Origin: Streptosporangium sp. NBC_01755
GTDB lineage: Bacteria > Actinomycetota > Actinomycetes > Streptosporangiales > Streptosporangiaceae
Direction of reading: 5' to 3'
Assembly: GCF_035917995.1 (NCBI RefSeq)
Contig: NZ_CP109131.1
Coordinates: 2,604,001 to 2,668,000, forward strand
Length of the DNA: 64,000 bases
Both the position numbers and the translations under genes were made by a program. Below, one piece after another: positions 1-64,000 of the stretch (its first letter is position 1; every line of letters starts with the position of its first letter). Below the pieces are notes generated by a model that saw only the letters and a program-made list of their open reading frames with translations, made no database searches and was not told the DNA's origin.

Positions 1-490
1 TAAAACCAAGCTTTTCAACCACTCTGCGGCTTGCGTGATTTTCCGGCCGGATATTGGCCTCGATCCGGTGCAGCCCCGTGGTGAAGAAGCAGTGGTCGAC
101 CGCCATGGCGACCGCGGTGGGGGTGATCCCTCGACCGGCCAGCGCGCCGTCCACCCAGTAGCCGATCTGGGCCGACCTCGCGGAGCCCCAGACGATGGCG
201 CCCACGGTGAGCTGCCCGGCGAAGGCACCCTCGTAGGTGATTACCCACGGTAGCGCCAGCCCCTGCCTGGCCTCCCTGCGGAGGGTTCCGGCCATCGAGA
301 TGTAGGGCCCGAGGCCGGTCTTGAAAAGGGGGGTCTCGGGATTGCTCGGCTCCCAGGGGCGGAGCCAGTTCGCGTTGCGCAGCCGCGACTCCCGCCAGAC
401 GCGTACGTCCCGCAGCCGCAGCGGTCGAAGTCCCACCGGACCTTCCGTCAGGGTCACCGGCCAGCCACGAAGTCGATCCACGCCCTCCAT
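1..490 (-). CDS. rimJ: GNAT N-acetyltransferase, RimJ/RimL type (3' end outside window)
   Basis: Reading leftward from an ATG at 490 (a second in-frame ATG is at 493) the translation is a RimJ-type acetyltransferase. The start region has VGLRPLR then RDVRVWRESR and NWLRPWEPS. The acyl-CoA loop region GYWVDGALAGRGI follows, and then the C-terminal signature HRIEANIRPENHASRRVVEKLGF is cut by the window edge. The family acetylates N-terminal alanines of ribosomal proteins or other small amines; the substrate here cannot be told. It lies downstream of moaB on the same strand, separated by a repeat-rich 240-bp spacer, so it may end the galU-moeA-moaC-moaB operon. The frame is unambiguous, with strong GC3 bias. 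Confidence 0.88.
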   Translation of the reverse strand, partial: MEGVDRLRGWPVTLTEGPVGLRPLRLRDVRVWRESRLRNANWLRPWEPSNPETPLFKTGLGPYISMAGTLRREARQGLALPWVITYEGAFAGQLTVGAIVWGSARSAQIGYWVDGALAGRGITPTAVAMAVDHCFFTTGLHRIEANIRPENHASRRVVEKLGF

Positions 491-544
491 CATCCCCCCA
501 ACACGGCCCACCGTGCCATGGGAGCCGGGGCGGCTCCGACCCAC

Positions 545-576
545 AGCGTGCCGGAGCACACCCATGCCGTCGCGTT
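545..576 (-). other. Partial echo of the moaB 3' end
   Basis: This stretch repeats, with a 13-base deletion, the moaB coding sequence at about 777-815 (GCCGGAGCAC...CCCATGCCGTCGCG). It lies downstream of moaB in the same orientation. It is too short to be a gene and looks like a decayed partial duplication. Confidence 0.55.
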
Positions 577-589
577 CTCACCTACCCGG

Positions 590-718
590 CGAGCCCGTCT
601 ACCCGGGAGCCCGTCTACCCGGCAAGCCCGTGTGAACCCATGCGAGCCCGTGTGAACCCACGCGAGCCCGCACGAACCCGTGTGAACCCACGCGAGCCCG
701 TGTGAACCCACGCGAGCG
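590..718. repeat. Tandem repeat, about 20-bp unit
   Basis: There are six to seven imperfect copies of GCGAGCCCGTGTGAACCCA-like units, the leftmost ones diverged to GAGCCCGTCTACCCG. The repeat occupies the spacer between rimJ and moaB. The units abut with no unique spacers, so this is a simple tandem array and not a CRISPR array. Possible slippage-prone spacer; no function is evident. Confidence 0.8.
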
Positions 719-737
719 GAAACCGAGGAGGCACGAG

Positions 738-1211
738 TCAGCGCGGGTGGTCTCCGCCGCGGATCTGATCCACGGCATGCCGGAGCACGGGCGCCAGCAC
801 GCCCATGCCGTCGCGCACCCCTCCGGAGGAACCGGGCAGGTTGACGATCAACGTGCCACCAGCCTGCCCGGCGAGCCCGCGCGACAGGATCGAGGTGGGC
901 ACCTTCTCCCGGTTGACCTGACGGATCGCCTCGGCGATGCCGGGGACCTCCCTGTCGATCACCCGCCGGGTCATCTCCGGGGTGAGGTCGGCCGGGGTCA
1001 GCCCGGTGCCGCCGGTGGTGACGATCACGTCGTATCCCTCGGCCACCCCGGAACGCAGCGCAGCCTCGACCGGCTCGCCGTCGGGAACCACCCTCGGGCC
1101 CTCCACGTCGCACCCGGCCTCGGCGAGCAGCCCGGCCAGCAGTTTCCCCGACGTGTCCTCGTACGTCCCGGCGGCGGCCCGGTTGGACGCGGTGATCACC
1201 AGAGCCCTCAC
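738..1211 (-). CDS. moaB: Molybdopterin adenylyltransferase, MogA/MoaB family
   Basis: This 157-aa cytoplasmic protein has the MogA/MoaB fold. It starts ALVITASNRAAAGTYEDTSG and carries the nucleotide/pterin loop VIVTTGGTGLTPADLTPE near residue 65. The C-terminal substrate motif SRGLAGQAGGTLIVNLPGS is near residues 110-128. The family adenylates molybdopterin before molybdate insertion by MoeA. The start overlaps the moaC stop by four bases (1208-1211), implying translational coupling in the operon. Full length for the family. Members are named moaB or mogA; the sequence alone does not decide the name. Confidence 0.93.
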   Translation of the reverse strand: MRALVITASNRAAAGTYEDTSGKLLAGLLAEAGCDVEGPRVVPDGEPVEAALRSGVAEGYDVIVTTGGTGLTPADLTPEMTRRVIDREVPGIAEAIRQVNREKVPTSILSRGLAGQAGGTLIVNLPGSSGGVRDGMGVLAPVLRHAVDQIRGGDHPR

Positions 1212-1684
1212 GAGACCCCCCGGGTCCAGACGCCCGTCTTGCCGCCGGTCTTCTCCTCGACGCGGACATCGGTGATCACGGCGGCCGGGTCGACCGCCTT
1301 GACCATGTCGATCAGGGCGAGCGCGGCGACCGAGACCGCGGTCAGCGCCTCCATCTCCACCCCGGTACGGTCGGCGGTCTTGACCCGTACCGTGATCTCC
1401 ACTCCGTCGTCGACCACGGCCAACTCGACCTTGACCCCGTGCAGCGCGATGGGGTGACAGAGCGGGATCAGGTCGGGGGTGCGCTTGGCGCCCATGATCC
1501 CGGCGATCCGCGCGGTGCCGATCGCGTCGCCCTTGGGGACCTCCCCCGACCGCAGCAGCGCCACGGCCTCCGCCGAGAGCAGCACCCTGCCGGTGGCCGT
1601 CGCGGTACGGACGGAGACGTCCTTGGCCGAGACGTCCACCATGCGCGCCGCGCCGGTCTCGTCGATGTGTGTGAATCCAGTCAT
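1208..1684 (-). CDS. moaC: Cyclic pyranopterin monophosphate synthase MoaC
   Basis: This 158-aa protein is the usual length of MoaC, which converts the MoaA product to cyclic pyranopterin monophosphate. Visible family motifs are the opening FTHIDETGAARMVDVSAKD, the active-site PLCHPIAL at about 77-84, the VKTADRTGVEMEALTA block near 110 and the C-terminal TDVRVEEKTGGKTG. It overlaps moeA by ATGA at 1681-1684 and moaB by four bases, so three Mo-cofactor genes are co-translated. No moaA, moaD or moaE is visible in the window. Confidence 0.96.
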   Translation of the reverse strand: MTGFTHIDETGAARMVDVSAKDVSVRTATATGRVLLSAEAVALLRSGEVPKGDAIGTARIAGIMGAKRTPDLIPLCHPIALHGVKVELAVVDDGVEITVRVKTADRTGVEMEALTAVSVAALALIDMVKAVDPAAVITDVRVEEKTGGKTGVWTRGVS

Positions 1685-2877
1685 AGTGGGATGACCTCCA
1701 CGCTCGCGCCCTCGGGAAGCTCGACGACGTCCTCGGGGATCACGATCAGGGCGTTGGCCGAGGCCAGGGCGGCGAGCTGGTGGGAACCCTGCCTGCGCAC
1801 CGGGTCGACGGTGCCGTCGGGGCCGAGCACTCCGCGCAGGTAGGAGCGCTTGCCCTCGGGCGAGCGGAGCGGCCCGGTGGTGACCGCCCGCACGGTCGCC
1901 GTGGGTTCGGCGGCCCGGCCACCCATCTTCCGCAACGCGGGCCGGACGAACACCATGAACGACACGAACGACGACACCGGGTTGCCCGGCAACGCGAAGA
2001 TCGGGATGTGGTCCTCACCGACCACGCCGAACCCCTGGGGCATGCCCGGCTGCATGGCGACCCGGTCGAAGCGGACCGTGCCGAGCGGCCCGAGGGCCTC
2101 CTTCACCGGCTCGTACGCCCCCATCGAGACACCGCCGCTGGTGATCACCAGGTCGGCCCGCAGGAGCTGTGCATCGAGCTGGTCGAGGAGCCGCGCGGCG
2201 TCGTCGACGACGATCCCCGCCCGGTAGCCCTCGCCACCCGCCTCACGGACCGCGGCGATCAGGGCGAAGCTGTTGGACTCCCAGATCTGGCCGTCCCCCA
2301 GGGGCAGGCCGGGCTCGACCAGCTCGGCCCCGGTGGATATCACCACCACCCTCGGACGAGGCCGCACCAGCACCCGGCGGCGGCCCACCCCCGCCAGCAC
2401 TCCGAGCTGCGCGGGCCCGATCGGGGTGCCCACCGGCAGCACGACGTCACCGGCGCGCACGTCCTCCCCCGACCTGCGGATGGCGTTCCCCTTCGGCACG
2501 GAGCGGTTGATCACCACCTGCGCCGTGCCGCCGTCGGTCCACTCGACGGGAACCACCGCGTCGGCCCCGGCGGGCAGCGGGGCCCCCGTCATGATCCGCA
2601 TGACCATACCGGGACCGATGGCCTGCATCCGGCCGTCGCCGGCCGCGATGTCGTCGATCACCGGAAGCGTCACCGGCGCGTCGGCGACGTCCTCGGCCCG
2701 CACGACGTAGCCGTCCATCGCGGAGTTGTCGAAGGGCGGCAGCGGAACCGGGGCCGTGATCTCCTCGGCCAGCGTGGTGCCCAGCGCCTGCTCCAGTTCC
2801 ACCTCCAGCGGAGCGAGAACCCGGACCGTGCGCAGGATGTCGGAAAGGTGATCGTCGACCGATCTCATGGAGTTCAT
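1681..2877 (-). CDS. moeA: Molybdopterin molybdenumtransferase MoeA
   Basis: This 398-aa protein has the four-part MoeA layout. The N-terminal part has PLPPFDNSAMDGYVVRAED near residue 45. SGEDVRAGDVVL follows, then the MogA-like core VVVISTGAEL and ITSGGVSMGAYEPVKEAL. The loop IFALPGNPVSSFVSF is near 300 and the C-terminal beta domain covers the last 70 residues. MoeA inserts molybdate into adenylated molybdopterin. The ATG at 2877 overlaps the galU stop by four bases. Neighbours moaC and moaB complete the late half of cofactor synthesis. Confidence 0.96.
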   Translation of the reverse strand: MNSMRSVDDHLSDILRTVRVLAPLEVELEQALGTTLAEEITAPVPLPPFDNSAMDGYVVRAEDVADAPVTLPVIDDIAAGDGRMQAIGPGMVMRIMTGAPLPAGADAVVPVEWTDGGTAQVVINRSVPKGNAIRRSGEDVRAGDVVLPVGTPIGPAQLGVLAGVGRRRVLVRPRPRVVVISTGAELVEPGLPLGDGQIWESNSFALIAAVREAGGEGYRAGIVVDDAARLLDQLDAQLLRADLVITSGGVSMGAYEPVKEALGPLGTVRFDRVAMQPGMPQGFGVVGEDHIPIFALPGNPVSSFVSFMVFVRPALRKMGGRAAEPTATVRAVTTGPLRSPEGKRSYLRGVLGPDGTVDPVRRQGSHQLAALASANALIVIPEDVVELPEGASVEVIPL

Positions 2878-3773
2878 CGCGCGGCCAGGAACTCCTTGAG
2901 CCAGGGCAGGAACTCCGGCGCCAGGTCAGGGCGGTCGGCGGCGAACTGCACCACCGTCCGCAGGTAGTCGAGCTTGTTGCCGGTGTCGTAGCGGCGGCCT
3001 CGGAACAGCACTCCGTGCACCGGGCCGCCCTGGTCGCGGCCGCGCCCGGCGAGGGTACGCAGGGCGTCGGTGAGCTGGATCTCGTTGCCGCGCCCAGGCG
3101 GTGTGTTCTCCAGCACCTCGAAGACGGCCGGGTCGATCACGTACCGGCCGATGACCGCCCAGTTGGACGGGGCCTCGTCCGCGGGGGGCTTCTCCACCAG
3201 GTCGGTCACCCTGACCACGTCGTCCTCGTCGGTGGGCACGATGGCGGCGCAGCCGTACAGGGAGACCTGCTCCTTGGGGACCTCCATCAGCGCGACGACG
3301 CTGCCGCCGTGCACGCCGCGTACCTCGATCATGCGCTTGAGGAGCTCGTCGCGGTAGTCGATGAGGTCGTCACCGAGCAGGCACGCGAAGGGGTTGTCGC
3401 CCACGTGCTGCTTGGCGCAGAGAACCGCATGGCCGAGACCGCGCGGCTTGCCCTGCCGTACGTAGTGGAGGGTCGCCAGGTCGGCGGGCTCGCGTACCTG
3501 GGAGAGGCGCTCGTCGTCGCCCTTGGCCTCCAGGGCCTCCTCAAGCTCGATCGCCCGGTCGAAGTGGTCCTCGATGGAACGCTTGTTCTTCCCGGTGACC
3601 ATGAGGACGTCGAGCAGTCCGGCGGAGACCGCCTCCTCGACGACATACTGGATCGCGGGCTTGTCGACGATCGGCAACATCTCCTTGGGGGTCGCCTTGG
3701 TCGCAGGTAGGAAGCGGGTGCCCAGACCCGCCGCGGGAACGACGGCTTTCGTCACAGCTTCTAAGTCGGCCAT
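2874..3773 (-). CDS. galU: UTP-glucose-1-phosphate uridylyltransferase
   Basis: This 299-aa enzyme forms UDP-glucose from UTP and glucose-1-phosphate for cell-wall and capsule sugars. The nucleotidyltransferase signature AAGLGTRFLPATKATPKEML is at about 10-29, followed by KPAIQYVVEEAV. GHAVLCAK, LLGDDLI and LVEKP lie in the middle, and the EIQLTDAL motif is near 235. The ATG at 3773 (MADLEAV...) is preferred over upstream in-frame ATGs because family members begin this way. Divergent from the 5-FCL gene, with only 25 bp between the two starts, so the promoters overlap. Confidence 0.95.
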   Translation of the reverse strand: MADLEAVTKAVVPAAGLGTRFLPATKATPKEMLPIVDKPAIQYVVEEAVSAGLLDVLMVTGKNKRSIEDHFDRAIELEEALEAKGDDERLSQVREPADLATLHYVRQGKPRGLGHAVLCAKQHVGDNPFACLLGDDLIDYRDELLKRMIEVRGVHGGSVVALMEVPKEQVSLYGCAAIVPTDEDDVVRVTDLVEKPPADEAPSNWAVIGRYVIDPAVFEVLENTPPGRGNEIQLTDALRTLAGRGRDQGGPVHGVLFRGRRYDTGNKLDYLRTVVQFAADRPDLAPEFLPWLKEFLAAR

Positions 3774-3798
3774 AACCGAAACCATAGTGGAGGGACCT

Positions 3799-4380
3799 GT
3801 GGACAAGCAGATGCTGCGTACCACTATCGAGGCGACGCGGGCCGCGATCCCCGATGAGCGGCGACACGCGGCCTCCGTCCAGATCAGGGAATCCCTGCTT
3901 GACCTGCCCTGGGTCCAGATGGCCGGGCTCGTCGCGTGCTACTGGTCGGTCGGGACGGAGCCCGCGACCCACGGACTGGTCTTCGCCCTGTGGAAGCACG
4001 GCGCGACCGTGATCCTACCCGTGCTCCGCGACGACGACGATCTCGACTGGGCCGTGTACGACGGCCCCGACACCCTCGCCCCCGGCCGCTTCGGGATCAT
4101 GGAACCGGTCGACACCCGGCGCGGTGTCGACGCGATCAGGACCGCGGCCCTGGTGATCGTGCCCGCGCTGGCGGTGGACAGGTCCACCGGGGTACGGCTC
4201 GGGCGAGGCGGCGGCTCCTACGACCGGGCACTGGCGAGGGTCGGCCCGAACGTGCCGACCGTGGCGCTGCTGCACGAGGGCGAGTTGCTCGACGGCGTAC
4301 CCGCCGAGCCGCACGACGTGGCGGTCCGCTACGCGGCGACGCCCGGGGGGGTCTTCAGGACGGGCGCCACGGACGCCTGA
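3799..4380 (+). CDS. 5-formyltetrahydrofolate cyclo-ligase
   Basis: This 193-aa protein starts at GTG 3799 behind a clear GGAGGG ribosome site at 3789-3794. It is the ATP-dependent 5-FCL (MTHFS) family that returns 5-formyl-THF to 5,10-methenyl-THF. The substrate region is visible in CYWSVGTEPATHGLVFALW and FGIMEPV. The Mg-ATP loop GVRLGRGGGSYDRAL is near residue 135. Divergent from galU. The same order (5-FCL opposite galU-moeA) is common in actinobacteria. Confidence 0.93.
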   Translation: MDKQMLRTTIEATRAAIPDERRHAASVQIRESLLDLPWVQMAGLVACYWSVGTEPATHGLVFALWKHGATVILPVLRDDDDLDWAVYDGPDTLAPGRFGIMEPVDTRRGVDAIRTAALVIVPALAVDRSTGVRLGRGGGSYDRALARVGPNVPTVALLHEGELLDGVPAEPHDVAVRYAATPGGVFRTGATDA

Positions 4381-4720
4381 GCCGGCGCGCGGGCATGCGT
4401 ATTAGGACGAACGCCTGAGTCGGCACGTGGACACCCCGCCCGGGAAAACCCCCGATGCCAACGCCCCAGGCACCCGGCCGACCCGGTGATCTCCACAACC
4501 GGCACGCGGACGACCGAGTCGTCAAAACCGGTGCCGGAGGCACGTGCCCGACCACGGTGAGTCACCGGAACCGGCATCGTGAACGCATGACCGGCAGGTC
4601 GAATCACCACCCGTCCCGGGTCGGTGCGCACCCGGGCTGTGACCCGCTGTGCGCGTGGGACGTGTGTGACGCCCTTTTCGAATGCGACACAATGATCCCC
4701 ACAGACAGAGAGGGGACCAG
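4381..4720. other. Gene-free spacer with a 27-bp echo of the upstream gene end
   Basis: There is no supported gene here. Positions 4407-4433 repeat 4369-4395, the stop-codon region of the 5-FCL gene (ACGCCTGAG core), with about five mismatches. The right part is moderately AT-richer and should hold the antiporter promoter. A GAGAGGGGA ribosome site precedes the ATG at 4721. Confidence 0.5.
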
Positions 4721-6226
4721 ATGGGGCTGGACGTCTGGCTGCTTCTCAGTGCCGGAGTCGTCATCGCGGCCGTCGTCGCCGTACGTGTCGCCCACTGGAG
4801 CGGACTCCCCAGCCTTCTGATCTTCCTGGGCTTCGGGGTGCTCCTCGGCGAGTCCGGGCTCGGGCTGCAGTTCGAGAACCCGGAACTCGCCCAGCAGATA
4901 GGCCTGATCGCACTGGCGATCATCCTGGCCGAGGGTGGCCTGACCACCACCTGGAGCCACGTCAAGGGAGCCATTCCCACCGCCCTGGTGCTCGCCACCG
5001 TCGGCGTGGGGGTGAGCATCGCGGCCGTCGCGATCTCGGTTCACCTGATCCTCGACCTGGACTGGCGGACCGCGCTGCTGCTCGGTGCGATCCTCGCCTC
5101 CACCGACGCCGCCGCGGTCTTCTCCGTGCTGCGCCGCCTGCCCCTGCCGCCGCGCCTCGCGGGCATCCTGGAGGCCGAGTCGGGTTTCAACGACGCGCCC
5201 ACAGTGATCGCGGTGATGCTGCTGAGCGCCGCCACCTCGCCCAGCCTCGGGGTCGCCCTGTTCAATGTGCTCTTCGAGCTGGTGGTGGGCACGGCCGTCG
5301 GCCTGGCGGTCGGTCCGCTCGGCATCTACGCGCTGCGCCGCATGGCGCTCCCCGTCTCCGGCCTGTATCCCATCGCGGTGCTGGCTCTCGCGTTCGTCGC
5401 CTACGCGGGAGCCGTGCTGCTGCACGGCAGCGGTTTCCTGGCGATCTATCTCGCGACGCTGGTCATGGGCAACTCCCGGATGCCGCACCGCGCGGCCTCG
5501 CGGGGCTTCGCCGAGGGCGTGGCCTGGCTGGCCCAGATCGGCCTGTTCGTCATGCTCGGGATACTGGTCAGCCCCTCGGAGATGCCGGCCGCGGTCGTAC
5601 CCGGCCTGGTGGCCGGGCTGATCCTGGTCGCGGTGGCCCGCCCTCTGTCGATCATGGTTTCCGCCTTCCTGACCCGGCTGATGGGCATCGCCAGCCTCAA
5701 CTGGCGAGAACAGGCCTTCCTGTCGTGGGCCGGGTTGCGCGGCGCGGTGCCCATCGTGCTCGCGACCATCCCCTGGGCCGCCACCTCCATCGAGAACAGC
5801 ACGGCCAAGCTCGTGTTCAACGAGGTCTTCGTGATCGTCGTCGTCTACACGTTGTTGCAGGGGCCGACCCTGCCGTTCGTGGCGAAACTCCTCGGGCTGT
5901 CCACCCCCGACGAGGCCCGCGACCTGGAGGTCGAGTCGGCGCCGCTGGAGGAGCTCAACGCCGACCTGCTCCAGGTCAAGGTGCCGCCGACGTCCAAGCT
6001 GCAGGGCGTGGAGATCTTCGAGCTGCGACTGCCCCGCGACGCCCAGGTGACGCTGATCGTCAGGGACGGCCGGACGTTCGTCCCCACCGACTCCACCAGG
6101 ATCAGGGTCGAGGACCAGCTCCTGGTCGTGACGACGGCCGCCTGCCGGGACATGGTCGAGCGCCGGATGCGCGCGATCAGCCGCAAGGGCAAGCTCGCGG
6201 GCTGGTTCGGCGAGCGCGGCGTCTGA
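4721..6226 (+). CDS. Potassium/proton antiporter, CPA1 family with RCK_C tail
   Basis: This 501-aa integral membrane protein has about twelve hydrophobic segments in residues 1-390. They include the CPA signatures GFGVLLGESGLGL, AIILAEGGLTT and ASTDAAAVFSVLR. Residues 160-166 (ESGFNDA) carry the ion-site Asn-Asp pair. The WAGLRGAVPIVLATIP motif is near 345. The cytosolic tail holds an RCK_C/TrkA-C domain at about 405-480. Family members (NhaP2/CvrA, RosB-like) export K+ for protons. ATG 4721 has a GAGGGGA site; the longer in-frame start at 4682 lacks one. GTC TGA ends the gene just before a tandem repeat. Confidence 0.92.
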   Translation: MGLDVWLLLSAGVVIAAVVAVRVAHWSGLPSLLIFLGFGVLLGESGLGLQFENPELAQQIGLIALAIILAEGGLTTTWSHVKGAIPTALVLATVGVGVSIAAVAISVHLILDLDWRTALLLGAILASTDAAAVFSVLRRLPLPPRLAGILEAESGFNDAPTVIAVMLLSAATSPSLGVALFNVLFELVVGTAVGLAVGPLGIYALRRMALPVSGLYPIAVLALAFVAYAGAVLLHGSGFLAIYLATLVMGNSRMPHRAASRGFAEGVAWLAQIGLFVMLGILVSPSEMPAAVVPGLVAGLILVAVARPLSIMVSAFLTRLMGIASLNWREQAFLSWAGLRGAVPIVLATIPWAATSIENSTAKLVFNEVFVIVVVYTLLQGPTLPFVAKLLGLSTPDEARDLEVESAPLEELNADLLQVKVPPTSKLQGVEIFELRLPRDAQVTLIVRDGRTFVPTDSTRIRVEDQLLVVTTAACRDMVERRMRAISRKGKLAGWFGERGV

Positions 6227-6280
6227 TCGAGATCTCCCTGTCGAGATCTCCCGTTGAGATCTCCCGTTGAGATCTCCCGA
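6227..6280. repeat. Four-copy 13-14 bp tandem repeat
   Basis: The units are TCGAGATCTCCCTG, TCGAGATCTCCCGT, TGAGATCTCCCGT and TGAGATCTCCCGA in tandem, immediately after the antiporter stop. Each contains the palindrome GAGATCTC. Could be slippage-generated or a protein-binding array; nothing else distinguishes them. Confidence 0.8.
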
Positions 6281-6384
6281 TGGAATGCGAAGACTCCAAC
6301 TCGCGTTTAAGCTTGTCGGCTGCGTACCATTAGCAGTCGCGCCACTAGAGTGCCAATCGGCGCGGACCACACGAGGAGGAGCGC

Positions 6385-6726
6385 GTGCCCACCTACCAGT
6401 ACGCCTGCAGTGCCTGTACCCACCAGTTCGAAATCGTCCAGAAGTTCTCCGACGACGCTCTCACCGAGTGCCCGAGCTGCGCGGGTGACCTGCGCAAGGT
6501 GTTCTCCGCGGTCGGCATCGTCTTCAAGGGTTCGGGCTTCTACCGAACCGACAGCCGGTCGTCCTCGTCCAGCACGGTGAGTTCCTCGAACGGCTCGTCG
6601 AGCTCCTCGGACTCGTCCGGCTCGTCGAAGTCGTCCGACTCGTCGAGCTCCTCGGCCTCATCGGACTCGAAGTCCGACTCCAAGCCGGCGAAGGTGGCGA
6701 GCAGCCCGGCCCCCGCGGCCTCCTGA
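6385..6726 (+). CDS. FmdB/CxxC zinc-ribbon family protein with Ser-rich tail
   Basis: This 113-aa protein starts at GTG 6385 after a GAGGAG site. Residues 1-50 are the FmdB zinc ribbon: MPTYQYACSACTHQFE, the second knuckle CPSCAGDLRKVFSAVG, and the family ending GIVFKGSGFYRTD. Four cysteines in two CxxC pairs would bind one zinc. Residues 55-113 are a low-complexity Ser/Asp/Lys tail ending in an Ala/Pro patch. The family is a putative regulatory protein of unknown role, found beside the 5-FCL locus in many actinobacteria. Confidence 0.88.
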   Translation: MPTYQYACSACTHQFEIVQKFSDDALTECPSCAGDLRKVFSAVGIVFKGSGFYRTDSRSSSSSTVSSSNGSSSSSDSSGSSKSSDSSSSSASSDSKSDSKPAKVASSPAPAAS

Positions 6727-6977
6727 GCGCACCCCGCAGCCTCCTGAGCGCGCCCCGGGTTCTCCACCCCGATCCCCCGAACGCCGCTCTCCGGCAGGCG
6801 GTCCGCGGCGGGCGGTCCGCAGGCCGACCTCGCGCCCCGGCTTTCCAGCCCTCCACTCGCCGAGGCGGCGGCTGACGGACCGCCGAAAGTAACCGGCCGA
6901 ACACTCGGTGAAGCGGTTATCCACAGGCCGCCACCGGGGCTCCACGGGAGGCGGCCGGTAGCGCTAATCTCGGCGCC

Positions 6978-7787
6978 ATGGTCACTCGCGCGGACATCGG
7001 GGTCATCGGCGGCTCGGGCTTCTACTCATTGCTCGACGACGCCACAGAGGTCGAGATCACCACACCGTACGGGCCGCCGAGCGACGTCGTCACCGTCGGC
7101 CACATCGGGTCACGCTCGGTCGCGTTCCTGCCCCGCCACGGCCGCGACCACCGCTTCCCGCCGCACCTCATCCCCTACCGGGCGAACCTGTGGGCGCTGC
7201 GCTCTCTCGGCGTACGCCAGGTCCTCGCCCCCAGCGCGGTCGGCTCGCTGCGCCCCGAACTCGGCCCCGGCGCCCTGGTCGTCCCCGACCAGCTCGTCGA
7301 CCGCACCTCCGGCCGCACGCAGACCTACTACGACGAGGGCGGCGTCGTCCATGTCGCCTTCGCCGACCCCTACTGCCCCTCGGGCCGCGAGGCGGCGGTC
7401 TCCAGTGCGCGTTCCTCCGACTGGGGGGTGTCCGACGGCGGCACCCTCGTGGTCATCCAGGGCCCTCGCTTCTCGACCCGCGCGGAGTCCCGCTGGTTCA
7501 GCGGCAACGGCTGGTCGATCATCGGCATGACCGGCTTCCCCGAGGCCATCCTCGCCCGCGAGCTGGCCCTCTGCTACACCTCGATCTCCCTGGTCACCGA
7601 CCACGACGCCGGGGTCGAGGCGGGTGAGGGGGTCACCCACGAGGAGGTCCTCGCCTTCTTCGCCACCAACGTCACCCGGATGCGTTCCCTGATCACCGAC
7701 GTCGTCGCCGCCCTCCCCGAAGACCGCACCTGCCCCTGCCCCACCGCCCTGGACGGCCTGAAACTCCCCTTCGACCTCCCCAACTGA
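6978..7787 (+). CDS. mtnP: S-methyl-5'-thioadenosine phosphorylase (MTAP/PNP family)
   Basis: This 269-aa cytosolic enzyme phosphorolyses methylthioadenosine (or a related purine nucleoside) for methionine and purine salvage. It begins with the phosphate loop IGVIGGSGFYSLL. The motif LPRHGRDHRFPPHLIPYRAN is near residue 50, the APSAVGSL strand near 90 and IQGPRFSTRAESRWF near 160. GMTGFPEAILARE, in the base and ribose site, is near 183. The TDHDAGVE acidic pocket follows. Some actinobacterial members prefer inosine, so the exact substrate is inferred. Confidence 0.92.
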   Translation: MVTRADIGVIGGSGFYSLLDDATEVEITTPYGPPSDVVTVGHIGSRSVAFLPRHGRDHRFPPHLIPYRANLWALRSLGVRQVLAPSAVGSLRPELGPGALVVPDQLVDRTSGRTQTYYDEGGVVHVAFADPYCPSGREAAVSSARSSDWGVSDGGTLVVIQGPRFSTRAESRWFSGNGWSIIGMTGFPEAILARELALCYTSISLVTDHDAGVEAGEGVTHEEVLAFFATNVTRMRSLITDVVAALPEDRTCPCPTALDGLKLPFDLPN

Positions 7788-7840
7788 GCCCACGCCTTTC
7801 CGAGGAGACCACCACTCCTGTCATCCGCTGCCCGCACGCC

Positions 7841-7908
7841 CCGGATGGCCGAACTCCCCTTCGGCCTCCTCGGCCAAGCCCACGCTCTCCTGAGGGGCTC
7901 ACCACCGG
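7841..7908 (+). repeat. Imperfect copy of the mtnP 3' end
   Basis: This segment aligns with 7750-7817, the last mtnP codons and the bases after its stop (shared GAACTCCCCTTCG and AGCCCACGC blocks), at roughly three-quarters identity. It sits in the 270-bp spacer before the SAF gene, which otherwise shows no coding signal. Confidence 0.6.
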
Positions 7909-8058
7909 GGAATCACCCACTGGGCATGATTTCGCTCCCGTCAGCCGGCGGAAATCGTCCCGCCCACGTCATTCATCAGGAATCATCGCGTCCCGCCGCC
8001 CGGCGGGGCGTTCCATCACGGGCACCGCGCCGCCCGGCTCCCGCTTCTGGAGTCAGCC

Positions 8059-8667
8059 ATGCGCGCCCTACGCCGCCTCCTCGGCCGCCGTCATCGCCTG
8101 CTCTCCGCCCTCGTCGCCGCCCTGGCGATGGGATGCGCCGTGCTGGCCCTGCGCCCGGACACCGCCTCGGTGATCGTCCTGACCGCCGCCAGGGATCTTC
8201 CCGGCGGCGTGCTGAAGGGGACCGATCTGACACCCGCGGCCCTGAGGCCCGGCACGGTCCCCGACGGCGCCCTGAGACCTGGCACACCGTTCGCCGGAAA
8301 GATCCTGGCCGGTCCCGCGCGGCGCGGGGAGCCGCTGACCGATGTCCGCCTGCTCGGCCCCGGCCTGCTGGCCGCCCACGCTCCGGGAACGGTCGCCACT
8401 CCGGTCCGCGTCGCCGACCCCGAGACCGCGCGCCTACTCTCGCCGGGTGACGTGGTGGACGTGCTCGCCGCCGCCACCTCGACGTGGGACGGCACCGCCC
8501 CCGCGATGACCGTGGCCGAGGACGTCACGGTCCTGGCCACTCCGGACGAGAAGTCGGAGCGAGGCGCCCTCGTCGTACTGGCCACCACCTCGGCCCAGGC
8601 AACCGAACTGGCCTCCGCCCAGGCAGGCGGACGGCTCTCCATCACGATCGGCGCTCGCGCGAGGTGA
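8059..8667 (+). CDS. SAF domain / CpaB (RcpC)-like pilus assembly protein
   Basis: This 202-aa protein has an N-terminal membrane segment at about 15-31 (Leu/Ala-rich after RRHR). The SAF domain follows at about 38-103, with AARDLPGGVLKGTDL and AGPARRGEPLTDVRLL. The RcpC/CpaB-like domain covers 110-200. The family forms part of Flp/Tad pilus machinery on the outside of the membrane, but no other tad gene is visible here. A GGAG site lies upstream of the ATG. Solitary SAF genes are common in actinobacteria and their role is uncertain. Confidence 0.8.
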   Translation: MRALRRLLGRRHRLLSALVAALAMGCAVLALRPDTASVIVLTAARDLPGGVLKGTDLTPAALRPGTVPDGALRPGTPFAGKILAGPARRGEPLTDVRLLGPGLLAAHAPGTVATPVRVADPETARLLSPGDVVDVLAAATSTWDGTAPAMTVAEDVTVLATPDEKSERGALVVLATTSAQATELASAQAGGRLSITIGARAR

Positions 8668-8720
8668 TTCTCAGGAGCGTGCTCCCAGCGCCAGGGCTCG
8701 AACGGGTCGTGCTGTGGTGG
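8664..8720 (-). pseudogene. Remnant of a VanY-type carboxypeptidase C-terminus
   Basis: The minus-strand translation reads DPFEPWRWEHAPENH. It closely matches the last functional motif (SPFEPWHWEYDPK) of the intact carypeptidase gene downstream at 9213-10292. No start codon, catalytic core or stop alignment remains. It is either a partial duplication or the residue of a second VanY gene. Confidence 0.55.
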
Positions 8721-8768
8721 CGTCTGTCCCGGGCTTGGTCACCTGGGTGCTCCTGCCTGGCGGGCGGG

Positions 8769-8825
8769 CGCGGGCGGGTGTGCTCATCCGCAGGCATGCA
8801 TGCATGATGAGCACACCCGCCCGCG
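8769..8825. terminator. Perfect 20-bp inverted repeat with 17-nt loop
   Basis: The arms at 8769-8788 and 8806-8825 are exactly complementary and enclose CGCAGGCATGCATGCAT. It lies between convergent genes (SAF on plus, carboxypeptidase on minus) in a 545-bp spacer with no gene, so a bidirectional terminator is the simplest reading. There is no U-tract, so an operator or a mobile-element end is also possible. The rest of 8826-9212 shows no coding signal. Confidence 0.55.
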
Positions 8826-9212
8826 TCACGCACCGCACGGACGCCTTGTCGCGCCCGCGTGGTGCGTTGATGACGGCACGGCGGCCTGGACCGGGGAAGG
8901 GGCGTGGCTGCCGTGCCCGCTCAGAAGTGGCCGATGCCGGCCGAGGTGGAGGTGAGCGCCCAGCGGTGCAGGAGTGCGTTCATCTCGGCCTCGAAATCTG
9001 ACCCGACGACGAGCACCGCACAGCTGGAAAACCGTCCAGTCGTGCGGCAACACCAGCCCTCGTCATGATCGCTAGCCACGCGACCACGAAGACTCCCTAA
9101 CTCCTTCGACGCCCTCGCGCCAAGGAAGATCCCGACATACCGGGAGCAGCTCTTTGGTCAGTTGCCCGACCCCCGGTCACAAGCATCCGCGGAACGGTGA
9201 CTGACCGCCTCC

Positions 9213-10292
9213 TCACAGCAGGGAGCCGAGCTTGGGGTCGTACTCCCAGTGCCAGGGCTCGAAGGGGCTGACGTAGGCCCACTGAGGGTGGATCCAGCCG
9301 AACTGCTTGCCGTTGGCCTCCACCCAGTTGAACTCGGCCGAGCGGAAGCGCTCAACGCCCCCGCACAGGTCGACCGCGAGCCCCAGGCCGTGGTTGCTCC
9401 GCCCGGGAACCGCGGCGAAGCCGGGGCGGCGGTAGTAGACCGACTGCTGCTCGGCCAGGTTCCGGTAGCTGTCGGTCACGCATATGGGCCTGCCGAACCG
9501 CCGCTTGTACGCCTCGTTGAGGCTGATGAACGCGAGCGCGGCGTCGCCTCGTAGCTGGTTGCCCGGCTGCTGGAGCGGGCAGAGGTACGCCTGCGGGATG
9601 AGCCCGTTGGGAAAATCGCCCATCGAGGTCGCCCTGGTCGGGTCACACCCGGCCGCCGGTTGCCCATTCTTGTTGATCTTGACGCCCAGCTTCACCAGTG
9701 CCTTGGTCAGAGATTGCACGATCTTCTGCGAGCGCGCCCTGAGCGTCTCGATCTCGGCACCCATCTGCGCCTCCGCGAGGAGGTTGGTCGCCCGGAGCTC
9801 CTGCGCCTCACCCGCCAGCCGTTCCCGCTCCAGCTGCAGTCGGCTGCTGTCCTTGAGGATCAGGTCTTGCTCGGCAACGAGCTGGGTGACACCGGCCATG
9901 GCCCGCAGAGTGTCCGTATTGGACTCGCCGGACAGGAAACCGGCCACCTCGCCGCTGATGGGCTGCTGGTAGAGGAGTCCGACCAGGTCCGAGAGCGGCT
10001 GCCGTACCTGCTCGAAAGCCCTCTCGGCCACCTGCAGCTCCCTCAGCTTGGCCGTGAGCTGCTTTTCCGAGTCACGGATCTGGGTCCGCCGCTGCTCCAG
10101 CGCCTTGGTCGCGGCCTCAAGATCCTTCGTCGCCTTCTCCGCCTCGCGACGCAGCTCTGTGAGATTCACCGGCTCGGCGGCGACGACGGCCTGAACCTCC
10201 CCCGGCGCCCGCTGCGCGGCAGCGGCTCCCGGCAGGAGGGAAAGCATCGTCGCGACGACGGCGATCAGACCCGCTGATCGACGAGGTGGCAC
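9213..10292 (-). CDS. Secreted D-alanyl-D-alanine carboxypeptidase (M15B, VanY-like) with coiled coil
   Basis: This 359-aa exported protein starts at GTG 10292. A signal peptide covers residues 1-26 (ending GAAAAQ). A long coiled coil at about 42-210 is rich in Glu, Lys, Leu and Arg. The peptidase domain is at about 230-359. Zinc ligands are visible in SNHGLGLAVDLCG (HxxGxAxD type) and in PFEPWHWEYD, with YRNLAEQQ typical of M15B. It trims the terminal D-Ala of peptidoglycan stem peptides. The coiled-coil plus VanY layout is common in actinobacteria. Confidence 0.88.
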   Translation of the reverse strand: MPPRRSAGLIAVVATMLSLLPGAAAAQRAPGEVQAVVAAEPVNLTELRREAEKATKDLEAATKALEQRRTQIRDSEKQLTAKLRELQVAERAFEQVRQPLSDLVGLLYQQPISGEVAGFLSGESNTDTLRAMAGVTQLVAEQDLILKDSSRLQLERERLAGEAQELRATNLLAEAQMGAEIETLRARSQKIVQSLTKALVKLGVKINKNGQPAAGCDPTRATSMGDFPNGLIPQAYLCPLQQPGNQLRGDAALAFISLNEAYKRRFGRPICVTDSYRNLAEQQSVYYRRPGFAAVPGRSNHGLGLAVDLCGGVERFRSAEFNWVEANGKQFGWIHPQWAYVSPFEPWHWEYDPKLGSLL

Positions 10293-10419
10293 GTTCGACC
10301 CCTCCGTTTGCGAACTCGTGACCTGGGTCAGGCACGCACGCTACTACAGCTGACCAACTGCACGGGCCAGACCTCCACAGCCGCTATGCGCCGAACACCC
10401 CTTTTTGTGACCGGACAAG

Positions 10420-11445
10420 TCAGACTTCTTGCCGCGCGTGCTTCTTGCAGACCTCCCAGAGCCACGTCCCCCGCCACTCCCCCGGACAGCCGTCCCACGG
10501 CTCCGGCGACGGCGCCTGCTCCTTCTTGGGCTCGGGCTCCACCTGCGGGCGCAACGCCACCCTCCGCGGCCCCCTGGGGCCTCTGGGGACTCTTACAGGT
10601 ACGACCACATCCGGCTGACTCGGCTGGCTCAACCCGCCCGGTTCGCCCGCTCCGTTCATCCCGCCCGGTCGCCCCAGTTCACCCGCCCCGTTCATCCCGC
10701 CCGGATGCCCCAGTTGGCCCGTCCCGCCCGGCTCTTTCTGCCCGCCGACCGAACGGCCCGCTTCCGATTTCGCGGCGACGGGCACCCACCCTCCGTACAC
10801 CCGCTCCGGTCGCAGGGGCGGAGGCAGCAGCCTCGGCCCGAAGATCCCGCTTTGCACGGCCCCGACCGCGACCGGGACCACGGCTACCGCGTCGCCCCTT
10901 TCATCCAGCGCCCCTGTGCCACTTCCCGTCCGGAGCCCCACGCTCCCTGCTCCCATCTGGGACGCAGCTTGAGACCCGGCTTGGGGCCCACCTCGGTGCC
11001 CAGCTTGGGGCGCGACTTGAAACCCGGATTGGGGCCCAGCACCGCTCCCAGCCTCCGTCCGGGACTCAGCGCCATAGCCCGTCCCCGCCCATGGCCCTGC
11101 GCCATCACCGGCCTCAACCCGGGATGTCGCGCCGTCCCAGGCCCCTTCCCTCTCTTCAGGTCCCTGGCCTCCGCCCTCATATCCCTGGCGGCCCCTCTCC
11201 CGGAGACCTAGGCCCTTATGGGATTTTTCGCCGTCTCCGAGCCCGTCAGGCCCCGTACCGGCATCAGCCATCCGGATGGTCGCCTCGTAGCCCGTGAGCT
11301 CGGCCACCAGCAACCCTCCGGCCAGAAGCGCGGGCGCCAGCATCGCGCCACACAGCACCACCGGCCGCAGCGCCCTACGCCCACGAATGCGCTTCCGTCG
11401 CCTGTCAATCACGGAGCGTGACGCTAACCCCGCCCGACCTCGCAC
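10420..11445 (-). CDS. Membrane-anchored Gly/Pro-rich protein of unknown function
   Basis: This protein is up to 341 aa (GTG 11445; GTG 11412 is an alternative start). It has a basic N-terminus (RRRKRIRGRR) and one membrane helix at about 30-48. Then comes a long low-complexity extracellular stretch rich in Gly, Ala and Gln. It includes repeated QAG/PQAG units and two copies of a PGGMNGAGE motif. The C-terminus WDGCPGEWRGTWLWEVCKK is conserved-looking, with two Cys and four Trp. No enzymatic domain can be recognised. Probably a surface protein. Confidence 0.6.
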   Translation of the reverse strand: MRGRAGLASRSVIDRRRKRIRGRRALRPVVLCGAMLAPALLAGGLLVAELTGYEATIRMADAGTGPDGLGDGEKSHKGLGLRERGRQGYEGGGQGPEEREGAWDGATSRVEAGDGAGPWAGTGYGAESRTEAGSGAGPQSGFQVAPQAGHRGGPQAGSQAASQMGAGSVGLRTGSGTGALDERGDAVAVVPVAVGAVQSGIFGPRLLPPPLRPERVYGGWVPVAAKSEAGRSVGGQKEPGGTGQLGHPGGMNGAGELGRPGGMNGAGEPGGLSQPSQPDVVVPVRVPRGPRGPRRVALRPQVEPEPKKEQAPSPEPWDGCPGEWRGTWLWEVCKKHARQEV

Positions 11446-11565
11446 ACCCGCCCACTTGCCGCCCTTTTACTCCAGCCGAGCGAACCGATAACCCACAGTC
11501 CGCCCCGACTCCCCCTCCGAGCGCGCAACCACTCGCTACTTTCGCTACTCTTACTAAGAGCCCCT

Positions 11566-11641
11566 GCCTCCGTAGCTCAGGGGATAGAGCACCGCTCTCC
11601 TAAAGCGGGTGTCGCATGTTCGAATCATGCCGGGGGCACCA
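11566..11641 (+). tRNA. tRNA-Arg (anticodon CCT), attachment site of the AICE
   Basis: The cloverleaf folds cleanly. The acceptor GCCTCCG pairs with CGGGGGC, the D stem is GCTC/GAGC, the anticodon stem CCGCT/AGCGG has loop CTCCTAA, and the T stem is GCATG/CATGC around TTCGAAT. CCA is encoded at 11639-11641. The anticodon CCT reads AGG. The 3' two-thirds is the left copy of the 51-bp att repeat, so integration leaves this tRNA intact. Confidence 0.95.
11590..11640. repeat. attL: 51-bp direct repeat (tRNA-Arg 3' part)
   Basis: This is identical over 51 bp to 47254-47304. It runs from the anticodon stem to the CC of CCA. Sequence identity ends sharply, apart from a TTGACC block three bases further on in both copies. 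It marks the left end of the integrated element. Confidence 0.92.
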
Positions 11642-11744
11642 TCTTGACCAGCGATCACACCCTTGACCTGGGCGTTCGCGCCTTCCCTCCATCCGACCCT
11701 ACGCAGCCGTGTGCCACCGTGGGCAGCCGTATGTCAGCGGCTGT

Positions 11745-11769
11745 GGGATATGCGTGGGATGGATCTTGG
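11745..11769 (+). promoter_or_regulatory. Putative integrase arm-type site 1
   Basis: GGGATATGCGTGGGATGGATC and its right flank match three other copies at 43081, 47169 and 47411, each about 85-110 bp from an att core or att-like core. The spacing fits integrase or Xis arm sites; the role is inferred. The rest of 11641-11888 has no gene. Confidence 0.5.
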
Positions 11770-11888
11770 AGTGTTTCCGCAGGTCACCTCTCCTCTGAGT
11801 GGGCCGCAGTCACCGATCCCACAGCACCGGCCGGCGGCCGGAGCACGGGCCTGCAGGGCGAAGTCGGCCCCGCCTAGGATCGGGCATC

Positions 11889-12542
11889 GTGCAGCGATTG
11901 GCGCTCTTCGACCTGGACAACACACTCATCGACCTGGACGCCGCCTTCCTGCTGTGGGCGGAGGAGTTCGCCGAGGAGCATCGACTCAGCCGGAAAGCCG
12001 TCGACTACCTGGTTAAGCTGGACCGTAACGGCCTGCCCCACCGCGAGCCGTTCTTCACCAAGGTGCGCGAGCGGTTTAAGCTGTCCGCTTCGGCAGCGGA
12101 TATGTGGGCCGCGTACCGCCGGCGGATGCCCCATCTCGTCGAGTGTCGTCCCGAGGTCATGGCCGCGCTGGCAGGTCTACGCACGTCCGGATGGCGCGTT
12201 GGGATCGTCACCAATGGCACCGCTGACAACCAGCTCGGCAAACTCCAGCGGACAGGCCTAGTTGATGTCGTCGACGGCTACGCGCTCTCGGGCATCGAGG
12301 GCATCCGCAAGCCTGACGTCGGCCTGTTCGAGATCGCCGCCAACCGATGCGGTGCGAGCCTCGCCGACGGGGGGTGGATGGTCGGTGACCACCCCGTCGC
12401 AGACATCAACGGAGGACACGCAGCCGGTCTGAACACGATTTGGATCGACCGCGGCACCCGGCCCGACCATGAGCACTCCCCGGACCACGTGGTCACCGAC
12501 GTGATGTGCGCCACGGACATCCTGCATGACATCGGCGAGTGA
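11889..12542 (+). CDS. HAD-superfamily hydrolase, AICE copy 1
   Basis: This 217-aa protein starts at GTG 11889. The HAD motifs are LALFDLDNTLIDL (motif I, residues 4-10), VTNGTADN (II, near 109), the GIRKPD lysine (III) and MVGDHPVADING (IV). Its closest relative in the window is the gene at 30853-31503: both share QRLALFDLDNTL, FAEEH, RMP-LV-CRPEVM and NGTADNQLGK. HAD phosphatases of this YjjG-like group dephosphorylate small phosphorylated metabolites; the substrate is unknown. It is the first gene inside attL. Nudix and HAD genes could both act on nucleotide pools, but that is inference. Confidence 0.85.
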   Translation: MQRLALFDLDNTLIDLDAAFLLWAEEFAEEHRLSRKAVDYLVKLDRNGLPHREPFFTKVRERFKLSASAADMWAAYRRRMPHLVECRPEVMAALAGLRTSGWRVGIVTNGTADNQLGKLQRTGLVDVVDGYALSGIEGIRKPDVGLFEIAANRCGASLADGGWMVGDHPVADINGGHAAGLNTIWIDRGTRPDHEHSPDHVVTDVMCATDILHDIGE

Positions 12543-13548
12543 CTTTTCGAAGAGGTACCAGATGTTACCCGATTTCCTGACTCACGAAGCAAAAACCAGG
12601 ACAGCTTCACTACGCTCCGCGTGTGGCCTACATAGTGACTCTCGCGTCTGAAGAACTTGCCTCTATACGTGCCAAGTTAAGGGTGGAACAGCGCCTGACC
12701 AAGGCTCTTCCAAAGGGAGTCAGACGGACTGGCCCTGTCACCGGACCACCGATGGTCCTGGTGCTGGGGCAGGGCGATAGAGATGAGTGGAACAGTTCCC
12801 CATCCCGGCATCTCGTCTGGATTGGCGTGGTGGCACGGCACAACACTGTGGGCGCCGTTGACAAAAGCATCACCGTCGACCCCCTCCGGGAGTGCATGAA
12901 AACAATCATGATCGACGGGCATGACGGGCTGCTCAGCCGACTCCCCAAGCCTATGCGCGAGGAGTTCGAACAAGCGGCCATCCTCGGCGGGGTCGGCGAA
13001 TGCAGCTATGTCTTATGGGAGGCGGTGAATACTGCACTCCGGGCAGCACATCCGGAACTGATAGGTCTGCTCGACTGGTTGATCGCCCAAGCCGACCCCC
13101 CGGCGCTAGACAGCAATGACCCCGCGGACCGTGCCTGGCAGGAGCAACAGGACGCGACGCGGAGCCTCCTGCGGATCGCGGAGTTCCCGCACTCCAGCTT
13201 AGCGGCGTGGCAGCGCCCTTCATCGCGGGATGCGCCCTACCTGGCCGGACTCATACCGCAACCCGTCGAGCACAGCCTAATTGATCACGATGTTCGCGCC
13301 GCTGGGAATGCCTTCGGCCTGTTCAGCGAGTGGCCGAGCGGTAATGAGGTCAGATGCGATATCCACATACTGCAGGATGCCGAGGGCCGACGGCTGGAAG
13401 TAGCCAACGTTAATGCCACCCCCGTCGAATCCCGTCTCGGAACCGACATGATCTACTTCCATGAGTCCACCCAGAGTTTCGTACTCGTTCAGTACAAGCG
13501 TCTCGATTCACGCAAACGATCGATCTACGTGGACGATCGACTGCTGAG

Positions 13549-15292
13549 CCTGGATCCACCGAGCCGATTCTGAACTGAAGATCCTGAAATGAGAGGAGGT
13601 GCCCTCCGACCTGGGATGATGGGAGTTCTTCAGGCTTCCGCCACCTTGATCGAGAGGACACCTCTCAAGTGCAATTGTTCCACGACTCTGCCAAGACCCA
13701 TGCGATCTTCGATGAGGAGCGTGTAGTCGCGTACGGCGGGCTGGGGCCGGTGATGCGGTTGGCCGAGCGGTGCGGCCTGAGCGACCTGGCGGGCGAGCAC
13801 GTCACTCCCACCGGCCGGGACGGCGTGAACCCGGCGGCGAAGATCGGCTCGATCGTAGCCGGGATGGCCTGCGGGGCCGACAGCATCGATGATCTGGACG
13901 CACTGCGCCACGGCGGCATGGACACGTTGTTTACCGGTATCCGCGCACCGTCCACGCTGGGATCGTTCCTGCGGTGCCTGGCCTGGGGCAACGTCCGGCA
14001 GATCGAGAAAGTGGCCCGCCTGCTGCTGGCCCGGCTGGCCGCCCATACGCCGTTGCTGCCCGGCGCGGACGTGCTCGCCTTCCTCGATGTGGACTCGATG
14101 CAGCGACGTACCTACGGCTACAAGAAGCAAGGATCGGGGTTCGGCCACACCAAGATCGGCGGCAAGGGCGTGCTGGTGCGCGGACTGAACGTGCTGGCCT
14201 CCACACTGTCCACACCGCTGGCCGCCCCGGTGGTGACCGGCACCCGGCTGCGCGGCGGAAGCGCGAACTCCGCCCGCGGCGCGGCCTGGTTCGTGCGTGA
14301 GTCGATCGGCGCGGCACGATCAGCGGGCGCGAGCGCCACCCTGATGATGCGCGGGGACTCGGCGTTCTACACCGCAGGCGTGATCAACGCCTGCCACACG
14401 AACGACGTGCGCTTCTCCGTCACCGCCAAAATGGACCCCAAGATCAAAGCCGCGATCGCGGCGATCGACGAAACCGCCTGGACAGCGATCAAATACCCCA
14501 ACGCCATCTTCGACGAACAAGCAGGGGGCTGGATCTCCGACGCCGAGATCGCGGAGGTCGCCTACACGGCGTTCGCCGCGAAGAAGGGCCAGGCCATCAC
14601 CGCCCGGCTGATCGTGCGCCGGGTCAAACGGCTCAACTCGCAGACCGGGCTCCGGCCAGAGGAACCGTTCCCGCTCTACCGCTATCACGCGATCTTCACC
14701 GACAGTCCGTACGCCCTCGGGCAGGCCGAGGAACAACACCGTGATCACGCGGTCATCGAGCAGGTCAACGCGGACTTGATCGACGGGCCATTAGCGCACC
14801 TGCCCTCGGGCGTGTTCACCGCCAACGCCGCCTGGCTGACCTTGGCGGCGATCTGCCACAACCTGCTGCGCGCGGCCGGCTGCCTGGCCGGAACCTTTCA
14901 CGCCAAGGCGCGCGGCGCCACCCTGCGCCGCCATCTCATCGGCGTGCCCGCCCGCATCGCCCGGCACGGCCGGGGCCACCTCACCCTGCATCTTCCCCGG
15001 TATTGGCACTGGCGGCACGCATGGATGAACCTCTTCCAAGCCGTCCACCGGCTGCCACCGATCCGCGCGGCTTGACCCGTCCCCGCCCTGCCACCACTCT
15101 TCCCTCGACCTCCACGGTCACCCGCGCCCTCGCGCACGAACCCCGCCCCCGAGCCCGTGAACGCCTGGACAATCCGTGACCCGCGCACGGCGGGTTCTCC
15201 ACACCCCAAATCAGACCCCCGTCAGGCAAAACGGTCCTGGTGAAGGAATCGAACCGAAGAATGATCACCAGAATTCACGCCGTGGATCCAGG
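13549..15292 (+). mobile_element. IS1380-family insertion sequence, 1744 bp
   Basis: Terminal inverted repeats begin CCTGGATCCAC at both ends and are flanked by the 5-bp target duplication CTGAG (13544-13548 and 15293-15297). One transposase gene fills it. It disrupts the nuclease-like gene at 12623-15796. The clean ends and intact transposase suggest a fairly recent insertion. Confidence 0.92.
13669..15075 (+). CDS. IS1380-family transposase
   Basis: This 468-aa DDE transposase has the first Asp in VLAFLDVDSMQRRTYG (near residue 142) and the second in MMRGDSAFYTAGVI (near 228). A C-terminal acidic block EEQHRDHAVIEQVNADLIDG follows. The family ending AAWLTLAAICHNLLRAAG is near 395. Full length for IS1380 transposases. 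It lies entirely within the inverted repeats at 13549-15292. Confidence 0.93.
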   Translation: MQLFHDSAKTHAIFDEERVVAYGGLGPVMRLAERCGLSDLAGEHVTPTGRDGVNPAAKIGSIVAGMACGADSIDDLDALRHGGMDTLFTGIRAPSTLGSFLRCLAWGNVRQIEKVARLLLARLAAHTPLLPGADVLAFLDVDSMQRRTYGYKKQGSGFGHTKIGGKGVLVRGLNVLASTLSTPLAAPVVTGTRLRGGSANSARGAAWFVRESIGAARSAGASATLMMRGDSAFYTAGVINACHTNDVRFSVTAKMDPKIKAAIAAIDETAWTAIKYPNAIFDEQAGGWISDAEIAEVAYTAFAAKKGQAITARLIVRRVKRLNSQTGLRPEEPFPLYRYHAIFTDSPYALGQAEEQHRDHAVIEQVNADLIDGPLAHLPSGVFTANAAWLTLAAICHNLLRAAGCLAGTFHAKARGATLRRHLIGVPARIARHGRGHLTLHLPRYWHWRHAWMNLFQAVHRLPPIRAA

Positions 15293-15867
15293 CTGAGCCA
15301 GATCGATCGGCTTGAGAAGGTGGCACAACTTAGTCGTTCCCCTGCACTGCCTAGTGAGTGGCGAATGGGAAACGACCCCTGTTTCCTCAAGCTCGCCTAC
15401 TGGCCCGAGGACACCGACAAGCAGCCGGTCGAGGGGCTCGTCCCCGGCATGTACCTACCAGTCTCTTACGTTCGACTACTCTTGAAGGACGACTGCACGC
15501 GCGGCGTCCAAGCTGGAAGCCAAGCACGGCTCCTCGGTTACGAACAGGTAGAGCGCTACCTGATCAACACGCAGTTCATCGAGCTGGTCAAGCACGGGCT
15601 AGCCGGCACGGTCGGCACCACCGCCGAGGAATTGCACTCTCTGGTGCAAGACCGCATCGAGAGAGGTCAGAGCGTCGTTCTAGCTGCGGAGCGCAGTCGC
15701 GAATCGGTCCGCGCTCGCCAAAAACGCACTCGCAGCCGCGGATCCAAGGCCAAGCGCTACATTCATAGGGTGTACAACCAGGACTCTCTATTTTGACCGA
15801 ATTTGGTGGAATAACTACAGGCAGGCGTCACAATGGTCCGCAGCGTCATGCCGGTAGAGTCCTGAGC

Positions 15868-16344
15868 ATGGGCCGCCGGATCGACTTCTACGACGACCCC
15901 GCCGCGCCCAAGCCCAACAGCCTGGTGCCGTCGGTGAACGTCGTGGTCACCAACGAGGCGGGCGAGATCCTGATGATCCGTCGCAGCGACAACGGCAACT
16001 GGGCCGTGCCTGGCGGTGCGATCGATCTGGGCGAGTCCCTGCCCGAGGCCGCGATCCGCGAGACGTTGGAGGAGACGGGGATCGGGTGTGAGATCACCGG
16101 CCTTGTCGGGACGTACACCGATCCCAAGCACGTGATTCTCTACACCAGCGACGGCGAGGCCCGGCAGGAGTTCTCTATCGTGCTCACCGGCCGAGCCGTC
16201 GACGGGGAGCCGACGCCGAGCGACGAGTCCCGGGAAGTGCGTTGGGTGCCTCGGAGCGAGGTTTGCTCACTGTCGATGGACCGCTCAATGCGGCTGCGGA
16301 TCGGCCACTTCCTCGAAGGATCGGGCAAGCCACACATAGGTTGA
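15868..16344 (+). CDS. Nudix hydrolase, Pif-like (AICE copy)
   Basis: This 158-aa protein has the full Nudix box GAIDLGESLPEAAIRETLEE TG at about 50-72. The ATG at 15868 gives the same length as its paralogue at 49192-49668. The two also share the upstream bases CGGTAGAGTCCT and the opening RRxDFYDDPxAPxPNSLVPS. In pSAM2 the Nudix protein Pif blocks redundant transfer (immunity); a similar role is inferred from its place beside int. It could instead hydrolyse a damaged nucleotide or signalling compound. Convergent with the integrase, 44 bp apart. Confidence 0.85.
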   Translation: MGRRIDFYDDPAAPKPNSLVPSVNVVVTNEAGEILMIRRSDNGNWAVPGGAIDLGESLPEAAIRETLEETGIGCEITGLVGTYTDPKHVILYTSDGEARQEFSIVLTGRAVDGEPTPSDESREVRWVPRSEVCSLSMDRSMRLRIGHFLEGSGKPHIG

Positions 16345-16388
16345 GGCCCCGGCTTGTGCCAGGGCCTGGAGGCGAGCATCTATGGGAA

Positions 16389-17756
16389 TCATTCGCCGAG
16401 AGCGTTGCCGATCTTCCCGTTTATCCGTTCCTGCTGGCCCTCCATGCACTTGGCGTACACCCGGTGGAGAACCTCCACGCTGTGCCCGGCTCGTTTGGCT
16501 ACCTCAGTAGCCGGGACACCCGCATTGAGCCAGAGAGACAGGGCAGCGTGTCGTAAGTCGTAAGGTCGGGCGGCGAGCGGTGACCTCACCTGCTCATCGG
16601 TGAAGACGAGCGCTCGCGCTTCCTGCCAGACGTAGGAGCATGCCGAGCTGGAGTAGGAACCTCCCTTGGTCGTCCGGAAGAGCCGGCCGTCGTCCTCGGT
16701 GCCGTAGGCATCGATGTGCTCACGGAGGATAGCGACCAGGACAGGCGGGATGGGGATCTCCCTGGTTTCCTTCTTCGCCCGGTGCTTGAGGCTGCGCGAC
16801 TCGTGGGTCTCCCCTGAGTTGGTCCATCGCTTGTTCGCCTGCGGTCTCGCCCTCTCCAGGATGATCTGACCCCATCCCGCTTCGGGCAGGGTGCAGTTCT
16901 TCAGACGCAGGTCTGCCGCCTCCTCCGGCCGCAGACCTGCGTAGTAGATGCAAGCGAACAGGGCTCTGAGTCGAACTCCCCGAGTGCGGCCGACCTTGGG
17001 CACAGCGGCCAGGAGCTGCTTCGCCTGAGCCGGATTGATCACCGTGCGGGGGTCGACGATGTTGACGGCCTTGGGCGGTTTCCACTTGATCTCATGCAGT
17101 GGGTTGGTCGTGAACACCTTCTGTTCCACCGCCAACTCCAAGAGGTGATGAAGGATCGCCCGCTTCCGCCGTACCGTGTTGGCCGCCGCCTCCTTGCCAT
17201 CGAAGGTGACCGAGATGACGTCGAGCGCGATCCGGACAACACGCGCATCCTGGAGATCCGCCAGCGGAAAGGATGCCTTCTCCAGCCAGCGCAGCGCCAC
17301 GGTCTGCACACGGGTCAGCGTCTCCCGCCGGTCTTCCGGAAGCAGCACGTGGTTACGTAGCACCCGCCGCAACTCGTCGTCCTCCGGTCGATCCGGAACA
17401 TCGGCCACCAGCGCCGGGATCAGCGACAGCAGCGCGTACGCCTCAGTTTCCCGAGTTCGAGGAGCCGTCCTGCGCCACCGGCTGACCACGTACGACTGCG
17501 CGAACTGCATGAAAGACGGTCCCGAAGGCTCAGAGGCCGCCAGCATCGAGAGCGGCAATCCGGTGGCGATATCGAACGCCTCCCCCCTCCTCGCCGCCTG
17601 ACGGAGGTCGGACAGGAAGTTCTCGGCCAGCGCCTTGGTCCGGAAGGTCTTGGATCGTGACTTGGTGCCAACCTTCCAACGTGCTTCGAAGGACGGCGCC
17701 TTGCTGGACTGGTTCCGGCGGACTTCCCAGATACGCACTTCGTAGGTGACGGTCAC
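16389..17756 (-). CDS. int: Tyrosine site-specific integrase
   Basis: This 455-aa recombinase begins at GTG 17756, behind a GGGAGG site, within a GTGA overlap with the xis stop. The N-terminal part has the phage-integrase arm and SAM-like core-binding region (about 80-200). Catalytic residues visible are Arg276 (YYAGLRPEEA), His/Arg in RPYDLRHAALS (R402), AGHS (H425) and the nucleophile Tyr434 in LHRVYAKCMEG. It recombines the tRNA-Arg att site for integration and, with Xis, excision. A frameshifted relative of its C-terminus lies at 48019-48290. Confidence 0.95.
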   Translation of the reverse strand: MTVTYEVRIWEVRRNQSSKAPSFEARWKVGTKSRSKTFRTKALAENFLSDLRQAARRGEAFDIATGLPLSMLAASEPSGPSFMQFAQSYVVSRWRRTAPRTRETEAYALLSLIPALVADVPDRPEDDELRRVLRNHVLLPEDRRETLTRVQTVALRWLEKASFPLADLQDARVVRIALDVISVTFDGKEAAANTVRRKRAILHHLLELAVEQKVFTTNPLHEIKWKPPKAVNIVDPRTVINPAQAKQLLAAVPKVGRTRGVRLRALFACIYYAGLRPEEAADLRLKNCTLPEAGWGQIILERARPQANKRWTNSGETHESRSLKHRAKKETREIPIPPVLVAILREHIDAYGTEDDGRLFRTTKGGSYSSSACSYVWQEARALVFTDEQVRSPLAARPYDLRHAALSLWLNAGVPATEVAKRAGHSVEVLHRVYAKCMEGQQERINGKIGNALGE

Positions 17757-17947
17757 GACGCCTCCCGCAGCGAGTCGAGCCACGCTTCGAGGTCGCTGCG
17801 CCGGACACGCAGCTCGTCATTGGGGTACTGGATACAGACCGGTGCCTTGCCGAGTTCCCGCCACCGGTAGAAGGTGCGGCGGGAGATTCCGTTCAGCACG
17901 GTGAGCACTTCGGGCACGGTGAGGAGGCGGTCATCAGGCCGAGGCAT
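17753..17947 (-). CDS. xis: Excisionase, HTH_17 (MerR-like winged helix)
   Basis: This 64-aa protein has the sequence pattern LLTVPEVLTVLNGISRRTFYRWRELGKAP, a helix-turn-helix, followed by RVRRSDLEAWLDSL, the wing and final helix typical of AICE Xis proteins. Its ATG at 17947 lies 14 bases inside the repSA 3' end and its stop overlaps the int start. The three genes are therefore translationally linked. Xis bends att DNA and directs Int towards excision. Confidence 0.9.
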   Translation of the reverse strand: MPRPDDRLLTVPEVLTVLNGISRRTFYRWRELGKAPVCIQYPNDELRVRRSDLEAWLDSLREAS

Positions 17948-19322
17948 CGCGCACCTCCCCGAGCACCGGAGGCAGGGGCAAAGGCCTCCCCGTCACTGCG
18001 GCAGCGAGGAGAGCGTCTCCGATCGACAGACCTTGTCCGGCGTACTCCCACTCGGCGATCACGAGGACGGTGTCCTCGTCGAAGAGCGGAAGCCGTCCGG
18101 TGCTGATCGCCTCGCCGCGCATGTAGTCGGTGCGTTCCTGGCGGATGTCGCCGAGGGTGGTGGAGTAGCGGCGGCTCTTGGTGGAGAAGTGGCCGCGGAA
18201 ACCCAGCATGTTCGCCCATTTGATGAGCCGGAGTTCGGTCAGCTCGTCGAGGGCGCCCAGGCGCAGGCATTCGGCGATGAGCCGCCGAGCGTGGTCCCGA
18301 ATCGGTAGCGCGGTGAGGTCATCGAGGGGGTTGATACGCCGGTCCAGGGTGCCGACGCATTCGGCGGCTTTCGTGGCGTACTTGGCAATGTAGGCGGCTA
18401 CGGCCTGGTCGGTGAGGTCACCGTCCATGGTGATCTGGCGGACGTCGAGTTGGGTGCCCCAGCCAAAGGCCCGCGCGGGTTCACCGGGCACCGTGGGAAC
18501 GGTGACCGCGATGGCGGAGGCGGCATGCTGTACGGCGTCGGTCACCAGGTCGGCCGTTGCCCAGGTCGGTGGAGGCGTAGCCGGCCCCTCGGGTCCGTCG
18601 ACGCGAATGACCGCGTGAAAGTGGACGACCCCGCGCCGTTGGTACTCGGCGACCTTGGCGAAGGAGAGCATGGCCTGTTGCCGTAGCTCCCGCTGGGTCA
18701 GTCCGGCGAGTTTGGCAACGCGTCGGCGGAGTGCCAGCGTGAAGCGCCGCCAGAGTTCCGGGGACATGGCGTTGAACAGCACCGAGCCCGCGTAGTCGTA
18801 GCAGTCCGGGCAGAGCGGTTCGCCGAGGCGTTGTTCGTCGGCCCCGTGCCGAGCCGTGCAGGACATGACCCGTCCGTGTGGGCAGGTCTTGGCGTCGCGT
18901 CGAGCGTGGCAGGGCAGGACGGTGCCGTTCTTTTCCCGCCGGGTGTGGACGGTTCCGAAGGAGGGGGCGGTCAGCGTGACGAACAGGCAGGGATGGGCGG
19001 TGACCGAGGCCGGGACGCCCTTGCCACCGACCAGGCCCGCGCGGATGAGTTGGTAGGTGTCGGCCCGGTAGGTCTCGGCGCAGGCCGGGCAGCGCGAGGC
19101 GCGCCGGGTCTTGCACGGGACGCGAAGGATGCCGTCCGGTTCGGTCGCGGTGGTGTAGGTGTGCAGTCGGTTCCCGGTCGCGGGGTCGAGGTGGTGGACG
19201 TGGCCGCGCAGGTGGATGGGCTGTCGACAGCCGCCGGTCCGGCGGATCTGGGAGGCCCAGCGGGCATATTGGGGATCATGAAGCCGGTCGATCATCCCGG
19301 CTACCGCGTGGGTGCTTGGCAT
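17934..19322 (-). CDS. repSA: RepSA-type replication initiator (HUH Rep)
   Basis: This 462-aa protein starts at ATG 19322 (MPSTHAVAGMIDRLHD), the usual start region of AICE Rep proteins. Cys pairs near 70-90 (CKTRRASRCPACAETY) and 137-177 suggest zinc binding. The HUH metal motif is GVVHFHAVIRVDG (H234-x-H236) and the nicking tyrosines fall in AAYIAKYATKAAE (Y311, Y315). It would nick the double-strand origin for rolling-circle copying after excision. Long basic upstream reading in the same frame is not taken as coding because it lacks a ribosome site and is Arg/Pro-biased. Confidence 0.92.
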   Translation of the reverse strand: MPSTHAVAGMIDRLHDPQYARWASQIRRTGGCRQPIHLRGHVHHLDPATGNRLHTYTTATEPDGILRVPCKTRRASRCPACAETYRADTYQLIRAGLVGGKGVPASVTAHPCLFVTLTAPSFGTVHTRREKNGTVLPCHARRDAKTCPHGRVMSCTARHGADEQRLGEPLCPDCYDYAGSVLFNAMSPELWRRFTLALRRRVAKLAGLTQRELRQQAMLSFAKVAEYQRRGVVHFHAVIRVDGPEGPATPPPTWATADLVTDAVQHAASAIAVTVPTVPGEPARAFGWGTQLDVRQITMDGDLTDQAVAAYIAKYATKAAECVGTLDRRINPLDDLTALPIRDHARRLIAECLRLGALDELTELRLIKWANMLGFRGHFSTKSRRYSTTLGDIRQERTDYMRGEAISTGRLPLFDEDTVLVIAEWEYAGQGLSIGDALLAAAVTGRPLPLPPVLGEVRDASA

Positions 19323-19423
19323 GATGGGGTGTCCCTTCCGGGCTTTCGAGGTTCGGTGCGGGATGGCCCCCGACGTGGCGGACGTCTTGGCGGATGTGTG
19401 GTCACGCCGGGGGCGCCAAGGGC

Positions 19424-19552
19424 TCAGGTGAAGCCGAGTCCCTCGCAGTGCTCGCAGGTCTGGCCGTGACTGTCGACGCCGGTCCCGCCGCAGCAGCACA
19501 GCCAGCGCTTGGGCGCGAGGTCGACGAGCGGGGCGTCCTGGTTGTCGGTCAC
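19424..19552 (-). CDS. Small zinc-knuckle protein in the AICE operon
   Basis: This 42-aa ORF starts at GTG 19552 after a strong GGAGGTG site. Its sequence WLCCCGGTGVDSHGQTCEHC shows a CxC...CxxC pattern like half of a DnaJ-type zinc finger. The start overlaps the stop of the upstream 58-aa ORF by GTGA. Small CxxC proteins at this position occur in related elements; the function is unknown. Confidence 0.65.
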   Translation of the reverse strand: MTDNQDAPLVDLAPKRWLCCCGGTGVDSHGQTCEHCEGLGFT

Positions 19553-19725
19553 GTGATCCACCTCCTCCCGGTGCGCTTGGGCGCGGTATCGAGGAACACA
19601 CGCCAGGTGTGTGGCCGCTCATGGAGCGGCAGAACCGGCGAGACCGAGCCGACCGGGAGGATCGTGCGGATCTTGTTGGCGGCGTGGACGATTTCGGCGT
19701 AGGTGCCGTCGATGCGGATGCGCAT
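19549..19725 (-). CDS. Small AICE hypothetical protein
   Basis: This 58-aa ORF starts at ATG 19725 after AGGAAAG. It begins MRIRIDGTYAEIVHAANKIR and ends RVFLDTAPKRTGRRW. It has predicted beta-alpha character and no Cys. It overlaps the next ORF by four bases and follows the 116-aa ORF by 17 bp, so it belongs to the repSA operon. The role is unknown. Confidence 0.68.
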   Translation of the reverse strand: MRIRIDGTYAEIVHAANKIRTILPVGSVSPVLPLHERPHTWRVFLDTAPKRTGRRWIT

Positions 19726-19742
19726 GGGGGTCTCTTTCCTGG

Positions 19743-20093
19743 TCAGGCGGTAAGGGGCGAGGTGACGGGGTCGGGGGTGATGCACCCGTCGTAGGAGGTG
19801 TTGGCCCGGTGGCGAGCACGAGCGGCGGCGAGGATGCCCACGGCCGTGTACTCGACCGGCCCGAAGGTGCGACAGGCCCGGTAGTGGTCGTGCTCGGAGT
19901 CGCCGGAGTCCACCTCGCTGCCGAGGAGAGCGGCGACGGCCTCTACCTCGGCGCGGATGTCGTCGTCGGCCCCTTGGGCGAAGTAGGTGAGCCCGGCGAA
20001 CGAGGGGACGGGAACGGTGGGGTTGGCCTCCAGGAAGGTGGCCAGGTCGACCAAGCCCTTGATGAGAGCGGCGCGGGCAGTGGTGCCGGGCAT
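19743..20093 (-). CDS. AICE hypothetical protein, 116 aa
   Basis: It starts at ATG 20093 with an AGGAG site. The N-terminal half is helical (MPGTTARAALIKGLVDLATFL); the middle is acidic (ADDDIRAEVEAVAALLG); His/Asp-rich EHDHYRAC follows. No known domain. It is the conserved-type filler gene between DUF2637 and repSA, with 17-bp spacing on both sides showing operon membership. Confidence 0.7.
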   Translation of the reverse strand: MPGTTARAALIKGLVDLATFLEANPTVPVPSFAGLTYFAQGADDDIRAEVEAVAALLGSEVDSGDSEHDHYRACRTFGPVEYTAVGILAAARARHRANTSYDGCITPDPVTSPLTA

Positions 20094-20110
20094 GGGGTTC
20101 TCCTTGGTAT

Positions 20111-20812
20111 TCAGGCGGGTTCGGGGCTGTCGCGCAGGGTGCGCAGCAGGTCGGAGGCGAGCTGACTGGACACCCCGAGTCGAGTGCGCAGGGCGTCGCG
20201 GGTGATGGGTCTGCCGTGCCGGGTGTGGTGTTCGTCGGCGACGCGGCGCGCGTAGTCGAGAAGCTCGCCTGTCGGCCCGGGAGCGTTCTGACCGTTCTCG
20301 GCGCCGTTCTGGTTCGGTTCGGCCGGAGCGGGCGACGGTGCGAGCGCGGCAGGTTCGGCCGGGGTCTGCGGTACGGCGTCCGGAACGAGAACGGGAGTCG
20401 GGGACGGTTCGGGACGAGGGGCGGAGGAGCGGCGCTCCAGCATGGAGACCGCGATCAGGAATGCTCCGGCCGGGGTCGCGGCGGTGATCCAGCCCCAGGC
20501 CGATGGTTCGGCTTGGGCGAGGTTCGCGGCCAGGGACAGGGCGATCCCGCCGACGAGGACGAGGGTCGGCCAGGAGATCCACCCGTTGCGTTGGCGTCCG
20601 TTCTTCTTGTCGCGCTGACGTTCCCGCGCGGCCATGACACAGGTGAGGTCGACGCAGACCGCTATGGCCCAGGCCATCCAGCCGGCTTGGCCGTGTTCGG
20701 TGGCGGTGTCGCGGATGTGGGTGAAGCTGCCCGCCCCGGCGATGAGCGCGAGGATCAGCACCGGCGCGGAGTCGGCCAGCCGTACGGCCAGACCAGGAGC
20801 GGTCGTGGTCAC
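20111..20812 (-). CDS. DUF2637 membrane protein (Spd-like, plasmid spread)
   Basis: This 233-aa protein starts at GTG 20812 after GGAGGAAT. Four membrane helices fall in residues 15-130, including APVLILALIAGAGSF, AGWMAWAIAVCVDLTCVMAA and TLVLVGGIALSLAANLA, the DUF2637 signature. A Pro/Ala-rich linker and a C-terminal HTH-like segment (RPITRDALRTRLGVSSQLASDLL) follow. Such genes sit next to traB in AICEs and are linked to intramycelial spread of the element. It follows traB by 34 bp. Confidence 0.85.
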   Translation of the reverse strand: MTTTAPGLAVRLADSAPVLILALIAGAGSFTHIRDTATEHGQAGWMAWAIAVCVDLTCVMAARERQRDKKNGRQRNGWISWPTLVLVGGIALSLAANLAQAEPSAWGWITAATPAGAFLIAVSMLERRSSAPRPEPSPTPVLVPDAVPQTPAEPAALAPSPAPAEPNQNGAENGQNAPGPTGELLDYARRVADEHHTRHGRPITRDALRTRLGVSSQLASDLLRTLRDSPEPA

Positions 20813-20846
20813 GAGAAATTCCTCCTTCCGAAGGGTGGCGAAGGGG

Positions 20847-22223
20847 TCAGGCGACGAGTTCGGCAGTGTCGTTGACGCCGGGCAGCTCATGGCCGAGGCC
20901 GGAGGCGGCCACCTGGTTCCACGAAGGCGCCATCTCGGCGTAGGCGTGTGCGGCGTGTTCTGCGGCGGTGGTGGAGACGTAGCCGGACCGGGCGCGATGC
21001 CACCGGCCGTCAGAGCCGGTGATCACGGCCACGCCGGGCAGTTCCGGCGCGATGGAGCGGGCGGCGACCAGCGCGTCGGGGTCGAGGTCGCCCAGCGTCA
21101 TCACGGCGGTTTCCGGGTCGTTGACTCGGTGGCAGACCCGGCCGCCGATCTGGGCACGCAGCGCGGTAACTCCGGGGCCGAGGTCGGAGCCGATCCGCTG
21201 ACCGGAAAGCACGAGGTGAATGCCGAACGCGCGGCCGAGCTGGGCGATGCGCAGCAGCGCGGTAGCCGTACGGGTGACCTGATCCTTTTCCGCCTTGTCA
21301 GCGGTCAGGAACAGCTCTGCCAGCTCATCGACCAGGACCACGACGGGGATCGGACGGGAGGCGTCGGGCAGTTGCCAGACGTCGCGCACCCCGTAGCGGC
21401 GACAGGCCAGCATCCGAGCGCCCATCACCGCGATCAGGTCGCTCAGCAGGTCGAGGCACTCGGCGCGACTGGTGGCCAGCGCGGTCAACCGGGAGGCGTA
21501 GGCCGACAGCTCGACCCCGCCCTTGAGGTCGAAGCCGACCAGCGCGACCGGTTGCGGGGCCAGCCCGACGATGAGCGCATTGATCAGGTTGGACTTGCCC
21601 GACTGGGTGGCGCCGGCGTTCATCCAGTGCGGGATGAGCCGGAAGTCCATCCGCCAGGCCGCGCCGGTCTCCAGCACCCCGACGATAGGCCGGAGCAGGT
21701 CATCGGCCCGCCAACCGTCCCGAGGTTCGGTTGGAGGCATGGCGGGAGCAACGTGAGTAAGCGGGTCACGGGTGATGCCCTGGAGGGTGACGCGGCCAGG
21801 CCGGGAGCCGACGATGCGAACCGCCTCGATGCGCCAGGCGTGCGCGAGCCGTTCACAGACCTTGGCGTAGTCATCGGGCACCTGGCCGTCGAGGAGGTGG
21901 AAGGTGATGCGGAAGCCGTGCCGCAGGGGCCGGGGCAGGCCCATCCACGGCTTGGTGTCGACGGCGACCCGCTGGAAGCGCCGCTTGACCTGAACGACGC
22001 CGGTCGAGGCGACCAGGCCGGGGACGGTGGTGAACCACCACCGGTGCCGCTTCTTGGTGAGCCCGCAGCCGGAGGCGACGTGTCGCCAGGACCAGCGCAG
22101 CCACAGGGCTTTACGCGGGAAGACCAGGACGTACCAGTAGGACAGCGGAGCCCAGCGCCGCCAGGCCAGCAGCGCGAGCAGGATGGCGAGGACTTTGAAC
22201 AGGGGATGGTCGAGGGTGATCAC
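20847..22223 (-). CDS. traB: FtsK/SpoIIIE-type DNA translocase (TraB/TraSA)
   Basis: This 458-aa protein has a membrane segment at about 8-22, then a cytosolic FtsK ATPase domain at 170-420. Walker A is NAGATQSGKSNL (204-211) and Walker B VVVLVDELAEL (294-304). The sensor region LVLSGQRIGSDLGPGVTALRAQIGGR is near 345. TraB hexamers pump double-stranded plasmid DNA between mycelia, the only transfer protein that pSAM2-type elements need. The ATG at 22223 overlaps the SCO3933-like stop by four bases. The last residues (PGVNDTAELVA) may bind clt repeats, which I could not place. Confidence 0.93.
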   Translation of the reverse strand: MITLDHPLFKVLAILLALLAWRRWAPLSYWYVLVFPRKALWLRWSWRHVASGCGLTKKRHRWWFTTVPGLVASTGVVQVKRRFQRVAVDTKPWMGLPRPLRHGFRITFHLLDGQVPDDYAKVCERLAHAWRIEAVRIVGSRPGRVTLQGITRDPLTHVAPAMPPTEPRDGWRADDLLRPIVGVLETGAAWRMDFRLIPHWMNAGATQSGKSNLINALIVGLAPQPVALVGFDLKGGVELSAYASRLTALATSRAECLDLLSDLIAVMGARMLACRRYGVRDVWQLPDASRPIPVVVLVDELAELFLTADKAEKDQVTRTATALLRIAQLGRAFGIHLVLSGQRIGSDLGPGVTALRAQIGGRVCHRVNDPETAVMTLGDLDPDALVAARSIAPELPGVAVITGSDGRWHRARSGYVSTTAAEHAAHAYAEMAPSWNQVAASGLGHELPGVNDTAELVA

Positions 22224-22567
22224 AGGTCCGCCCCCGCTCTGGCGTGGTCGGCGGAGCCCGCGGGGAGGAAGGAGGTAGCCCGGTAGGAGATGCCCCAGCG
22301 TCCGCCCTGCTCCCAGACGTAGCCGACCAGGCCGACCGGGACGACCTCCTCACCGGCGGTGATCTGCGGCTCAGGGGTGGTGCTGACCTTGACCAGCTCC
22401 ATCCGGTTGAACTCGTCCTCGACCAGGAGGGTGAGCTCGTACATGACGTTGCCGTTCTTGTCGCGCTTGATCTCGCCGGTGTCCTTGCTGACGAGGCGGG
22501 GCTTGGCGGGCTTGACGCAGGTGATCTGGAGCTTGGTGACGTCGACGGGGATGGGGATGGTGCGCAT
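22220..22567 (-). CDS. SCO3933-family AICE regulatory-type protein
   Basis: This 115-aa protein begins RTIPIPVDVTKLQITCVKPA. It has the family features KPRLVSKDTGEIKRDKNGNV, a central beta region (VVPVGLVGYVWEQGGRWGIS) and an OB-like predicted fold. It is the first gene of the minus-strand transfer-replication operon, facing the GntR repressor across a 137-bp operator region. The family is annotated as regulatory in Streptomyces AICEs without biochemical proof. Confidence 0.8.
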   Translation of the reverse strand: MRTIPIPVDVTKLQITCVKPAKPRLVSKDTGEIKRDKNGNVMYELTLLVEDEFNRMELVKVSTTPEPQITAGEEVVPVGLVGYVWEQGGRWGISYRATSFLPAGSADHARAGADL

Positions 22568-22584
22568 GGTCGTTCCTTTGCTAG

Positions 22585-22624
22585 ATGGAATGCTTAGAAC
22601 ACATGGAACACTTGGAGTTCTATG
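22585..22624. promoter_or_regulatory. Tandem 9-bp operator array between tra operon and GntR
   Basis: Four abutting 9-mers read ATGGAATGC, TTAGAACAC, ATGGAACAC and TTGGAGTTC, ending in an inverted GTTCTATG half. It lies in the divergent region between the SCO3933-like gene and GntR 1. Related GAACAC half-sites precede GntR 2 (26453-26488). This suggests a KorSA-type operator. Confidence 0.6.
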
Positions 22625-22704
22625 TTGTCAATGAGTTCTTCGGCGGCTTGGTTGGTTTCTTTACGAGGGTGTGCTGAACTGGAAGCGAGAGCAGACGAGC
22701 GCAG

Positions 22705-23088
22705 ATGAGACGGACGAAGCAGATGGTGGAGAAGACCGGCCAGCCGGCCTACTTGCAGATCGTCGACGAGCTGCGCGGCCAGATCCGTACCGGCTCACTC
22801 ACGCCCGGCACCGCGCTGCCCTCAATCGCCCAGCTGGGCGAGCGCTTCGACGTCTCCGCCAGCGTGGTCAAGGCCGCGATTAGCGTGCTGCGCACCGAGG
22901 GACTGGTGATCGGCCAGCAGGGCAAGGGCGTGTTCGTCCGCCAACCCCCCGCCGAGGCTCCCAGGCCCGAGACGCCGGACGTGAACGCCGAGATCCTGGA
23001 CCAGCTTGCCCAGACGCGCCAGAGCGTCAAGGAGCTGGGTGATCGACTCGCCGCTCTAGAGGCGGCAGTGTTCGCAGAGCCGAAGTAA
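22705..23088 (+). CDS. GntR-family repressor (KorSA-like), GntR 1
   Basis: This 127-aa protein may start at 22705 or at the in-frame ATG 22723; neither has a strong ribosome site. The winged helix is at about 12-80: PAYLQIVDELRGQIRTGSL, TALPSIAQLGERFDVSASVVK and the wing GLVIGQQGKGVFVR. A short coiled-coil tail (about 95-125) replaces the usual ligand domain. It faces the tra-rep-xis-int operon across the 9-bp repeats, as KorSA does in pSAM2, and probably represses replication and transfer genes. Confidence 0.85.
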   Translation: MRRTKQMVEKTGQPAYLQIVDELRGQIRTGSLTPGTALPSIAQLGERFDVSASVVKAAISVLRTEGLVIGQQGKGVFVRQPPAEAPRPETPDVNAEILDQLAQTRQSVKELGDRLAALEAAVFAEPK

Positions 23089-23173
23089 TCTCACCGATCC
23101 GGCAAGCCAACTCGTCCAGCTCTGCCCGAATCGCGGCCAATTCCCAGCTAATCCGCTGTGGGTCGACGTTCAC
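23027..23173 (-). CDS. Small coiled-coil ORF convergent with GntR 1
   Basis: This 48-aa frame runs from GTG 23173, with a perfect GGGAGG site, to a TGA at 23027, overlapping the GntR 3' end on the other strand. It reads VNVDPQRISWELAAIRAELD and continues as a heptad-like helix. Similar short helical ORFs occur in AICEs, but the antisense overlap makes this a tentative call. From 23174 to 23362 no gene is seen. Confidence 0.45.
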   Translation of the reverse strand: MNVDPQRISWELAAIRAELDELACRIGEITSALRTLPPLERRVDHPAP

Positions 23174-23362
23174 GGGTTCCTCCCTTGCTCTGCGGTGCGT
23201 TTCGCCTTTCGAGATGGCTTAAGTTCACCGTGAGCTGGGGGTTTCCGGTATCACACCGATCTAGTTAAGCTTCTTCAGTTCCCTTCAACGACCGTTTACA
23301 CAAGCGTTTTCATATGCACGACCGCACACCGCGCCACCTCCCCGAAGCGTGAAGGCGAAAGT

Positions 23363-24406
23363 ATGCAACTGAAGACGACCCAGCGACCAGGCTGGACCCC
23401 CTCCCGCCTGCGGGAACACCGCGAAGCCCACGGCCTCACCCTGGAAGCCGCAGGCGAACGGCTGCGCCAGGCGGCCAGCGGCCACGGCCTGAGCGTCCCC
23501 GCGGCCAACTTCCAAACACTCTGGGGACACGAGCAAGGAACCGTGTTCCCCGGACCGCATTACCGGCGTGCTTACTGCCTGCTTTACCAGGCCACCGAAC
23601 CCGAACTAGGGTTTCGCCCCCCTCTGCCCGGTGAATCACAGAAAGCGGAAATTGTGATTTCCGATTTGCCCGCACCCGCCGATCCCGCCGCCGACAACGC
23701 CGCCGCCCAGGTCATCGAGGAGACATTCACCAAGGTCTCCATCGGCGGCATCGAGTCCAGCGATTCCCCGCCGGGACTTCTTCGCAGCCGAGTGGTCGAC
23801 GCCTGGCGCCGACGCCACGGCGGAGGCAGCCCCCGCCCCATCCTCGCCCTGGTCGGCGGGTACGCCGGATCAGGCAAGACCGAGTTCTCTCGCTTCCTGT
23901 CCGACATCACCGGCTGGGCGTTCCTGGACAAGGACTCCCTGACCCGCTCCATCGTGGAGCGGCTGCTCGTCTCTCTGGGAGGCGACCCCAACGACCGCCA
24001 CACCGACCTGTATCTCAAAGAGGTCCGCCCCCTGGAGTACCGGTGCCTGATGGAGACCGCGTGGGACAACCTCAACGTCGGCACCTCGGCCATCCTGGCG
24101 GCCCCGTTCATCGCCGAACTCAAAGACGAGGCGTGGTTCGCCCGCCTGGAGAACCGATGCGCAGCCAAGGGAATCGACGTCGCGGCGATCTGGGTCCGCT
24201 GTGATCCCGAGTCGATGCGCGAGTACATCGAGTTCCGCGGCGCCGCCCGTGATGCGTGGAAGCTGAGCAACTGGGAGGAGTACGCCGCCAGTCTGAACGT
24301 CGAGGCCAGTCCGCCCACCGCACACGTCACCATCGACAACCGGCTTGGCGCGGCGATCAGCCTTGCCGACCAGACCCGCGAAACGCTCAAGCGGATCCTG
24401 ACGTGA
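23363..24406 (+). CDS. HTH-P-loop kinase-like protein (zeta-toxin-like fold)
   Basis: In this 347-aa protein residues 10-75 resemble a Cro/CI helix-turn-helix (SRLREHREAHGLTLEAAGERL ... ). Residues 155-345 form a P-loop domain with ILALVGGYAGSGKTEFSRFL (Walker A near 160) and DKDSLTRSIVERLL. An RLENRCAAKGI lid region and WVRCDPESMREYIEFRG follow, as in zeta-toxin and chloramphenicol-phosphotransferase relatives. It would phosphorylate a small molecule or act as a regulated ATPase; the substrate is unknown. Its stop overlaps the start of the next kinase-like gene (GTGA), so the two act as a unit. Confidence 0.7.
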   Translation: MQLKTTQRPGWTPSRLREHREAHGLTLEAAGERLRQAASGHGLSVPAANFQTLWGHEQGTVFPGPHYRRAYCLLYQATEPELGFRPPLPGESQKAEIVISDLPAPADPAADNAAAQVIEETFTKVSIGGIESSDSPPGLLRSRVVDAWRRRHGGGSPRPILALVGGYAGSGKTEFSRFLSDITGWAFLDKDSLTRSIVERLLVSLGGDPNDRHTDLYLKEVRPLEYRCLMETAWDNLNVGTSAILAAPFIAELKDEAWFARLENRCAAKGIDVAAIWVRCDPESMREYIEFRGAARDAWKLSNWEEYAASLNVEASPPTAHVTIDNRLGAAISLADQTRETLKRILT

Positions 24407-24996
24407 GCCCGCAGGGGATCGTCTTGTACGGCCCGCCCGCCAGCGGCAAGGACACCATCACCGCCGCTCTGACTCGGCTGGATTCGCGGTTCACGTTGCT
24501 GCCCAAGCTCAAGGTCGGCACCGGCCGAGCCGACGGGTACGAGTTCGTCAGCGCCGAACACCTGGACAAGCTCCGCCAGGCGGGCCGACTGGTTGCCGAG
24601 ACCCGCCGCTACGGCAACGTCTACGCCATCGACCGCCAGAGCATCGAAGACCGCCACGCCGCCGGCTACGTGCCCGTCGTGCACATGGGCAACCTCGGCG
24701 ACCTGCGCCGCCTGATTGGCCGAACCCCGGATTCCTGGTTGCGCGTACTGCTGTGGGTTTCCCGCGAGGTCACCGAACAGCGATCCCGAAGCCGCGGCGA
24801 CGTCGACACCGCCAAGCGCCTTACCGCGTGGGATGAGACGCTCACCGACCTGGAGACGAACAGCGACACCGGGTTCTTTCACCTGCGCATCCACACCGAT
24901 CGTCTCGGCGCCGAGGCGGCAGCACGGGAGATCACGGGTGCTTACGATCGGCTCCGGCAGGCCGGTTGTCCCCAGGCGGAGGGGTGCCGCCCTTGA
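24403..24996 (+). CDS. Guanylate-kinase-like P-loop protein
   Basis: This 197-aa protein starts at GTG 24403 inside the previous gene's stop. Walker A is VLYGPPASGKDTITAAL at residues 7-20. A substrate region (KVGTGRADGYEFVSAEHLDKL) like the GMP-binding loop follows, then YGNVYAIDRQSIEDRHAAG, and an Arg-rich lid SREVTEQRSRSRGDVDTAKR. Nucleoside-monophosphate kinase fold; actual substrate unknown. Being a second small kinase tied to an HTH-kinase, it suggests a nucleotide-signalling or toxin-antitoxin-like pair. The 3' end overlaps the convergent gene at 24932. Confidence 0.65.
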   Translation: MSPQGIVLYGPPASGKDTITAALTRLDSRFTLLPKLKVGTGRADGYEFVSAEHLDKLRQAGRLVAETRRYGNVYAIDRQSIEDRHAAGYVPVVHMGNLGDLRRLIGRTPDSWLRVLLWVSREVTEQRSRSRGDVDTAKRLTAWDETLTDLETNSDTGFFHLRIHTDRLGAEAAAREITGAYDRLRQAGCPQAEGCRP

Positions 24997-25486
24997 GACG
25001 GGCCTCTACCTCTGCCGGGATCAGGTCGAGCCGCCACCAGGTACCGCACTCTCGACACCGGGCACCGTCGGGCAGGGGATTGGGACGGGTCCACTCCACG
25101 TCATCGTGAGGGCAGTCAGCCGAAGTCGCGTAGCTGCGTGCGCACCGCTCGGCCGTGACCGATGACTCATCGGCCGTCACGATCAGCGGCGCGTCACTCT
25201 GACCGCGCCCGCAGTGCGGACATACCAGCGGTATCCCGTTCAGCCGGTCCTCGATGTCGTGCTGTTCGTCGGCCAGCCGGAGGAGTTCCTCGGCGGTCTC
25301 GGCGAGCAGGTGCCCGGTGAGCCCGGCGAGCATCTCGTGCTCGGTCAGCGTGCGGTCGGGGTCGCGGTGCGCGGAGAAGACACCCCACCCGCTTTGTTCG
25401 GTTCGCCATCCCTCGATCGTCGGCCCAGCACCCACCGCGGGCAAAGGCCACCCAGTCGGAAGCTGTTGAGCGAACCGTTCAGACAT
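24932..25486 (-). CDS. Cassette protein C, copy 1: zinc-finger hypothetical
   Basis: This 184-aa protein has two CxxC pairs: VCPHCGRGQSDAPLIVTADE near 87 and CRECGTWWRLDLIPAEV near 142, a rubredoxin-like zinc site. The N-terminus has PLPAVGAGPTIEGWRTEQSG. A close paralogue is at 60381-60893 and a deleted copy at 40242-40511. It is the last gene of a minus-strand trio headed by the 108-aa ORF at 26266 and opposite GntR 2. The function is unknown. Confidence 0.72.
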   Translation of the reverse strand: MSERFAQQLPTGWPLPAVGAGPTIEGWRTEQSGWGVFSAHRDPDRTLTEHEMLAGLTGHLLAETAEELLRLADEQHDIEDRLNGIPLVCPHCGRGQSDAPLIVTADESSVTAERCARSYATSADCPHDDVEWTRPNPLPDGARCRECGTWWRLDLIPAEVEARLKGGTPPPGDNRPAGADRKHP

Positions 25487-25565
25487 GCCTGCCTTCTTTC
25501 GTCGTGGCGGGTGTGGTGAGGCGTGACGGGCGCTCCCCTCCCGAGGCCGGCGCCGTCACGACCGT

Positions 25566-25943
25566 TCAGAGGGTCACCATCCCGCCGAGCGCGAAAGACG
25601 GCCGAGGCCACAGCAGCACGGGGGAATGGTTGAACAAGGTGGTGATCAGGGAGGCATCCGCAGGGAACGAGCAGAACACCGACAGCAGGAACGTCGACGG
25701 CTTCCACCAGGAGCCGCCACTTCCCAGCCGGTCGAGCCCGGTGACGTGTCCCCACACGAGATCAGCGGATCGCTGTCCGCGCTCGTACTCCTCACCCTGG
25801 ACCGGGGCGATCCGAAACGGCTGGTCACGGTCGCGCTCGAAGGCCAGGAAGTATCCCGGGCGGAGATCTTCCGCAGGCCGTACCACGGCCCCGACAGCCA
25901 CCCAGCGCGGACGAACCAGCGGCTTCCCCTCAGGCGCGGTCAT
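25566..25943 (-). CDS. Cassette protein B, copy 1
   Basis: This 125-aa protein starts at ATG 25943, overlapping the upstream stop (ATGA). It contains the motif PAEDLRPGYFLAFERDRDQPFR. It ends with a hydrophobic stretch FLLSVFCSF and ASLITTLFNHSPVLL. Closely similar to 60980-61336. No known domain. The conserved trio implies a joint role. Confidence 0.68.
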   Translation of the reverse strand: MTAPEGKPLVRPRWVAVGAVVRPAEDLRPGYFLAFERDRDQPFRIAPVQGEEYERGQRSADLVWGHVTGLDRLGSGGSWWKPSTFLLSVFCSFPADASLITTLFNHSPVLLWPRPSFALGGMVTL

Positions 25944-26266
25944 ACCGGGTACGCCGCTTTCTGGTCCGGTTCCGGCAGTGGATGGATCTGCCGCAGCTCC
26001 GCGTACCGCAGGGCGACACGATGCGCGGCCCGGCCGGGCTCTGCGGCCGGGTGCCGGGCGTAGACGGGACGGTACTGGCGAGGGTTCCAGCCGGTACGCC
26101 ACCAGAACTGATCCCCGCGGCACCACACGATCAGATCCACCCAGACCGACACGAGCGCCAGCCCGTACCCGTCATGTACATCAGCGGCGATCCCGTACCG
26201 GGCCAGGGCCTCACGGAGTTCTTCGGCAGCCCTTACCGCTGTGTCGTCGGGGAAGGTCGCGGTCAC
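25940..26266 (-). CDS. Cassette protein A, copy 1
   Basis: This 108-aa protein has AAEELREALARYGIAADVHD and then a Trp-rich middle (LIVWCRGDQFWWRTGWNPRQY). It ends with a helix HRVALRYAELRQIHPLPEP. Paralogue at 61333-61710. It is transcribed away from GntR 2, 262 bp apart across tandem operator-like repeats, so it is probably regulated by that GntR. Function unknown. Confidence 0.7.
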   Translation of the reverse strand: MTATFPDDTAVRAAEELREALARYGIAADVHDGYGLALVSVWVDLIVWCRGDQFWWRTGWNPRQYRPVYARHPAAEPGRAAHRVALRYAELRQIHPLPEPDQKAAYPV

Positions 26267-26452
26267 GGCTCACTCCCTTCTCCACGTCGTTCGGCGACAG
26301 CTCTTGGTGGGTGGGCATCAGTGAGCGGAACCCGGAACCGTGTCCCTTGGCGCCCTCCAGCACCAGGGGACGGGACCGGTGTGGGGAAGCGGTCCCGAGC
26401 TGGCACGTAGGCCACCGCTCACCGATGCCATGGCCGCATCATAGACATGCAA

Positions 26453-26488
26453 TTCTATAGAACACCATAGAACACAGCAGTATGTTCC
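26453..26488. promoter_or_regulatory. Operator-like repeats upstream of GntR 2
   Basis: A perfect 10-bp palindrome TTCTATAGAA runs into tandem 10-mers TATAGAACAC and CATAGAACAC, followed by ATGTTCC at 26482. The same GAACAC / TGTTCC core appears at 22585-22624 and 29193-29297, suggesting one GntR regulon. Confidence 0.55.
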
Positions 26489-26527
26489 GCTGGAGTGCCC
26501 TCCTCTACGGGCTTCTACCGTGTGCTC

Positions 26528-26794
26528 ATGACCGAGTTGCGCGATGATCTGCCCAGGTGGCGACAGGTACGAGACATCATCGTCAAGCGCATCGAGGCCG
26601 GCCAGTACAAGCCAGGCCAACGCATCCCCTCGGTCGTCGACCTCACCCAAGAATTCGGCATCGCCACCCAGACCGCACAAAAGGTCATGAACGCCCTACG
26701 CAAGGACCGATGGATCCGCACCGAACGCGGCATGGGAAGCTTCGTCACCACCACCGAGGAACGCACCACAGAGCCCGACGAGGCACCCGAGTAG
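26528..26794 (+). CDS. GntR-family DNA-binding protein, GntR 2
   Basis: This 88-aa protein starts at ATG 26528 (MTELRDDLPRWRQVRDII). It has a GntR winged helix with YKPGQRIPSVVDLTQEFGIA, TAQKVMNALRKDRWI and the wing RTERGMGSFVTT. There is no effector domain, only a Thr/Glu tail. It is divergent from the A-B-C cassette, and the same layout recurs at 61818. Likely local repressor of the cassette. Confidence 0.82.
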   Translation: MTELRDDLPRWRQVRDIIVKRIEAGQYKPGQRIPSVVDLTQEFGIATQTAQKVMNALRKDRWIRTERGMGSFVTTTEERTTEPDEAPE

Positions 26795-27442
26795 CCACTA
26801 CAGCCTCAAGATCACCGGAGCCCGCTCACTCCGAATGAGAACTTTCCATACGTCTTTAAAGGCGATCCGCCTACGGCGTCTCGCCGCGCGTCGGCGGTCG
26901 CTGGCCGCGCTGCGGCTCTTCGGCCGGTCGCGGCCCGCGCCGCCCACGCGCGAATAGTCATCACGGCGAACCCCAGACGGACGAAGTGCATCACGCGCCG
27001 CGGCCAGACACCAGCTGCACCAATTGCATTCGGTGACTGTTAGAGCATGTCTCTGGCGGGGACCTCCGGCCCCGAGGTGATCAGGGAGAGGGAAGTGTAG
27101 CGAAGATCTTCCCTTGACCCCTTGCGATAACGGCTCCACCGCTCCTTGTCGGTGCGTCCTATTACAATCGAAAGTTTGATCTCATCTAGACTGATGAACA
27201 CTAGATGTGGTGGCAGTGCATGATTTCACCACAACATGTTGGGTGACTGGCTTGCCTGTGGTCACTAAAGGTGATCTACTAATATCGGCCGAAAACAAGC
27301 AGGCCCCACCGGGGCCTCGACGTGAGGTCGAGTCATCCCGTGTGGGGCCTATGCGTTGGTAGCGCCTTTGGACCTTACAGCGACGGGCGCGGTTGTCCAA
27401 GCCCGAGCAGTCGATGAGTCGACCTCGGGAATGGAATGATGC
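26795..27442. other. Gene-free AICE spacer with terminator-like hairpin
   Basis: No ORF here has convincing coding bias. A perfect 7-bp stem (AGGCCCC/GGGGCCT, 27301-27317) with a CACC-type loop forms a stable GC hairpin. AT-richer sequence at 27160-27240 may hold a promoter for the Cas2-like gene. The long minus-strand frame over 27182-27616 is antisense noise. Confidence 0.5.
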
Positions 27443-27718
27443 GTGGCCGTAAAGTCGCTGCTCATCGGGTATGACCTGAACCGACCAGGTCAGGACTACA
27501 GCTCGCTGATCAAGGAGATCAAGGCGTTCGAGACGTGGTGGCACCATCTCGACTCGACCTGGATCGTCCGGACGAGCAAGACCACGAATGAGGTGCGGGA
27601 TGTACTCAAGCAGCACATCGACTCAGGTGATGAACTGCTCGTTGCCGAGCTGACTGGGAATGCCGCATGGGTGGGCTTCAACCAGACGGGGAGCAAGTGG
27701 CTGAAAGAGAACCTCTAA
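27443..27718 (+). CDS. Solo Cas2-like (SinR-like) small protein
   Basis: This 91-aa protein begins GTG 27443 with KSLLIGYDLNRPGQDYSSLI, the first beta strand of the Cas2/VapD ferredoxin-like fold with its key Asp. The middle TWWHHLDSTWIVRTSKTTNEV and end DELLVAELTGNAAWVGF match small Cas2-like proteins often labelled SinR. No cas1, effector or CRISPR repeat lies nearby, so it is a stand-alone gene. Cas2-like proteins may be dimeric nucleases or structural proteins. A GC hairpin follows at 27778-27799. Confidence 0.7.
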   Translation: MAVKSLLIGYDLNRPGQDYSSLIKEIKAFETWWHHLDSTWIVRTSKTTNEVRDVLKQHIDSGDELLVAELTGNAAWVGFNQTGSKWLKENL

Positions 27719-28180
27719 GCGCGGAGCTTCGATGAACTCGCCCCTATAGTGCCGGAATTGGTTGAGCGTGGGCAACTCTGGGGGCTCCACCGCCCCCAGA
27801 CCCCCGCGTACCGGAGGGCTCATTCGCGCGAATAGGGCGGTCACACCGACTCGCCGTCCGCGCGAATGGGCCCTCCGGACTGTACGTCGGTGCGAGGAGA
27901 GCCGGCTCCACGCCCAGGAACCGTTCGGCGTGTCACACTGCGCCCCGTGGCTCGCTGATCCACTGGAAATCACCAGAGTCGTGTTCGACCCCTCGGTCTT
28001 CGACTTCACCACGGCGAGCGTCCCATGCTGACGGCCGGTTTCCTCGTTTACCTGGCAACGAAGACGCTGCAGTGAAGGGCTGACCTTTTGGGGAGCGTGA
28101 CCACGCCAGTCCACATGCCGTCTCCGCGCTGGTAGAGGCTTCCCCGCCATGCGCGTGGGCTCTTGGTCTGGGCATTCCCA
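27719..28180. other. Spacer with two inverted repeats, no gene
   Basis: A 8-bp stem hairpin (CTGGGGGC/GCCCCCAG, 27778-27799) fits a terminator for the Cas2-like gene. Immediately after it, arms at 27811-27830 and 27859-27878 are inverted repeats of 20 bp with one mismatch around a 28-nt loop. The remainder shows no reliable coding frame. Confidence 0.55.
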
Positions 28181-28999
28181 TCACTCCTCGGTGGTGTCTG
28201 GTCCGAGTGGGCTTAGGTAGCCCGTCTGTGTTGCGAACGACTCGAAGAAAGCTTCGAGCCCGGCCTCTGCCTCTTCCTGCGTCTTGAACGACCCGCTTCT
28301 GAGGACCACTTTGCCTTCGGCGCTCAACAACTCAAACCGGTGCTGGTTGTCCTCGTCCTCGCAGATTCTTGTCTGGCCGACGCCTCTGATGGTGATGTCG
28401 ACGACATCACCAGGCTGGAGAGGCGGCTGCTTCTCGTGAGCCCGGGAGTTCCTTGCGCGCTTCCGACTCTGTGCGAGCGCTTCTTGCCTGGCGCGGGCCT
28501 GGTTCACAGCTTGGAGGAGGTGTGTGGACACCTTGGTATCCAAGGCGCTGACAGCACGCTTCTCGAACTCCTTTGGGGGCATGTCTCCCTTCGCCATCTC
28601 AGACATGAGGTTCATGAGCTCGCTAAGGCGCTTCCACTCCTCCTTGAGTCGAAGCTGCCAGTAGTGCCGGAACACCTCCTTGACCTCCGAGGGCAGCTTG
28701 GCTTCCTCGATCATCCGCTGGGCGACGGACTGGGGTTCCGGCGAGGGCGAGACGGTCGCGTTGCTGAGTAGCTCGGGGGGAACGTGCCCAGACAGGACCA
28801 GCAGGGGCTCGATCTTCATCTTGAAGAGTTTGCTGAGCTCTACCAGGTGCTTGATCTGCGGTTGGCTGCCCTTGCGCCACCTGGTGACGGTGGACTGCTG
28901 CACGCTGAGAGCGTCAGCCAGTTGAGCGTCTGATCTGTAGCCGAGTGCCCGGGCGGTAGCGGTCACCCAGTCGGCAAAAACGCTGGTGGTGTCCTCCAT
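28181..28999 (-). CDS. XRE-family regulator with C-terminal extra domain
   Basis: This 272-aa protein starts at ATG 28999. The HTH is at about 18-65: YRSDAQLADALSVQQSTVTR and the recognition helix WRKGSQPQIKHLVELSKLF. A charged helical middle follows (about 100-190, EEWKRLSELMNLMSEMAKG). The C-terminal part near 215-265 (HRFELLSAEGKVVLRSGSF, then KTQEEAEAGLEAF) resembles the YegP/DUF1508 repeat. Divergent from the Xis-like gene across GTTCC repeats; probably a phage- or element-type repressor. Confidence 0.75.
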   Translation of the reverse strand: MEDTTSVFADWVTATARALGYRSDAQLADALSVQQSTVTRWRKGSQPQIKHLVELSKLFKMKIEPLLVLSGHVPPELLSNATVSPSPEPQSVAQRMIEEAKLPSEVKEVFRHYWQLRLKEEWKRLSELMNLMSEMAKGDMPPKEFEKRAVSALDTKVSTHLLQAVNQARARQEALAQSRKRARNSRAHEKQPPLQPGDVVDITIRGVGQTRICEDEDNQHRFELLSAEGKVVLRSGSFKTQEEAEAGLEAFFESFATQTGYLSPLGPDTTEE

Positions 29000-29192
29000 C
29001 GATGCGTCTCCAAGGTACTCAAGTGATACGCATTGGAGTGTAGTGAACATCATGCGTCCACGCAAGGAATGACTGTTCGTGTATGCAGTGCGCTGTCATG
29101 GCGGGGCACGTAGAGGCTCGAACAGGCATGCTCGGTCGCCGAGCCAAGACGTTAGCGGCTCTCGCCGCTACACTCCCGCCGGCGGCCTCTTG

Positions 29193-29297
29193 TGTTCCTG
29201 TATGTTCCTGTACTTCCCCTTGTGGTGGGTGGTTTCGGCTCTGGATAGCTCCGGGTGGTGCCGAGTATTTCCGCGATGTTCCGCGACGTTCCGCAAC
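29193..29297. promoter_or_regulatory. GTTCC tandem repeats in a divergent promoter region
   Basis: Two perfect 10-mers TGTTCCTGTA lie at 29193-29212. Three 10-mers TTTCCGCGAT, GTTCCGCGAC and GTTCCGCAAC lie at 29268-29297. They sit in the 586-bp region between the XRE gene (minus) and the Xis-like gene (plus), with no other gene. Iteron or operator function is inferred from the shared TGTTCC core with the GntR sites. Confidence 0.5.
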
Positions 29298-29585
29298 GAG
29301 TCGCACAATGGGCTTTACGGAACTGTCGTACCACGCATCATGATCAACTTGTATCTTGCGTCGGACGTCACCCCCTGGTTGCGAGAAGGGTGGAGGTGCC
29401 GGTATAACGGTGTATGGCCAAGGTCAAGTTCCATGCTGTGGTTCGATTCAGGCCGAAAAAGCGTTAAGCCCCCAGTGGGTGCGCACGCGGTTGGAGGTGG
29501 TGCTCCAGCCGCCGCACGTGCTTCCACTGAGGGCCGATGACTGCACTGCTACCTACTGGCGCTTCAAACCGAGGGAGACACAGTC

Positions 29586-29969
29586 ATGGGTGATTGTATG
29601 CGTACGCGCATGCACCATGAAACCCCGAGTTCCACTCCTCCGCATCTGGTCGCTGAAGGCGAGTCGTCCCAAAATGCCCCGGACTTCGCCGGCGTCGTCC
29701 GTCCTTGGGGCAAGTTCTTCAACCTCTTCTCCGACGGAACTCTGATCCCGCTGATGACGGGCGGCTCGGTCGACATTGCTCCCGAGTTGCCGATGCTTCT
29801 CATGGTCGAAAAGACCGCCGACCAGCTTCGTATCGGCAGGACCAGGGCGTTCGTACTGGTCAAGTCCGGCGAGATTGAATCCATCAAGGTTGATGAGCGC
29901 CGCCGACGCGTTCCCCGCGAGGCCATCGCCGATTACATCATGCACCTGCGTGACCAGGCCCAGGCGTAG
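29586..29969 (+). CDS. Excisionase/BldC-like HTH protein
   Basis: This 127-aa protein starts at ATG 29586 after GGGAG. The C-terminal half is an HTH_17 domain: MVEKTADQLRIGRTRAFVLVKSGEIESIKV and RRRVPREAIADYIMHLR. The N-terminal half (PDFAGVVRPWGKFFNLFSDG) is unusual for a plain Xis. It could be a second recombination directionality factor or a regulator. It is 9 bp from the next gene, so co-transcribed with the antirepressor-like protein. Confidence 0.72.
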   Translation: MGDCMRTRMHHETPSSTPPHLVAEGESSQNAPDFAGVVRPWGKFFNLFSDGTLIPLMTGGSVDIAPELPMLLMVEKTADQLRIGRTRAFVLVKSGEIESIKVDERRRRVPREAIADYIMHLRDQAQA

Positions 29970-29978
29970 GGGGCGACG

Positions 29979-30770
29979 ATGACCGAGATCGTCCCCACCC
30001 CGTTCGAGTTCGACGGGGAGTGTTTCTTTGGCGTCCTGATGCCTAACGGCGACTTCGGGATTCCGCTGAGTTCCCTCGTCGCCCCCATCGACATCAGCCT
30101 CGATGCTCAGCGCCGTCTCATCGAGCGTTCCGCCTGGTCGAAGGGCCGTACGACCAAGATGGTCGTCCAGGTCCCGAACGACTCCCAGGCCCGCCTCCAC
30201 TTCGTGATCAGCTACCGGATCATTCCGATGTGGATCGCCAACATCGAGCCCTCCCGGCTCAAGGACGACGCCACGCGGAAGCGTATCGAGCGGTGGCAGG
30301 TCGAACTGGCCGACGCGCTCTACGACTATGTATTAAACGGCGGTGCGATCAACCCGCGTGCCACGGCTGACCAGCTCGATCAGCTCGGCGAGGACATCCA
30401 GCGGGCCAAGGCGGCGGCTGAAGTCATCGCCACCCTCGCTGGTGTCGGCGTCGGCGACCGCGGCTACTGGGACGCCTGTGGTAGACGGCTCGCTGGGCGC
30501 CTCATGGGGGAGACGCCCCAGCTGGATCCGCTGACCAAGCCGCTCACTGTGTCCATGTACCTGGAGAGCAAGGGCCTGTCCGGCACTGAGATCAAGCGCC
30601 TTGCCTCGTCCTTCGGCAAGGCGCTCAAGAAGCTTTACGTTAACTCGTTCGGCGAGGCGCCGCCCCAGATCGAGGACCTCGTCGGCCGTCACGTCACGCT
30701 CGTGGCACAGTACCAGGAGCGGCACCGCCCGCTTTTCGACCAGGTCTACAACATGCTCGTCGTCCCCTGA
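29979..30770 (+). CDS. Phage antirepressor N-terminal-type protein (P22_AR_N)
   Basis: In this 263-aa protein residues 12-115 match the P22 antirepressor N-terminal pattern: GVLMPNGDFGIPLSSLVAPI, then SLDAQRRLIERSAWSKGRTT and the F-x-I-S-Y-R-I-I-P-M-W-I-A-N-I core, ending ALYDYV. The C-terminal half is helical (GTEIKRLASSFGKALKKLYV) without a known domain. Related proteins bind repressors or act as regulators. It sits between an HTH gene and HAD copy 2 in one plus-strand run. Confidence 0.75.
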   Translation: MTEIVPTPFEFDGECFFGVLMPNGDFGIPLSSLVAPIDISLDAQRRLIERSAWSKGRTTKMVVQVPNDSQARLHFVISYRIIPMWIANIEPSRLKDDATRKRIERWQVELADALYDYVLNGGAINPRATADQLDQLGEDIQRAKAAAEVIATLAGVGVGDRGYWDACGRRLAGRLMGETPQLDPLTKPLTVSMYLESKGLSGTEIKRLASSFGKALKKLYVNSFGEAPPQIEDLVGRHVTLVAQYQERHRPLFDQVYNMLVVP

Positions 30771-30852
30771 TCCGGCTCGTCACCCGCCCGGCGTCCTCGA
30801 TCTGATGCCGGGCGGGTCTCAGGATCAGGCGTTCCTCATAAGGTGGGTTGCC

Positions 30853-31503
30853 GTGCAGCGACTTGCGCTCTTCGACTTGGACAACACGCTCGTCAACCTG
30901 GACGAGGCGTTCCAGGTATGGGCCGAGGACTTCGCCGAGGAGCACAATCTGGAGAGCGAGGCGGCTGGCTGGTTGCTCTCTCTCGACCGGGTCGGCTACC
31001 CGCATCGTGAGGCCTTCTTCACCAAGGTTCGTGATCGTTTCGCCTTGCCCGAGTCGGTTGACGAGCTGTGGAGCCGCTACCGTCAGCGCATGCCGTACCT
31101 CGTCCACTGTCGGCCCGAGGTAATGGACGGGCTGTCTCGACTCCGTGCGTCGGGCTGGAGGGTGGCGATCGTCACCAACGGCACCGCAGACAACCAGCTC
31201 GGCAAGATTCAGCGGACGGGACTAGCCGAGGCCGTCGACGCCTACGCGCTCTCAGGGGTCGACGGCATCCGTAAGCCCGACATCGGGCTGTTCGAGGTCG
31301 CGGCCCAGCGTTGCGGTATGACCCTCGAAGGCGGGGGATGGATGGTCGGTGACAACCTCGTCGCCGACATCGGCGGGGGACAGGCAGCGGGGCTACGTAC
31401 GATCTGGATCGACCGAAGCACTTGGGTCAGCCATGACCACAGCGCGGATCATGTCGCCACCGACGTGCTTCAAGCCATGGAGATCCTGCACAGCGAGCGA
31501 TGA
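30853..31503 (+). CDS. HAD-superfamily hydrolase, AICE copy 2
   Basis: This 216-aa protein starts at GTG 30853. It has the same motif set and length as the gene at 11889-12542: LALFDLDNTLVNL, IVTNGTADNQLGK, GVDGIRKPD and MVGDNLVADIGGG. The two differ most in the C-terminal 20 residues. Having two copies in one element suggests either duplication or recruitment by two cargo modules. Substrate unknown. It follows the antirepressor-like gene by 82 bp. The next 293 bp (31504-31796) show no gene. Confidence 0.85.
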   Translation: MQRLALFDLDNTLVNLDEAFQVWAEDFAEEHNLESEAAGWLLSLDRVGYPHREAFFTKVRDRFALPESVDELWSRYRQRMPYLVHCRPEVMDGLSRLRASGWRVAIVTNGTADNQLGKIQRTGLAEAVDAYALSGVDGIRKPDIGLFEVAAQRCGMTLEGGGWMVGDNLVADIGGGQAAGLRTIWIDRSTWVSHDHSADHVATDVLQAMEILHSER

Positions 31504-31796
31504 TCGAGCGGCCATGCCGCAGCCCGGCGAGGAGTGCCGTACAGCAGCCCCGTACAGCAACACCGTCTTACACGATCACACGCCACCGACCCGTATCTAC
31601 CGCCCGATCAGGACACGAGCCTGCCGACCTGGGCACCGCACTTCACTCGTAATGAAGTGTTCGGACACCCAGCCTCACAGTCGCTGCCGCGGTGTGGGGA
31701 CCATGAGTGGTTACCTAGAACGATGGTTCCCCGAATGGTCTGATCTGCAAGGCCCCACGAACAAGAGGGAGGAACTGAGAGGGATACCTCAAGATC

Positions 31797-34700
31797 CTAG
31801 CCAGGCCGACCTGTCCCCTTGTCGATCGCGGCCTCGTAGAACGCGTCGGCGAGGGCCACGATGATCCCTTTGATCGCAGGCCCGTCAGTGAAGAAGTAGT
31901 CAGCCATGGCGTTATGCGCCTCCTGGTTGTCGGCGACGACCTCGGTGACGGCGGACTGGAAGTCCTGCGACTCCATGAACTGCTTCTTCGAGTTCACCCG
32001 GGTCTGCTGGACCAGGTCCGGGTCGGCGAGCAGTCGCTGCACGAGCCCCTGCACGAACTCCCGGATCTGGGACTCGGCGAACGACTCGGCACCGAAGAGG
32101 TCGTTCATCTTGTCGATGACGACCTGGAGCGCGACGTACTTCGGCTCCTTCTTGGTGCCGGTGCCTGCTGCGCCGATCCCCTTCAGCGCACTGTCTCCGG
32201 TCAGCGAGATGTCAATCGCGATTGCCTTGCTGTGCTTCACACCGACCAGGACTACGTCCGAAAGGTCGACGTCGGCGCTCCATGAGGACTCGGCGATGAC
32301 CTTCTCCAAAAGCCGGAGGAAGATCGAGAGCATCTCCATGTACGGGTCGCCGTAGTCGACGATCTGGCTCATGAAGTCATAGAGCCGCACGTAGGTGGAG
32401 ACGTCCTTGCGGAAGAGGTCGAGCGTGTTGAGCGTGACCTTGTCCTCGGTCTCGATCGCTGCCGCGTAGCGACGCCGGAAGTCGTGCTGGGCCGGGCTGA
32501 TTGCCGCCGAGAGCGCGTTGTTGCCCTTGCGGGTGACCCACAGCTCGGCGACCTGGCGGACCTGCTCCTCGGTGTAGATCCCCGCGTGGGCGAGCTTGGT
32601 CGCGAGGTGTATGACGACGTACGGGTTGGTCTCGGTTTCCAGGGTGGCGTTGGTGAAGTACGGATCGAAGGCGGTCTTGATGTCGTCGGGCTTGTTGATG
32701 AAGTCGATGACGAACGTCTTGGTCTTCTGCTCCCCGCCGGCGGTGCGGTGGGTTCGGTTGAGCCGGGAGAGCGTTTGCACGGCGGTGACCCCGGAGAGCT
32801 TCTTGTCGACGTACATCGCCGAGAGCAGCGGCTGGTCGAAGCCGGTCTGGAATTTGTTGGCGACCAGCATGATCTTGTACGTGTTGCCCTTGAACGCCGC
32901 GGCCAGGTCGGCGCCCGATCCGGGGTTCATTTTGGCCTCGGTGAAGTCGTCGTCCTTCGACGGCGTCGGCCCCCAGTCCTGGCTCCACGTCTCGTTCTCG
33001 GTCATCGACACCGACCCGGAGAACGCGACCAGGGTCCGGTAGTTGTACGACGCGTCCTCGGCGGCCCGCTTGGCGATGTAGGCGTCGATCGCCTTCTTGT
33101 ACTTCACCGCGGCCTTGCGCGAGTCGGTGACGACCATCGCCTTCGCCTTGCCCTCTAGCAGGTGGGCGACGTTGGCGTGGAAGTGCTCGATGATGATCTG
33201 CACCTTCTGGCTGATGTTGGTCGGGTGCAGCTGTACCCACCGCATCAGTCCCTTGCGCGCGGCCGACTCCTCGACCTCGCCGCCGTCGCCGCTCTCAGCC
33301 TTGCCGGCGATCTTCAACGCGGTGTCGTAGGACTGGTAGCCCTTGAGCACGTCGAGGATGTAGCCCTCCTCGATCGCCTGCTTCATGGAGTACAGGTGGA
33401 ACTCGTGCGGCTCGCCGTCCGGCCCCGTGCGGCCGAACAGTTCCAGGGTCTTGTTCTTCGGGGTTGCGGTGAAGGCGAAGTAGGAGATGTTCTCCGACTC
33501 GGCCCGCTCGGTCATCTCCGAGGCCAGGATCGCCTCGATGTCGACCGAGCCTCCGTCCTCGATCTCCTTGATCTCCTCGGCGGTCAGAACCTGTCTCAGC
33601 TTCGAGGAGATCTGTCCCGACTGTGAGGAGTGCGCTTCGTCGGCGATGACGGCGAACCGCTTGCCCTTCAGGCCGGAGTCGGCCCGGATCTCGTCGAGGG
33701 CGTGCGGGAAGGTCTGTACCGTCACCGCGATGATTAACTCGCCGTTCTTCAGCGCCTGTGCCAGGAGGCCGGACTTCGACTTCGCGCCGGCCTTGCGCAC
33801 GTCCTCGGGGCTGATCGTCGCGACGATCTTCCCGCTGCCGTCGATCTGCCGGATCGCGTCCTGAAGCTGTCCGTCGAGCACTGTGCGGTCGACGACCACG
33901 ATGACCGAGTCGAAGACCTTCTCATCATCGACGTGGAGCCGGGCGAGACGGTGTGCCGTCCAGGCGATCGTGTTCGTCTTCCCCGACCCCGCGGAGTGCT
34001 CGATCAGATAACGCTGGCCGACACCTTCCTCAGCCACGGCGGCCACGATGTCCGTGACCGCCTCCCACTGGTGGAACCGGGGGAACAGCATGTTCGTACG
34101 GCGCACCGACGTGCCGGTCGTGACGTCCCACTCCTCCTTGGTCTCCACGATCATTAGCCGGCCGATGATGTTGAGCCAGGCGTGCTTCTCCCAGACTCGC
34201 TCCCACAGGTACGCCGTCGCCGACCTCCCGTCCGCACCAGGTGGGTTCCCGGCGCCGTCGTCGAAGCCGGTGTCGAACGGCAGGAAGTGCGTATCCTCGC
34301 CTTCCAGCCGGGTCGTCATCGCGGCGAAGTCGTTGGAGACCGCGAAGTGGACCAGCGCCCGGTGCCCGAACGACAGCAGCGGCTCGCGCCGACCGTTGGT
34401 CAGCGGATTGCGCTTCTTCTGGTACTGCTGGATCGCCTCGTTCAGCGACTGGGTGAAGTCGGTCTTCAGCTCCACCGTCGCGACCGGGAGCCCGTTGACG
34501 AAGAACACCAGGTCGATGCTGCGCTGGTCGGCGGTCGAGAAGTGCACCTGCCGCATCACCCGGACCCGCATCGCCGCATAGTGCGCGTTCGTCGTCTCGT
34601 TCAGCGTCGTCTCGGGCCGGAACTGCGCCATCTTCAACCGGCCACCGCCGATGAACTGCACCCCGTTCCGTAGGATGTTCAGCATCCCACCGCCATGCTC

Positions 34701-34937
34701 CAGCGGCTTGTCCAACGCCGTCGTCAGCACGTCGAGAAACTTCGCCTGCGACCCGGCCGCCTTCAGCGCCTTCTCGTACGCCGGCTTCTGGGTCGCCTCC
34801 AGCCAGGCGAACAGATCCTCGGGGAACAGCGCCCGCTCACGGTCGTAGCCGGTGTCGTCCGCCGAGTACAGCCACCCGTGGACCGCGAGGTACTCGCAGA
34901 TCTCCGTCTCGAAGACGACCTCGTTGTAATCAGCCAT
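31797..34937 (-). CDS. hsdR: Type I restriction endonuclease subunit R
   Basis: This 1046-aa protein has the N-terminal PD-(D/E)xK nuclease with Asp in RSIDLVFFVNG and VATVELKTD (ExK near 157-159). The superfamily-2 translocase has Walker A IEHSAGSGKTNTIAW (317-321), DEAHSSQ (about 434) and helicase motifs YFAFTATPKN, VANKFQTGFDQP and QTLSRLNRTHR. It cuts unmethylated DNA after ATP-driven translocation with HsdM and HsdS. The ATG at 34937 shares its A with the hsdS stop (TGATG). All motifs look intact. Confidence 0.95.
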   Translation of the reverse strand: MADYNEVVFETEICEYLAVHGWLYSADDTGYDRERALFPEDLFAWLEATQKPAYEKALKAAGSQAKFLDVLTTALDKPLEHGGGMLNILRNGVQFIGGGRLKMAQFRPETTLNETTNAHYAAMRVRVMRQVHFSTADQRSIDLVFFVNGLPVATVELKTDFTQSLNEAIQQYQKKRNPLTNGRREPLLSFGHRALVHFAVSNDFAAMTTRLEGEDTHFLPFDTGFDDGAGNPPGADGRSATAYLWERVWEKHAWLNIIGRLMIVETKEEWDVTTGTSVRRTNMLFPRFHQWEAVTDIVAAVAEEGVGQRYLIEHSAGSGKTNTIAWTAHRLARLHVDDEKVFDSVIVVVDRTVLDGQLQDAIRQIDGSGKIVATISPEDVRKAGAKSKSGLLAQALKNGELIIAVTVQTFPHALDEIRADSGLKGKRFAVIADEAHSSQSGQISSKLRQVLTAEEIKEIEDGGSVDIEAILASEMTERAESENISYFAFTATPKNKTLELFGRTGPDGEPHEFHLYSMKQAIEEGYILDVLKGYQSYDTALKIAGKAESGDGGEVEESAARKGLMRWVQLHPTNISQKVQIIIEHFHANVAHLLEGKAKAMVVTDSRKAAVKYKKAIDAYIAKRAAEDASYNYRTLVAFSGSVSMTENETWSQDWGPTPSKDDDFTEAKMNPGSGADLAAAFKGNTYKIMLVANKFQTGFDQPLLSAMYVDKKLSGVTAVQTLSRLNRTHRTAGGEQKTKTFVIDFINKPDDIKTAFDPYFTNATLETETNPYVVIHLATKLAHAGIYTEEQVRQVAELWVTRKGNNALSAAISPAQHDFRRRYAAAIETEDKVTLNTLDLFRKDVSTYVRLYDFMSQIVDYGDPYMEMLSIFLRLLEKVIAESSWSADVDLSDVVLVGVKHSKAIAIDISLTGDSALKGIGAAGTGTKKEPKYVALQVVIDKMNDLFGAESFAESQIREFVQGLVQRLLADPDLVQQTRVNSKKQFMESQDFQSAVTEVVADNQEAHNAMADYFFTDGPAIKGIIVALADAFYEAAIDKGTGRPG

Positions 34938-36184
34938 CACGCAGCCTCTCGTACGTCGACCTGACCCGTCACGGCAGCGGTGATGAGTGCCGACCGGCGC
35001 TCGCGAGCGAGCTCGATCAGGCGCTGCGTCTCTGCGATGAGCGCGTCAATCTTCTCCGTCTGCTCGTCAAGATGGACCGCGATGTGGTGCTGCTCAGCTA
35101 TGGACGCCGTCGGCACCCGAAGACCCTTGATGTCATCGAGAGCGAGTTGCATCTTCGCCCCGCCTGCTGCTCCCTGGTTGAGTTGGTCTTGGCCTACGGT
35201 GGTCAGCATGAACCACCCCGCGAACCTTGAGTCCAGGCGGTCTGGATCGAGGCGGCAGAGGGCTACATGCTGGCTTACATACGAACCGACCCAGTCGTTG
35301 TCGACCACGGCTACGGATCCCAGGTAGGCGGTGATGGAGAAGAGCAGGTCTCCTGCCTCTAGTATCGTCCGCGAGCCTTCGGTCACGTCAGCCGGGAGGC
35401 TAACGAACTGGACCTCGCCCCGGATGCTCAGGTTCGTACGAGGCAGGTTTCCGATTCGCAGGAACCGCTCGCCGTCGTCGGCGTAGTAGTCGCCCCAACC
35501 GCGGGACCCGCTTGTTAGAAACTTGATGTACCGGCGCAGTTGCACACTGGGCTCGCCGAGAGCAGCGAAGGCTGCGTCCACAACCGCCTGCCGCCGCTCG
35601 CGGAGCATCTCGATCAGGCGCTGCTGCTCCTCGATGAGCGTGTCGATGCGGGCGGTCTCGCAGTCGAGGTAGTCGGCGATGGCGCGCTGCTGCTCCACCG
35701 GCGGCAGCGGGATCGGTACGCATGCGAGCTTTTCGGCCGTAAGGTGTGGCATCGACACGACGTTGCTGTAGGCGCGAATGTAGCCGCTTGCCCGCAGTGC
35801 GATGAGGTAGAACGCGATGAAGCGTCCATCGAAGTCGCCGATGGGTCGGAGTCGGTTGATTGAATTCTGGAAACCCCAGCCCGGAAGGTCGTTTTCGACG
35901 TAGGCAGCACGGCCGAATCCGCCTTGCCCGCCTTCGACAACGACGACATCGCCCGCCCGAATGCTCAACTGCTCCAGTTCGGCTTCGCCGAACCACATCT
36001 CGTTCACGTCATCGAGGGCAAGCAAGCCCTCGGGTTGCACGTTGGCTGCGCGCATGTATGGCGCGCTCACGTCACTGCCGCCGTCCTTGCTCTGGAGCAT
36101 CTTGCCGAGCGTGACCGTCGCGACATTTTTGACCCGGCCAGTCAGCCAACCGTCCGGCAATCTCGTCCACAGCGGCCCGGTCAC
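34937..36184 (-). CDS. hsdS: Type I restriction specificity subunit S
   Basis: This 415-aa protein has two target-recognition domains. TRD1 is at about 1-150, with RVKNVATVTLGKMLQSKDGG. TRD2 is at about 210-340, with GSRGWGDYYADDGERFLRIGN. Each is followed by a conserved helix: LPPVEQQRAIADYLDCETARIDTLIEEQQRLIEMLRERR and IAEQHHIAVHLDEQTEKIDALIAETQRLIELARERR. It guides methylation and cleavage to a bipartite sequence that cannot be deduced. The ATG overlaps the hsdM stop by four bases. Confidence 0.95.
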   Translation of the reverse strand: MTGPLWTRLPDGWLTGRVKNVATVTLGKMLQSKDGGSDVSAPYMRAANVQPEGLLALDDVNEMWFGEAELEQLSIRAGDVVVVEGGQGGFGRAAYVENDLPGWGFQNSINRLRPIGDFDGRFIAFYLIALRASGYIRAYSNVVSMPHLTAEKLACVPIPLPPVEQQRAIADYLDCETARIDTLIEEQQRLIEMLRERRQAVVDAAFAALGEPSVQLRRYIKFLTSGSRGWGDYYADDGERFLRIGNLPRTNLSIRGEVQFVSLPADVTEGSRTILEAGDLLFSITAYLGSVAVVDNDWVGSYVSQHVALCRLDPDRLDSRFAGWFMLTTVGQDQLNQGAAGGAKMQLALDDIKGLRVPTASIAEQHHIAVHLDEQTEKIDALIAETQRLIELARERRSALITAAVTGQVDVREAA

Positions 36185-37926
36185 TGCTCGACCTCCCGCA
36201 GCAGGTCAAGGATCTTGGCGACCTGTTTCTCCAGGTCGGCGTCGATCTCGGCAAGAGGGCGGGGCGGGACGTACTTATAGAACTGGCGGGTGAAGGGGAT
36301 CTCGTAGCCGACCTTGATCTTGACCCAGTCGATCCAGGCGTCGGGAACGTGCGGCTTCACCTCTGTGTCGAAGTAGGTCTGAATGACCTCGGCCTTGCCC
36401 GCAGGTCCGGCCGTCGAGCCGCCGTAGGTGAAGGGCACGTTCTCGGTGTCGCGCTTCTTGGAGTCGGGCTTCGGCTTGCCCTTGCGGTCGACGACGGGCT
36501 TGCCGCCCTCACCTAGCAGTGGCTGCTCGACGGTGATGGTCCAGTAGCCGAACTCGTCGTTGCGCAGCACCTTGGAGAAGTCGAGGTCGGCGTCGGTGAA
36601 GTCGGCGTACAGCCGGAGGATCTTAGCGCGGTCGGGGTCACTGAGTTCGCGGTTCTTAGCCCCAAGGTTCTTGCGCATCTTGGTCCAGAACGAGCTGCCG
36701 TCGATGAGCTGGACTAGGCCCTTGCGGTCGGGGTGCTTGGTGTTGTCGAGGATCCAGATATAGGTGGCGATGCCGGTGTTGAAGAACATGTTGGTCGGCA
36801 GCGCGACGATCGCCTCGACCAGGTCGTTCTCCAGCAGCCACTTGCGGATGTTGGACGGGCCGGACTCCGCGGCCCCGTTGAAGAGCGGCGAGCCGTTCAT
36901 GACGATCCCGACCCGGCCGCCGCCGTCCTCAGGGGCGCGCATCTTGTGCGCCAGATGCAGCAGGAACAGCATCTGGCCGTCCGAGGTGGCCGGCAGGCCC
37001 GGCGCGAAGCGGCCGTACGGGCCTGCCTCGTCACGCTCCTTGGTGACGGCCTTGACGTACTGCTTCCAGTCGACGCCGTACGGCGGGTTGGACATGCAGA
37101 AGTCGAACTGGCGGCCTTTGAAGGCGTCGTCAGTGAGCGTGTTGCCGAAGGCGATGTTGGACGCGTCGTGGCCCTTGGCGAGCAGGTCGGACTTGCAGAT
37201 CGCGTAAGACTGTGGGTTGTACTCCTGGCCGTACAGGCTCAGCCGGGCGTCTGGGTTCTGCGCGAGCAGGTGCTCCTCGGCCAGGGTGAGCATGCCGCCG
37301 GTGCCGGCGGTGGGGTCGTAGAGCGTGCGGACGATCCCGGCCTCGGTCAGGTCGGCATCCTTCTCGGCGAAGAGCAGGTCGACCAGCAGCCGGATCGCGT
37401 CACGCGGCGTGTAGTGGTCACCGGAGGTCTCGTTCGCGGCCTCGTTGAACTTGCGGATGATGTACTCGAACGCGTCCCCCATGTCGGCGTTGGACACGAC
37501 ATCGGGGTGCAGGTCGACGGCACCGAAGGACTTCACAATCTCGCGCAGGAGACCGGCCTTCTCCAGGGCGATGATCTCTTTCTTGAAGTCGAAGTACTCG
37601 AACACATCAACATCGGCGGAGAACCGGTCGATGTAGTCGACGAGGTTGTCTTCGAGCCCGTCCGCGTCCTTCAGCAGGTTGGCGAAGCTGTACTTCGAGG
37701 TGTTGTAGAACGGCCGGCCGGTGGCCTTCTTGATCTCGATCCGGAGCCGGTTCGGGTTCTCGTATGCCGCAGCCAGGTCTCGGACGGTGTCGCGGTCCGG
37801 CTCCAGGATGCAGTCGAGGCGCCGAAGGATCGTGAACGGGAGGATCACGTTCCCGTACTGGTTGGGGCGGTAGGGACCTCGAAGCTGGTCGGCGATCGAC
37901 CAGATGAAACTACCGAGCGTGCTCAC
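36181..37926 (-). CDS. hsdM: Type I restriction methyltransferase subunit M
   Basis: This 581-aa N6-adenine methyltransferase starts at GTG 37926 (VSTLGSFIWSIADQLRG), which matches the family start and has a GAGGAG site. The N-terminal helical HsdM domain is at 1-130. SAM motif DPTAGTGGML is at 204-211 and the catalytic NPPYGVDW at 280-283. It forms the M2S core with hsdS and hsdR downstream. Complete three-gene cassette in hsdM-hsdS-hsdR order. Confidence 0.95.
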   Translation of the reverse strand: MSTLGSFIWSIADQLRGPYRPNQYGNVILPFTILRRLDCILEPDRDTVRDLAAAYENPNRLRIEIKKATGRPFYNTSKYSFANLLKDADGLEDNLVDYIDRFSADVDVFEYFDFKKEIIALEKAGLLREIVKSFGAVDLHPDVVSNADMGDAFEYIIRKFNEAANETSGDHYTPRDAIRLLVDLLFAEKDADLTEAGIVRTLYDPTAGTGGMLTLAEEHLLAQNPDARLSLYGQEYNPQSYAICKSDLLAKGHDASNIAFGNTLTDDAFKGRQFDFCMSNPPYGVDWKQYVKAVTKERDEAGPYGRFAPGLPATSDGQMLFLLHLAHKMRAPEDGGGRVGIVMNGSPLFNGAAESGPSNIRKWLLENDLVEAIVALPTNMFFNTGIATYIWILDNTKHPDRKGLVQLIDGSSFWTKMRKNLGAKNRELSDPDRAKILRLYADFTDADLDFSKVLRNDEFGYWTITVEQPLLGEGGKPVVDRKGKPKPDSKKRDTENVPFTYGGSTAGPAGKAEVIQTYFDTEVKPHVPDAWIDWVKIKVGYEIPFTRQFYKYVPPRPLAEIDADLEKQVAKILDLLREVEQ

Positions 37927-38520
37927 AAGGCTCCTCACGAGAATCACTCAACGTGCATAATTACGCTGGCCCACTGGGGTAGTTGTAGCCCGGGCAAGGC
38001 AACGCACGTCCGCTGGCGGGGGTCATGAGGCCATCTTCGCGCACCTCGGCCTCCTGCGTAACCGGGAAGTCAGGCCCGCCCGCACCGTAGCGGAGGGGGC
38101 CGACATAAAGCGCGAGCAACGAGAGGTCAGGCAGCCTCGGTGAACTTCGCGCCTGCTGGACGTGAACGGCCCAACACAACCGGGAACCTGGCTGCTGTCT
38201 CGCTCGCTCCTCTGAGCGGTCCGCCGAGTTCCAAGACACCGTCGCCGCGCCGGCGCCCCGACGCGTTGCCGAAAGGCTCGCCTTGCAGGTACGGGGGCGG
38301 GCTTCCCGGCGGACCACCGCCATGAGTATGGGCAAGGAGAATGAACAGTGTCGAGCCGGTTTTGGGAGCCATACTGGGAGCCAAGGGTCTGTACGGTCCC
38401 GGACCCGCCTGAACCGATATGAACGAGCGGATCCTTCACGACCTGTGCGGCGAACTGGTCTGAACGCTCCTGGCCAGCGTTTGGGAATCTACGGATCAGA
38501 AGGCCAGAGGCAGCAGCGGA
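37927..38520. other. Spacer upstream of hsdM, no supported gene
   Basis: Several open frames on both strands lack consistent GC3 bias. One minus-strand frame near 37990-38130 ends in a plausible coding-like tail (YVGPLRYGAGGPDFP), so a decayed gene is possible. The hsdM promoter should lie at its left end, but no clear -35/-10 pair is seen. Confidence 0.4.
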
Positions 38521-38931
38521 GTGCGGGAGCTTGACGACAACGGTGACGACAACATCAGGCACCATGCGCTCACACCGGCGACCGCCTACAACCTTCTGAC
38601 CACGGCATCCGGCACCCGGGCAAGGCGATCGTTCCGCCTGAAAAACGGACGGTCATGCTGGCATTCCGCTCTCGGTGAGCTGGGCGAACTGGCCACCGGA
38701 CTGCGCACACGAATCGGCTTGATGTCGGGCCACGAACCTGAGCGCATGACCGCTGCCATGGTGGACGCCCTCGGCCGTCGACTCGGCATGCCTCGCGTGC
38801 TGATGTCGGCAACGATCAGGCCCGCTGACGACGCCCCCGGGCCCTTTCACCCGGAGGCGCCGCCAGGCTCTCAGCCTCCGAAGAACAGCGGGTTAGGCAG
38901 GAACATGAACAACATAAATCACCTCCCGTAA
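38521..38931 (+). CDS. Hypothetical protein, possibly decayed copy of the 39280-39633 gene
   Basis: This 136-aa frame starts at GTG 38521. Its middle (LGELATGLRTRIGLMSGHEP, then ERMTAAMVDALGRRLGMP) resembles the C-terminal half of the minus-strand protein at 39280-39633 (LAGELADRLRGRLGPMPGYD, then AMVAAVLESVERRL). The flanking residues look non-coding. Either a short gene or a rearranged fragment of that family. Confidence 0.4.
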   Translation: MRELDDNGDDNIRHHALTPATAYNLLTTASGTRARRSFRLKNGRSCWHSALGELGELATGLRTRIGLMSGHEPERMTAAMVDALGRRLGMPRVLMSATIRPADDAPGPFHPEAPPGSQPPKNSGLGRNMNNINHLP

Positions 38932-38992
38932 ATCATTGAATGCATAGAGTAGCCGTCGAGGTCTCTTGATGATCGAGGGAGGAGCAACTTCC

Positions 38993-39193
38993 ATGCAGGG
39001 AACCCAGCAGCGCGTGATCGACGATGTCTACGCCCGACTCCGCCACCAGCTCGCCGAGCTGGAGCAACACATCGAACAGCAGCGCAACCGTTCAGGGCTG
39101 GCCGCCGTCGAGGCATACGCAGGCATGCGCCGGTCATGCCAGGCGATCCGTGACGCTGCAGCCGATCTCGACGTAATGATCAGAAACTTCTGA
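38993..39193 (+). CDS. Small coiled-coil hypothetical protein
   Basis: This 66-aa protein starts at ATG 38993 after GGGAGGAG. It is almost entirely helical: MQGTQQRVIDDVYARLRHQL, AELEQHIEQQRNRS and SCQAIRDAAADLDVMIRNF. No Cys or catalytic signature. It could dimerise, as small antitoxin-type proteins do, but there is no partner evidence. Cargo gene upstream of the type I system. Confidence 0.6.
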   Translation: MQGTQQRVIDDVYARLRHQLAELEQHIEQQRNRSGLAAVEAYAGMRRSCQAIRDAAADLDVMIRNF

Positions 39194-39279
39194 TCTGAGC
39201 TACACCAACGTTGGCCTTCGTAGCCGGTTAGCCTTAACGGCATCCCTTGGATGCTGTTGCAAGGATGCCACGTCGCACG

Positions 39280-39633
39280 TCAGTCAGGAGGCGCCGGAGG
39301 CATCTCCAGATTGAGTCGCCGCTCTACGCTCTCCAGGACGGCAGCAACCATTGCCTCCGGGTCGTATCCGGGCATCGGGCCGAGCCGGCCGCGAAGCCGA
39401 TCGGCAAGTTCACCGGCGAGCTCGGCGAGCGGCTCATCGCCCAAAACCGCGGCCAGTTCGTCCAGCAGACGCGCTACTGCGTCGCCTTCGTGCCAGTTCA
39501 ATAGAGGCTGCTGGAGTAACGACAGATGTCGAGCTGAGTCGACCTGAGCGGCGAGAGTGATGGCCAGATCCATGCGTAAGGCCCGAGCCGAAGAGCTCTC
39601 TGCCCTCAGCCAGCTTGGCGTGCGGTCGGCCAC
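39280..39633 (-). CDS. Hypothetical protein, 117 aa
   Basis: It starts at GTG 39633. Mostly helical, Leu/Ala-rich: ALRMDLAITLAAQVDSARHL, GDAVARLLDELAAVLGDEPL and a C-terminal PEAMVAAVLESVERRLNLEM. A related fragment on the plus strand is at about 38650-38810. No domain recognised. Confidence 0.55.
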   Translation of the reverse strand: MADRTPSWLRAESSSARALRMDLAITLAAQVDSARHLSLLQQPLLNWHEGDAVARLLDELAAVLGDEPLAELAGELADRLRGRLGPMPGYDPEAMVAAVLESVERRLNLEMPPAPPD

Positions 39634-39779
39634 GGCAATCTCCCCTATCCATGAGGTGGGCGGGGCGCCATCACTACGCCCTACTGGTTGTAGCTCATTA
39701 GACTACGCAGGGTTATATACCTTCGTGCCGTGTTCTGTGGATCCGCCAATGCTCAGAACAACTACGGAACCCGGGATCT

Positions 39780-40088
39780 CTGGGGAAGTCGAAGAAGCAG
39801 CGTCAGCCGGCCCAGCCCAGCGCCGAGGAGCTTGAGGTTCGTCGGAAGCTGGGAGCGTTCCCCTCTCAGCGTGCCGCCGCCGCGAAGCAGGGGCCCGAGC
39901 TAAAGGTCAGCCAGGAGGAGCAGCAGCAGCTACGCAGGAGGCAGGGCAAGTTCATGCGAGTCCGCGCCAACACCCCGGTCACCGCCGAGCACACCAACCG
40001 TCAGCGCCAGCGCCAGGAGTCCAAGACCGACGATGCTATCTGGGAAAGCGTCCATGCCCCGGAGACCTCCAACTCCGAAGACCGGTGA
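39780..40088 (+). CDS. Short charged ORF without a normal start codon
   Basis: From CTG 39780 to TGA 40086-40088 the frame reads GKSKKQRQPAQPSAEELEVR, RKLGAFPSQRAAAAKQGPEL and ends WESVHAPETSNSEDR, 103 codons rich in Gln, Arg and Glu with coding-type bias. No ATG or GTG lies upstream in frame, and an internal ATG at 39954 would give only 44 aa. Probably a gene that lost its start, or one using CTG. A TTGTAG...TATATA promoter-like pair is at about 39690-39718. Confidence 0.45.
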   Translation: MGKSKKQRQPAQPSAEELEVRRKLGAFPSQRAAAAKQGPELKVSQEEQQQLRRRQGKFMRVRANTPVTAEHTNRQRQRQESKTDDAIWESVHAPETSNSEDR

Positions 40089-40241
40089 CCGAAGCGTCGA
40101 GGTTCATGGGGGTCACAGGTTGCTCGTAGGCTGACCAACCTCTACATGCGCCACCGCGATTCCCTTCCTAGGTCCTCGCGCAGGGTACCTGCCAACCAGT
40201 CTCTCGGACATTTCGTTTTCCGCCGTCGCGGCATCGTACGT

Positions 40242-40511
40242 TCAGAGTCGACAACGGGCACCCTCAGGCAGGGGATTCGGGCGGGTCCACTCCACCTCGT
40301 GGTGAAGACAGTCCGCCCCAGTCGCGTAGCTTCGGGCGCACCGCTCAGCCGTGACCGATGACTCATCCGCCGTCACGATCAGCAGCGCGTCCCTCCACCC
40401 ACTCTGTTCAGTCCGCCACCCCTCGATCACCGGCCCACCACCTACCGCGGGTAGGGGCCAGGCCGGAAGCTGTGGGGCACCTCGTCCGGACATCGCATTC
40501 TCTCCCGTCAT
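40242..40511 (-). pseudogene. Deleted and truncated copy of cassette protein C
   Basis: This 89-aa frame matches 24932-25486 at both ends: PAWPLPAVGGGPVIEGWRTE and VTADESSVTAERCARSYATG. It lacks about 65 middle residues including the first CxxC, and stops right after GARCRL where the intact protein continues CRECG. It is the third copy of this gene in the window. Confidence 0.8.
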
Positions 40512-40616
40512 GGGGGTTGAGGTGCGTCGGCGTTTATAAATCCGATCTTCCGAACCTCTTAATCCACATATATGATCTCTTACCCAGTAGATCGTTCCAA
40601 TCGTGAGAGTGTGCCT

Positions 40617-42371
40617 GTGGCCCGTAGCGAGTTGACGTCAAGCGATCCCAAACGCATTGGAAGTTACCGACTGCTCGCCAGGCTAGGTGCCGGAGGAATG
40701 GGGACGGTCTATCTGGGACGGACCAAGAACGGGCGGGCCGCGGCTATCAAGGTCGTACGCTCAGATCTCGCCAATGACGCCAGCTTTCTGGCCCGGTTTC
40801 GCCGCGAGGCCAAGACGCTCCTCCTCATTGGAGGCAGCTTCACGAGCCGCGTCATCGAGATGAATCTGGAGGCCAGCCCTCCCTACCTCGTAACCGAGTA
40901 TGTCGACGGTCCGTCTCTTTCTGATCATGTAGCTCAAGAAGGGCCGTTGAACTCCGAGTCCACTCGTGCCCTCGCGGTTGGACTCGCTGATGCACTCCGG
41001 TCGATCCATGCAACAGGGGTCGTTCATCGCGACCTTAAGCCCAGCAACATCCTGCTTTCGACTGCTGGCCCCAAGGTCATCGACTTCGGAATCGCTCAGA
41101 CACTCGACGCAACGTCGATCACGCGAACTGGGGTCGTTGTCGGATCCGCCGGATACATGGCGCCCGAACAGTTCGAGGGGCAGGGAGGTCCGCCCGCGGA
41201 CATCTTCGCGTGGGCCTGCACTGTGATGTTCGCAGCGACAGGTAATCCGCCGTTCGGTTCCGGTCCATTAGAGGCCGTGGTCTTTCGGCTCCGCAACGAA
41301 GCTCCGGCGCTTGACGGCCTGCCCGAGGGCCTTCAATTGGTTGTCGGTGCTGCCCTGAAGAAGGACCCCGCTGAGCGTCCAACGGCCGATCAGTTGATGA
41401 CGCTACTCATTCCCGAGTCGGAGACGTCCGCGGCCCGAACCACCGAGTTGACTTTGAGTCTCCTGGCGGAATCCTGGACCGTATCGATTCCTGAACCGGA
41501 GAGCGAGCAAGGAAGGCGAGGTAACCGAACCTGGCTGGTGGGCGGGATTACTGCTGCTGTTGTAGCCAGTGTTGGAGTTTCGATACTCCTTTATGAAACT
41601 CCCAGGACAGGCGATGATGAAGCGAACGCCGGCACTCGGGGCGCTCCGAGTGCCGCCCCAACACATTCGGCCCTAGTCGCGATGTCTGCTTCACCAAGTA
41701 AATCGTCCGCATCCAACGCGAAGCCGGGAACTCCTCTAGAAATCGCGGACGCTGCTCTCGCTGTAGCCGAAGCTATGGGAACGGCGCAGTTCAGCTTGAA
41801 GTCATCCGGCTGGGACGAGATGTGGTTCGAGGCTCAGGGAGAGCTTGCATTCCACCCGCCTGCAGCCACTCGCTATCGGATGGATCTAACCTACTTCGGT
41901 GACAACGAGGGTGCGCAGTCGGTAGCAAACGTAACACTTGTCGGCAACCGCGGTTTCGATACTGCCTCCGAGAATCCGACAGACGCCGATATCAATGGTG
42001 GAATCGCCGACCGTAATCTTCCCGAGCCCTTCATGACAGCCCGTCGCGTTCGCTGGGCGAGTTCGCCGTACGTTATTCAGGCCCTTGCCGCAGCGTCTTC
42101 TAATATGAAGAAAACTACAATTGGCGGGCAGATCTTCCTTAAGGGAAGCGCCCCGATGTCGAAGATGGCAAAGTCGGCCACCGTGGGCCCGTTCTACAAG
42201 TTCCTCGCTGCTTTCTCGAAGGAACGAAGTATCAAGTTCACCATCATTGTTGATCAGAATCTTGCCCCTAGTCGCGTAATTCAGTCCATCCCGGTTTTCG
42301 ATTCCGTTGTCATACCAGTAACAACGACATATAGTGACTGGGGAATGCCATCGGAGCCGAAGATCCCATGA
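40617..42371 (+). CDS. Receptor-like Ser/Thr protein kinase with LppX-like extracellular domain
   Basis: It is about 584 aa from GTG 40617; ATG 40572 would add 15 residues, and neither has a strong ribosome site. The kinase domain is at about 16-265: glycine loop LARLGAGGMGTVYLG, Lys in AAAIKVV, catalytic VVHRDLKPSNIL, KVIDFGIA and GSAGYMAPEQFEG. One membrane helix follows near 305-325, then a Ser/Ala linker. A 190-residue extracellular domain ends SIPVFDSVVIPVTTTYSDWG. That domain resembles the secreted protein at 59097-59906. Signals would enter from outside; targets are unknown. An unusual cargo type for an AICE. Confidence 0.88.
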   Translation: MARSELTSSDPKRIGSYRLLARLGAGGMGTVYLGRTKNGRAAAIKVVRSDLANDASFLARFRREAKTLLLIGGSFTSRVIEMNLEASPPYLVTEYVDGPSLSDHVAQEGPLNSESTRALAVGLADALRSIHATGVVHRDLKPSNILLSTAGPKVIDFGIAQTLDATSITRTGVVVGSAGYMAPEQFEGQGGPPADIFAWACTVMFAATGNPPFGSGPLEAVVFRLRNEAPALDGLPEGLQLVVGAALKKDPAERPTADQLMTLLIPESETSAARTTELTLSLLAESWTVSIPEPESEQGRRGNRTWLVGGITAAVVASVGVSILLYETPRTGDDEANAGTRGAPSAAPTHSALVAMSASPSKSSASNAKPGTPLEIADAALAVAEAMGTAQFSLKSSGWDEMWFEAQGELAFHPPAATRYRMDLTYFGDNEGAQSVANVTLVGNRGFDTASENPTDADINGGIADRNLPEPFMTARRVRWASSPYVIQALAAASSNMKKTTIGGQIFLKGSAPMSKMAKSATVGPFYKFLAAFSKERSIKFTIIVDQNLAPSRVIQSIPVFDSVVIPVTTTYSDWGMPSEPKIP

Positions 42372-42419
42372 CGCTAGATGGGGGAAATTCGTCAAGGCGT
42401 ATTCTGGGATCACACCGAA

Positions 42420-42880
42420 TCAATCGTTACCGAGACAAGCTTGAAGGAGCGCATATCCCGGCATGATTTCGGACGGCTCGACCTGGGCGACCACGATTTC
42501 GGGTTCTTCGAAAACAGGCTCCCCGTTGGGGCGGCGACCGTAGGGGGCCCGGCCGTAATCGACGCCATCCGAGCGGCCGTAGCTCATCCAGGTGATCGCT
42601 TCCGCCTCGTTCTCGCGCAGTAGCAGGTTGGCGACGGCCCATAGGAGGACGTTCTCGGGCGTGACAACCCCAGACCTGGGGCACGGCGAGTACCCACCGG
42701 TTGGCGTCGACCTCGTGGAACTTCGCTGCAGCCCTGGCATCGAAGCGTTGCGCCGTCTCTTTGTCGCGCAGATAGTCGTAGTCGCCGAGGACGAACGTCG
42801 TCCCCTTGGAGTGCGACGATCGCCGGGCAGTCACGCGCGACGACCTCACGTAGTTCGAAAGCTACTGATCGTTGCAGCAA
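42420..42880 (-). pseudogene. Frameshifted unknown gene
   Basis: Three minus-strand frames carry successive coding-like pieces: AFELREVVARDCPAIVAL (from about 42880), then TFVLGDYDYLRDKETAQRFD and HEVDANRWVLAVPQVW, then NVLLWAVANLLLRENEAEAI to ALLQACLGND at 42420. Together they make about 150 aa with two frameshifts. The family is not recognised. The gene is convergent with the kinase. Confidence 0.6.
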
Positions 42881-43035
42881 TCGCCGCTCTCTCGATGGGC
42901 ATCGGCGGCGTAGCGCTGGCAGCCATACCCGACGGGAACGGCATCATCCACGGCTGTTACCGCAGCAACGGCGCCCTACGGGTCCATCGACAGCCCGGCC
43001 CAAACCTGCAACGCCAAGAAGGCTGGGGTTGGTGA
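42858..43035 (+). pseudogene. Truncated secreted-protein gene
   Basis: The plus-strand translation RKLLIVAAIAALSMGIGGVA is a signal peptide, followed by AIPDGNGIIHGCYRSNGALRV, the start of a common actinobacterial exported family. After RV a one-base shift is needed to read IDSPAQTCNAKK. The rest of the gene is missing. No start codon is obvious. Confidence 0.6.
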
Positions 43036-43080
43036 CAAAGGGGGTAGGTTGTGCCTCTCGGTGACCGGCTCTAGCTCTCC

Positions 43081-43104
43081 GGGATATACGCGGGATGATC
43101 AAGC
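43081..43104 (+). promoter_or_regulatory. Putative integrase arm-type site 2
   Basis: GGGATATACGCGGGATGATC matches the copies at 11745, 47169 and 47411. It lies 84 bp left of an att-like core fragment at 43165-43179. Confidence 0.5.
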
Positions 43105-43164
43105 ACGGTGTGACCGCCAACCAAGGAATTATCGCAGGTCGAGGCCACCGTGCAGGCAGAAGAA

Positions 43165-43179
43165 CCACCGCTCTCCTAA
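43165..43179. repeat. Partial att core (15 bp) cut by an IS
   Basis: CCACCGCTCTCCTAA is identical to bases 47256-ish of attR (ACCGCTCTCCTAA core plus flank). The IS5-family element starts immediately after it. Removing the IS joins it to GGCGATCAGG rather than to the tRNA sequence, so only part of the core remains. Confidence 0.5.
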
Positions 43180-44075
43180 GAACTCCTAACAGAATGCGAT
43201 CAGTGGTTGAGGCGTCGCCAGCAGATGATGGCGGAGGCGAGGGTCATGAAGGCTTCATGGATGTCGTCGCGGATTTCCCAGCGGATGCGTAATCGGCGAA
43301 ACCAGTGCAGCAGGGCGATCGTCTGCTCCACCACCCACCGATGCACGCCCAGGCCGGAGCCGTGCGGAATGCCTCGGCGAGCAATGATCGGCTCGATTCT
43401 CTTCTCCCGTAGCTGACGGCGATAGCGGTCGTGATCGTAGGCGCGGTCGGCGTACAGCGTTCTGGGACGTCGGCGAGGCTTGCCGACCTTGCCGCGGACC
43501 GGCGGAATCGCCTCCACGAGAGGCATGAGCTGCAGGATGTCGTTGCGGTTGCCGCCGCCGAGGCTGACCGCCAGCGGGATACCGTTCCCGTCTGTGATCA
43601 CATGGTGCTTCGAGCCGGTCCTGCCTCGATCGACCGGGCTCGGGCCGGTTTTGGGCCGCCCTTGAGCGCCCGTACATGGGAGCTGTCGATCACCGCCTTG
43701 GACCAATCCAGCCGGTCAGCGGCGTGCAGCTCGGCCAGCAGGAGTTCATGGAGCCGCTTCCAGACGCCGGCTTGGTTCCAGTCGCGCAATCGTCTCCAGC
43801 AGGTCATCCCCGAGCCGAACCCCCAGCTCCTGGGGCAGGAACTCCCACGGGATCGCGGTGTAGAGCACGAACAAGATCCCGCACAGTGCTTTGCGGTCGT
43901 CAATCCGCTTGCGTCCGGGATTGCGGTAGCGGCATTCGATCGTCGGAAGCAACGGATCGATCCGTTGCCAGAGCCCATCGGGCACGAGCCACGGTGGCTG
44001 CTCGCCCTTCCTCACAATGGGTTCAACGACCGATCATGTTCCCGGATGCGGCCGACCTCATTCTGTTAGGAGTTC
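43180..44075 (-). mobile_element. IS5-family (IS427-like) insertion, about 896 bp
   Basis: Inverted ends GAACTCCTAACAGAATG (43180-43196) and its exact complement (44059-44075) are flanked by TAA duplications. The transposase is split over three frames on the minus strand. Inserted inside an att-like sequence. Confidence 0.88.
43200..44015 (-). pseudogene. IS5-family transposase with two frame breaks
   Basis: The first frame runs from ATG 44015 (MRKGEQPPWLVPDGLWQRID to LPQELG). The middle frame continues GFGSGMTCWRRLRDWNQAG to AVIDSSHVRALKGG. The last frame is RTGSKHHVITDGNGIPLAVS to LASAIICWRRLNH, ending at 43200. The second break lies at CCCAAAA (about 43656), a typical -1 slippery heptamer expected in this group. 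The first break coincides with a run of five G (CTGGGGGTTC near 43828) and looks like a one-base insertion. Full activity is therefore doubtful. Confidence 0.8.
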
Positions 44076-44134
44076 TAAGGCGATCAGGCCATGAGTAGCG
44101 AGACGCAAAGAGCGTGATGCTCCATGATTCGCGC

Positions 44135-47041
44135 TTACTCCATAACCTCTGTGAGCCCTTCAAAGATAGCTTCGCTATCCAATTCGTGACCCCTGTCGAT
44201 ACTCTTAAGCCTAGCCACAGTCTTGACTACCTGGTCCGGATAGTAGAGTTCTGGTGCAAGGCAAATAGGGCAGTCGGCCAGGATACAGAAGGGGAAAAGT
44301 GGTATCACTTCGCCCTGTAGCGTTAGCATGTAGAGATTGTTGTCGGCAACGGGTTTGCCGGTCTCGAAGCTGACTGGCTCAAAGTCGGGATGGTCTCCCA
44401 TTAAGAGCAGTCCAGATACCCGATAATTCCCGCGCTTTAGCTGCCAGCTAAGCCTCTCTGTGTATATCCACTTCGTTTTTTCGAGAAAGGCGCTATAGGT
44501 GAGGGCACTGAATAGGAGTGGCTCTAGCTTTGCCAGGCTCGTTTCTATCTCTGCCCTAGTGCGAGGCCCGCCACCATGCCTGATCTCGTTTCGGATGTTG
44601 GCGAGAGCCGAAAGGTCTGCAATAAGGCCCTTTCCTCCCCTCTTTGCAGCGGTAGCTTGGCCAAGGCCAGTTACCTCATCACCGTTTTTCCTCAGCTCGT
44701 TTCCAACTGCCCTTGTTACTCCAACCCAGTGGCCCACTGAGACGCCCGAGGAACGTGCGGCTTCCGTCCACTTGGCTATTTCGTTTACCTCCGTTCGCTC
44801 TCTATACGCTGCGAGGGATAGTGAGATAATCCCCAGGGAGATAATCAAGGTCTCGGCACATTGGAGTGCTGCTTCGTGCTTTTCAGCGAGGGCCCGGCTA
44901 TGCTGAAACTTGCGGACAGCACGCGCGATTGCATAGGGGTACGTTTGCTGAAAGACATGATATGGCTCAGTCTGCTTGCGGAGAGTCTGGATGATCAAAG
45001 AGCTTAGGTCTGCTGCCTGTTCCAGTCGTATTCGTCTGTCCCTTTTGGCTCCGTCTTCGAAGATGCTCACCCGGGACTCATCGAGTGCGTCTTGGATCCG
45101 CTTTATTTCGCCGACACCCTCGCTGAGAACTGAAACGGCGGAGCGAATTGACTCGAAATCTCCTTCGCATGCTGGGATCCGCAGATTGACCAGGTCACGT
45201 ATACTGACACGTGGAATCGCTGCTCCATGACGTGGAATGGCTTGCTCTGCTTGAGGGCTTAATAGATAGGAAGCTACGTATTCCGCAGGAACTATATTGC
45301 GAGTGATCCTAATTATTAAGACCCACTGGCCAGCTTGAACACCTTCGTATTCACTGGGAAGTACCGTCCAGTAGCGACCACCCCCCATGGCTCGACCCAC
45401 TATGTCTCCCTCACGGAGACGGTTTGGTCGTCGATCGGTGGTGTGAATTGGAAGGTCGTCAACGCTTGGCAATGGAGACGTCAGAAGCGAGGCGTGCAGG
45501 ACTCTCTGCTCATTACGAATATCGGCAGGGCGCGCATCCCATTCGATTTCCTGCCCTGGTACCCATCCAGTGTGGATCTCGGCGAAGTCGCCAAGTCGCC
45601 AGTCTTCGACGCGCCCAGTTCTCGTTCCCTCACCGATCTCTCGGTAGCAGTTGATGCTGAGATTGTAGCCCTGGGCAACTATCTCCTTTTTGGCTACACA
45701 GAAGCTCTGCTCTGAGCGTCTTCGCTTCCGCTCGCTATCGTTCCTGTGTGCCCAACGGGCGACCACATCGGGCAGGTTGTTCCTCGCCATTTCGCCGTCT
45801 TCCAGCGCTGCAGCAGGGCGTGGGCCAGTCTTATTCTCGTCGAGCAACGGAATGTGTCTGCCGTCAAGGCTGAAGCCGTCGGCGGTCACTTCATAGAACC
45901 AGACATTGTCTGTTCCGCCGCTGTTGGTTTTAGTAAAGAGGAGGATCGATGTGGAAATTCCACTGTACGGTTTGAAGACGCCGCTCGGTAGTTTGATCAC
46001 CCCATCTAGCTTGTGTTCCTCTACTAGGACTCGGCGCAGCTCCTTGTGTGCTGCAGAGGAACCAAACAGCACGCCATCCGGAACGATGACGGCGGCGCGG
46101 CCACCGGGCTTGAGCAGATGCAGGAACAGGGCCAGGAACAGCAGTTCGGTCTTCTTGGTCTTGACGACCTGGAGCAGATCCTTGGCGGTGGTCTCGTAGT
46201 CGAGGCTGCCCGCGAACGGTGGGTTGGTCAAGATCAGCGAATATCGCTCGAACTCGTCGGCCACGTTCTGGGCCAGGGAGTCACGGTAGCGGATATCGGG
46301 CTGTTCGACTCCGTGCAGCAGCATGTTCATACTGGCGATCCGCAGCATGGTCGAGTCGAAGTCGAACCCGTGGAACATGCTGTGGTTGAAGTCTCGTACG
46401 TCAGCCGGACCAATCAGTGCGTCGTTGTGGACACGAGCTATGTAATCGGCCGCCGCAACTAGGAAGCCAGCCGTGCCGCAGACAGGGTCGCACACTTCAT
46501 CTTCAGGGCCGGGAGCCATCATCTCGACCATGAGCTGGATGATGTGCTGGGGCGTACGGAACTGCCCGCTCTGCCCGGCTGTGGCGATCTTGCTGAGCAT
46601 GTACTCGTATAATTTTCCCCCCGCGTCGCCCTCACCTAGGGGAAGTTCGTCGAGCAGGTCGACAACTTTTGCCAGCAGATCAGCCGTTGGGATGGCGAGC
46701 AGTGCGTCTCTCAGGTGATGGGCGTAGGTTGTATCAGCCCTCACAGCAGACCGGAGCCACGGGAAGACCTCGTCTCGAACGACGCTGAGCATCCTGTCCG
46801 GCGGCAACGCCTTGAACCGGGACCATCGCAGGTAGTCCGTCTCCGTGGTGTAAATGGGATTCTCAACCGGCGTGCCGGTGCGTTCATGCCGGTCGTCTTT
46901 GGAAGCCTGGATAACATCCAGCTTTCGTATGAACAACAGATATGTGACCTGGTCGACTACCTCGACAGGGTTGGAGATTCCGTTGGACCAGAACGCGTCC
47001 CACAACCTGTCGATCTTGCTCTTGAGCTCATCTAGAACCAC
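44135..47041 (-). CDS. Solitary HsdM-HsdS-HEPN-like fusion (candidate defence protein)
   Basis: This single frame encodes 968 aa. Residues 1-460 are a type I N6-adenine methyltransferase: N-terminal LKSKIDRLWDAFWSNGISNP, SAM motif DPVCGTAGFL (185-192), catalytic LTNPPFAGS (273-276). Residues 478-640 are one HsdS-like target-recognition half: WRLGDFAEIHTGWVPGQ, REGDIVGRAMGGG, YVASYLLSPQAEQAIPRHG. Residues 690-968 are a helical domain with ANIRNEIRHGGG (R817-x4-H822), the HEPN RNase-type motif. A Cys pair, LADCPICL, follows near 923. No HsdR or separate S lies beside it. I infer DNA methylation coupled to an RNase-like effector. Bases are AT-richer than neighbours, fitting transfer. Confidence 0.8.
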   Translation of the reverse strand: MVLDELKSKIDRLWDAFWSNGISNPVEVVDQVTYLLFIRKLDVIQASKDDRHERTGTPVENPIYTTETDYLRWSRFKALPPDRMLSVVRDEVFPWLRSAVRADTTYAHHLRDALLAIPTADLLAKVVDLLDELPLGEGDAGGKLYEYMLSKIATAGQSGQFRTPQHIIQLMVEMMAPGPEDEVCDPVCGTAGFLVAAADYIARVHNDALIGPADVRDFNHSMFHGFDFDSTMLRIASMNMLLHGVEQPDIRYRDSLAQNVADEFERYSLILTNPPFAGSLDYETTAKDLLQVVKTKKTELLFLALFLHLLKPGGRAAVIVPDGVLFGSSAAHKELRRVLVEEHKLDGVIKLPSGVFKPYSGISTSILLFTKTNSGGTDNVWFYEVTADGFSLDGRHIPLLDENKTGPRPAAALEDGEMARNNLPDVVARWAHRNDSERKRRRSEQSFCVAKKEIVAQGYNLSINCYREIGEGTRTGRVEDWRLGDFAEIHTGWVPGQEIEWDARPADIRNEQRVLHASLLTSPLPSVDDLPIHTTDRRPNRLREGDIVGRAMGGGRYWTVLPSEYEGVQAGQWVLIIRITRNIVPAEYVASYLLSPQAEQAIPRHGAAIPRVSIRDLVNLRIPACEGDFESIRSAVSVLSEGVGEIKRIQDALDESRVSIFEDGAKRDRRIRLEQAADLSSLIIQTLRKQTEPYHVFQQTYPYAIARAVRKFQHSRALAEKHEAALQCAETLIISLGIISLSLAAYRERTEVNEIAKWTEAARSSGVSVGHWVGVTRAVGNELRKNGDEVTGLGQATAAKRGGKGLIADLSALANIRNEIRHGGGPRTRAEIETSLAKLEPLLFSALTYSAFLEKTKWIYTERLSWQLKRGNYRVSGLLLMGDHPDFEPVSFETGKPVADNNLYMLTLQGEVIPLFPFCILADCPICLAPELYYPDQVVKTVARLKSIDRGHELDSEAIFEGLTEVME

Positions 47042-47168
47042 AGAGCAGAAGCTACCGGCTGCGACGATCTCCGTCGCTACTTTCGATCCAGTTTGCGTGG
47101 TATCGGGTCAGCTCTCGCCAACATCAAGAGGAAGGCCCAGCTGTTGCATGGTAGCCCTAGCTAGGTAC

Positions 47169-47191
47169 GGGACATGGGCGGGATGATCTTG
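47169..47191 (+). promoter_or_regulatory. Putative integrase arm-type site 3
   Basis: GGGACATGGGCGGGATGATC (then TTG) lies 63 bp left of the attR core. It matches the copies at 11745, 43081 and 47411. The stretch 47042-47253 holds no gene. Confidence 0.5.
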
Positions 47192-47253
47192 CAATCGATG
47201 CGGGCTGCGGGAGGCGTATGCCCAGCTCAGGCCATATGAGCAAGTAGTACGGC

Positions 47254-47304
47254 CACCGCTCTCCTAAAGCGGGTGTCGCATGTTCGAATCATGCCGGGGG
47301 CACC
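47254..47304. repeat. attR: 51-bp direct repeat
   Basis: Exact copy of 11590-11640. The tRNA 5' part is absent, so this is not a tRNA gene. It marks the right end of the AICE. Sequence right of it (47365-47444) resembles sequence just inside attL (11699-11778), suggesting a second element in tandem. Confidence 0.92.
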
Positions 47305-47410
47305 TAGTTGACCTTGTGGCTTGCCGTCTGACTTGGGAGTTCTCCCCCGAAGCGGCATGTTCCCCTATGCAGCCGTAGGCCACCGTGAGCGGCCTTGAGC
47401 CGCCGTTCAC

Positions 47411-47434
47411 GGAATATACACGTGATGATCTTGG
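47411..47434 (+). promoter_or_regulatory. Putative integrase arm-type site 4
   Basis: GGAATATACACGTGATGATC (then TTGG) lies 107 bp right of attR, mirroring site 1 at 105 bp right of attL. The 330-bp stretch 47305-47634 has no gene; AT-rich DNA at 47600-47630 (TTGATT, 16 bp, TATCTT) may be the promoter of the next ORF. Confidence 0.5.
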
Positions 47435-47634
47435 AAGCGTTTCGCCAGACCAGAGCTCAATTCACACCCCCTTCGCCCTCACCTCGTGACGCAGAAACTC
47501 AGCACGCGTCGAGCTTCTCCGTCAGAACGGCCTTCCGAGCAACGGCCGCCCGCAAGACCTACCGGACGTCACCTAAAGGCCTCAACCTTGTTCCCCCTCC
47601 TTGATTAATCTTCTAGGTTACTTATCTTGAAGGC

Positions 47635-47943
47635 ATGACTAGTCCCAAGCTACCCAGACTTATCCCTACCGGCACGTGCTGGTGTGGCTGCGGCGAGGAG
47701 ACCGGCATCGGCTCTTTCTTTGCCCGCGGACACGACAAGATCGCCGAGGCTGCACTGTTGGCCGCGGAGTACGGCGGCTCTGTACCGCGACTACTGCACA
47801 AGCATGGCTACGGACCAGGCCGACCCGTGACCAATGAAGCTGTCCAGAGCGGCGCCTGGATCAGGTGCGGATACGGAGGCTGTAACTACGCCGGAACTTC
47901 AGAGAGCATCCGCAATCACCAGGGAAGAGTTGGCCACCGGTAA
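47635..47943 (+). CDS. Small zinc-binding hypothetical protein
   Basis: This 102-aa protein starts at ATG 47635. The first Cys cluster is in PTGTCWCGCGEETGIGSFFA, followed by RGHDKIAEAALLAAEYGGSV. The second is RCGYGGCNYAG with a trailing NHQGRVGHR, a C2H2-like arrangement. Small proteins of this form are frequent in Streptomyces accessory DNA; role unknown. A 12-bp hairpin follows at 47967-48003. Confidence 0.65.
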   Translation: MTSPKLPRLIPTGTCWCGCGEETGIGSFFARGHDKIAEAALLAAEYGGSVPRLLHKHGYGPGRPVTNEAVQSGAWIRCGYGGCNYAGTSESIRNHQGRVGHR

Positions 47944-47966
47944 TCCAAGTAGCCCGCAGCCAGAAA

Positions 47967-48003
47967 ACACGAGAGGCCTCGGGTTCGCCGGGGCCTCTCG
48001 TGT
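47967..48003. terminator. Bidirectional terminator hairpin
   Basis: The arms ACACGAGAGGCC (47967-47978) and GGCCTCTCGTGT (47992-48003) are perfectly complementary. They lie between the zinc-binding ORF and the 3' end of the integrase remnant, so they serve converging transcription. Confidence 0.75.
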
Positions 48004-48018
48004 AGCGCTGTCTGTCAA

Positions 48019-48290
48019 TCTTCGAGAGCTTTGGTGATCTGACCGTTGGCACGATCTCGCTGCCCTTCGAGGCATTTCGCGTAGACACGGAGGAGCGCGT
48101 CCACCCGTGGCCAGCACGCTGGGCTACCTCAGTCGGCGGGACAGCCACAGAGAGACCACCGCGTGCCTCAGGTCGTACGGCCGGGCCGCCAACGGCGGAG
48201 ACGACCTGTTCGGGAGCGAGGGCGAGCCGTCGAGCCTCCTGCCAGACGGCGGAGTAGGCCGAGGAGGAGAACGGATGGCCCTTAGTTGAT
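48019..48290 (-). pseudogene. Integrase C-terminal remnant with frameshifts
   Basis: Three minus-strand frames read, in order, SSSAYSAVWQEARRLALAPE, then LAARPYDLRHAVVSLWL, then VPPTEVAQRAGH, then DALLRVYAKCLEGQRDRANG to a TGA at 48019. Each piece aligns with the C-terminus of the intact AICE integrase (RPYDLRHAALSLWL, GHSVEVLHRVYAKCMEG). The N-terminal 330 residues are gone. Residue of an older integrative element. Confidence 0.88.
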
Positions 48291-48447
48291 CACTGTTGTC
48301 TCTCCTCTCGGTCGCTGTCGGTGGTGCCGTGCGATACCGAGAGTGCGACAGAGAGTCAGGACGAGATCACTACAGGTTGGGACATGTTCCAGACATCCGG
48401 TCTACGATTGCCAGGTCCCTGAACGTCCCCTTCTACGGGCAGGTGAG

Positions 48448-49188
48448 ATGGCGAACGAGCGGTTGCGGGTGGCCCTGCTCGAACACGGCACCACGGTCGA
48501 CGCGCTGGCCGAGGCCGTCGGAGTCGACGCCAAGACCGTGGAGCGCTGGATCACCCAGGGCCGCATACCGTACCGAAAGCATCGATTCGCGGTCGCCAAA
48601 CTCCTCGGCGTGCAGGAGGCGTACCTGTGGCCGGGCGCGCTGACCTCCCAGCAGACCGCGGCGGTGTCCGAGAGCGAGATCGCCACCGTCTACCCGCACC
48701 GCTGGGCCGTACCCAAGGACACCTGGGGACGTCTGTTCTCTGCGGCCGAGCGGGAGATCGGTGTGCTGGTCTACAGCGGCATCTTCATCGCCCAGGACAC
48801 CGGCCTCATGCGCCTGTTCGCCGAGAAGGCGCAGGCAGGTGTACGGGTACGGATCCTGCTCGGAGATCCCTCCTGTACAGAGGTCGCGCGGCACGGCGCG
48901 GACGGTGGTCTTGAGGAGGGCATGGCCTCCCAGAGCAGGATGGCGCTGCTCCTCTACCAGTCGCTGGGGCAGTGCGACGGGGTGGAGATCCAGCTGCACG
49001 ACACCGTCCTGTACAACTCCATCTACCGCGGCGACGACCAGCTTCTCGTCAACACCCACGTCTACGGCAGGTTCGCCGCGGACGCACCGGTCATGCACCT
49101 GCGCAAGGTCACCGGCGGAGACATGGTCTCGACCTACCTCGACAGTTTCGAAGCCGTCTGGAACCGGGCCACCCCGGTAGAGTCCTAA
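48448..49188 (+). CDS. XRE-family regulator with PLD-like C-terminal domain
   Basis: This 246-aa protein starts at ATG 48448 after GCAGGTGAG. The HTH is residues 6-55: RVALLEHGTTVDALAEAVGV and KTVERWITQGRIPYRKHRFA. The C-terminal domain (95-240) has VLVYSGIFIAQDTGLMRLFA, VRVRILLGDPSC and LHDTVLYNSIYRGDDQLLVN, resembling phospholipase-D-like folds but without a clear HKD motif. The Nudix start follows 3 bp after its stop. Such pairs accompany AICE-type elements. Confidence 0.78.
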   Translation: MANERLRVALLEHGTTVDALAEAVGVDAKTVERWITQGRIPYRKHRFAVAKLLGVQEAYLWPGALTSQQTAAVSESEIATVYPHRWAVPKDTWGRLFSAAEREIGVLVYSGIFIAQDTGLMRLFAEKAQAGVRVRILLGDPSCTEVARHGADGGLEEGMASQSRMALLLYQSLGQCDGVEIQLHDTVLYNSIYRGDDQLLVNTHVYGRFAADAPVMHLRKVTGGDMVSTYLDSFEAVWNRATPVES

Positions 49189-49191
49189 GCC

Positions 49192-49668
49192 ATGGCCCGC
49201 CGGCTGGACTTCTACGACGACCCCTCAGCGCCCGCGCCCAACAGCCTGGTCCCCTCGGTGAACGTCGTGGTCGTCAACGACGCCGGGGACATCCTGATGA
49301 TCCACCGTACCGACAACGACAACTGGGCCGTCCCCGGCGGCGCCATCGACCTCGGCGAGTCCCTGCCGGACGCGGCCATCCGGGAGACGCTGGAGGAGAC
49401 CGGGATCACCTGCGAGATCACCGGCCTGGTCGGCACCTACACCGACCCCAGGCACGTCATCCTCTACACCTCCAACGGCGAGGCCCGCCAGGAGTTCTCC
49501 ATCGTGCTGTGTGGCCGACCGATCAGCGGCGAGCCGACCACGAGCGATGAGTCCCGCGAAGTGCGGTGGGTACCCCGCGACCAGGTCGACTCACTGACCA
49601 TGGATCGGTCGATGCGGCTGCGCATCGGCCACTTCCTGACCGGCAGGGCGCTGCCGCACATCGGGTAA
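49192..49668 (+). CDS. Nudix hydrolase, second Pif-like copy
   Basis: This 158-aa protein has the Nudix box GAIDLGESLPDAAIRETLEE TG. It is nearly colinear with 15868-16344, and the bases before both starts match (CCGGTAGAGTCCT). Here it is paired with the XRE gene, while the AICE copy lacks that partner and instead follows the split nuclease-like gene. Probably part of the decayed tandem element. A role in element immunity is inferred from pSAM2 Pif. Confidence 0.87.
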   Translation: MARRLDFYDDPSAPAPNSLVPSVNVVVVNDAGDILMIHRTDNDNWAVPGGAIDLGESLPDAAIRETLEETGITCEITGLVGTYTDPRHVILYTSNGEARQEFSIVLCGRPISGEPTTSDESREVRWVPRDQVDSLTMDRSMRLRIGHFLTGRALPHIG

Positions 49669-49750
49669 GGCGCCCTGCCTGATGCGTCGTACGGGCGCGT
49701 CGGATCAGGCACCTACGGGTGAAGATCCGGCACCCGGCTGCGAACCGTGG

Positions 49751-50203
49751 TCACTGGAGAGACCGACCGAGCCTCACCGCGATCTCATCCATCTGATCGG
49801 CGGAAACGGCATCCTCGCCGGTATGCCCCAGTAGGTCGAACACCCCGCGCCCGCGCAGTTCTCGTGGCAGGTCGCTCATGCGCGGCACGACGTGGAAGTG
49901 CACGTGCTGAAAGCCCTCCAGCTCGGCGAACTGCACCACGTATGTCTTCATGCAGCCGGTTACCTCGTGCAGCGCCCGTGACAGGCGGACCTGCCAGGCA
50001 CCGAGAGTGGCCGTCTCGGCATCGGTCAGGGCAGCGATCGCGGTGACGTGGCGACGAGGAACCAGCACCAGCCACCCCGGCAGCGCCGTGTTGATGGCAT
50101 GGACCACGCGCCAGTGCTCGTCGAAGGCAACCCTCTCCCGTGGCGGCAGCACGTCGAACTGCGCTTCCTGCTCACACGAGTAGCAGCCCGTGGGGGGTGT
50201 CAT
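49751..50203 (-). CDS. HIT-family (histidine triad) protein
   Basis: This 150-aa protein begins at ATG 50203 (MTPPTGCYSCEQEAQFDVLP). The histidine triad FQHVHFHVVPRM is near residue 100 and LVLVPRRHVTAIAALTD near 55. HIT proteins hydrolyse nucleotide phosphoramidates or dinucleoside polyphosphates. The frame is open upstream into the HD gene, giving an apparent 344-aa fusion. A one-base deletion near 50300 explains that better than a designed fusion. Confidence 0.85.
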   Translation of the reverse strand: MTPPTGCYSCEQEAQFDVLPPRERVAFDEHWRVVHAINTALPGWLVLVPRRHVTAIAALTDAETATLGAWQVRLSRALHEVTGCMKTYVVQFAELEGFQHVHFHVVPRMSDLPRELRGRGVFDLLGHTGEDAVSADQMDEIAVRLGRSLQ

Positions 50204-50228
50204 GTCGTCTGATGTCCTCTCGTCAGGA

Positions 50229-50776
50229 CTAGCTTCGCGCCGACGCGGCCTGTACGGCGCGCACGGCCGAGATGATGCACGGGGTCGCGTGCTGATCGAG
50301 CGACTGACCAGGTACTCGGGACCGTACCGAGAGTGGACCTCCGTGAGACGGGCATCAACGTCCAGGACGAGGCCGTCCGGGCTGGTGGTCATGTCGCAGT
50401 AGGTCAGCGCCTCCACCAGCTCCGGACGTTCCCGATCGAACTCCTCGTTCAGTGCGTCGAGCAGGCCACGCTCGGTCGCCTCGCAGACCGCACACGAGTG
50501 GTGCGCGACCAGCCGGGCCAGCTGGCCATCGGCCTGGTGCACGTCGCGTAGGTAGCGGGCACCGTCCAGCGGATGGAAGCCGGTGTCGACCAGCTCGGGT
50601 GCATATCCGATGTCGTGCAGCCAGGCCGAGGCGGTCAGCAGGTCGGCTTCCTCCCCGAGGATCGGTGCCAGCGTCTCGGCACGCGCGGCCACTCCCTGGG
50701 TGTGTGCCCGCCGGCGCGGCAATGGCTTCTCCAGCAGTTGCCTGGCCAGGTCACGCGCCCACTCGGCTTGTCCCAT
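50229..50776 (-). pseudogene. HD-domain phosphohydrolase, frameshifted near its C-terminus
   Basis: From ATG 50776 (GQAEWARDLARQLLEKPLPR) the HD motifs are HTQGVAARAETLAPIL, ASAWLHDIGYAPEL, HPLDGARYLRD and LVAHHSCAVC. After YLVSRSI the frame must shift to read QHATPCIISAVRAVQAASAR and stop at TAG 50229; without the shift it runs into the HIT gene. Metal-dependent phosphohydrolase, substrate unknown. The damage affects only about 20 residues, so activity may remain. Confidence 0.75.
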
Positions 50777-50843
50777 GCGGCCCACGATAGACGCCGGTCC
50801 CCGGAATGAATCCAGAGCTCGAAACGAGACGTCCCAAGACGTC

Positions 50844-51080
50844 TCAATCCCGCACGGATTGGACGAAATGGCCCTTGCCGTGCCGGATCACGATCAATCC
50901 CTCGCATTTCAGCTCGTCGAGAGCCTGACGGACCGTGTTGCGCGATGCCCCGTGCTGTTCGCACAGTGCCAGCTTGGAGCCTGCCGCGAGCGTCTGGGGG
51001 CTACGAGGGTTCCGGACAGACAGCCCATTAGGGATGAAACCATCCGGAACCCTCGTAGCACCCCAATCCAGGTCCGGCAC
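50844..51080 (-). pseudogene. GntR winged-helix fragment
   Basis: The frame has ALCEQHGASRNTVRQALDEL and GLIVIRHGKGHFVQS, the second half of a GntR DNA-binding domain. The first half is replaced by sequence of a 17-bp inverted repeat (51000-51059). No effector domain follows. A short truncated regulator. Confidence 0.65.
51000..51059. repeat. 17-bp perfect inverted repeat, 26-nt loop
   Basis: The arms GCTACGAGGGTTCCGGA (51000-51016) and its complement (51043-51059) extend outward as TGGGG/CCCCA with one bulged base. It lies inside the broken GntR gene. It may be a small non-autonomous element or a terminator. Confidence 0.7.
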
Positions 51081-51149
51081 GGCGCCCGCAAAGCGAGAGC
51101 CGTGCCGTCGAACGGAAAAACGGCGGCAACAGGACTCCGCCGCGACGGG

Positions 51150-51935
51150 CTACGCGACCTTGCCGGCCGGGGCGGTCCAGGTGTTGCACGACTTGGGGTT
51201 GCCGGTGGAATGGCCCCGGTTGAACCAGTAGGCCAGGTTGACACCCTGGCCGAAGATGCCGACCTTGCCCTTGTCTGCCCCGGCCTTCGCCAGGCCCGCC
51301 AGGCGTTTGGCATCCTTGGCGGGGTAGCCGAGAGCGGGCCACAGACTCTTGGCGGTTACTCCGCTGATGCACTGCGCCTGCAGGTTGTAGCGGCGAAGCT
51401 GTTCGGACATCTCAGTGCCGTCGTCGGCGCGCAGGGCGTTGTAGGCCTCGGTGATGTCGACCATGTTCAGCACGTGCTCGCCGTACGCCGAGTTCAGCTG
51501 CGCAAAAATCTGAACGTCGTCGGACGCCTTGATCCAGTCAGAACGGATCTGCACGATGAAGTTGGCGCGTCTTCCGCAGTAGAAGACCGCTGATTTCTTC
51601 GGGCTCAGCGTCCGCCCTCGGCAGTCGGTCTTGTACTTGCTGCCCTTCATCTCCACCAGGGTCGGGACGAACTGCAGGTTGGCTTCCTTGAGGTAGGAAC
51701 CCCAGGTGTTGTTCAGGCAGGAGATGACCGCGTTGACGTGTTTCGTGACCGAGGCCAGGGTCTTTCCCTTGGCGGGTTTCTTCGCACATGCCGCGGCGGG
51801 GAGCTTACCGGCGGCGTAAAGAGAATTGTTGGTCAGGTCCGAGGCATCGTTGACCGGATACGCGTAGGCACTGGTCGTACCAGAGAAGAGCAGGACGGAC
51901 GCCCCGGCAGCCACCATGATCGCACGAGTCTTCAT
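51150..51935 (-). CDS. Exported metallopeptidase-family protein lacking HExxH
   Basis: This 261-aa protein starts at ATG 51935. Signal peptide residues 1-25 (VAAGASVLLFSGTTSAYA). The mature part follows the YpfJ/neutral zinc metallopeptidase pattern: NTWGSYLKEANLQFVPTLVE, then FYCGRRANFIVQI, NSAYGEHVLNM, LRRYNLQAQCISGV and the C-terminal GVNLAYWFNRGHSTGNPKSC. Relatives have an HExxH zinc helix where this one reads NSAYGEH, so it is probably catalytically dead. It may act as an inhibitor or binding protein. Confidence 0.75.
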   Translation of the reverse strand: MKTRAIMVAAGASVLLFSGTTSAYAYPVNDASDLTNNSLYAAGKLPAAACAKKPAKGKTLASVTKHVNAVISCLNNTWGSYLKEANLQFVPTLVEMKGSKYKTDCRGRTLSPKKSAVFYCGRRANFIVQIRSDWIKASDDVQIFAQLNSAYGEHVLNMVDITEAYNALRADDGTEMSEQLRRYNLQAQCISGVTAKSLWPALGYPAKDAKRLAGLAKAGADKGKVGIFGQGVNLAYWFNRGHSTGNPKSCNTWTAPAGKVA

Positions 51936-52321
51936 GGCGATGAACATTAGGGCATATGTCCGAGAGTGGCAGGTGTTTGACGTACGTCCCCTCCTTCCCT
52001 TATTTGCGGAAATAAGCAACTCAGCCTCGATCTTTCATGATCTTCGTGCGGTCGGCTGAGCGGTTCGGCTGAGGGTTGTTTTCGCTTTCTGGTCAGCGTG
52101 GTGGCCCGGCTGTCGCGCCGGATGGGCGGGGTTCCACGGGCCCGCCGGTCCCCCTTCTTGGTCGTCGGCGAGTTCCGGCAGCGCTTGTCAGCACGTGTCG
52201 CCGAGTTTCGACAGCACTCCGTGATCTTCCCGCGCGCGGAATGCCAGTCCGTGATCTTCCAGCGTGCGGAATACCGGCGAGGACGAGCAACTCCTGGGCC
52301 TTCGCCGCCGCGATGGTTGGA
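51936..52321. other. Gene-free spacer with a 28-bp direct repeat
   Basis: TCCGTGATCTTCC...GCGGAAT is repeated at 52218-52245 and 52248-52275 with four differences. An AT-rich patch near 51985-52040 may hold the promoter of the preceding gene. No coding frame is supported. Confidence 0.5.
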
Positions 52322-52795
52322 CTACAGTGCGGCGCGTCGAGGTGCGACGAGGCGCTCTGCGGCGGCCGTGATGAACGCCGACACCGTGGCTTCGAACTCC
52401 ACCTCACGGATCTTGAGCTCGGCCTGGTCTGCCGCGCCGCGCAGCGCGTCCATGTGTGCGAACGCGGCGTCGGCGAGCGGCTCGGGCCGGCCTGACACCA
52501 GCCGCAGCCGAAAGCGTGCAGTCTCGGCCAGGGCGCCCAGGCGGTCGGCCTCGGCGAGCGCATGGTTGAGTTCGGCAGGATCCGACCGCCGGAGCCACAC
52601 GGCGACGACAGCGCGCTTGAGCTCGGTCACCGCGGCGGCGAACTCGCTGTAGGCGGCCAGACGTTCCTGGCGCAGCCGCTCCTCGCGCGCGACCGCCTCA
52701 GCCCGCATCGCGGTCCGCTGCTGGAACAGGTAGGTGCTGAAGGACCCCAGCAGGGTCCCGAGGACGGCGATCAGGCTCCCAAGGACAGCGCTCAC
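52322..52795 (-). CDS. Membrane-anchored coiled-coil hypothetical protein
   Basis: This 157-aa protein starts at GTG 52795. One membrane helix is at 1-25 (SAVLGSLIAVLGTLLGSFST), then a charged helix (RAEAVAREERLRQERLAAYS) and a long helical body. No catalytic motif. Related small proteins are frequent in actinobacteria. Function unknown. Confidence 0.65.
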   Translation of the reverse strand: MSAVLGSLIAVLGTLLGSFSTYLFQQRTAMRAEAVAREERLRQERLAAYSEFAAAVTELKRAVVAVWLRRSDPAELNHALAEADRLGALAETARFRLRLVSGRPEPLADAAFAHMDALRGAADQAELKIREVEFEATVSAFITAAAERLVAPRRAAL

Positions 52796-52861
52796 CCGCA
52801 AGAGTTGACCATAACCGGCGCCCGAACCCAAGCCAGAGTGAGGCGCTCCAGAGATTCCGGA

Positions 52862-52985
52862 CACTGACGCAGTGCCCGTTGAGGATCTCGGTGGCCGGCG
52901 CGATGCGTCCGGCCAGGCTGTCCGTGTCGGCTCGGCTGACGGTCCGGTCGACCTCCACCAGGCTGGAGATGGCCGGGTTCTCTGA
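52862..52985 (-). pseudogene. Possible transposase C-terminal fragment
   Basis: The minus-strand frame NPAISSLVEVDRTVSRADTD and SLAGRIAPATEILNGHCV resembles the C-terminal beta region of IS481/rve-type transposases (VEVDRTV...LAGR). Only about 40 residues remain. Weak call. Confidence 0.3.
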
Positions 52986-53052
52986 CAGCGTTTCTCTATG
53001 AATCCCGGCCCCGGCCTGTAGCGGCGTGGTGGTGCGTCTGGGAATGTTGACG

Positions 53053-53787
53053 TCAGGTGCGGAGGAGCTGGTCTCGGACCAAGGCGTCGAGTCGTTGCCA
53101 TGCCGGTGATGAGGCGTTGACCGCTCCTTGGATCAGTGTCGGGATCTCAGAGCCGGTGTTCTGCCCAGGAAGATCGCCGGATCCGTATCGTCCTCGGGTC
53201 GCGCGGACGATGCGTCGGGCGAGGTCGTCAACGCGGGAGTCGTGCGGGTCGAGGTCGTGGGCGCGGTCGTAGTCGAGGTAGATCTGACGTAGCGCGGGAT
53301 CGGTGAGGGCCTGGGCCTGGTCGTGAAACAACTCGATAGCGGTATCGGGGTGGGTGGCGAAGACCAGAATCCACAGGTCGGTCTCAAGGGCGACCCATCG
53401 CGGGCTGAACCCAAGTTCGGGCAACTGCTCGAGGTGGCCGCTGACTTCGGGGAGAAGTGTCTGGAGGCGGCCGGCCGCGAGCCGTCGCAGCCGCCGTTGG
53501 GTTTCTCGCAAGCCTCGGATTCGGGCGGTGAGGTCGGTGTCCACTTGGTGGAGAACTTCTCGGAAGTCCTCATCGGAGGCTGCGCGAAGTTCCCGGATGC
53601 GGGCCAGGGGGACTCCGGCTTCGGCCAAGGTGCGGATCTTGATCAGGTCGATGGCGTGTTGGGCGGTGTAACGCCGGTAACCGGAGGAGTCACGGTCGGG
53701 CTCAGGCAGCAGCCCCTTGTCGTGGTAGACCCGAATCGTCTTGATCGAAACGCCGGCGTACCGGGCGAGCCGGCCGATGGTAATCAC
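53053..53787 (-). CDS. MerR-family transcriptional regulator
   Basis: This 244-aa protein starts at GTG 53787 (ITIGRLARYAGVSIKTIRVY). The MerR winged helix is residues 1-70, with HDKGLLPEPDRDSSGYRRY and the helix IKIRTLAEAGVPLARIREL. A dimerisation coiled coil lies near 85-115, and a C-terminal helical domain of about 120 aa (ETDLWILVFATHPDTAIELF) might bind a ligand. Divergent from the 95-aa ORF, with a dyad ACCTTGCC/GGCAGGGT at 53808-53828 and the TTGACC box next to it, typical of MerR control. Confidence 0.85.
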   Translation of the reverse strand: MITIGRLARYAGVSIKTIRVYHDKGLLPEPDRDSSGYRRYTAQHAIDLIKIRTLAEAGVPLARIRELRAASDEDFREVLHQVDTDLTARIRGLRETQRRLRRLAAGRLQTLLPEVSGHLEQLPELGFSPRWVALETDLWILVFATHPDTAIELFHDQAQALTDPALRQIYLDYDRAHDLDPHDSRVDDLARRIVRATRGRYGSGDLPGQNTGSEIPTLIQGAVNASSPAWQRLDALVRDQLLRT

Positions 53788-53843
53788 CTCTCCATGTTCT
53801 CCCACTTGACCTTGCCCCAAAGGCAGGGTTGCAGCATGTTGCC

Positions 53844-54131
53844 ATGGCGAACATGAACCCTGACCGGGACACCCTCCGTGCGTTGGCCGACGAGGGCAAC
53901 GAGACGGCCCTGGACCGCCTGGCCGACCTTGCCGACGCTCGTGGTGACCTCGAAGAGCTGAGCGACCTGCTGGACGAGGGCTGCATGCGGGCCGGGCACC
54001 TGCTCACGCGACGCGCGGTCACGGTGGGTGACCTGCGCGAGCTGCAGCGGCTGTGGGACGCCGGGTGCGACGAGGCCGGCCACGAGGTGGAACGGCTGCT
54101 CGCCGCGCCAACCGGCGTCGGTGAGGGCTGA
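53844..54131 (+). CDS. Small hypothetical protein, MerR-linked
   Basis: This 95-aa protein starts at ATG 53844. Acidic helical repeats: ALADEGNETALDRLADLADA and LEELSDLLDEGCMRAGHLLT, resembling short TPR/Sel1-type helices. Divergent from merR with 56 bp between starts, so likely the MerR target. Function unknown. Confidence 0.65.
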   Translation: MANMNPDRDTLRALADEGNETALDRLADLADARGDLEELSDLLDEGCMRAGHLLTRRAVTVGDLRELQRLWDAGCDEAGHEVERLLAAPTGVGEG

Positions 54132-54239
54132 CGGCTTCGATGCCGCGCGACCGACGGTTGGTCAGCTCGCCGATCAGCCCGGCTGGCAGTGGATCGTCCC
54201 GTCTCGCCCTGCTTCACATCAAAAGGACTTGCATGTCCC

Positions 54240-54995
54240 ATGTCTCACGAGAGTCTGACAGAGAGGGGCGCGGCGGCGGTCACGACCGCGCTGGCCGCCT
54301 CAGCCGCCGTAGCCCTGGTCGTGAACTCCTCCGGCGAGGCCGGTCTCACCACGCCGGCAGAGCGTTCCACGACCGCGGCCGCCCTGGCTCCCATGACGGC
54401 CCGGAACACACCACCGATCCCGCAAACCGACGCCCCCTCCTCGGAAGAGTCCCCTCCACCCAAGCCCAAGCCCAAGACGGCGCCCAAGACGGCGCCCAGC
54501 ACCCCGCCGATCACCGCCACTGAGCCCGCCAAGAAGGACGAGGTCACCGCCAGGCCGTTGCCGAAACCCACACGGCCGAAGACGGAGGTCACACCGGAAA
54601 CCGAAGGACCGGCAGACACCCCCGCTTCCGAACAACCGGAACCCCAGTGGGGTGCAGGTCGTGGCTCTCCGCCAGAGATGGCACCGGCACGCAGATGTCA
54701 CCCTGCATCGCCCTGGTCGGCGATGTCTTCCATCTCCTCGGCCGTATCCGGGGCGCCGCCGATGTGCGCTCGGACGTACATGTCCAGCTGTACAACACCG
54801 ACGCCGATAGCAACGTGTCCCCCCATGATCTGCACCGGTCTGTCACCGGCCGGCGACGGCGCGGTCGCCACCTGCGGCCCGTTCACCATCACCGCTCAGC
54901 GCGTGGGTGCGAAACTCGACGTCCGGCAACGCTGGCGCAGGAGCGGCACCTCCGCCTTCGGCGGGGGCAGCGAAAGCCCCTGGGTGTTCTGGTAG
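54240..54995 (+). CDS. Membrane-anchored Pro-rich protein of unknown function
   Basis: This 251-aa protein may start at ATG 54240. A membrane helix at about 12-30 (VTTALAASAAVALVVNS) is followed by a Pro/Lys/Thr-rich stretch at 45-130 (KPKPKTAPKTAPSTPP). A small Cys-containing C-terminal domain ends KLDVRQRWRRSGTSAFGGGS, SESPWVFW. Codon bias is weaker in the middle, and another frame is open there, so a frameshift is possible. Confidence 0.5.
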   Translation: MSHESLTERGAAAVTTALAASAAVALVVNSSGEAGLTTPAERSTTAAALAPMTARNTPPIPQTDAPSSEESPPPKPKPKTAPKTAPSTPPITATEPAKKDEVTARPLPKPTRPKTEVTPETEGPADTPASEQPEPQWGAGRGSPPEMAPARRCHPASPWSAMSSISSAVSGAPPMCARTYMSSCTTPTPIATCPPMICTGLSPAGDGAVATCGPFTITAQRVGAKLDVRQRWRRSGTSAFGGGSESPWVFW

Positions 54996-55064
54996 CTCTG
55001 GTTCTGGTAGCTCTGGTTCTGGCTGTCGCCCCTGAAAGGTCGTCGCTCGGGTACGTTGAGACCG

Positions 55065-56114
55065 ATGAGTGATCAGCGCGCGGGGATTCACAGCCACCGA
55101 CCGAGCGGGCGGGCGATGCCCGTACCGCCGACCGTGCGTACAGGCCGGTGGAGACCGATGGCCGCGGCGCTCGTCAGCCTGGCCGTGGCAACCTCCGGCT
55201 GCGCAGCCTCGTCGGGTGCCGCCTCATCGAACGCGCCGAGCCGGGCAGCTCCGAGCGCGACAGCTCCAGGTCAGACAGCTCCAGGTCAGACAGCGGCACA
55301 GTCGGCTCCGGAGCAGTCGGCTCCGGAGCAGTCGGCGGTGTCGCAACCCGCCCTGCCCGATCCGAAGGCGACGATCCCCAAGGACCCCGCGAAGCTGGCC
55401 CGTTCCCTGACCAGTACCGTCGCGGAGCTCCGACGCGCCACCGACGCCTGGATCCGCGACGGCGACCCCGGCAAGGGGCAGCCCCCCGAGCCGGTGGTGC
55501 TGCTGGCCCTGCAACAGCAGCGCATATACCGCCACCTGGCCCGCAACCCGGAGGTCGCGTCCCGCACCTACGCCAAGCTGTCGAAGTCCCTGGCCGCGCA
55601 GGCGAAGGACAACGTGACGGCCATCCGGAACCTGCTCTCCCTGGTCCGCCCCATCAGCGGGTCGGCGAAGTTCCGCGTCCAGCCGGCCAAACCCGCCGAC
55701 GTCCTGCTCGGCCACTTCAAGCACGCCGAGCGCCGGTTCGGCGTCGACTGGGAGATCCTGGCGGCGGTGATGTTCGTCGAGACCAAGTTCGGCCGGGTAC
55801 GGTCACCGAGCCACACCGGCGCCAAAGGGCCCATGCAGTTCATGCCGGGCACCTGGGCCGCCTACGGGATGGGCGGCGACATCCAGGACACCCGCGACGC
55901 CCTGCTCGCCGCGGCCAACTACCTGCGTGCCTCGGGAGCGCCGCGCGACTACCGGCGTGCGCTCTACGCCTACAACCACTCCTGGGCGTACGTCGACGCG
56001 GTGCAGCTGCACGCCCGCCAGATCAAGCGGGACATCAGGAACTACTACGCGTACTACAACTGGCAGGTCTACGTGGTCACCACCAACGGCGACCGCCGCC
56101 TCACCGGCCCCTGA
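55065..56114 (+). CDS. Lytic transglycosylase lipoprotein
   Basis: It is about 349 aa from ATG 55065; ATG 55116 is an alternative. The lipobox LAVATSGC is near residue 45 (from 55065), followed by an Ala/Ser/Gln repeat stretch (APGQTAPGQT, APEQSAPEQS). The SLT domain is at about 220-330: VDWEILAAVMFVETKFGRVR with catalytic Glu, GAKGPMQFMPGTWAAYGMGG and ALYAYNHSWAYVDAV. It cleaves peptidoglycan glycan strands from the outer face of the membrane. A copy of its 3' end is found at 60195-60276. Confidence 0.9.
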   Translation: MSDQRAGIHSHRPSGRAMPVPPTVRTGRWRPMAAALVSLAVATSGCAASSGAASSNAPSRAAPSATAPGQTAPGQTAAQSAPEQSAPEQSAVSQPALPDPKATIPKDPAKLARSLTSTVAELRRATDAWIRDGDPGKGQPPEPVVLLALQQQRIYRHLARNPEVASRTYAKLSKSLAAQAKDNVTAIRNLLSLVRPISGSAKFRVQPAKPADVLLGHFKHAERRFGVDWEILAAVMFVETKFGRVRSPSHTGAKGPMQFMPGTWAAYGMGGDIQDTRDALLAAANYLRASGAPRDYRRALYAYNHSWAYVDAVQLHARQIKRDIRNYYAYYNWQVYVVTTNGDRRLTGP

Positions 56115-56157
56115 CCCGGATCCCTACGCCGACCTGAAGGCCAGGGACAACCGAGAA

Positions 56158-57585
56158 TCAGCCGTGCCGGGCCTCGCCGTCCCAGGTGGCCTGGGTGATC
56201 CCGTCCTGCCGCAGCCGAAACTTCTCGATCTTCTGCGTCGGCGTCTTCGGCAGCGTCGGCACCAGCTCGATGTAGCGGGGCACCATGTAGCCCGGTGCCG
56301 TGGCCCGGCAGAACGCGTGCAGTTCCCCGGGGGTCAGCGTCGCACCGGGTCTGGGCACGACGACGGCTTTGACGTCCTCCTCGGTGAGCTCACTGGGCAC
56401 CCCGATGGCTGCCGCCTCCAGCACCGCCGGATGTCTGATCAGCACCTGTTCCACCTCGTGGGCGGAGATGTTCTCGCCCCGCCGCCGGATGGAGTCGCTG
56501 AGCCTGCCCTCGAAGGTCAGGTATCCGTCGTCGTCGAACCTGCCGAGGTCACCGGTGCGCAGCCGGCCGTTCCGGAAGACCTGTGCCGTGGCCTCGGGCA
56601 TCGCGTGGTAGCCGTTCATCACCAACCCCGGCTCGCGACCGCGCACCATGATCTCACCGATCTCTCCGCTGGGCAGCGGCGATCCGTGGCCGTCCTCGAT
56701 CCGGACGTCGAACTCCGGGATCACCCGGCCGCACGCCCCCGGCTTCCGCGGCCCGTCGACGGGGTCGTAGACGGACACCCCACCGTCGGTCAGGCCGTAG
56801 ACCTGCCTGAGCGGGATGCCGAAACGCTCCTCCCAGCCACGGTGCCACTCGGGCATGGGCACCCCCCATGCCAGCCGGACCCGGTGATCGCGGTCTCCGG
56901 CGTACGGCGGCTGTTTCCACAGGATCGTCAGCGTCGCGCCCATGAAGTTGAAGACGGACGCGTCAAACGCGCGTACCTCCGCCCAGAACCGGGAGGCGCT
57001 GAAGCGCCGGCTCAGCGCGGCCGTGCCTCGGCAGGCCAGAGCCGCCACGACGGTCAGCGTGGCCGCGTCGATGTGGAACAGCGGAAAAGGGCAGTACAGC
57101 ACGTCGTCGGAGCGCAGTCCCAGGTACTTGGCGTGCAACTGCCCCTGCCTGGCCAGGTACCGGTGGGAGAGAACGCACGCCTTGGAAGCACCGGTGGTGC
57201 CGGAGGTGAACAGCATGGTCGCCGCGGCCAGCTCGTCGACCTCGGCGACGGGAGCCGGGGTTCCTTCACCTCGGTGGTCGGCCAGGTCCTCGAACCGCCC
57301 GTCACTCGAACCGCCGCGCACGATGACCCGGTCCAGCTCGGGAAGCCGGTCGAGCACGGGCGTGAGGACCGTCAGCAGCTCGGCGTCGGCGACCAGCACC
57401 GAGGCCCGCGTCACCCGCAGGGCGTAGCCGAGGCGTTCCCCGAACAGCGCGGTGTTGAGCGGGGCGTGGACGGCACCCAGACGGGCCAGGGCGAACCAGA
57501 CGAGAACCTGGTCAAGACCGTTGTGCATCAGCAGCGCGACACAACCGCCCTCGCCTATCCCGGCCTGGGCGGCCCACCGGGTCAT
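56158..57585 (-). pseudogene. 5'-truncated acyl-CoA synthetase (AMP-binding)
   Basis: This 475-aa frame begins at ATG 57585 (MTRWAAQAGIGEGGCVALLM). Motifs: MLFTSGTTGASKACVLSHRY (P-loop), VYGLTDGGVSVYD, RTGDLGRFDDDGYLTFEGR and the C-terminal Lys in PKTPTQKIEKFRLRQ. Family members have about 50 more N-terminal residues; here they are replaced at 57586 by the HicB-like gene. It may still be translated, but the missing part helps form the N-domain. Likely an insertion-truncated gene. Confidence 0.8.
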
Positions 57586-57587
57586 CG

Positions 57588-58289
57588 CTAGAAGTTCAGA
57601 TGCCGCACTCCTTGCGGGCATTCTTGAGGGTCTTCGGTGGCTATAACCGACTGACGCGTCCGCGAGAGGCACGCTGCGATGGCTGCTCGCAACTGCTCCC
57701 GGAGCTTTTCCCTCATCTCATCATCGCCAGGAGCTCCGGATTCGCCATCCTCGGCCGCACTTCGGAGCACCAGAACTACATCCGCGTCTTCAAGAGACGA
57801 AACCTTCGTGCAGTGCGCGAAGGAACCCATGTTCCTGTAGATCTTTACCTGGAGGGCCAGGACATTGCTCCGCCCGTGGCCTTCGTTCACTCGCAGAAGC
57901 TGGTCCACACGCTGATGGGAGAGCCCCAGCAGCGTCGCGGTCTCCCGGAGGGAGTAGCCCTTTTCGGTAAGCGCCCGGGCAGCGATCGTGGATCGCTCCT
58001 GCCACAACTCCTGGGCGGCGTCCAACCATGCACGAGCGCCCTTCGCCTCACACAGCAACTCTCCAACATCGTTGGGCAGGTCGTACATCAACTCAATCTC
58101 GAACGCGTCCTGTTCGACATCGAGAATCGTTGCGATCAAGTCGCGGGCCATGTATTCGATCTTGGTCAGAGTTCGTGCTTGAGTGAGAGCGTTGAGCGGA
58201 GTGGAATCAGCACCGTCGCCGGCCGCCATGACACGGGCCAGCCACCAGCCGTCCTCCTGCCATGCCCTCACCTCATAGACCGGCTTCAT
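57588..58289 (-). CDS. HicB-like antitoxin with HTH and C-terminal extension
   Basis: This 233-aa protein starts at ATG 58289, overlapping the hicA-like stop (ATGA). Residues 1-75 are HicB-like: YEVRAWQEDGWWLARVMAAG and LTKIEYMARDLIATILDVEQ. An HTH follows near 125-150 (GYSLRETATLLGLSHQRVDQ). The extra C-terminal 85 residues are of unknown role. Its stop sits three bases from the truncated acyl-CoA synthetase. Confidence 0.75.
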   Translation of the reverse strand: MKPVYEVRAWQEDGWWLARVMAAGDGADSTPLNALTQARTLTKIEYMARDLIATILDVEQDAFEIELMYDLPNDVGELLCEAKGARAWLDAAQELWQERSTIAARALTEKGYSLRETATLLGLSHQRVDQLLRVNEGHGRSNVLALQVKIYRNMGSFAHCTKVSSLEDADVVLVLRSAAEDGESGAPGDDEMREKLREQLRAAIAACLSRTRQSVIATEDPQECPQGVRHLNF

Positions 58290-58564
58290 TTGTCCATCCA
58301 CCTCTTCCCAAAGTACGGCTCGAAGGTCGCCTCTATCTCCCGGGTCACAACCGGGGACAGATCGCCAGGATGCTGCGGGATCGTTGTCCAAGCAAGCACA
58401 CTCCCGTCCTCGTCATACAGGCCGATCAGCTTGTGAGATCCCTTACCTCGCCGCCGACCGTTCTTACCAGGAATTTCCTTGACAGTGAAGCCTTGTTCAG
58501 CAAGACGAGCAGCAGCCCGCAGACATCTCTCCGCCTCGGCGACAGTCCTCATTCCCCGCACCAT
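58286..58564 (-). CDS. HicA-like toxin
   Basis: This 92-aa protein starts at ATG 58564. It has a double-stranded-RNA-binding HicA-like core: AEAERCLRAAARLAEQGFTV, the catalytic-type His in RGKGSHKLIGLYDED and TTIPQHPGDLSPVVTREIEA. HicA toxins degrade mRNA and are blocked by HicB. It precedes the HicB-like gene with a four-base overlap, the normal hicA-hicB order. Longer than typical HicA by about 30 residues. Confidence 0.72.
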   Translation of the reverse strand: MVRGMRTVAEAERCLRAAARLAEQGFTVKEIPGKNGRRRGKGSHKLIGLYDEDGSVLAWTTIPQHPGDLSPVVTREIEATFEPYFGKRWMDK

Positions 58565-59096
58565 GACTCTGTAGTCTAATCTACTAGACACATCCCCGTC
58601 TATGTAACTAGACAGAGTCTGCTTGTGGCCGACTTTCCCGAAATCCTGGCGCGTCGATCACATGATCCTGTAAGGGGTGCATGGCCCAGGCATGCTCACC
58701 CCCGACCGTTGGCGCGTCGTCAACAGAAACAGGCCGGACTTCACGCGGGAGGCCGACCACCAGATCTTCGAGTTCCACCACGACCGTGACGATCACGGCC
58801 CTGACCCGTTGCCGTCTCCCAGCGAACAGCTTCTGGCCGCCGTCGCGCTTGGCGCGGGCCGCCGCGAGGAGCCCCGCGGACCCGAAACACGCGAAAGGCC
58901 CCGGCCTGCGAGTGCGGGCCGGGGCCTGGGGCAGGTGGTCACGGCCCCTTCAGACCGATGGGAGGTTCGGGCACGGCCAGCCCCAACGCGGCCGCCAGGT
59001 CGATTGTTCTGCGAGGGGGTCGAGCACCCCCCGATGCGGGAGTCGCCGCACCGGGAGGTCCTCATCTCATGGCGCCGCCACCGGGCCCGATGACCG
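58565..59096. other. Gene-free spacer with terminator
   Basis: AGGCCCCGGCC/GGCCGGGGCCT (58896-58927) followed on the minus strand by TTTCGCGTGTTTC is a good terminator for the secreted protein gene at 59097. AT-rich DNA at 58565-58610 with TCTAGT/ACTAGA inverted pairs is a likely hicAB promoter/operator. No other gene is supported. Confidence 0.6.
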
Positions 59097-59906
59097 CTAC
59101 GGCAGGCCGTCCCTGTCCTCAAGCTTGGTGGTCACCTTGTTCGCGGGCGGGGGCTTGATGGAGACCCTGCTCCCCCAGCCGGTGAAGCGGGTCTCGGCGC
59201 TGATCGTCTTTCCTTCCCAGCCGGTGCTGTCGAAGATGCCGGTGACCGGGAAGGACGTGGTCAGGTGCTGCGGGAGCCGGTTACGGTCCACGGTGAGCTT
59301 GAACGTCACCACGGTCTTGTCGCTCGACCTGAGCGGCAGGGTGGCGCGGAACCAGGGTGAGACCTTGGCGAGCCGGCCGAACGTGGTGGTGCCGGTGTAG
59401 GTGTTGCGGGTCTGCTTGGCATCCTTGAGCAGAGCGGCGAGGGTCGTCGGCTCGGCGACGTTCACGAGCTGGCTGAACCAGCCGGCCACGCCGCCGGTCA
59501 TGCCGTTCGGGGTCTTGTACCAGCTCTTGCCACTCGGCATTTTGTCGCGGTAGGTGCCGCCCTGGGAGTAGCTCGTGGTGCCGATCCGGATCGTCCGCGC
59601 GGGGGCGAACATACCGTCGCCCTGCCCGTCCCTCGGGTCGACAGGCGCCGCGCCTTTCGAGCTGATGTCCGAGGCGACGATCCCGGCCCTGCCGAACTGG
59701 AACGAGCCCGTGCGCCGAACGTAGGGCTCGGTCTTGCCCTCCTCCTTCATGGTGCTGAGCTCGGTGAACTTCACGCCCTTGCCCACGACGAGCCGGCTCT
59801 TCAACGCCTTGACCGGGTCCGCGGGAGCGGGAGCGGCCTGGGCGGGGGTTGCGGCAACGAGCAGGGCCGCCGTGGCCGCCGTGACACTCGCGATCACTCG
59901 CTTCAT
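59097..59906 (-). CDS. Secreted LppX-like protein related to the AICE kinase sensor
   Basis: This 269-aa protein starts at ATG 59906. Signal peptide MKRVIASVTAATAALLVAAT PAQA. Beta-rich mature part with ALLKDAKQTRNTYTGTTTFG, VTFKLTVDRNRLPQHLTTSF and SAETRFTGWGSRVSI. The same order of blocks appears in the extracellular domain of the kinase at 40617-42371. Possibly a lipid- or ligand-binding fold; unproven. Confidence 0.72.
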   Translation of the reverse strand: MKRVIASVTAATAALLVAATPAQAAPAPADPVKALKSRLVVGKGVKFTELSTMKEEGKTEPYVRRTGSFQFGRAGIVASDISSKGAAPVDPRDGQGDGMFAPARTIRIGTTSYSQGGTYRDKMPSGKSWYKTPNGMTGGVAGWFSQLVNVAEPTTLAALLKDAKQTRNTYTGTTTFGRLAKVSPWFRATLPLRSSDKTVVTFKLTVDRNRLPQHLTTSFPVTGIFDSTGWEGKTISAETRFTGWGSRVSIKPPPANKVTTKLEDRDGLP

Positions 59907-60194
59907 CTGGATTCCTTGGTGGTCCGACAGGGAGGAGAAAAAGGAAAGCCTGCCGGATCTTGATCACGAGCGCGTCTCGAAATATGTGATTCCGCGTGAA
60001 AATCTGATTGGCTGGACTTTCTCGCCATATCTCACCTAACCCTCCGAGCAGGACCGACGCGGCTCCGTCGAACTCGATCGAGCCATGTCTCGGCGGATCC
60101 CTACCGGGCCGCAGCGATGGGTTGAAGGCTCAGGTACGGCATCTCCGCACACCGGACCTTCGGTAAGAAAGCAATTTCAACACGGTGTAGCTAC

Positions 60195-60276
60195 ATGCTC
60201 GCCAGATCAAGCGGAACATCAGGAACTAATACGCGATAACCACCAACGGCGACCGCCGCCTCACCAGCCCTTGACC
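60195..60276 (+). pseudogene. Remnant of the lytic transglycosylase 3' end
   Basis: This matches 56012-56114: ARQIKRNIRN, then a stop and a deletion, then TTNGDRRLTSP and TGA. It lies 4 kb downstream of the intact gene in the same orientation. The surrounding 59907-60380 has no gene. Confidence 0.85.
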
Positions 60277-60380
60277 TGGGGTGCGCTTTCTGGGCGTACA
60301 AGTTCGCAGGTGTCCGCGGTCACGCGGTTACCATCAGGGGCGCCCCCGCTCCGCAGGCTTCTTCGGAGGCCGGGGTGTTC

Positions 60381-60893
60381 TCAGGAAGGGGTGCGGCCGT
60401 TGAGGCGGGCCGACACCTGGGCCGGGATCAGGTCGAGTTGCCAGCAGGCGCCGCAGTCGCGGCAGCGAGCCCCGCCGGGGAGCGGTAGCCGGTAGGTCCA
60501 CTCGGCCCGGACATGCTCGCACCCAGCCACACGCCCGTGATGGCGGGCGCATCGTTCGGCGGTGACCGACTCGGTGGCCGTCACGATCAGCGGCGCGTCC
60601 CCCTGGACGCGCCCGCAGTGCGGGCAGGGCTTCGGGGGTGTCCGGTTCAACCAGTCCTCGATGCTTTTCTGCTCGGCGGCCAGCCGGAGGAGTTCCCCGG
60701 CGGTCTCCGCGACCAGGTAGCGGGTGAGCCCGACGCGCATGTCCCGCTCGGTCAGCGTGCGGCCGGGGTCACGGCGCGCGAAGAACACCTTTCCGCGGCT
60801 CTGCCTGGTCTGCCACCCCTCAATCACCGGCCCAGCTCCCAGCGGGGGCAACTCCCCGGCGGTGGAAGCCGATAGGTCGAATCGCTCGGGCAT
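60381..60893 (-). CDS. Cassette protein C, copy 2
   Basis: This 170-aa protein starts at ATG 60893 after AAGGGGA. CxxC pairs in PCPHCGRVQGDAPLIVTATE and CRDCGACWQLDLIPAQV. Same layout as 24932-25486 (PLGAGPVIEGWQT). Downstream of copies of proteins B and A. Not frameshifted, so probably functional. Confidence 0.72.
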   Translation of the reverse strand: MPERFDLSASTAGELPPLGAGPVIEGWQTRQSRGKVFFARRDPGRTLTERDMRVGLTRYLVAETAGELLRLAAEQKSIEDWLNRTPPKPCPHCGRVQGDAPLIVTATESVTAERCARHHGRVAGCEHVRAEWTYRLPLPGGARCRDCGACWQLDLIPAQVSARLNGRTPS

Positions 60894-60979
60894 CGCGTCC
60901 CCTTCTAGTCGTTGCCGCTGTGGTGAGGCGTGACGGCGCCACCCCTCCAAGACCAACGCCGTCACGCCCGCTTATGGGT

Positions 60980-61336
60980 TCACCACCCCGTCGCAGGAGG
61001 ACGGAGCAGTACGGGGGAATGGTTGAACAGGGTGGTGACGAGGGAGGCGTCCGCGTCGAACGAGCAGCAGACCACCAGCAGAAACGTCGGCGGCCTCTCT
61101 CCTCGTTCGCCACTGCCCAGTCGGCAGAGCCGGGTGACCTGCCCCCACACCAGGTCGACGGCCCGCTGCCCGTACTCCTCGCCTCGGACCGGCACGAGCC
61201 GAAACGGCTGCTCGCGGTCACGCTCGAAGGCCAGGAAACACCCCTGACGGAGATTTTCCGCAGGCCACACGACTCCCCCGGCAGCCCTCCGGGACGCCCG
61301 AACCAGCGATCTCGCACATCGATGATGCGCGATCAT
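60980..61336 (-). CDS. Cassette protein B, copy 2
   Basis: This 118-aa protein overlaps the upstream gene by ATGA at 61333-61336. It shares ENLRQGCFLAFERDREQPFR and ADASLVTTLFNHSPVLL with 25566-25943, but its first 20 residues are unrelated. Function unknown. Confidence 0.68.
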   Translation of the reverse strand: MIAHHRCARSLVRASRRAAGGVVWPAENLRQGCFLAFERDREQPFRLVPVRGEEYGQRAVDLVWGQVTRLCRLGSGERGERPPTFLLVVCCSFDADASLVTTLFNHSPVLLRPPATGW

Positions 61337-61710
61337 GCCGGGTACGCCGCTCTCTGCTCCGGCTCCGGCAGCGGATGGATCCGCCGCAACTCCGCGTACC
61401 GCAGAGCAACCCGATGCGTGGCCCGCTCAGGCTCCACCAGCGGGTGACGATCGTAGACGGGACGGTACTGACGAGGATTCCAGCCGGTACGCCACCAGAA
61501 CTGACCTCCGCGACACCACACGATCAGATCCACCCACACCGACACAATCGCCAGCCCGTACCCGTCATGCACATCAGCCGTGATCCCGTACTGAGTCAGG
61601 GCCTCACGGAGCTCCTCAGCCGCCTCCACCGCGCTCGTATCGATGCAGGGAACGCCCTGTTCAGGAGAGGGTGGACAGGTCTCACCCAGGTTGCTGTCTG
61701 CCGTCGCCAT
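61333..61710 (-). CDS. Cassette protein A, copy 2
   Basis: This 125-aa protein has AAEELREALTQYGITADVHD and LIVWCRGGQFWWRTGWNPRQ, matching 25940-26266 with an extra 17-residue N-terminus. It is divergent from GntR 3 across 107 bp containing a CTATC-GTA-GATAG palindrome (61802-61814). Confidence 0.7.
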   Translation of the reverse strand: MATADSNLGETCPPSPEQGVPCIDTSAVEAAEELREALTQYGITADVHDGYGLAIVSVWVDLIVWCRGGQFWWRTGWNPRQYRPVYDRHPLVEPERATHRVALRYAELRRIHPLPEPEQRAAYPA

Positions 61711-61817
61711 ACACTCAGAGTAAACAGAATCGTAGATCCCTGTCTACCCCGTACTATCCCGTAGGGTCCCACGAGGCGCATGCAGGCCCCTGAGAGGGGC
61801 TTTCTATCGTAGATAGC

Positions 61818-62090
61818 ATGATCGAGTTTGAACCGGACCGGTCCCGCTGGGAGCAGGTCGCCGATGTCCTCCGCCAGCGCATCACCACCGGCGAGTACGG
61901 CCCCAAGCACCTTCTGTCAGAGGTTCGGCTCGTCCACGAGTTCGGCGTAGCCAGGGACACGATCCGCAAGGCACTCCGCCAGCTCCGCATAGAGAAGCTC
62001 GTCTACACCGTCCCCAACCTCGGCAATTTCGTCGGCCCCGGCCCCGATGACCCGGAAGAAGCCAGGCCGGAAAACAGCCCGGGCAGTTAA
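61818..62090 (+). CDS. GntR-family DNA-binding protein, GntR 3
   Basis: This 90-aa protein starts at ATG 61818. Winged helix RSRWEQVADVLRQRITTGEY, LLSEVRLVHEFGVARDTIRK and LVYTVPNLGNFVGP. Same position relative to cassette copy 2 as GntR 2 has to copy 1. The wing lacks the usual basic GxGxFV motif. The likely operator is the palindrome at 61802-61814. Confidence 0.8.
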   Translation: MIEFEPDRSRWEQVADVLRQRITTGEYGPKHLLSEVRLVHEFGVARDTIRKALRQLRIEKLVYTVPNLGNFVGPGPDDPEEARPENSPGS

Positions 62091-62252
62091 TGCCCCGCGC
62101 GAAGACATAAGTTACAGCGGGTTAGGGTTGCGCTATCTGATACCTCACCGCGTCGGTCGGAGTCGGTCGGCGCAAAACCCCGGCCAGGAAGGCTTGCCCT
62201 CAGCACAACGGCCGTCCGGAGTCTCTGGGGCACCTCAGCTAGGGTGATTTCC

Positions 62253-62466
62253 GTGTTCGAGATGTGCCCTGCGACCGGTGATGACATCGGCCCTATCGCT
62301 GATCTGATTCGGGCGCGCGCGGACTGGATGCGGGAACGCGAGCTACGAGACGCAAGGCTGGCGGGTGGTGCGGACCTTCCAGCAGAGCGGCGTAACCGGG
62401 TACGCGCTGGCTCGCCGCGCTGAGCCGCAACCCCATCTCCCGGCCCTGGGAATGCGCCTCAACTGA
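62253..62466 (+). pseudogene. GNAT acetyltransferase remnant with internal deletion
   Basis: GTG 62253 opens a frame with ATGDDIGPIADLIRARADWM. After DARLA the next frame gives WRVVRTFQQSGVTGYALARR, a typical C-terminal end. The middle acetyl-CoA loop is missing. Between 62091 and 62844 no intact gene is seen. Confidence 0.55.
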
Positions 62467-62479
62467 ACGCGACGGCGGC

Positions 62480-62604
62480 CTACTCGACCTCGGCGTCCAT
62501 CATCCGCTGCGCGAACTCCCGGATCATCGTGCGCAGCAGGTCCGGGCTCGCCGCGGCGAGGGTGTCGTCGAAGTACTCCCCGACAGCGGACACGATGTCA
62601 TTGA
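62480..62604 (-). pseudogene. IS256-family transposase N-terminal fragment
   Basis: The minus-strand frame LAAASPDLLRTMIREFAQRM and DAEVE then TAG resembles the conserved start of Mutator/IS256 transposases (ASPDLLR...FA..LMSAEAD). About 40 residues remain. Confidence 0.5.
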
Positions 62605-62844
62605 CGACTACTTCGTCCCCTTCGTGTTGATATGAGCGAATCGAAGGATTACGGAGTGGCCGTCTCTTGTCACATGGATCTCACCCGTGCCAACGCCAGG
62701 GCTTGATCACCCGCACACCATCTCCCTGGACGTGAACGCATAGGCACGTGTATGCAGGCATACTGCGCACAGATCCCGAATTTCGTCTTAGTTTTACGAT
62801 CTAACCTCTGTGTCAGCAGCGATGGCGCAAGGTACGGTGAGATC

Positions 62845-64000
62845 GTGTTGATCAGATTTGGAGCTACGAACTATCGCTCCATCCGGGAGCCGGTCGAGCT
62901 CTCGATGGTTGCGATCGATCGAGATCGAGAAGAAGCACGCCCTGCACCACTGCTCGGAGAGAGCCTTCTGCCACTTGCGGCGGTGTATGGGCCAAACGCC
63001 TCCGGAAAGTCAAACGTTATATCCGCACTTTCTTGGCTGCGTGATGCAGTTCACTTTTCCCTTCAATTTTGGGAGGATGAAATACCGATCGATTCATTCG
63101 CCTTTGGCGATGGCCCTATGTCCGCCAGTGAATTTAGCATCGAAATTGCAATCAATGGCGTTCGTTTCGAGTATGCACTTGAAGTGGATCACGAACATGT
63201 GATCTACGAAGGCCTCTTTCATTATCCCGAGAAGAAGCGCAGGCGAATATTTGAGCGAGAAGACTCAGAACTAAAGCTTCAAAGAGGACTAGGCGGCCTA
63301 TCTGGCACCCGTGAACTTATGACGCCCAGGACGCTAGCACTCTCAGTCGCCCGACGGTTCGATGAGCCATTGGTGTCGAACTTTACACGAAAGCTCCTAA
63401 GCATACAGAATCTTGGCCACATGCCTAGAAACAACATCCCAGGCTTCCCGAAGAGAGCATTCCGAAGCTCGTCTTCTCGCTCAACAATTCGCTGGTTTGA
63501 AGATACAAGCGACCAACTACCCCTCTTCGGCGATAGCGATTTTGGTGACAGATTCATTGGAATTCGCCAACAAGCATTGGCGCTGCTGCGTCTGGCCGAC
63601 CTTGGCATCGAAGATGTAATAATCGATAATCAAGTGATTAACTACTCTGATTCAGAAGTGCGCACCCAGCGCAGAGTTCGATTGCTCCACAAAACCTCCC
63701 AAGAGAGTGTTCCCTTTGACCTAAATTCCGAGTCAGAGGGGACGAGAACATGGTTTTCTCTAATCGGTCCAGTTCTAACTGCTCTGCGGGGGGGTTCAGT
63801 CGTCCTCTTCGATGAACTAGATGCGAGTCTACATCCAACCTTGTCAGCAGAATTGCTGCGTATCTTCCATAATCCAGTAACTAACCCCCGCGATGCTCAG
63901 CTTATCTTCACGTCTCATGACACCAGTCTTCTAAATTACCTTAATAGGGACGAAGTCTGGTTAACAGAAAAGCAGGCCGATGGCTCTACCCGCCTCGGCG
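62845..64000 (+). CDS. AAA ATPase, OLD/RloA-like (3' end outside window)
   Basis: The frame from GTG 62845 (VLIRFGATNYRSIREPVELS) is open to the edge, 385 codons so far. Walker A AVYGPNASGKSNVISAL is at 47-63. The ABC-type signature region SESEGTRTWFSL is near 295, Walker B VVLFDELDASLHP near 316 and the H-loop IFTSHDTSLLN near 355. This is the AAA_15/AAA_21 group of SMC-like ATPases found in abortive-infection and restriction-linked systems, often with a partner RloB downstream. Distinctly AT-richer than the chromosome, so recently acquired. The partner, if any, lies beyond the window. Confidence 0.85.
   Translation, partial: MLIRFGATNYRSIREPVELSMVAIDRDREEARPAPLLGESLLPLAAVYGPNASGKSNVISALSWLRDAVHFSLQFWEDEIPIDSFAFGDGPMSASEFSIEIAINGVRFEYALEVDHEHVIYEGLFHYPEKKRRRIFEREDSELKLQRGLGGLSGTRELMTPRTLALSVARRFDEPLVSNFTRKLLSIQNLGHMPRNNIPGFPKRAFRSSSSRSTIRWFEDTSDQLPLFGDSDFGDRFIGIRQQALALLRLADLGIEDVIIDNQVINYSDSEVRTQRRVRLLHKTSQESVPFDLNSESEGTRTWFSLIGPVLTALRGGSVVLFDELDASLHPTLSAELLRIFHNPVTNPRDAQLIFTSHDTSLLNYLNRDEVWLTEKQADGSTRLG

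Follow-up and report, generated by a model that had tools for sequence, protein, structure and literature searches.

Many HEPN RNases function as dimers in which both subunits contribute to one active site. In the sections of a 2013 survey that deal with restriction-modification (R-M), HEPN domains associated with such systems are stated to be fused 'not to the methylases' but to cutting and helicase parts, and the functional argument made there rests on HEPN avoiding methylases; Table 1 of the survey nevertheless notes that DUF86-type HEPN domains are occasionally fused to nucleic acid methylase domains (PMC3710099). HEPN-helicase and HEPN-DUF499 ATPase proteins related to R-M or BREX tie an HEPN endoRNase to a DNA-recognising defence enzyme, and the HEPN domain of these fusions was proposed to be a backup or suicide effector (sections of PMC3710099 and of PMC12839542 from 2026). 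In the anticodon nucleases PrrC and RloC, as presented in the survey, the HEPN RNase is kept in check by a sensor that is coupled either to DNA or to a type I system (PMC3710099). Methylase, target-recognition domain (TRD) and effector share one chain in Type IIG enzymes and in DndH, the latter consisting of an inactive methylase, a TRD and an REase according to the corresponding part of PMC10853773. An engineered half-S variant of EcoR124I is described as working as a symmetrical enzyme (parts of PMC2877798 and PMC3320862).

The 64-kb stretch of DNA analysed here (the window) contains a gene in which a methylase and a TRD precede a helical HEPN-like domain and a beta domain. The two latter domains are referred to as the HEPN-beta module. 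The features of the locus are as follows.

31797-37947, minus strand: complete type I operon hsdR-S-M, about 6 kb from the focal gene and on the same strand
43200-43706, minus strand: fragment of a DDE transposase (PF01609), adjoining the focal gene
44135..47041, minus strand: whole focal gene, 968 aa, GTG start, in the order HsdM_N, N6-methylase, TRD, HEPN-like, beta-CxxC
46655..47026, minus strand: HsdM_N domain, residues 6-129 (PF12161, E 2.1e-12)
45638..46627, minus strand: N6-adenine methylase domain (Pfam N6_Mtase), residues 139-468
46463..46489, minus strand: SAM motif I, DPVCGTAGF, residues 185-193
46214..46225, minus strand: catalytic motif IV, NPPF, residues 273-276, intact in the focal protein
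44978..45601, minus strand: single HsdS-type TRD and coiled coil, residues 481-688 (fold alignment with 7eew and CamA, up to residues 649-663)
44477..44977, minus strand: HEPN-like helical domain, residues 689-855
44576..44593, minus strand: RNEIRH, an HEPN-type R-x4-H motif (R817, N818, H822)
44138..44476, minus strand: C-terminal beta domain with GDHPDF, CPIC and KSIDRGH, residues 856-968 (strands in the predicted model)
44261..44272, minus strand: CPIC pair (C924, C927)

The 968 codons fill 44135..47041 as one real gene, while the plus strand of the same interval is shut by stops. The combination of a methylase, its own recognition half and an HEPN-like domain in one chain, proposed in an earlier note on this DNA, was borne out, as was the solitary position of the gene; motif I and NPPF are intact, and RNEIRH lies at residues 817-822, in agreement with that note. 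Pfam and structure alignment both give the HsdM fold of a type I modification subunit, with HsdM_N and N6_Mtase, and the best PADLOC match is a type I methyltransferase model covering residues 3-471. Residues 469-968, comprising the TRD, HEPN-like and beta domains, had no Pfam match at E <= 1. The predicted model aligns over residues 7-663, i.e. methylase and recognition half, with PDB 7eew, described as a one-chain type I modification enzyme; the domain orientation differs (rmsd 21.2), and chain 7eew_A is too short for the HEPN-beta module because it has 610 residues. A scan for promoters and terminators gave results near chance.

Several known enzyme types were considered for this architecture. 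Type IIG was rejected, as no nuclease family was found in Pfam scans of the 49 aligned family rows at E <= 0.1, and BREX PglX (24.8 bits, cut-off 500) and MADS MAD2 (99.6 bits, cut-off 720) were set aside too, with scores far below the cut-offs of the curated equivalog or exception models. The effector of Type IIG enzymes and DndH is a DNase, and none is seen in the focal protein. In the R-M- and BREX-related fusions the partner of the HEPN domain is a nuclease, helicase or ATPase in the accounts cited above, whereas here it is a methylase with a TRD and no cleavage partner is seen. PrrC and RloC have an ABC ATPase as front end and PrrC works with a complete type I operon, unlike the focal protein. 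The fusion contradicts the general statement of the 2013 survey, yet it is not the first HEPN-methylase fusion, since the DUF86-type cases are noted in Table 1 (PMC3710099). In the titles and abstract openings found among open-licence PMC texts on HEPN domains with methylase or specificity parts, no methylase-TRD-HEPN fusion was described.

The structure model of the HEPN-beta module was obtained with high confidence (pTM 0.90, pLDDT 91.4). It contains a helical bundle with the RN-xxx-H motif in a late helix, as in HEPN domains (module residues 131-149, followed by a helix at 154-174), and the motif agrees with the HEPN pattern R-x4-6-H with a polar residue after the Arg. The HEPN proteins HepT, 2q00 and MtlR are among the seven best VIA rows for the module model, with weak matches. 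With Foldseek, the module matched nothing in PDB or among viral models at E <= 0.001, a result that leaves room for families outside the listing, and searches of the module sequence against solved structures gave one chance match each. None of the curated HEPN profiles reached its own cut-off in the 31 module members; weak matches below the cut-off were obtained with HEPN_RiboL-PSP (4/31) and DUF4145 (2/31). Since the curated profiles cover named subfamilies, this argues against membership in a named HEPN subfamily and not against the HEPN fold. E730 is invariant, while the Ex3[KR] spacing of the typical second acidic HEPN residue was not seen. The motif was retained in the wider module alignment as well (Arg in 29 of 31 rows, Asn and His in all 31). 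Judged from the prediction, fold and motif of the C-terminal region look HEPN, a likeness and not a proof; the earlier note had named a non-HEPN fold as the first of two findings that together would speak against its reading, and the model points the other way.

For the conservation analysis, 49 rows were aligned, consisting of the focal protein, 46 of its 49 best matches and the more distant P0055 and P0060. The relatives share 82-42% identity with the focal protein (full-length alignment). Three of the best matches (P0007, P0042 and P0050) were left out due to a shortened front; they read DPPF, NPPF and NPPF, respectively, and all keep RN-xxx-H. R817, N818 and H822 are invariant (49/49 rows), and so are G882, D883, H884 and P885 of the beta domain and the two cysteines C924 and C927, which are also present in 31/31 module rows. 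Asn273 of NPPF, by comparison, is Asn in 33 rows, Asp in 3 and His, Lys, Thr, Ala, Ser or Arg in 13, so that the catalytic Asn is missing in 16/49 rows, or in 13/49 if Asp is tolerated. P275 (49/49), F276 (46/49) and D-P-x-C of motif I (D185, P186, C188; 49/49) are mostly kept, and the SAM and base pocket may therefore survive the loss of Asn. Among 68 control HsdM relatives without the module, NPPF was present in 68/68. These comprise 68 of the 71 listed relatives P0051 to P0121, with P0055, P0060 and P0064 excluded as module carriers, and they take in chains with other C-terminal domains as well as P0051, which has NPPF and resembles the N-terminal part of a family member that has been split; its contig is as long as that of P0131. 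No control row matched either of the two module profiles, even at E 10.

Asn273 has changed repeatedly. A quick tree, from which the motif columns had been left out, requires at least 10 changes between Asn or Asp and any other residue, and 13 with a three-state split. Some clusters with a changed Asn hold many sequences (P0031 54, P0038 11, P0036 10), and the changes are thus not single sequencing errors. At the level of loci, RN-xxx-H was found in 15/15 and motif IV began with N in 10, D in 1, H in 3 and K in 1; this set overlaps the 49 rows and includes the readable ones among 18 loci (L020-L035, L052, L115), after exclusion of L022, L033 and L035 with broken or cut frames. Loci L020 to L051 were found by two patterns, one of which was MGDHPDF, and the invariance of MGDHPDF among them hence means nothing. 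An apparently equal conservation of TRD and methylase (pairwise 0.55 vs 0.549) was weakened by per-domain trees (length 21.5 vs 16.0).

Many relatives thus have a methylase part that looks defective next to a preserved motif of the predicted RNase, a pattern more suggestive of a shutdown switch triggered by DNA than of an ordinary methylase. The opposite view, a solitary methylase of the ordinary kind whose HEPN-like domain is no enzyme but a structural or RNA-binding helical tail, agrees with the intact NPPF of the focal protein and the weak structure matches of the module, and non-catalytic HEPN domains have been described, e.g. as part of MtlR (survey section of PMC3710099). It would predict the reverse of the conservation seen (RN-xxx-H in 49/49 rows, Asn in 33/49), and the module also exists without any methylase, for example behind apparent membrane anchors; we regard this view as quite improbable.

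After loss of Asn, the branch length of the methylase region relative to that of the HEPN region showed no significant speed-up (13 vs 31 rows, p 0.43), which, with so few rows, is weak evidence for a retained non-catalytic role. The absence of a detectable speed-up would also fit an integrated decoy, in which the M-TRD part serves as bait for Ocr- or ArdA-like anti-restriction DNA mimics and binding of these, not of DNA, frees the HEPN RNase; a protein of this kind could lose catalysis and still retain its DNA-binding surface. Such a decoy would need no R subunit; the closest solved structures include 7eew_A, described as a one-chain modification enzyme in complex with Ocr, and PARIS and PrrC respond to anti-restriction proteins according to passages of PMC12707154 and PMC3710099. 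On the other hand, the Asn kept in 33/49 rows is needless for a pure bait, and P0127 and P0128, which could be split genes, have TRD and module with no methylase in the chain. A decoy is considered unlikely, if less so than a mere helical tail.

The surroundings of the gene were compared with those of its homologues. The focal gene has a GC content of 53-59%, compared to 65% for the window. The interval separating the focal gene from the type I operon encodes, at 40572-42371 on the plus strand, a protein of 599 aa that contains a protein kinase domain (PF00069) and whose gene has a third-position GC of 0.61, low for the host genome. The actinobacterial sRNA Ms_IGR-7 (RF02469, 55.2 bits) was found at 13550-13666 on the minus strand.

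The earlier note had seen no R subunit adjacent and held that homologues always lying beside hsdR, together with a non-HEPN fold, would mark an ordinary type I or IIG variant. Thirty stretches of 8-21 kb (L020-L036, L052-L054, L115-L124) were scanned with the HsdR, HsdS and HsdM of the window, and a match to this HsdR, the only one used in the scan, was obtained in 3/30, two of them with their own hsdM: L022, with own hsdM and hsdS; L023, with hsdR 0.2 kb downstream on the opposite strand and own hsdM genes; and L036, with a weak match about 5.7 kb off. The HSDR_N profile had no match in 9/17 genomes, nor in 7/16 further genomes of mixed lineages. SWI2_SNF2 matched 16/17 genomes, with E < 1e-10 in eight genomes only, which are those that also have HSDR_N; the weaker matches, mostly in frames some 550-750 aa long (a few > 1000), were read as other helicases, for which reason HSDR_N was kept as the HsdR count, although both profiles could miss a divergent HsdR. 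Homologues are thus not always beside hsdR. Clustering of neighbouring ORFs of at least 90 aa over 16 loci (L020-L035) yielded no conserved neighbour, only ORFs in other frames overlapping the gene and one three-locus clade (L028, L030, L034), and an operon partner was accordingly rejected. The gene is usually solitary.

The focal protein was rejected as an ordinary M subunit for the type I operon nearby, since hsdM and hsdS are already present in that operon and relatives occur in the absence of hsdR. Nor does the locus correspond to a classical type I system with separate HsdS and an HsdR partner, as the TRD lies in the chain itself. The protein could alternatively be a PrrC-like accessory of the hsdR-S-M operon, with the HEPN domain restrained by the complex and freed when the complex is inhibited. 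The complete operon on the same strand and the type I genes near L022 and L023 would fit; the rarity of HsdR in the scanned stretches, the lack of an HSDR_N match in 9/17 and 7/16 genomes and the presence of M and TRD in the focal chain do not, and an accessory of this kind is very improbable.

With slightly better than an even chance, this single gene is an abortive-type defence switch: DNA, or an anti-restriction protein, would be sensed by the M-TRD part, and the HEPN RNase would be the effector. For this switch, we infer RNase chemistry, a resting lock, a trigger and a defence role as follows. The front two thirds would act as a type I modification enzyme in one chain, with M and a single TRD, that recognises a DNA target and probably pairs on DNA like other half-S enzymes; the back third would be an HEPN RNase joined to the conserved beta/CxxC domain. 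In the resting state, two HEPN domains would be kept apart or shielded by the M-TRD part. Once a non-self trigger binds, this clamp would change, so that the HEPN domains are released or dimerised, with pairing of two chains on the target bringing together or unlocking two HEPN domains. The freed domains would cut RNA, and growth would stop ahead of phage spread. Where NPPF is intact, self is probably marked by methylation of the target. In members without the catalytic Asn, the M fold may act only as reader or bait: the host may have no site, another mark may be read, or M-TRD may be bait for anti-restriction proteins. A mechanism common to all members cannot be centred on methylation, because Asn is missing in 16/49 rows and other relatives have a methylase remnant or none. 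Simple sensing of unmethylated DNA, put forward in the earlier note, cannot hold for members without catalytic Asn or methylase, which probably cannot mark their own genome; the damaged-DNA sensing mentioned alongside it found no specific support. If the RNase is real, one protein would convert a DNA sequence or its modification directly into RNA cleavage, and genes named 'N-6 DNA methylase' would be abortive defence effectors. The size of a single gene makes for easy testing.

The prevalence of the module is low. It was found in 10/396 genomes of a phylum sample and in 6/394 of a class sample (own genome and weak matches counted), and a TRD plus module query matched 28/392 genomes of a presumed Streptomyces sample, mostly with membrane-type and second-lineage chains. 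Phage or plasmid cargo was rejected, since no phage record and only 3 plasmid records were found; the focal lineage accounts for one of these and the second lineage for two. For a Streptomyces plasmid copy, a gene of the HNH endonuclease family lies 0.8 kb upstream and no other R-M gene is annotated in the 21-kb stretch around it. The second-lineage copy L054, on a Streptomyces plasmid, has an annotated caspase family protein about 5.6 kb downstream (L054:14408-15562). A single gene with patchy distribution, a plasmid copy and a GC content below that of its window could also be a selfish addiction unit, with methylation of host sites as antitoxin to the fused RNase and killing of cells that lose the gene. 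Yet 13-16 of the 49 rows are without a credible catalytic Asn, and toxin and antitoxin in one chain would be lost together, which leaves hardly any probability for an addiction unit.

The HEPN-beta module, which is absent from Pfam, is common to two HsdM lineages, degenerate methylases, lone TRDs, helicase-nuclease-like chains and membrane anchors. The second HsdM lineage (about 1100 aa) is nearer to the ordinary HsdM of the window than to the focal methylase: chains that matched both did so with E 1e-90 to 1e-150 for the former and 1e-7 to 1e-11 for the latter. It has NPPW or NPPY in chains with the motif in view, with RN-xxx-H or RN-xxxx-H. Tens of actinobacterial proteins and this second lineage show a fusion of a methylase with the HEPN-like module, and in the focal family it is the catalytic Asn, not the RNase motif, that decays. 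The module stands behind a degenerate methylase and a TRD in L036, L056, P0135, P0136, P0138, P0124 and P0125, and ends long chains in L012, L014 and L016, where the motif Arg is Lys and the front parts were read by eye as helicase-nuclease-like. The switch proposed for the focal gene may belong to a class of DNA-reading RNases, in which M-TRD sensors of DNA sequence or modification, with dispensable and repeatedly lost methylase chemistry, are wired in one chain to a shared HEPN-beta module; this wider proposal is tentative and falls somewhat short of probable.

Stand-alone proteins of about 420-520 aa with the HEPN-beta module were found among L037-L051 and L088-L102 (in part in both), and two apparent N-terminal membrane helices precede the module in those of the L037-L048 proteins that were read by eye. 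P0140 has a PF05157 domain and the module in one chain. The standard RN-xxx-H is absent from the wider-family members P0124, P0125, L109 and L114; P0124 and P0125 have RNRIH at this position, and their methylase is degenerate too. A sister HsdM group (P0059, P0063, P0065, P0067-P0070, P0073, P0080, P0088, P0096, P0102) has PF18755 and CBS (PF00571) domains but ends in another C-terminal region, where RNDLMH or RNGLMH is present in 12/12, and NPPF is intact in 12/12; its C-terminus has slight profile similarity to the focal module, and the group is possibly a second, independent HEPN-methylase fusion. The focal-type HsdM may be a platform for swapped effectors. Among relatives of the same HsdM, a TIR family domain (PF13676) was found in the chain of P0072 and a domain of an Mrr-like nuclease family (PF04471) in that of P0066, in both cases instead of the module.
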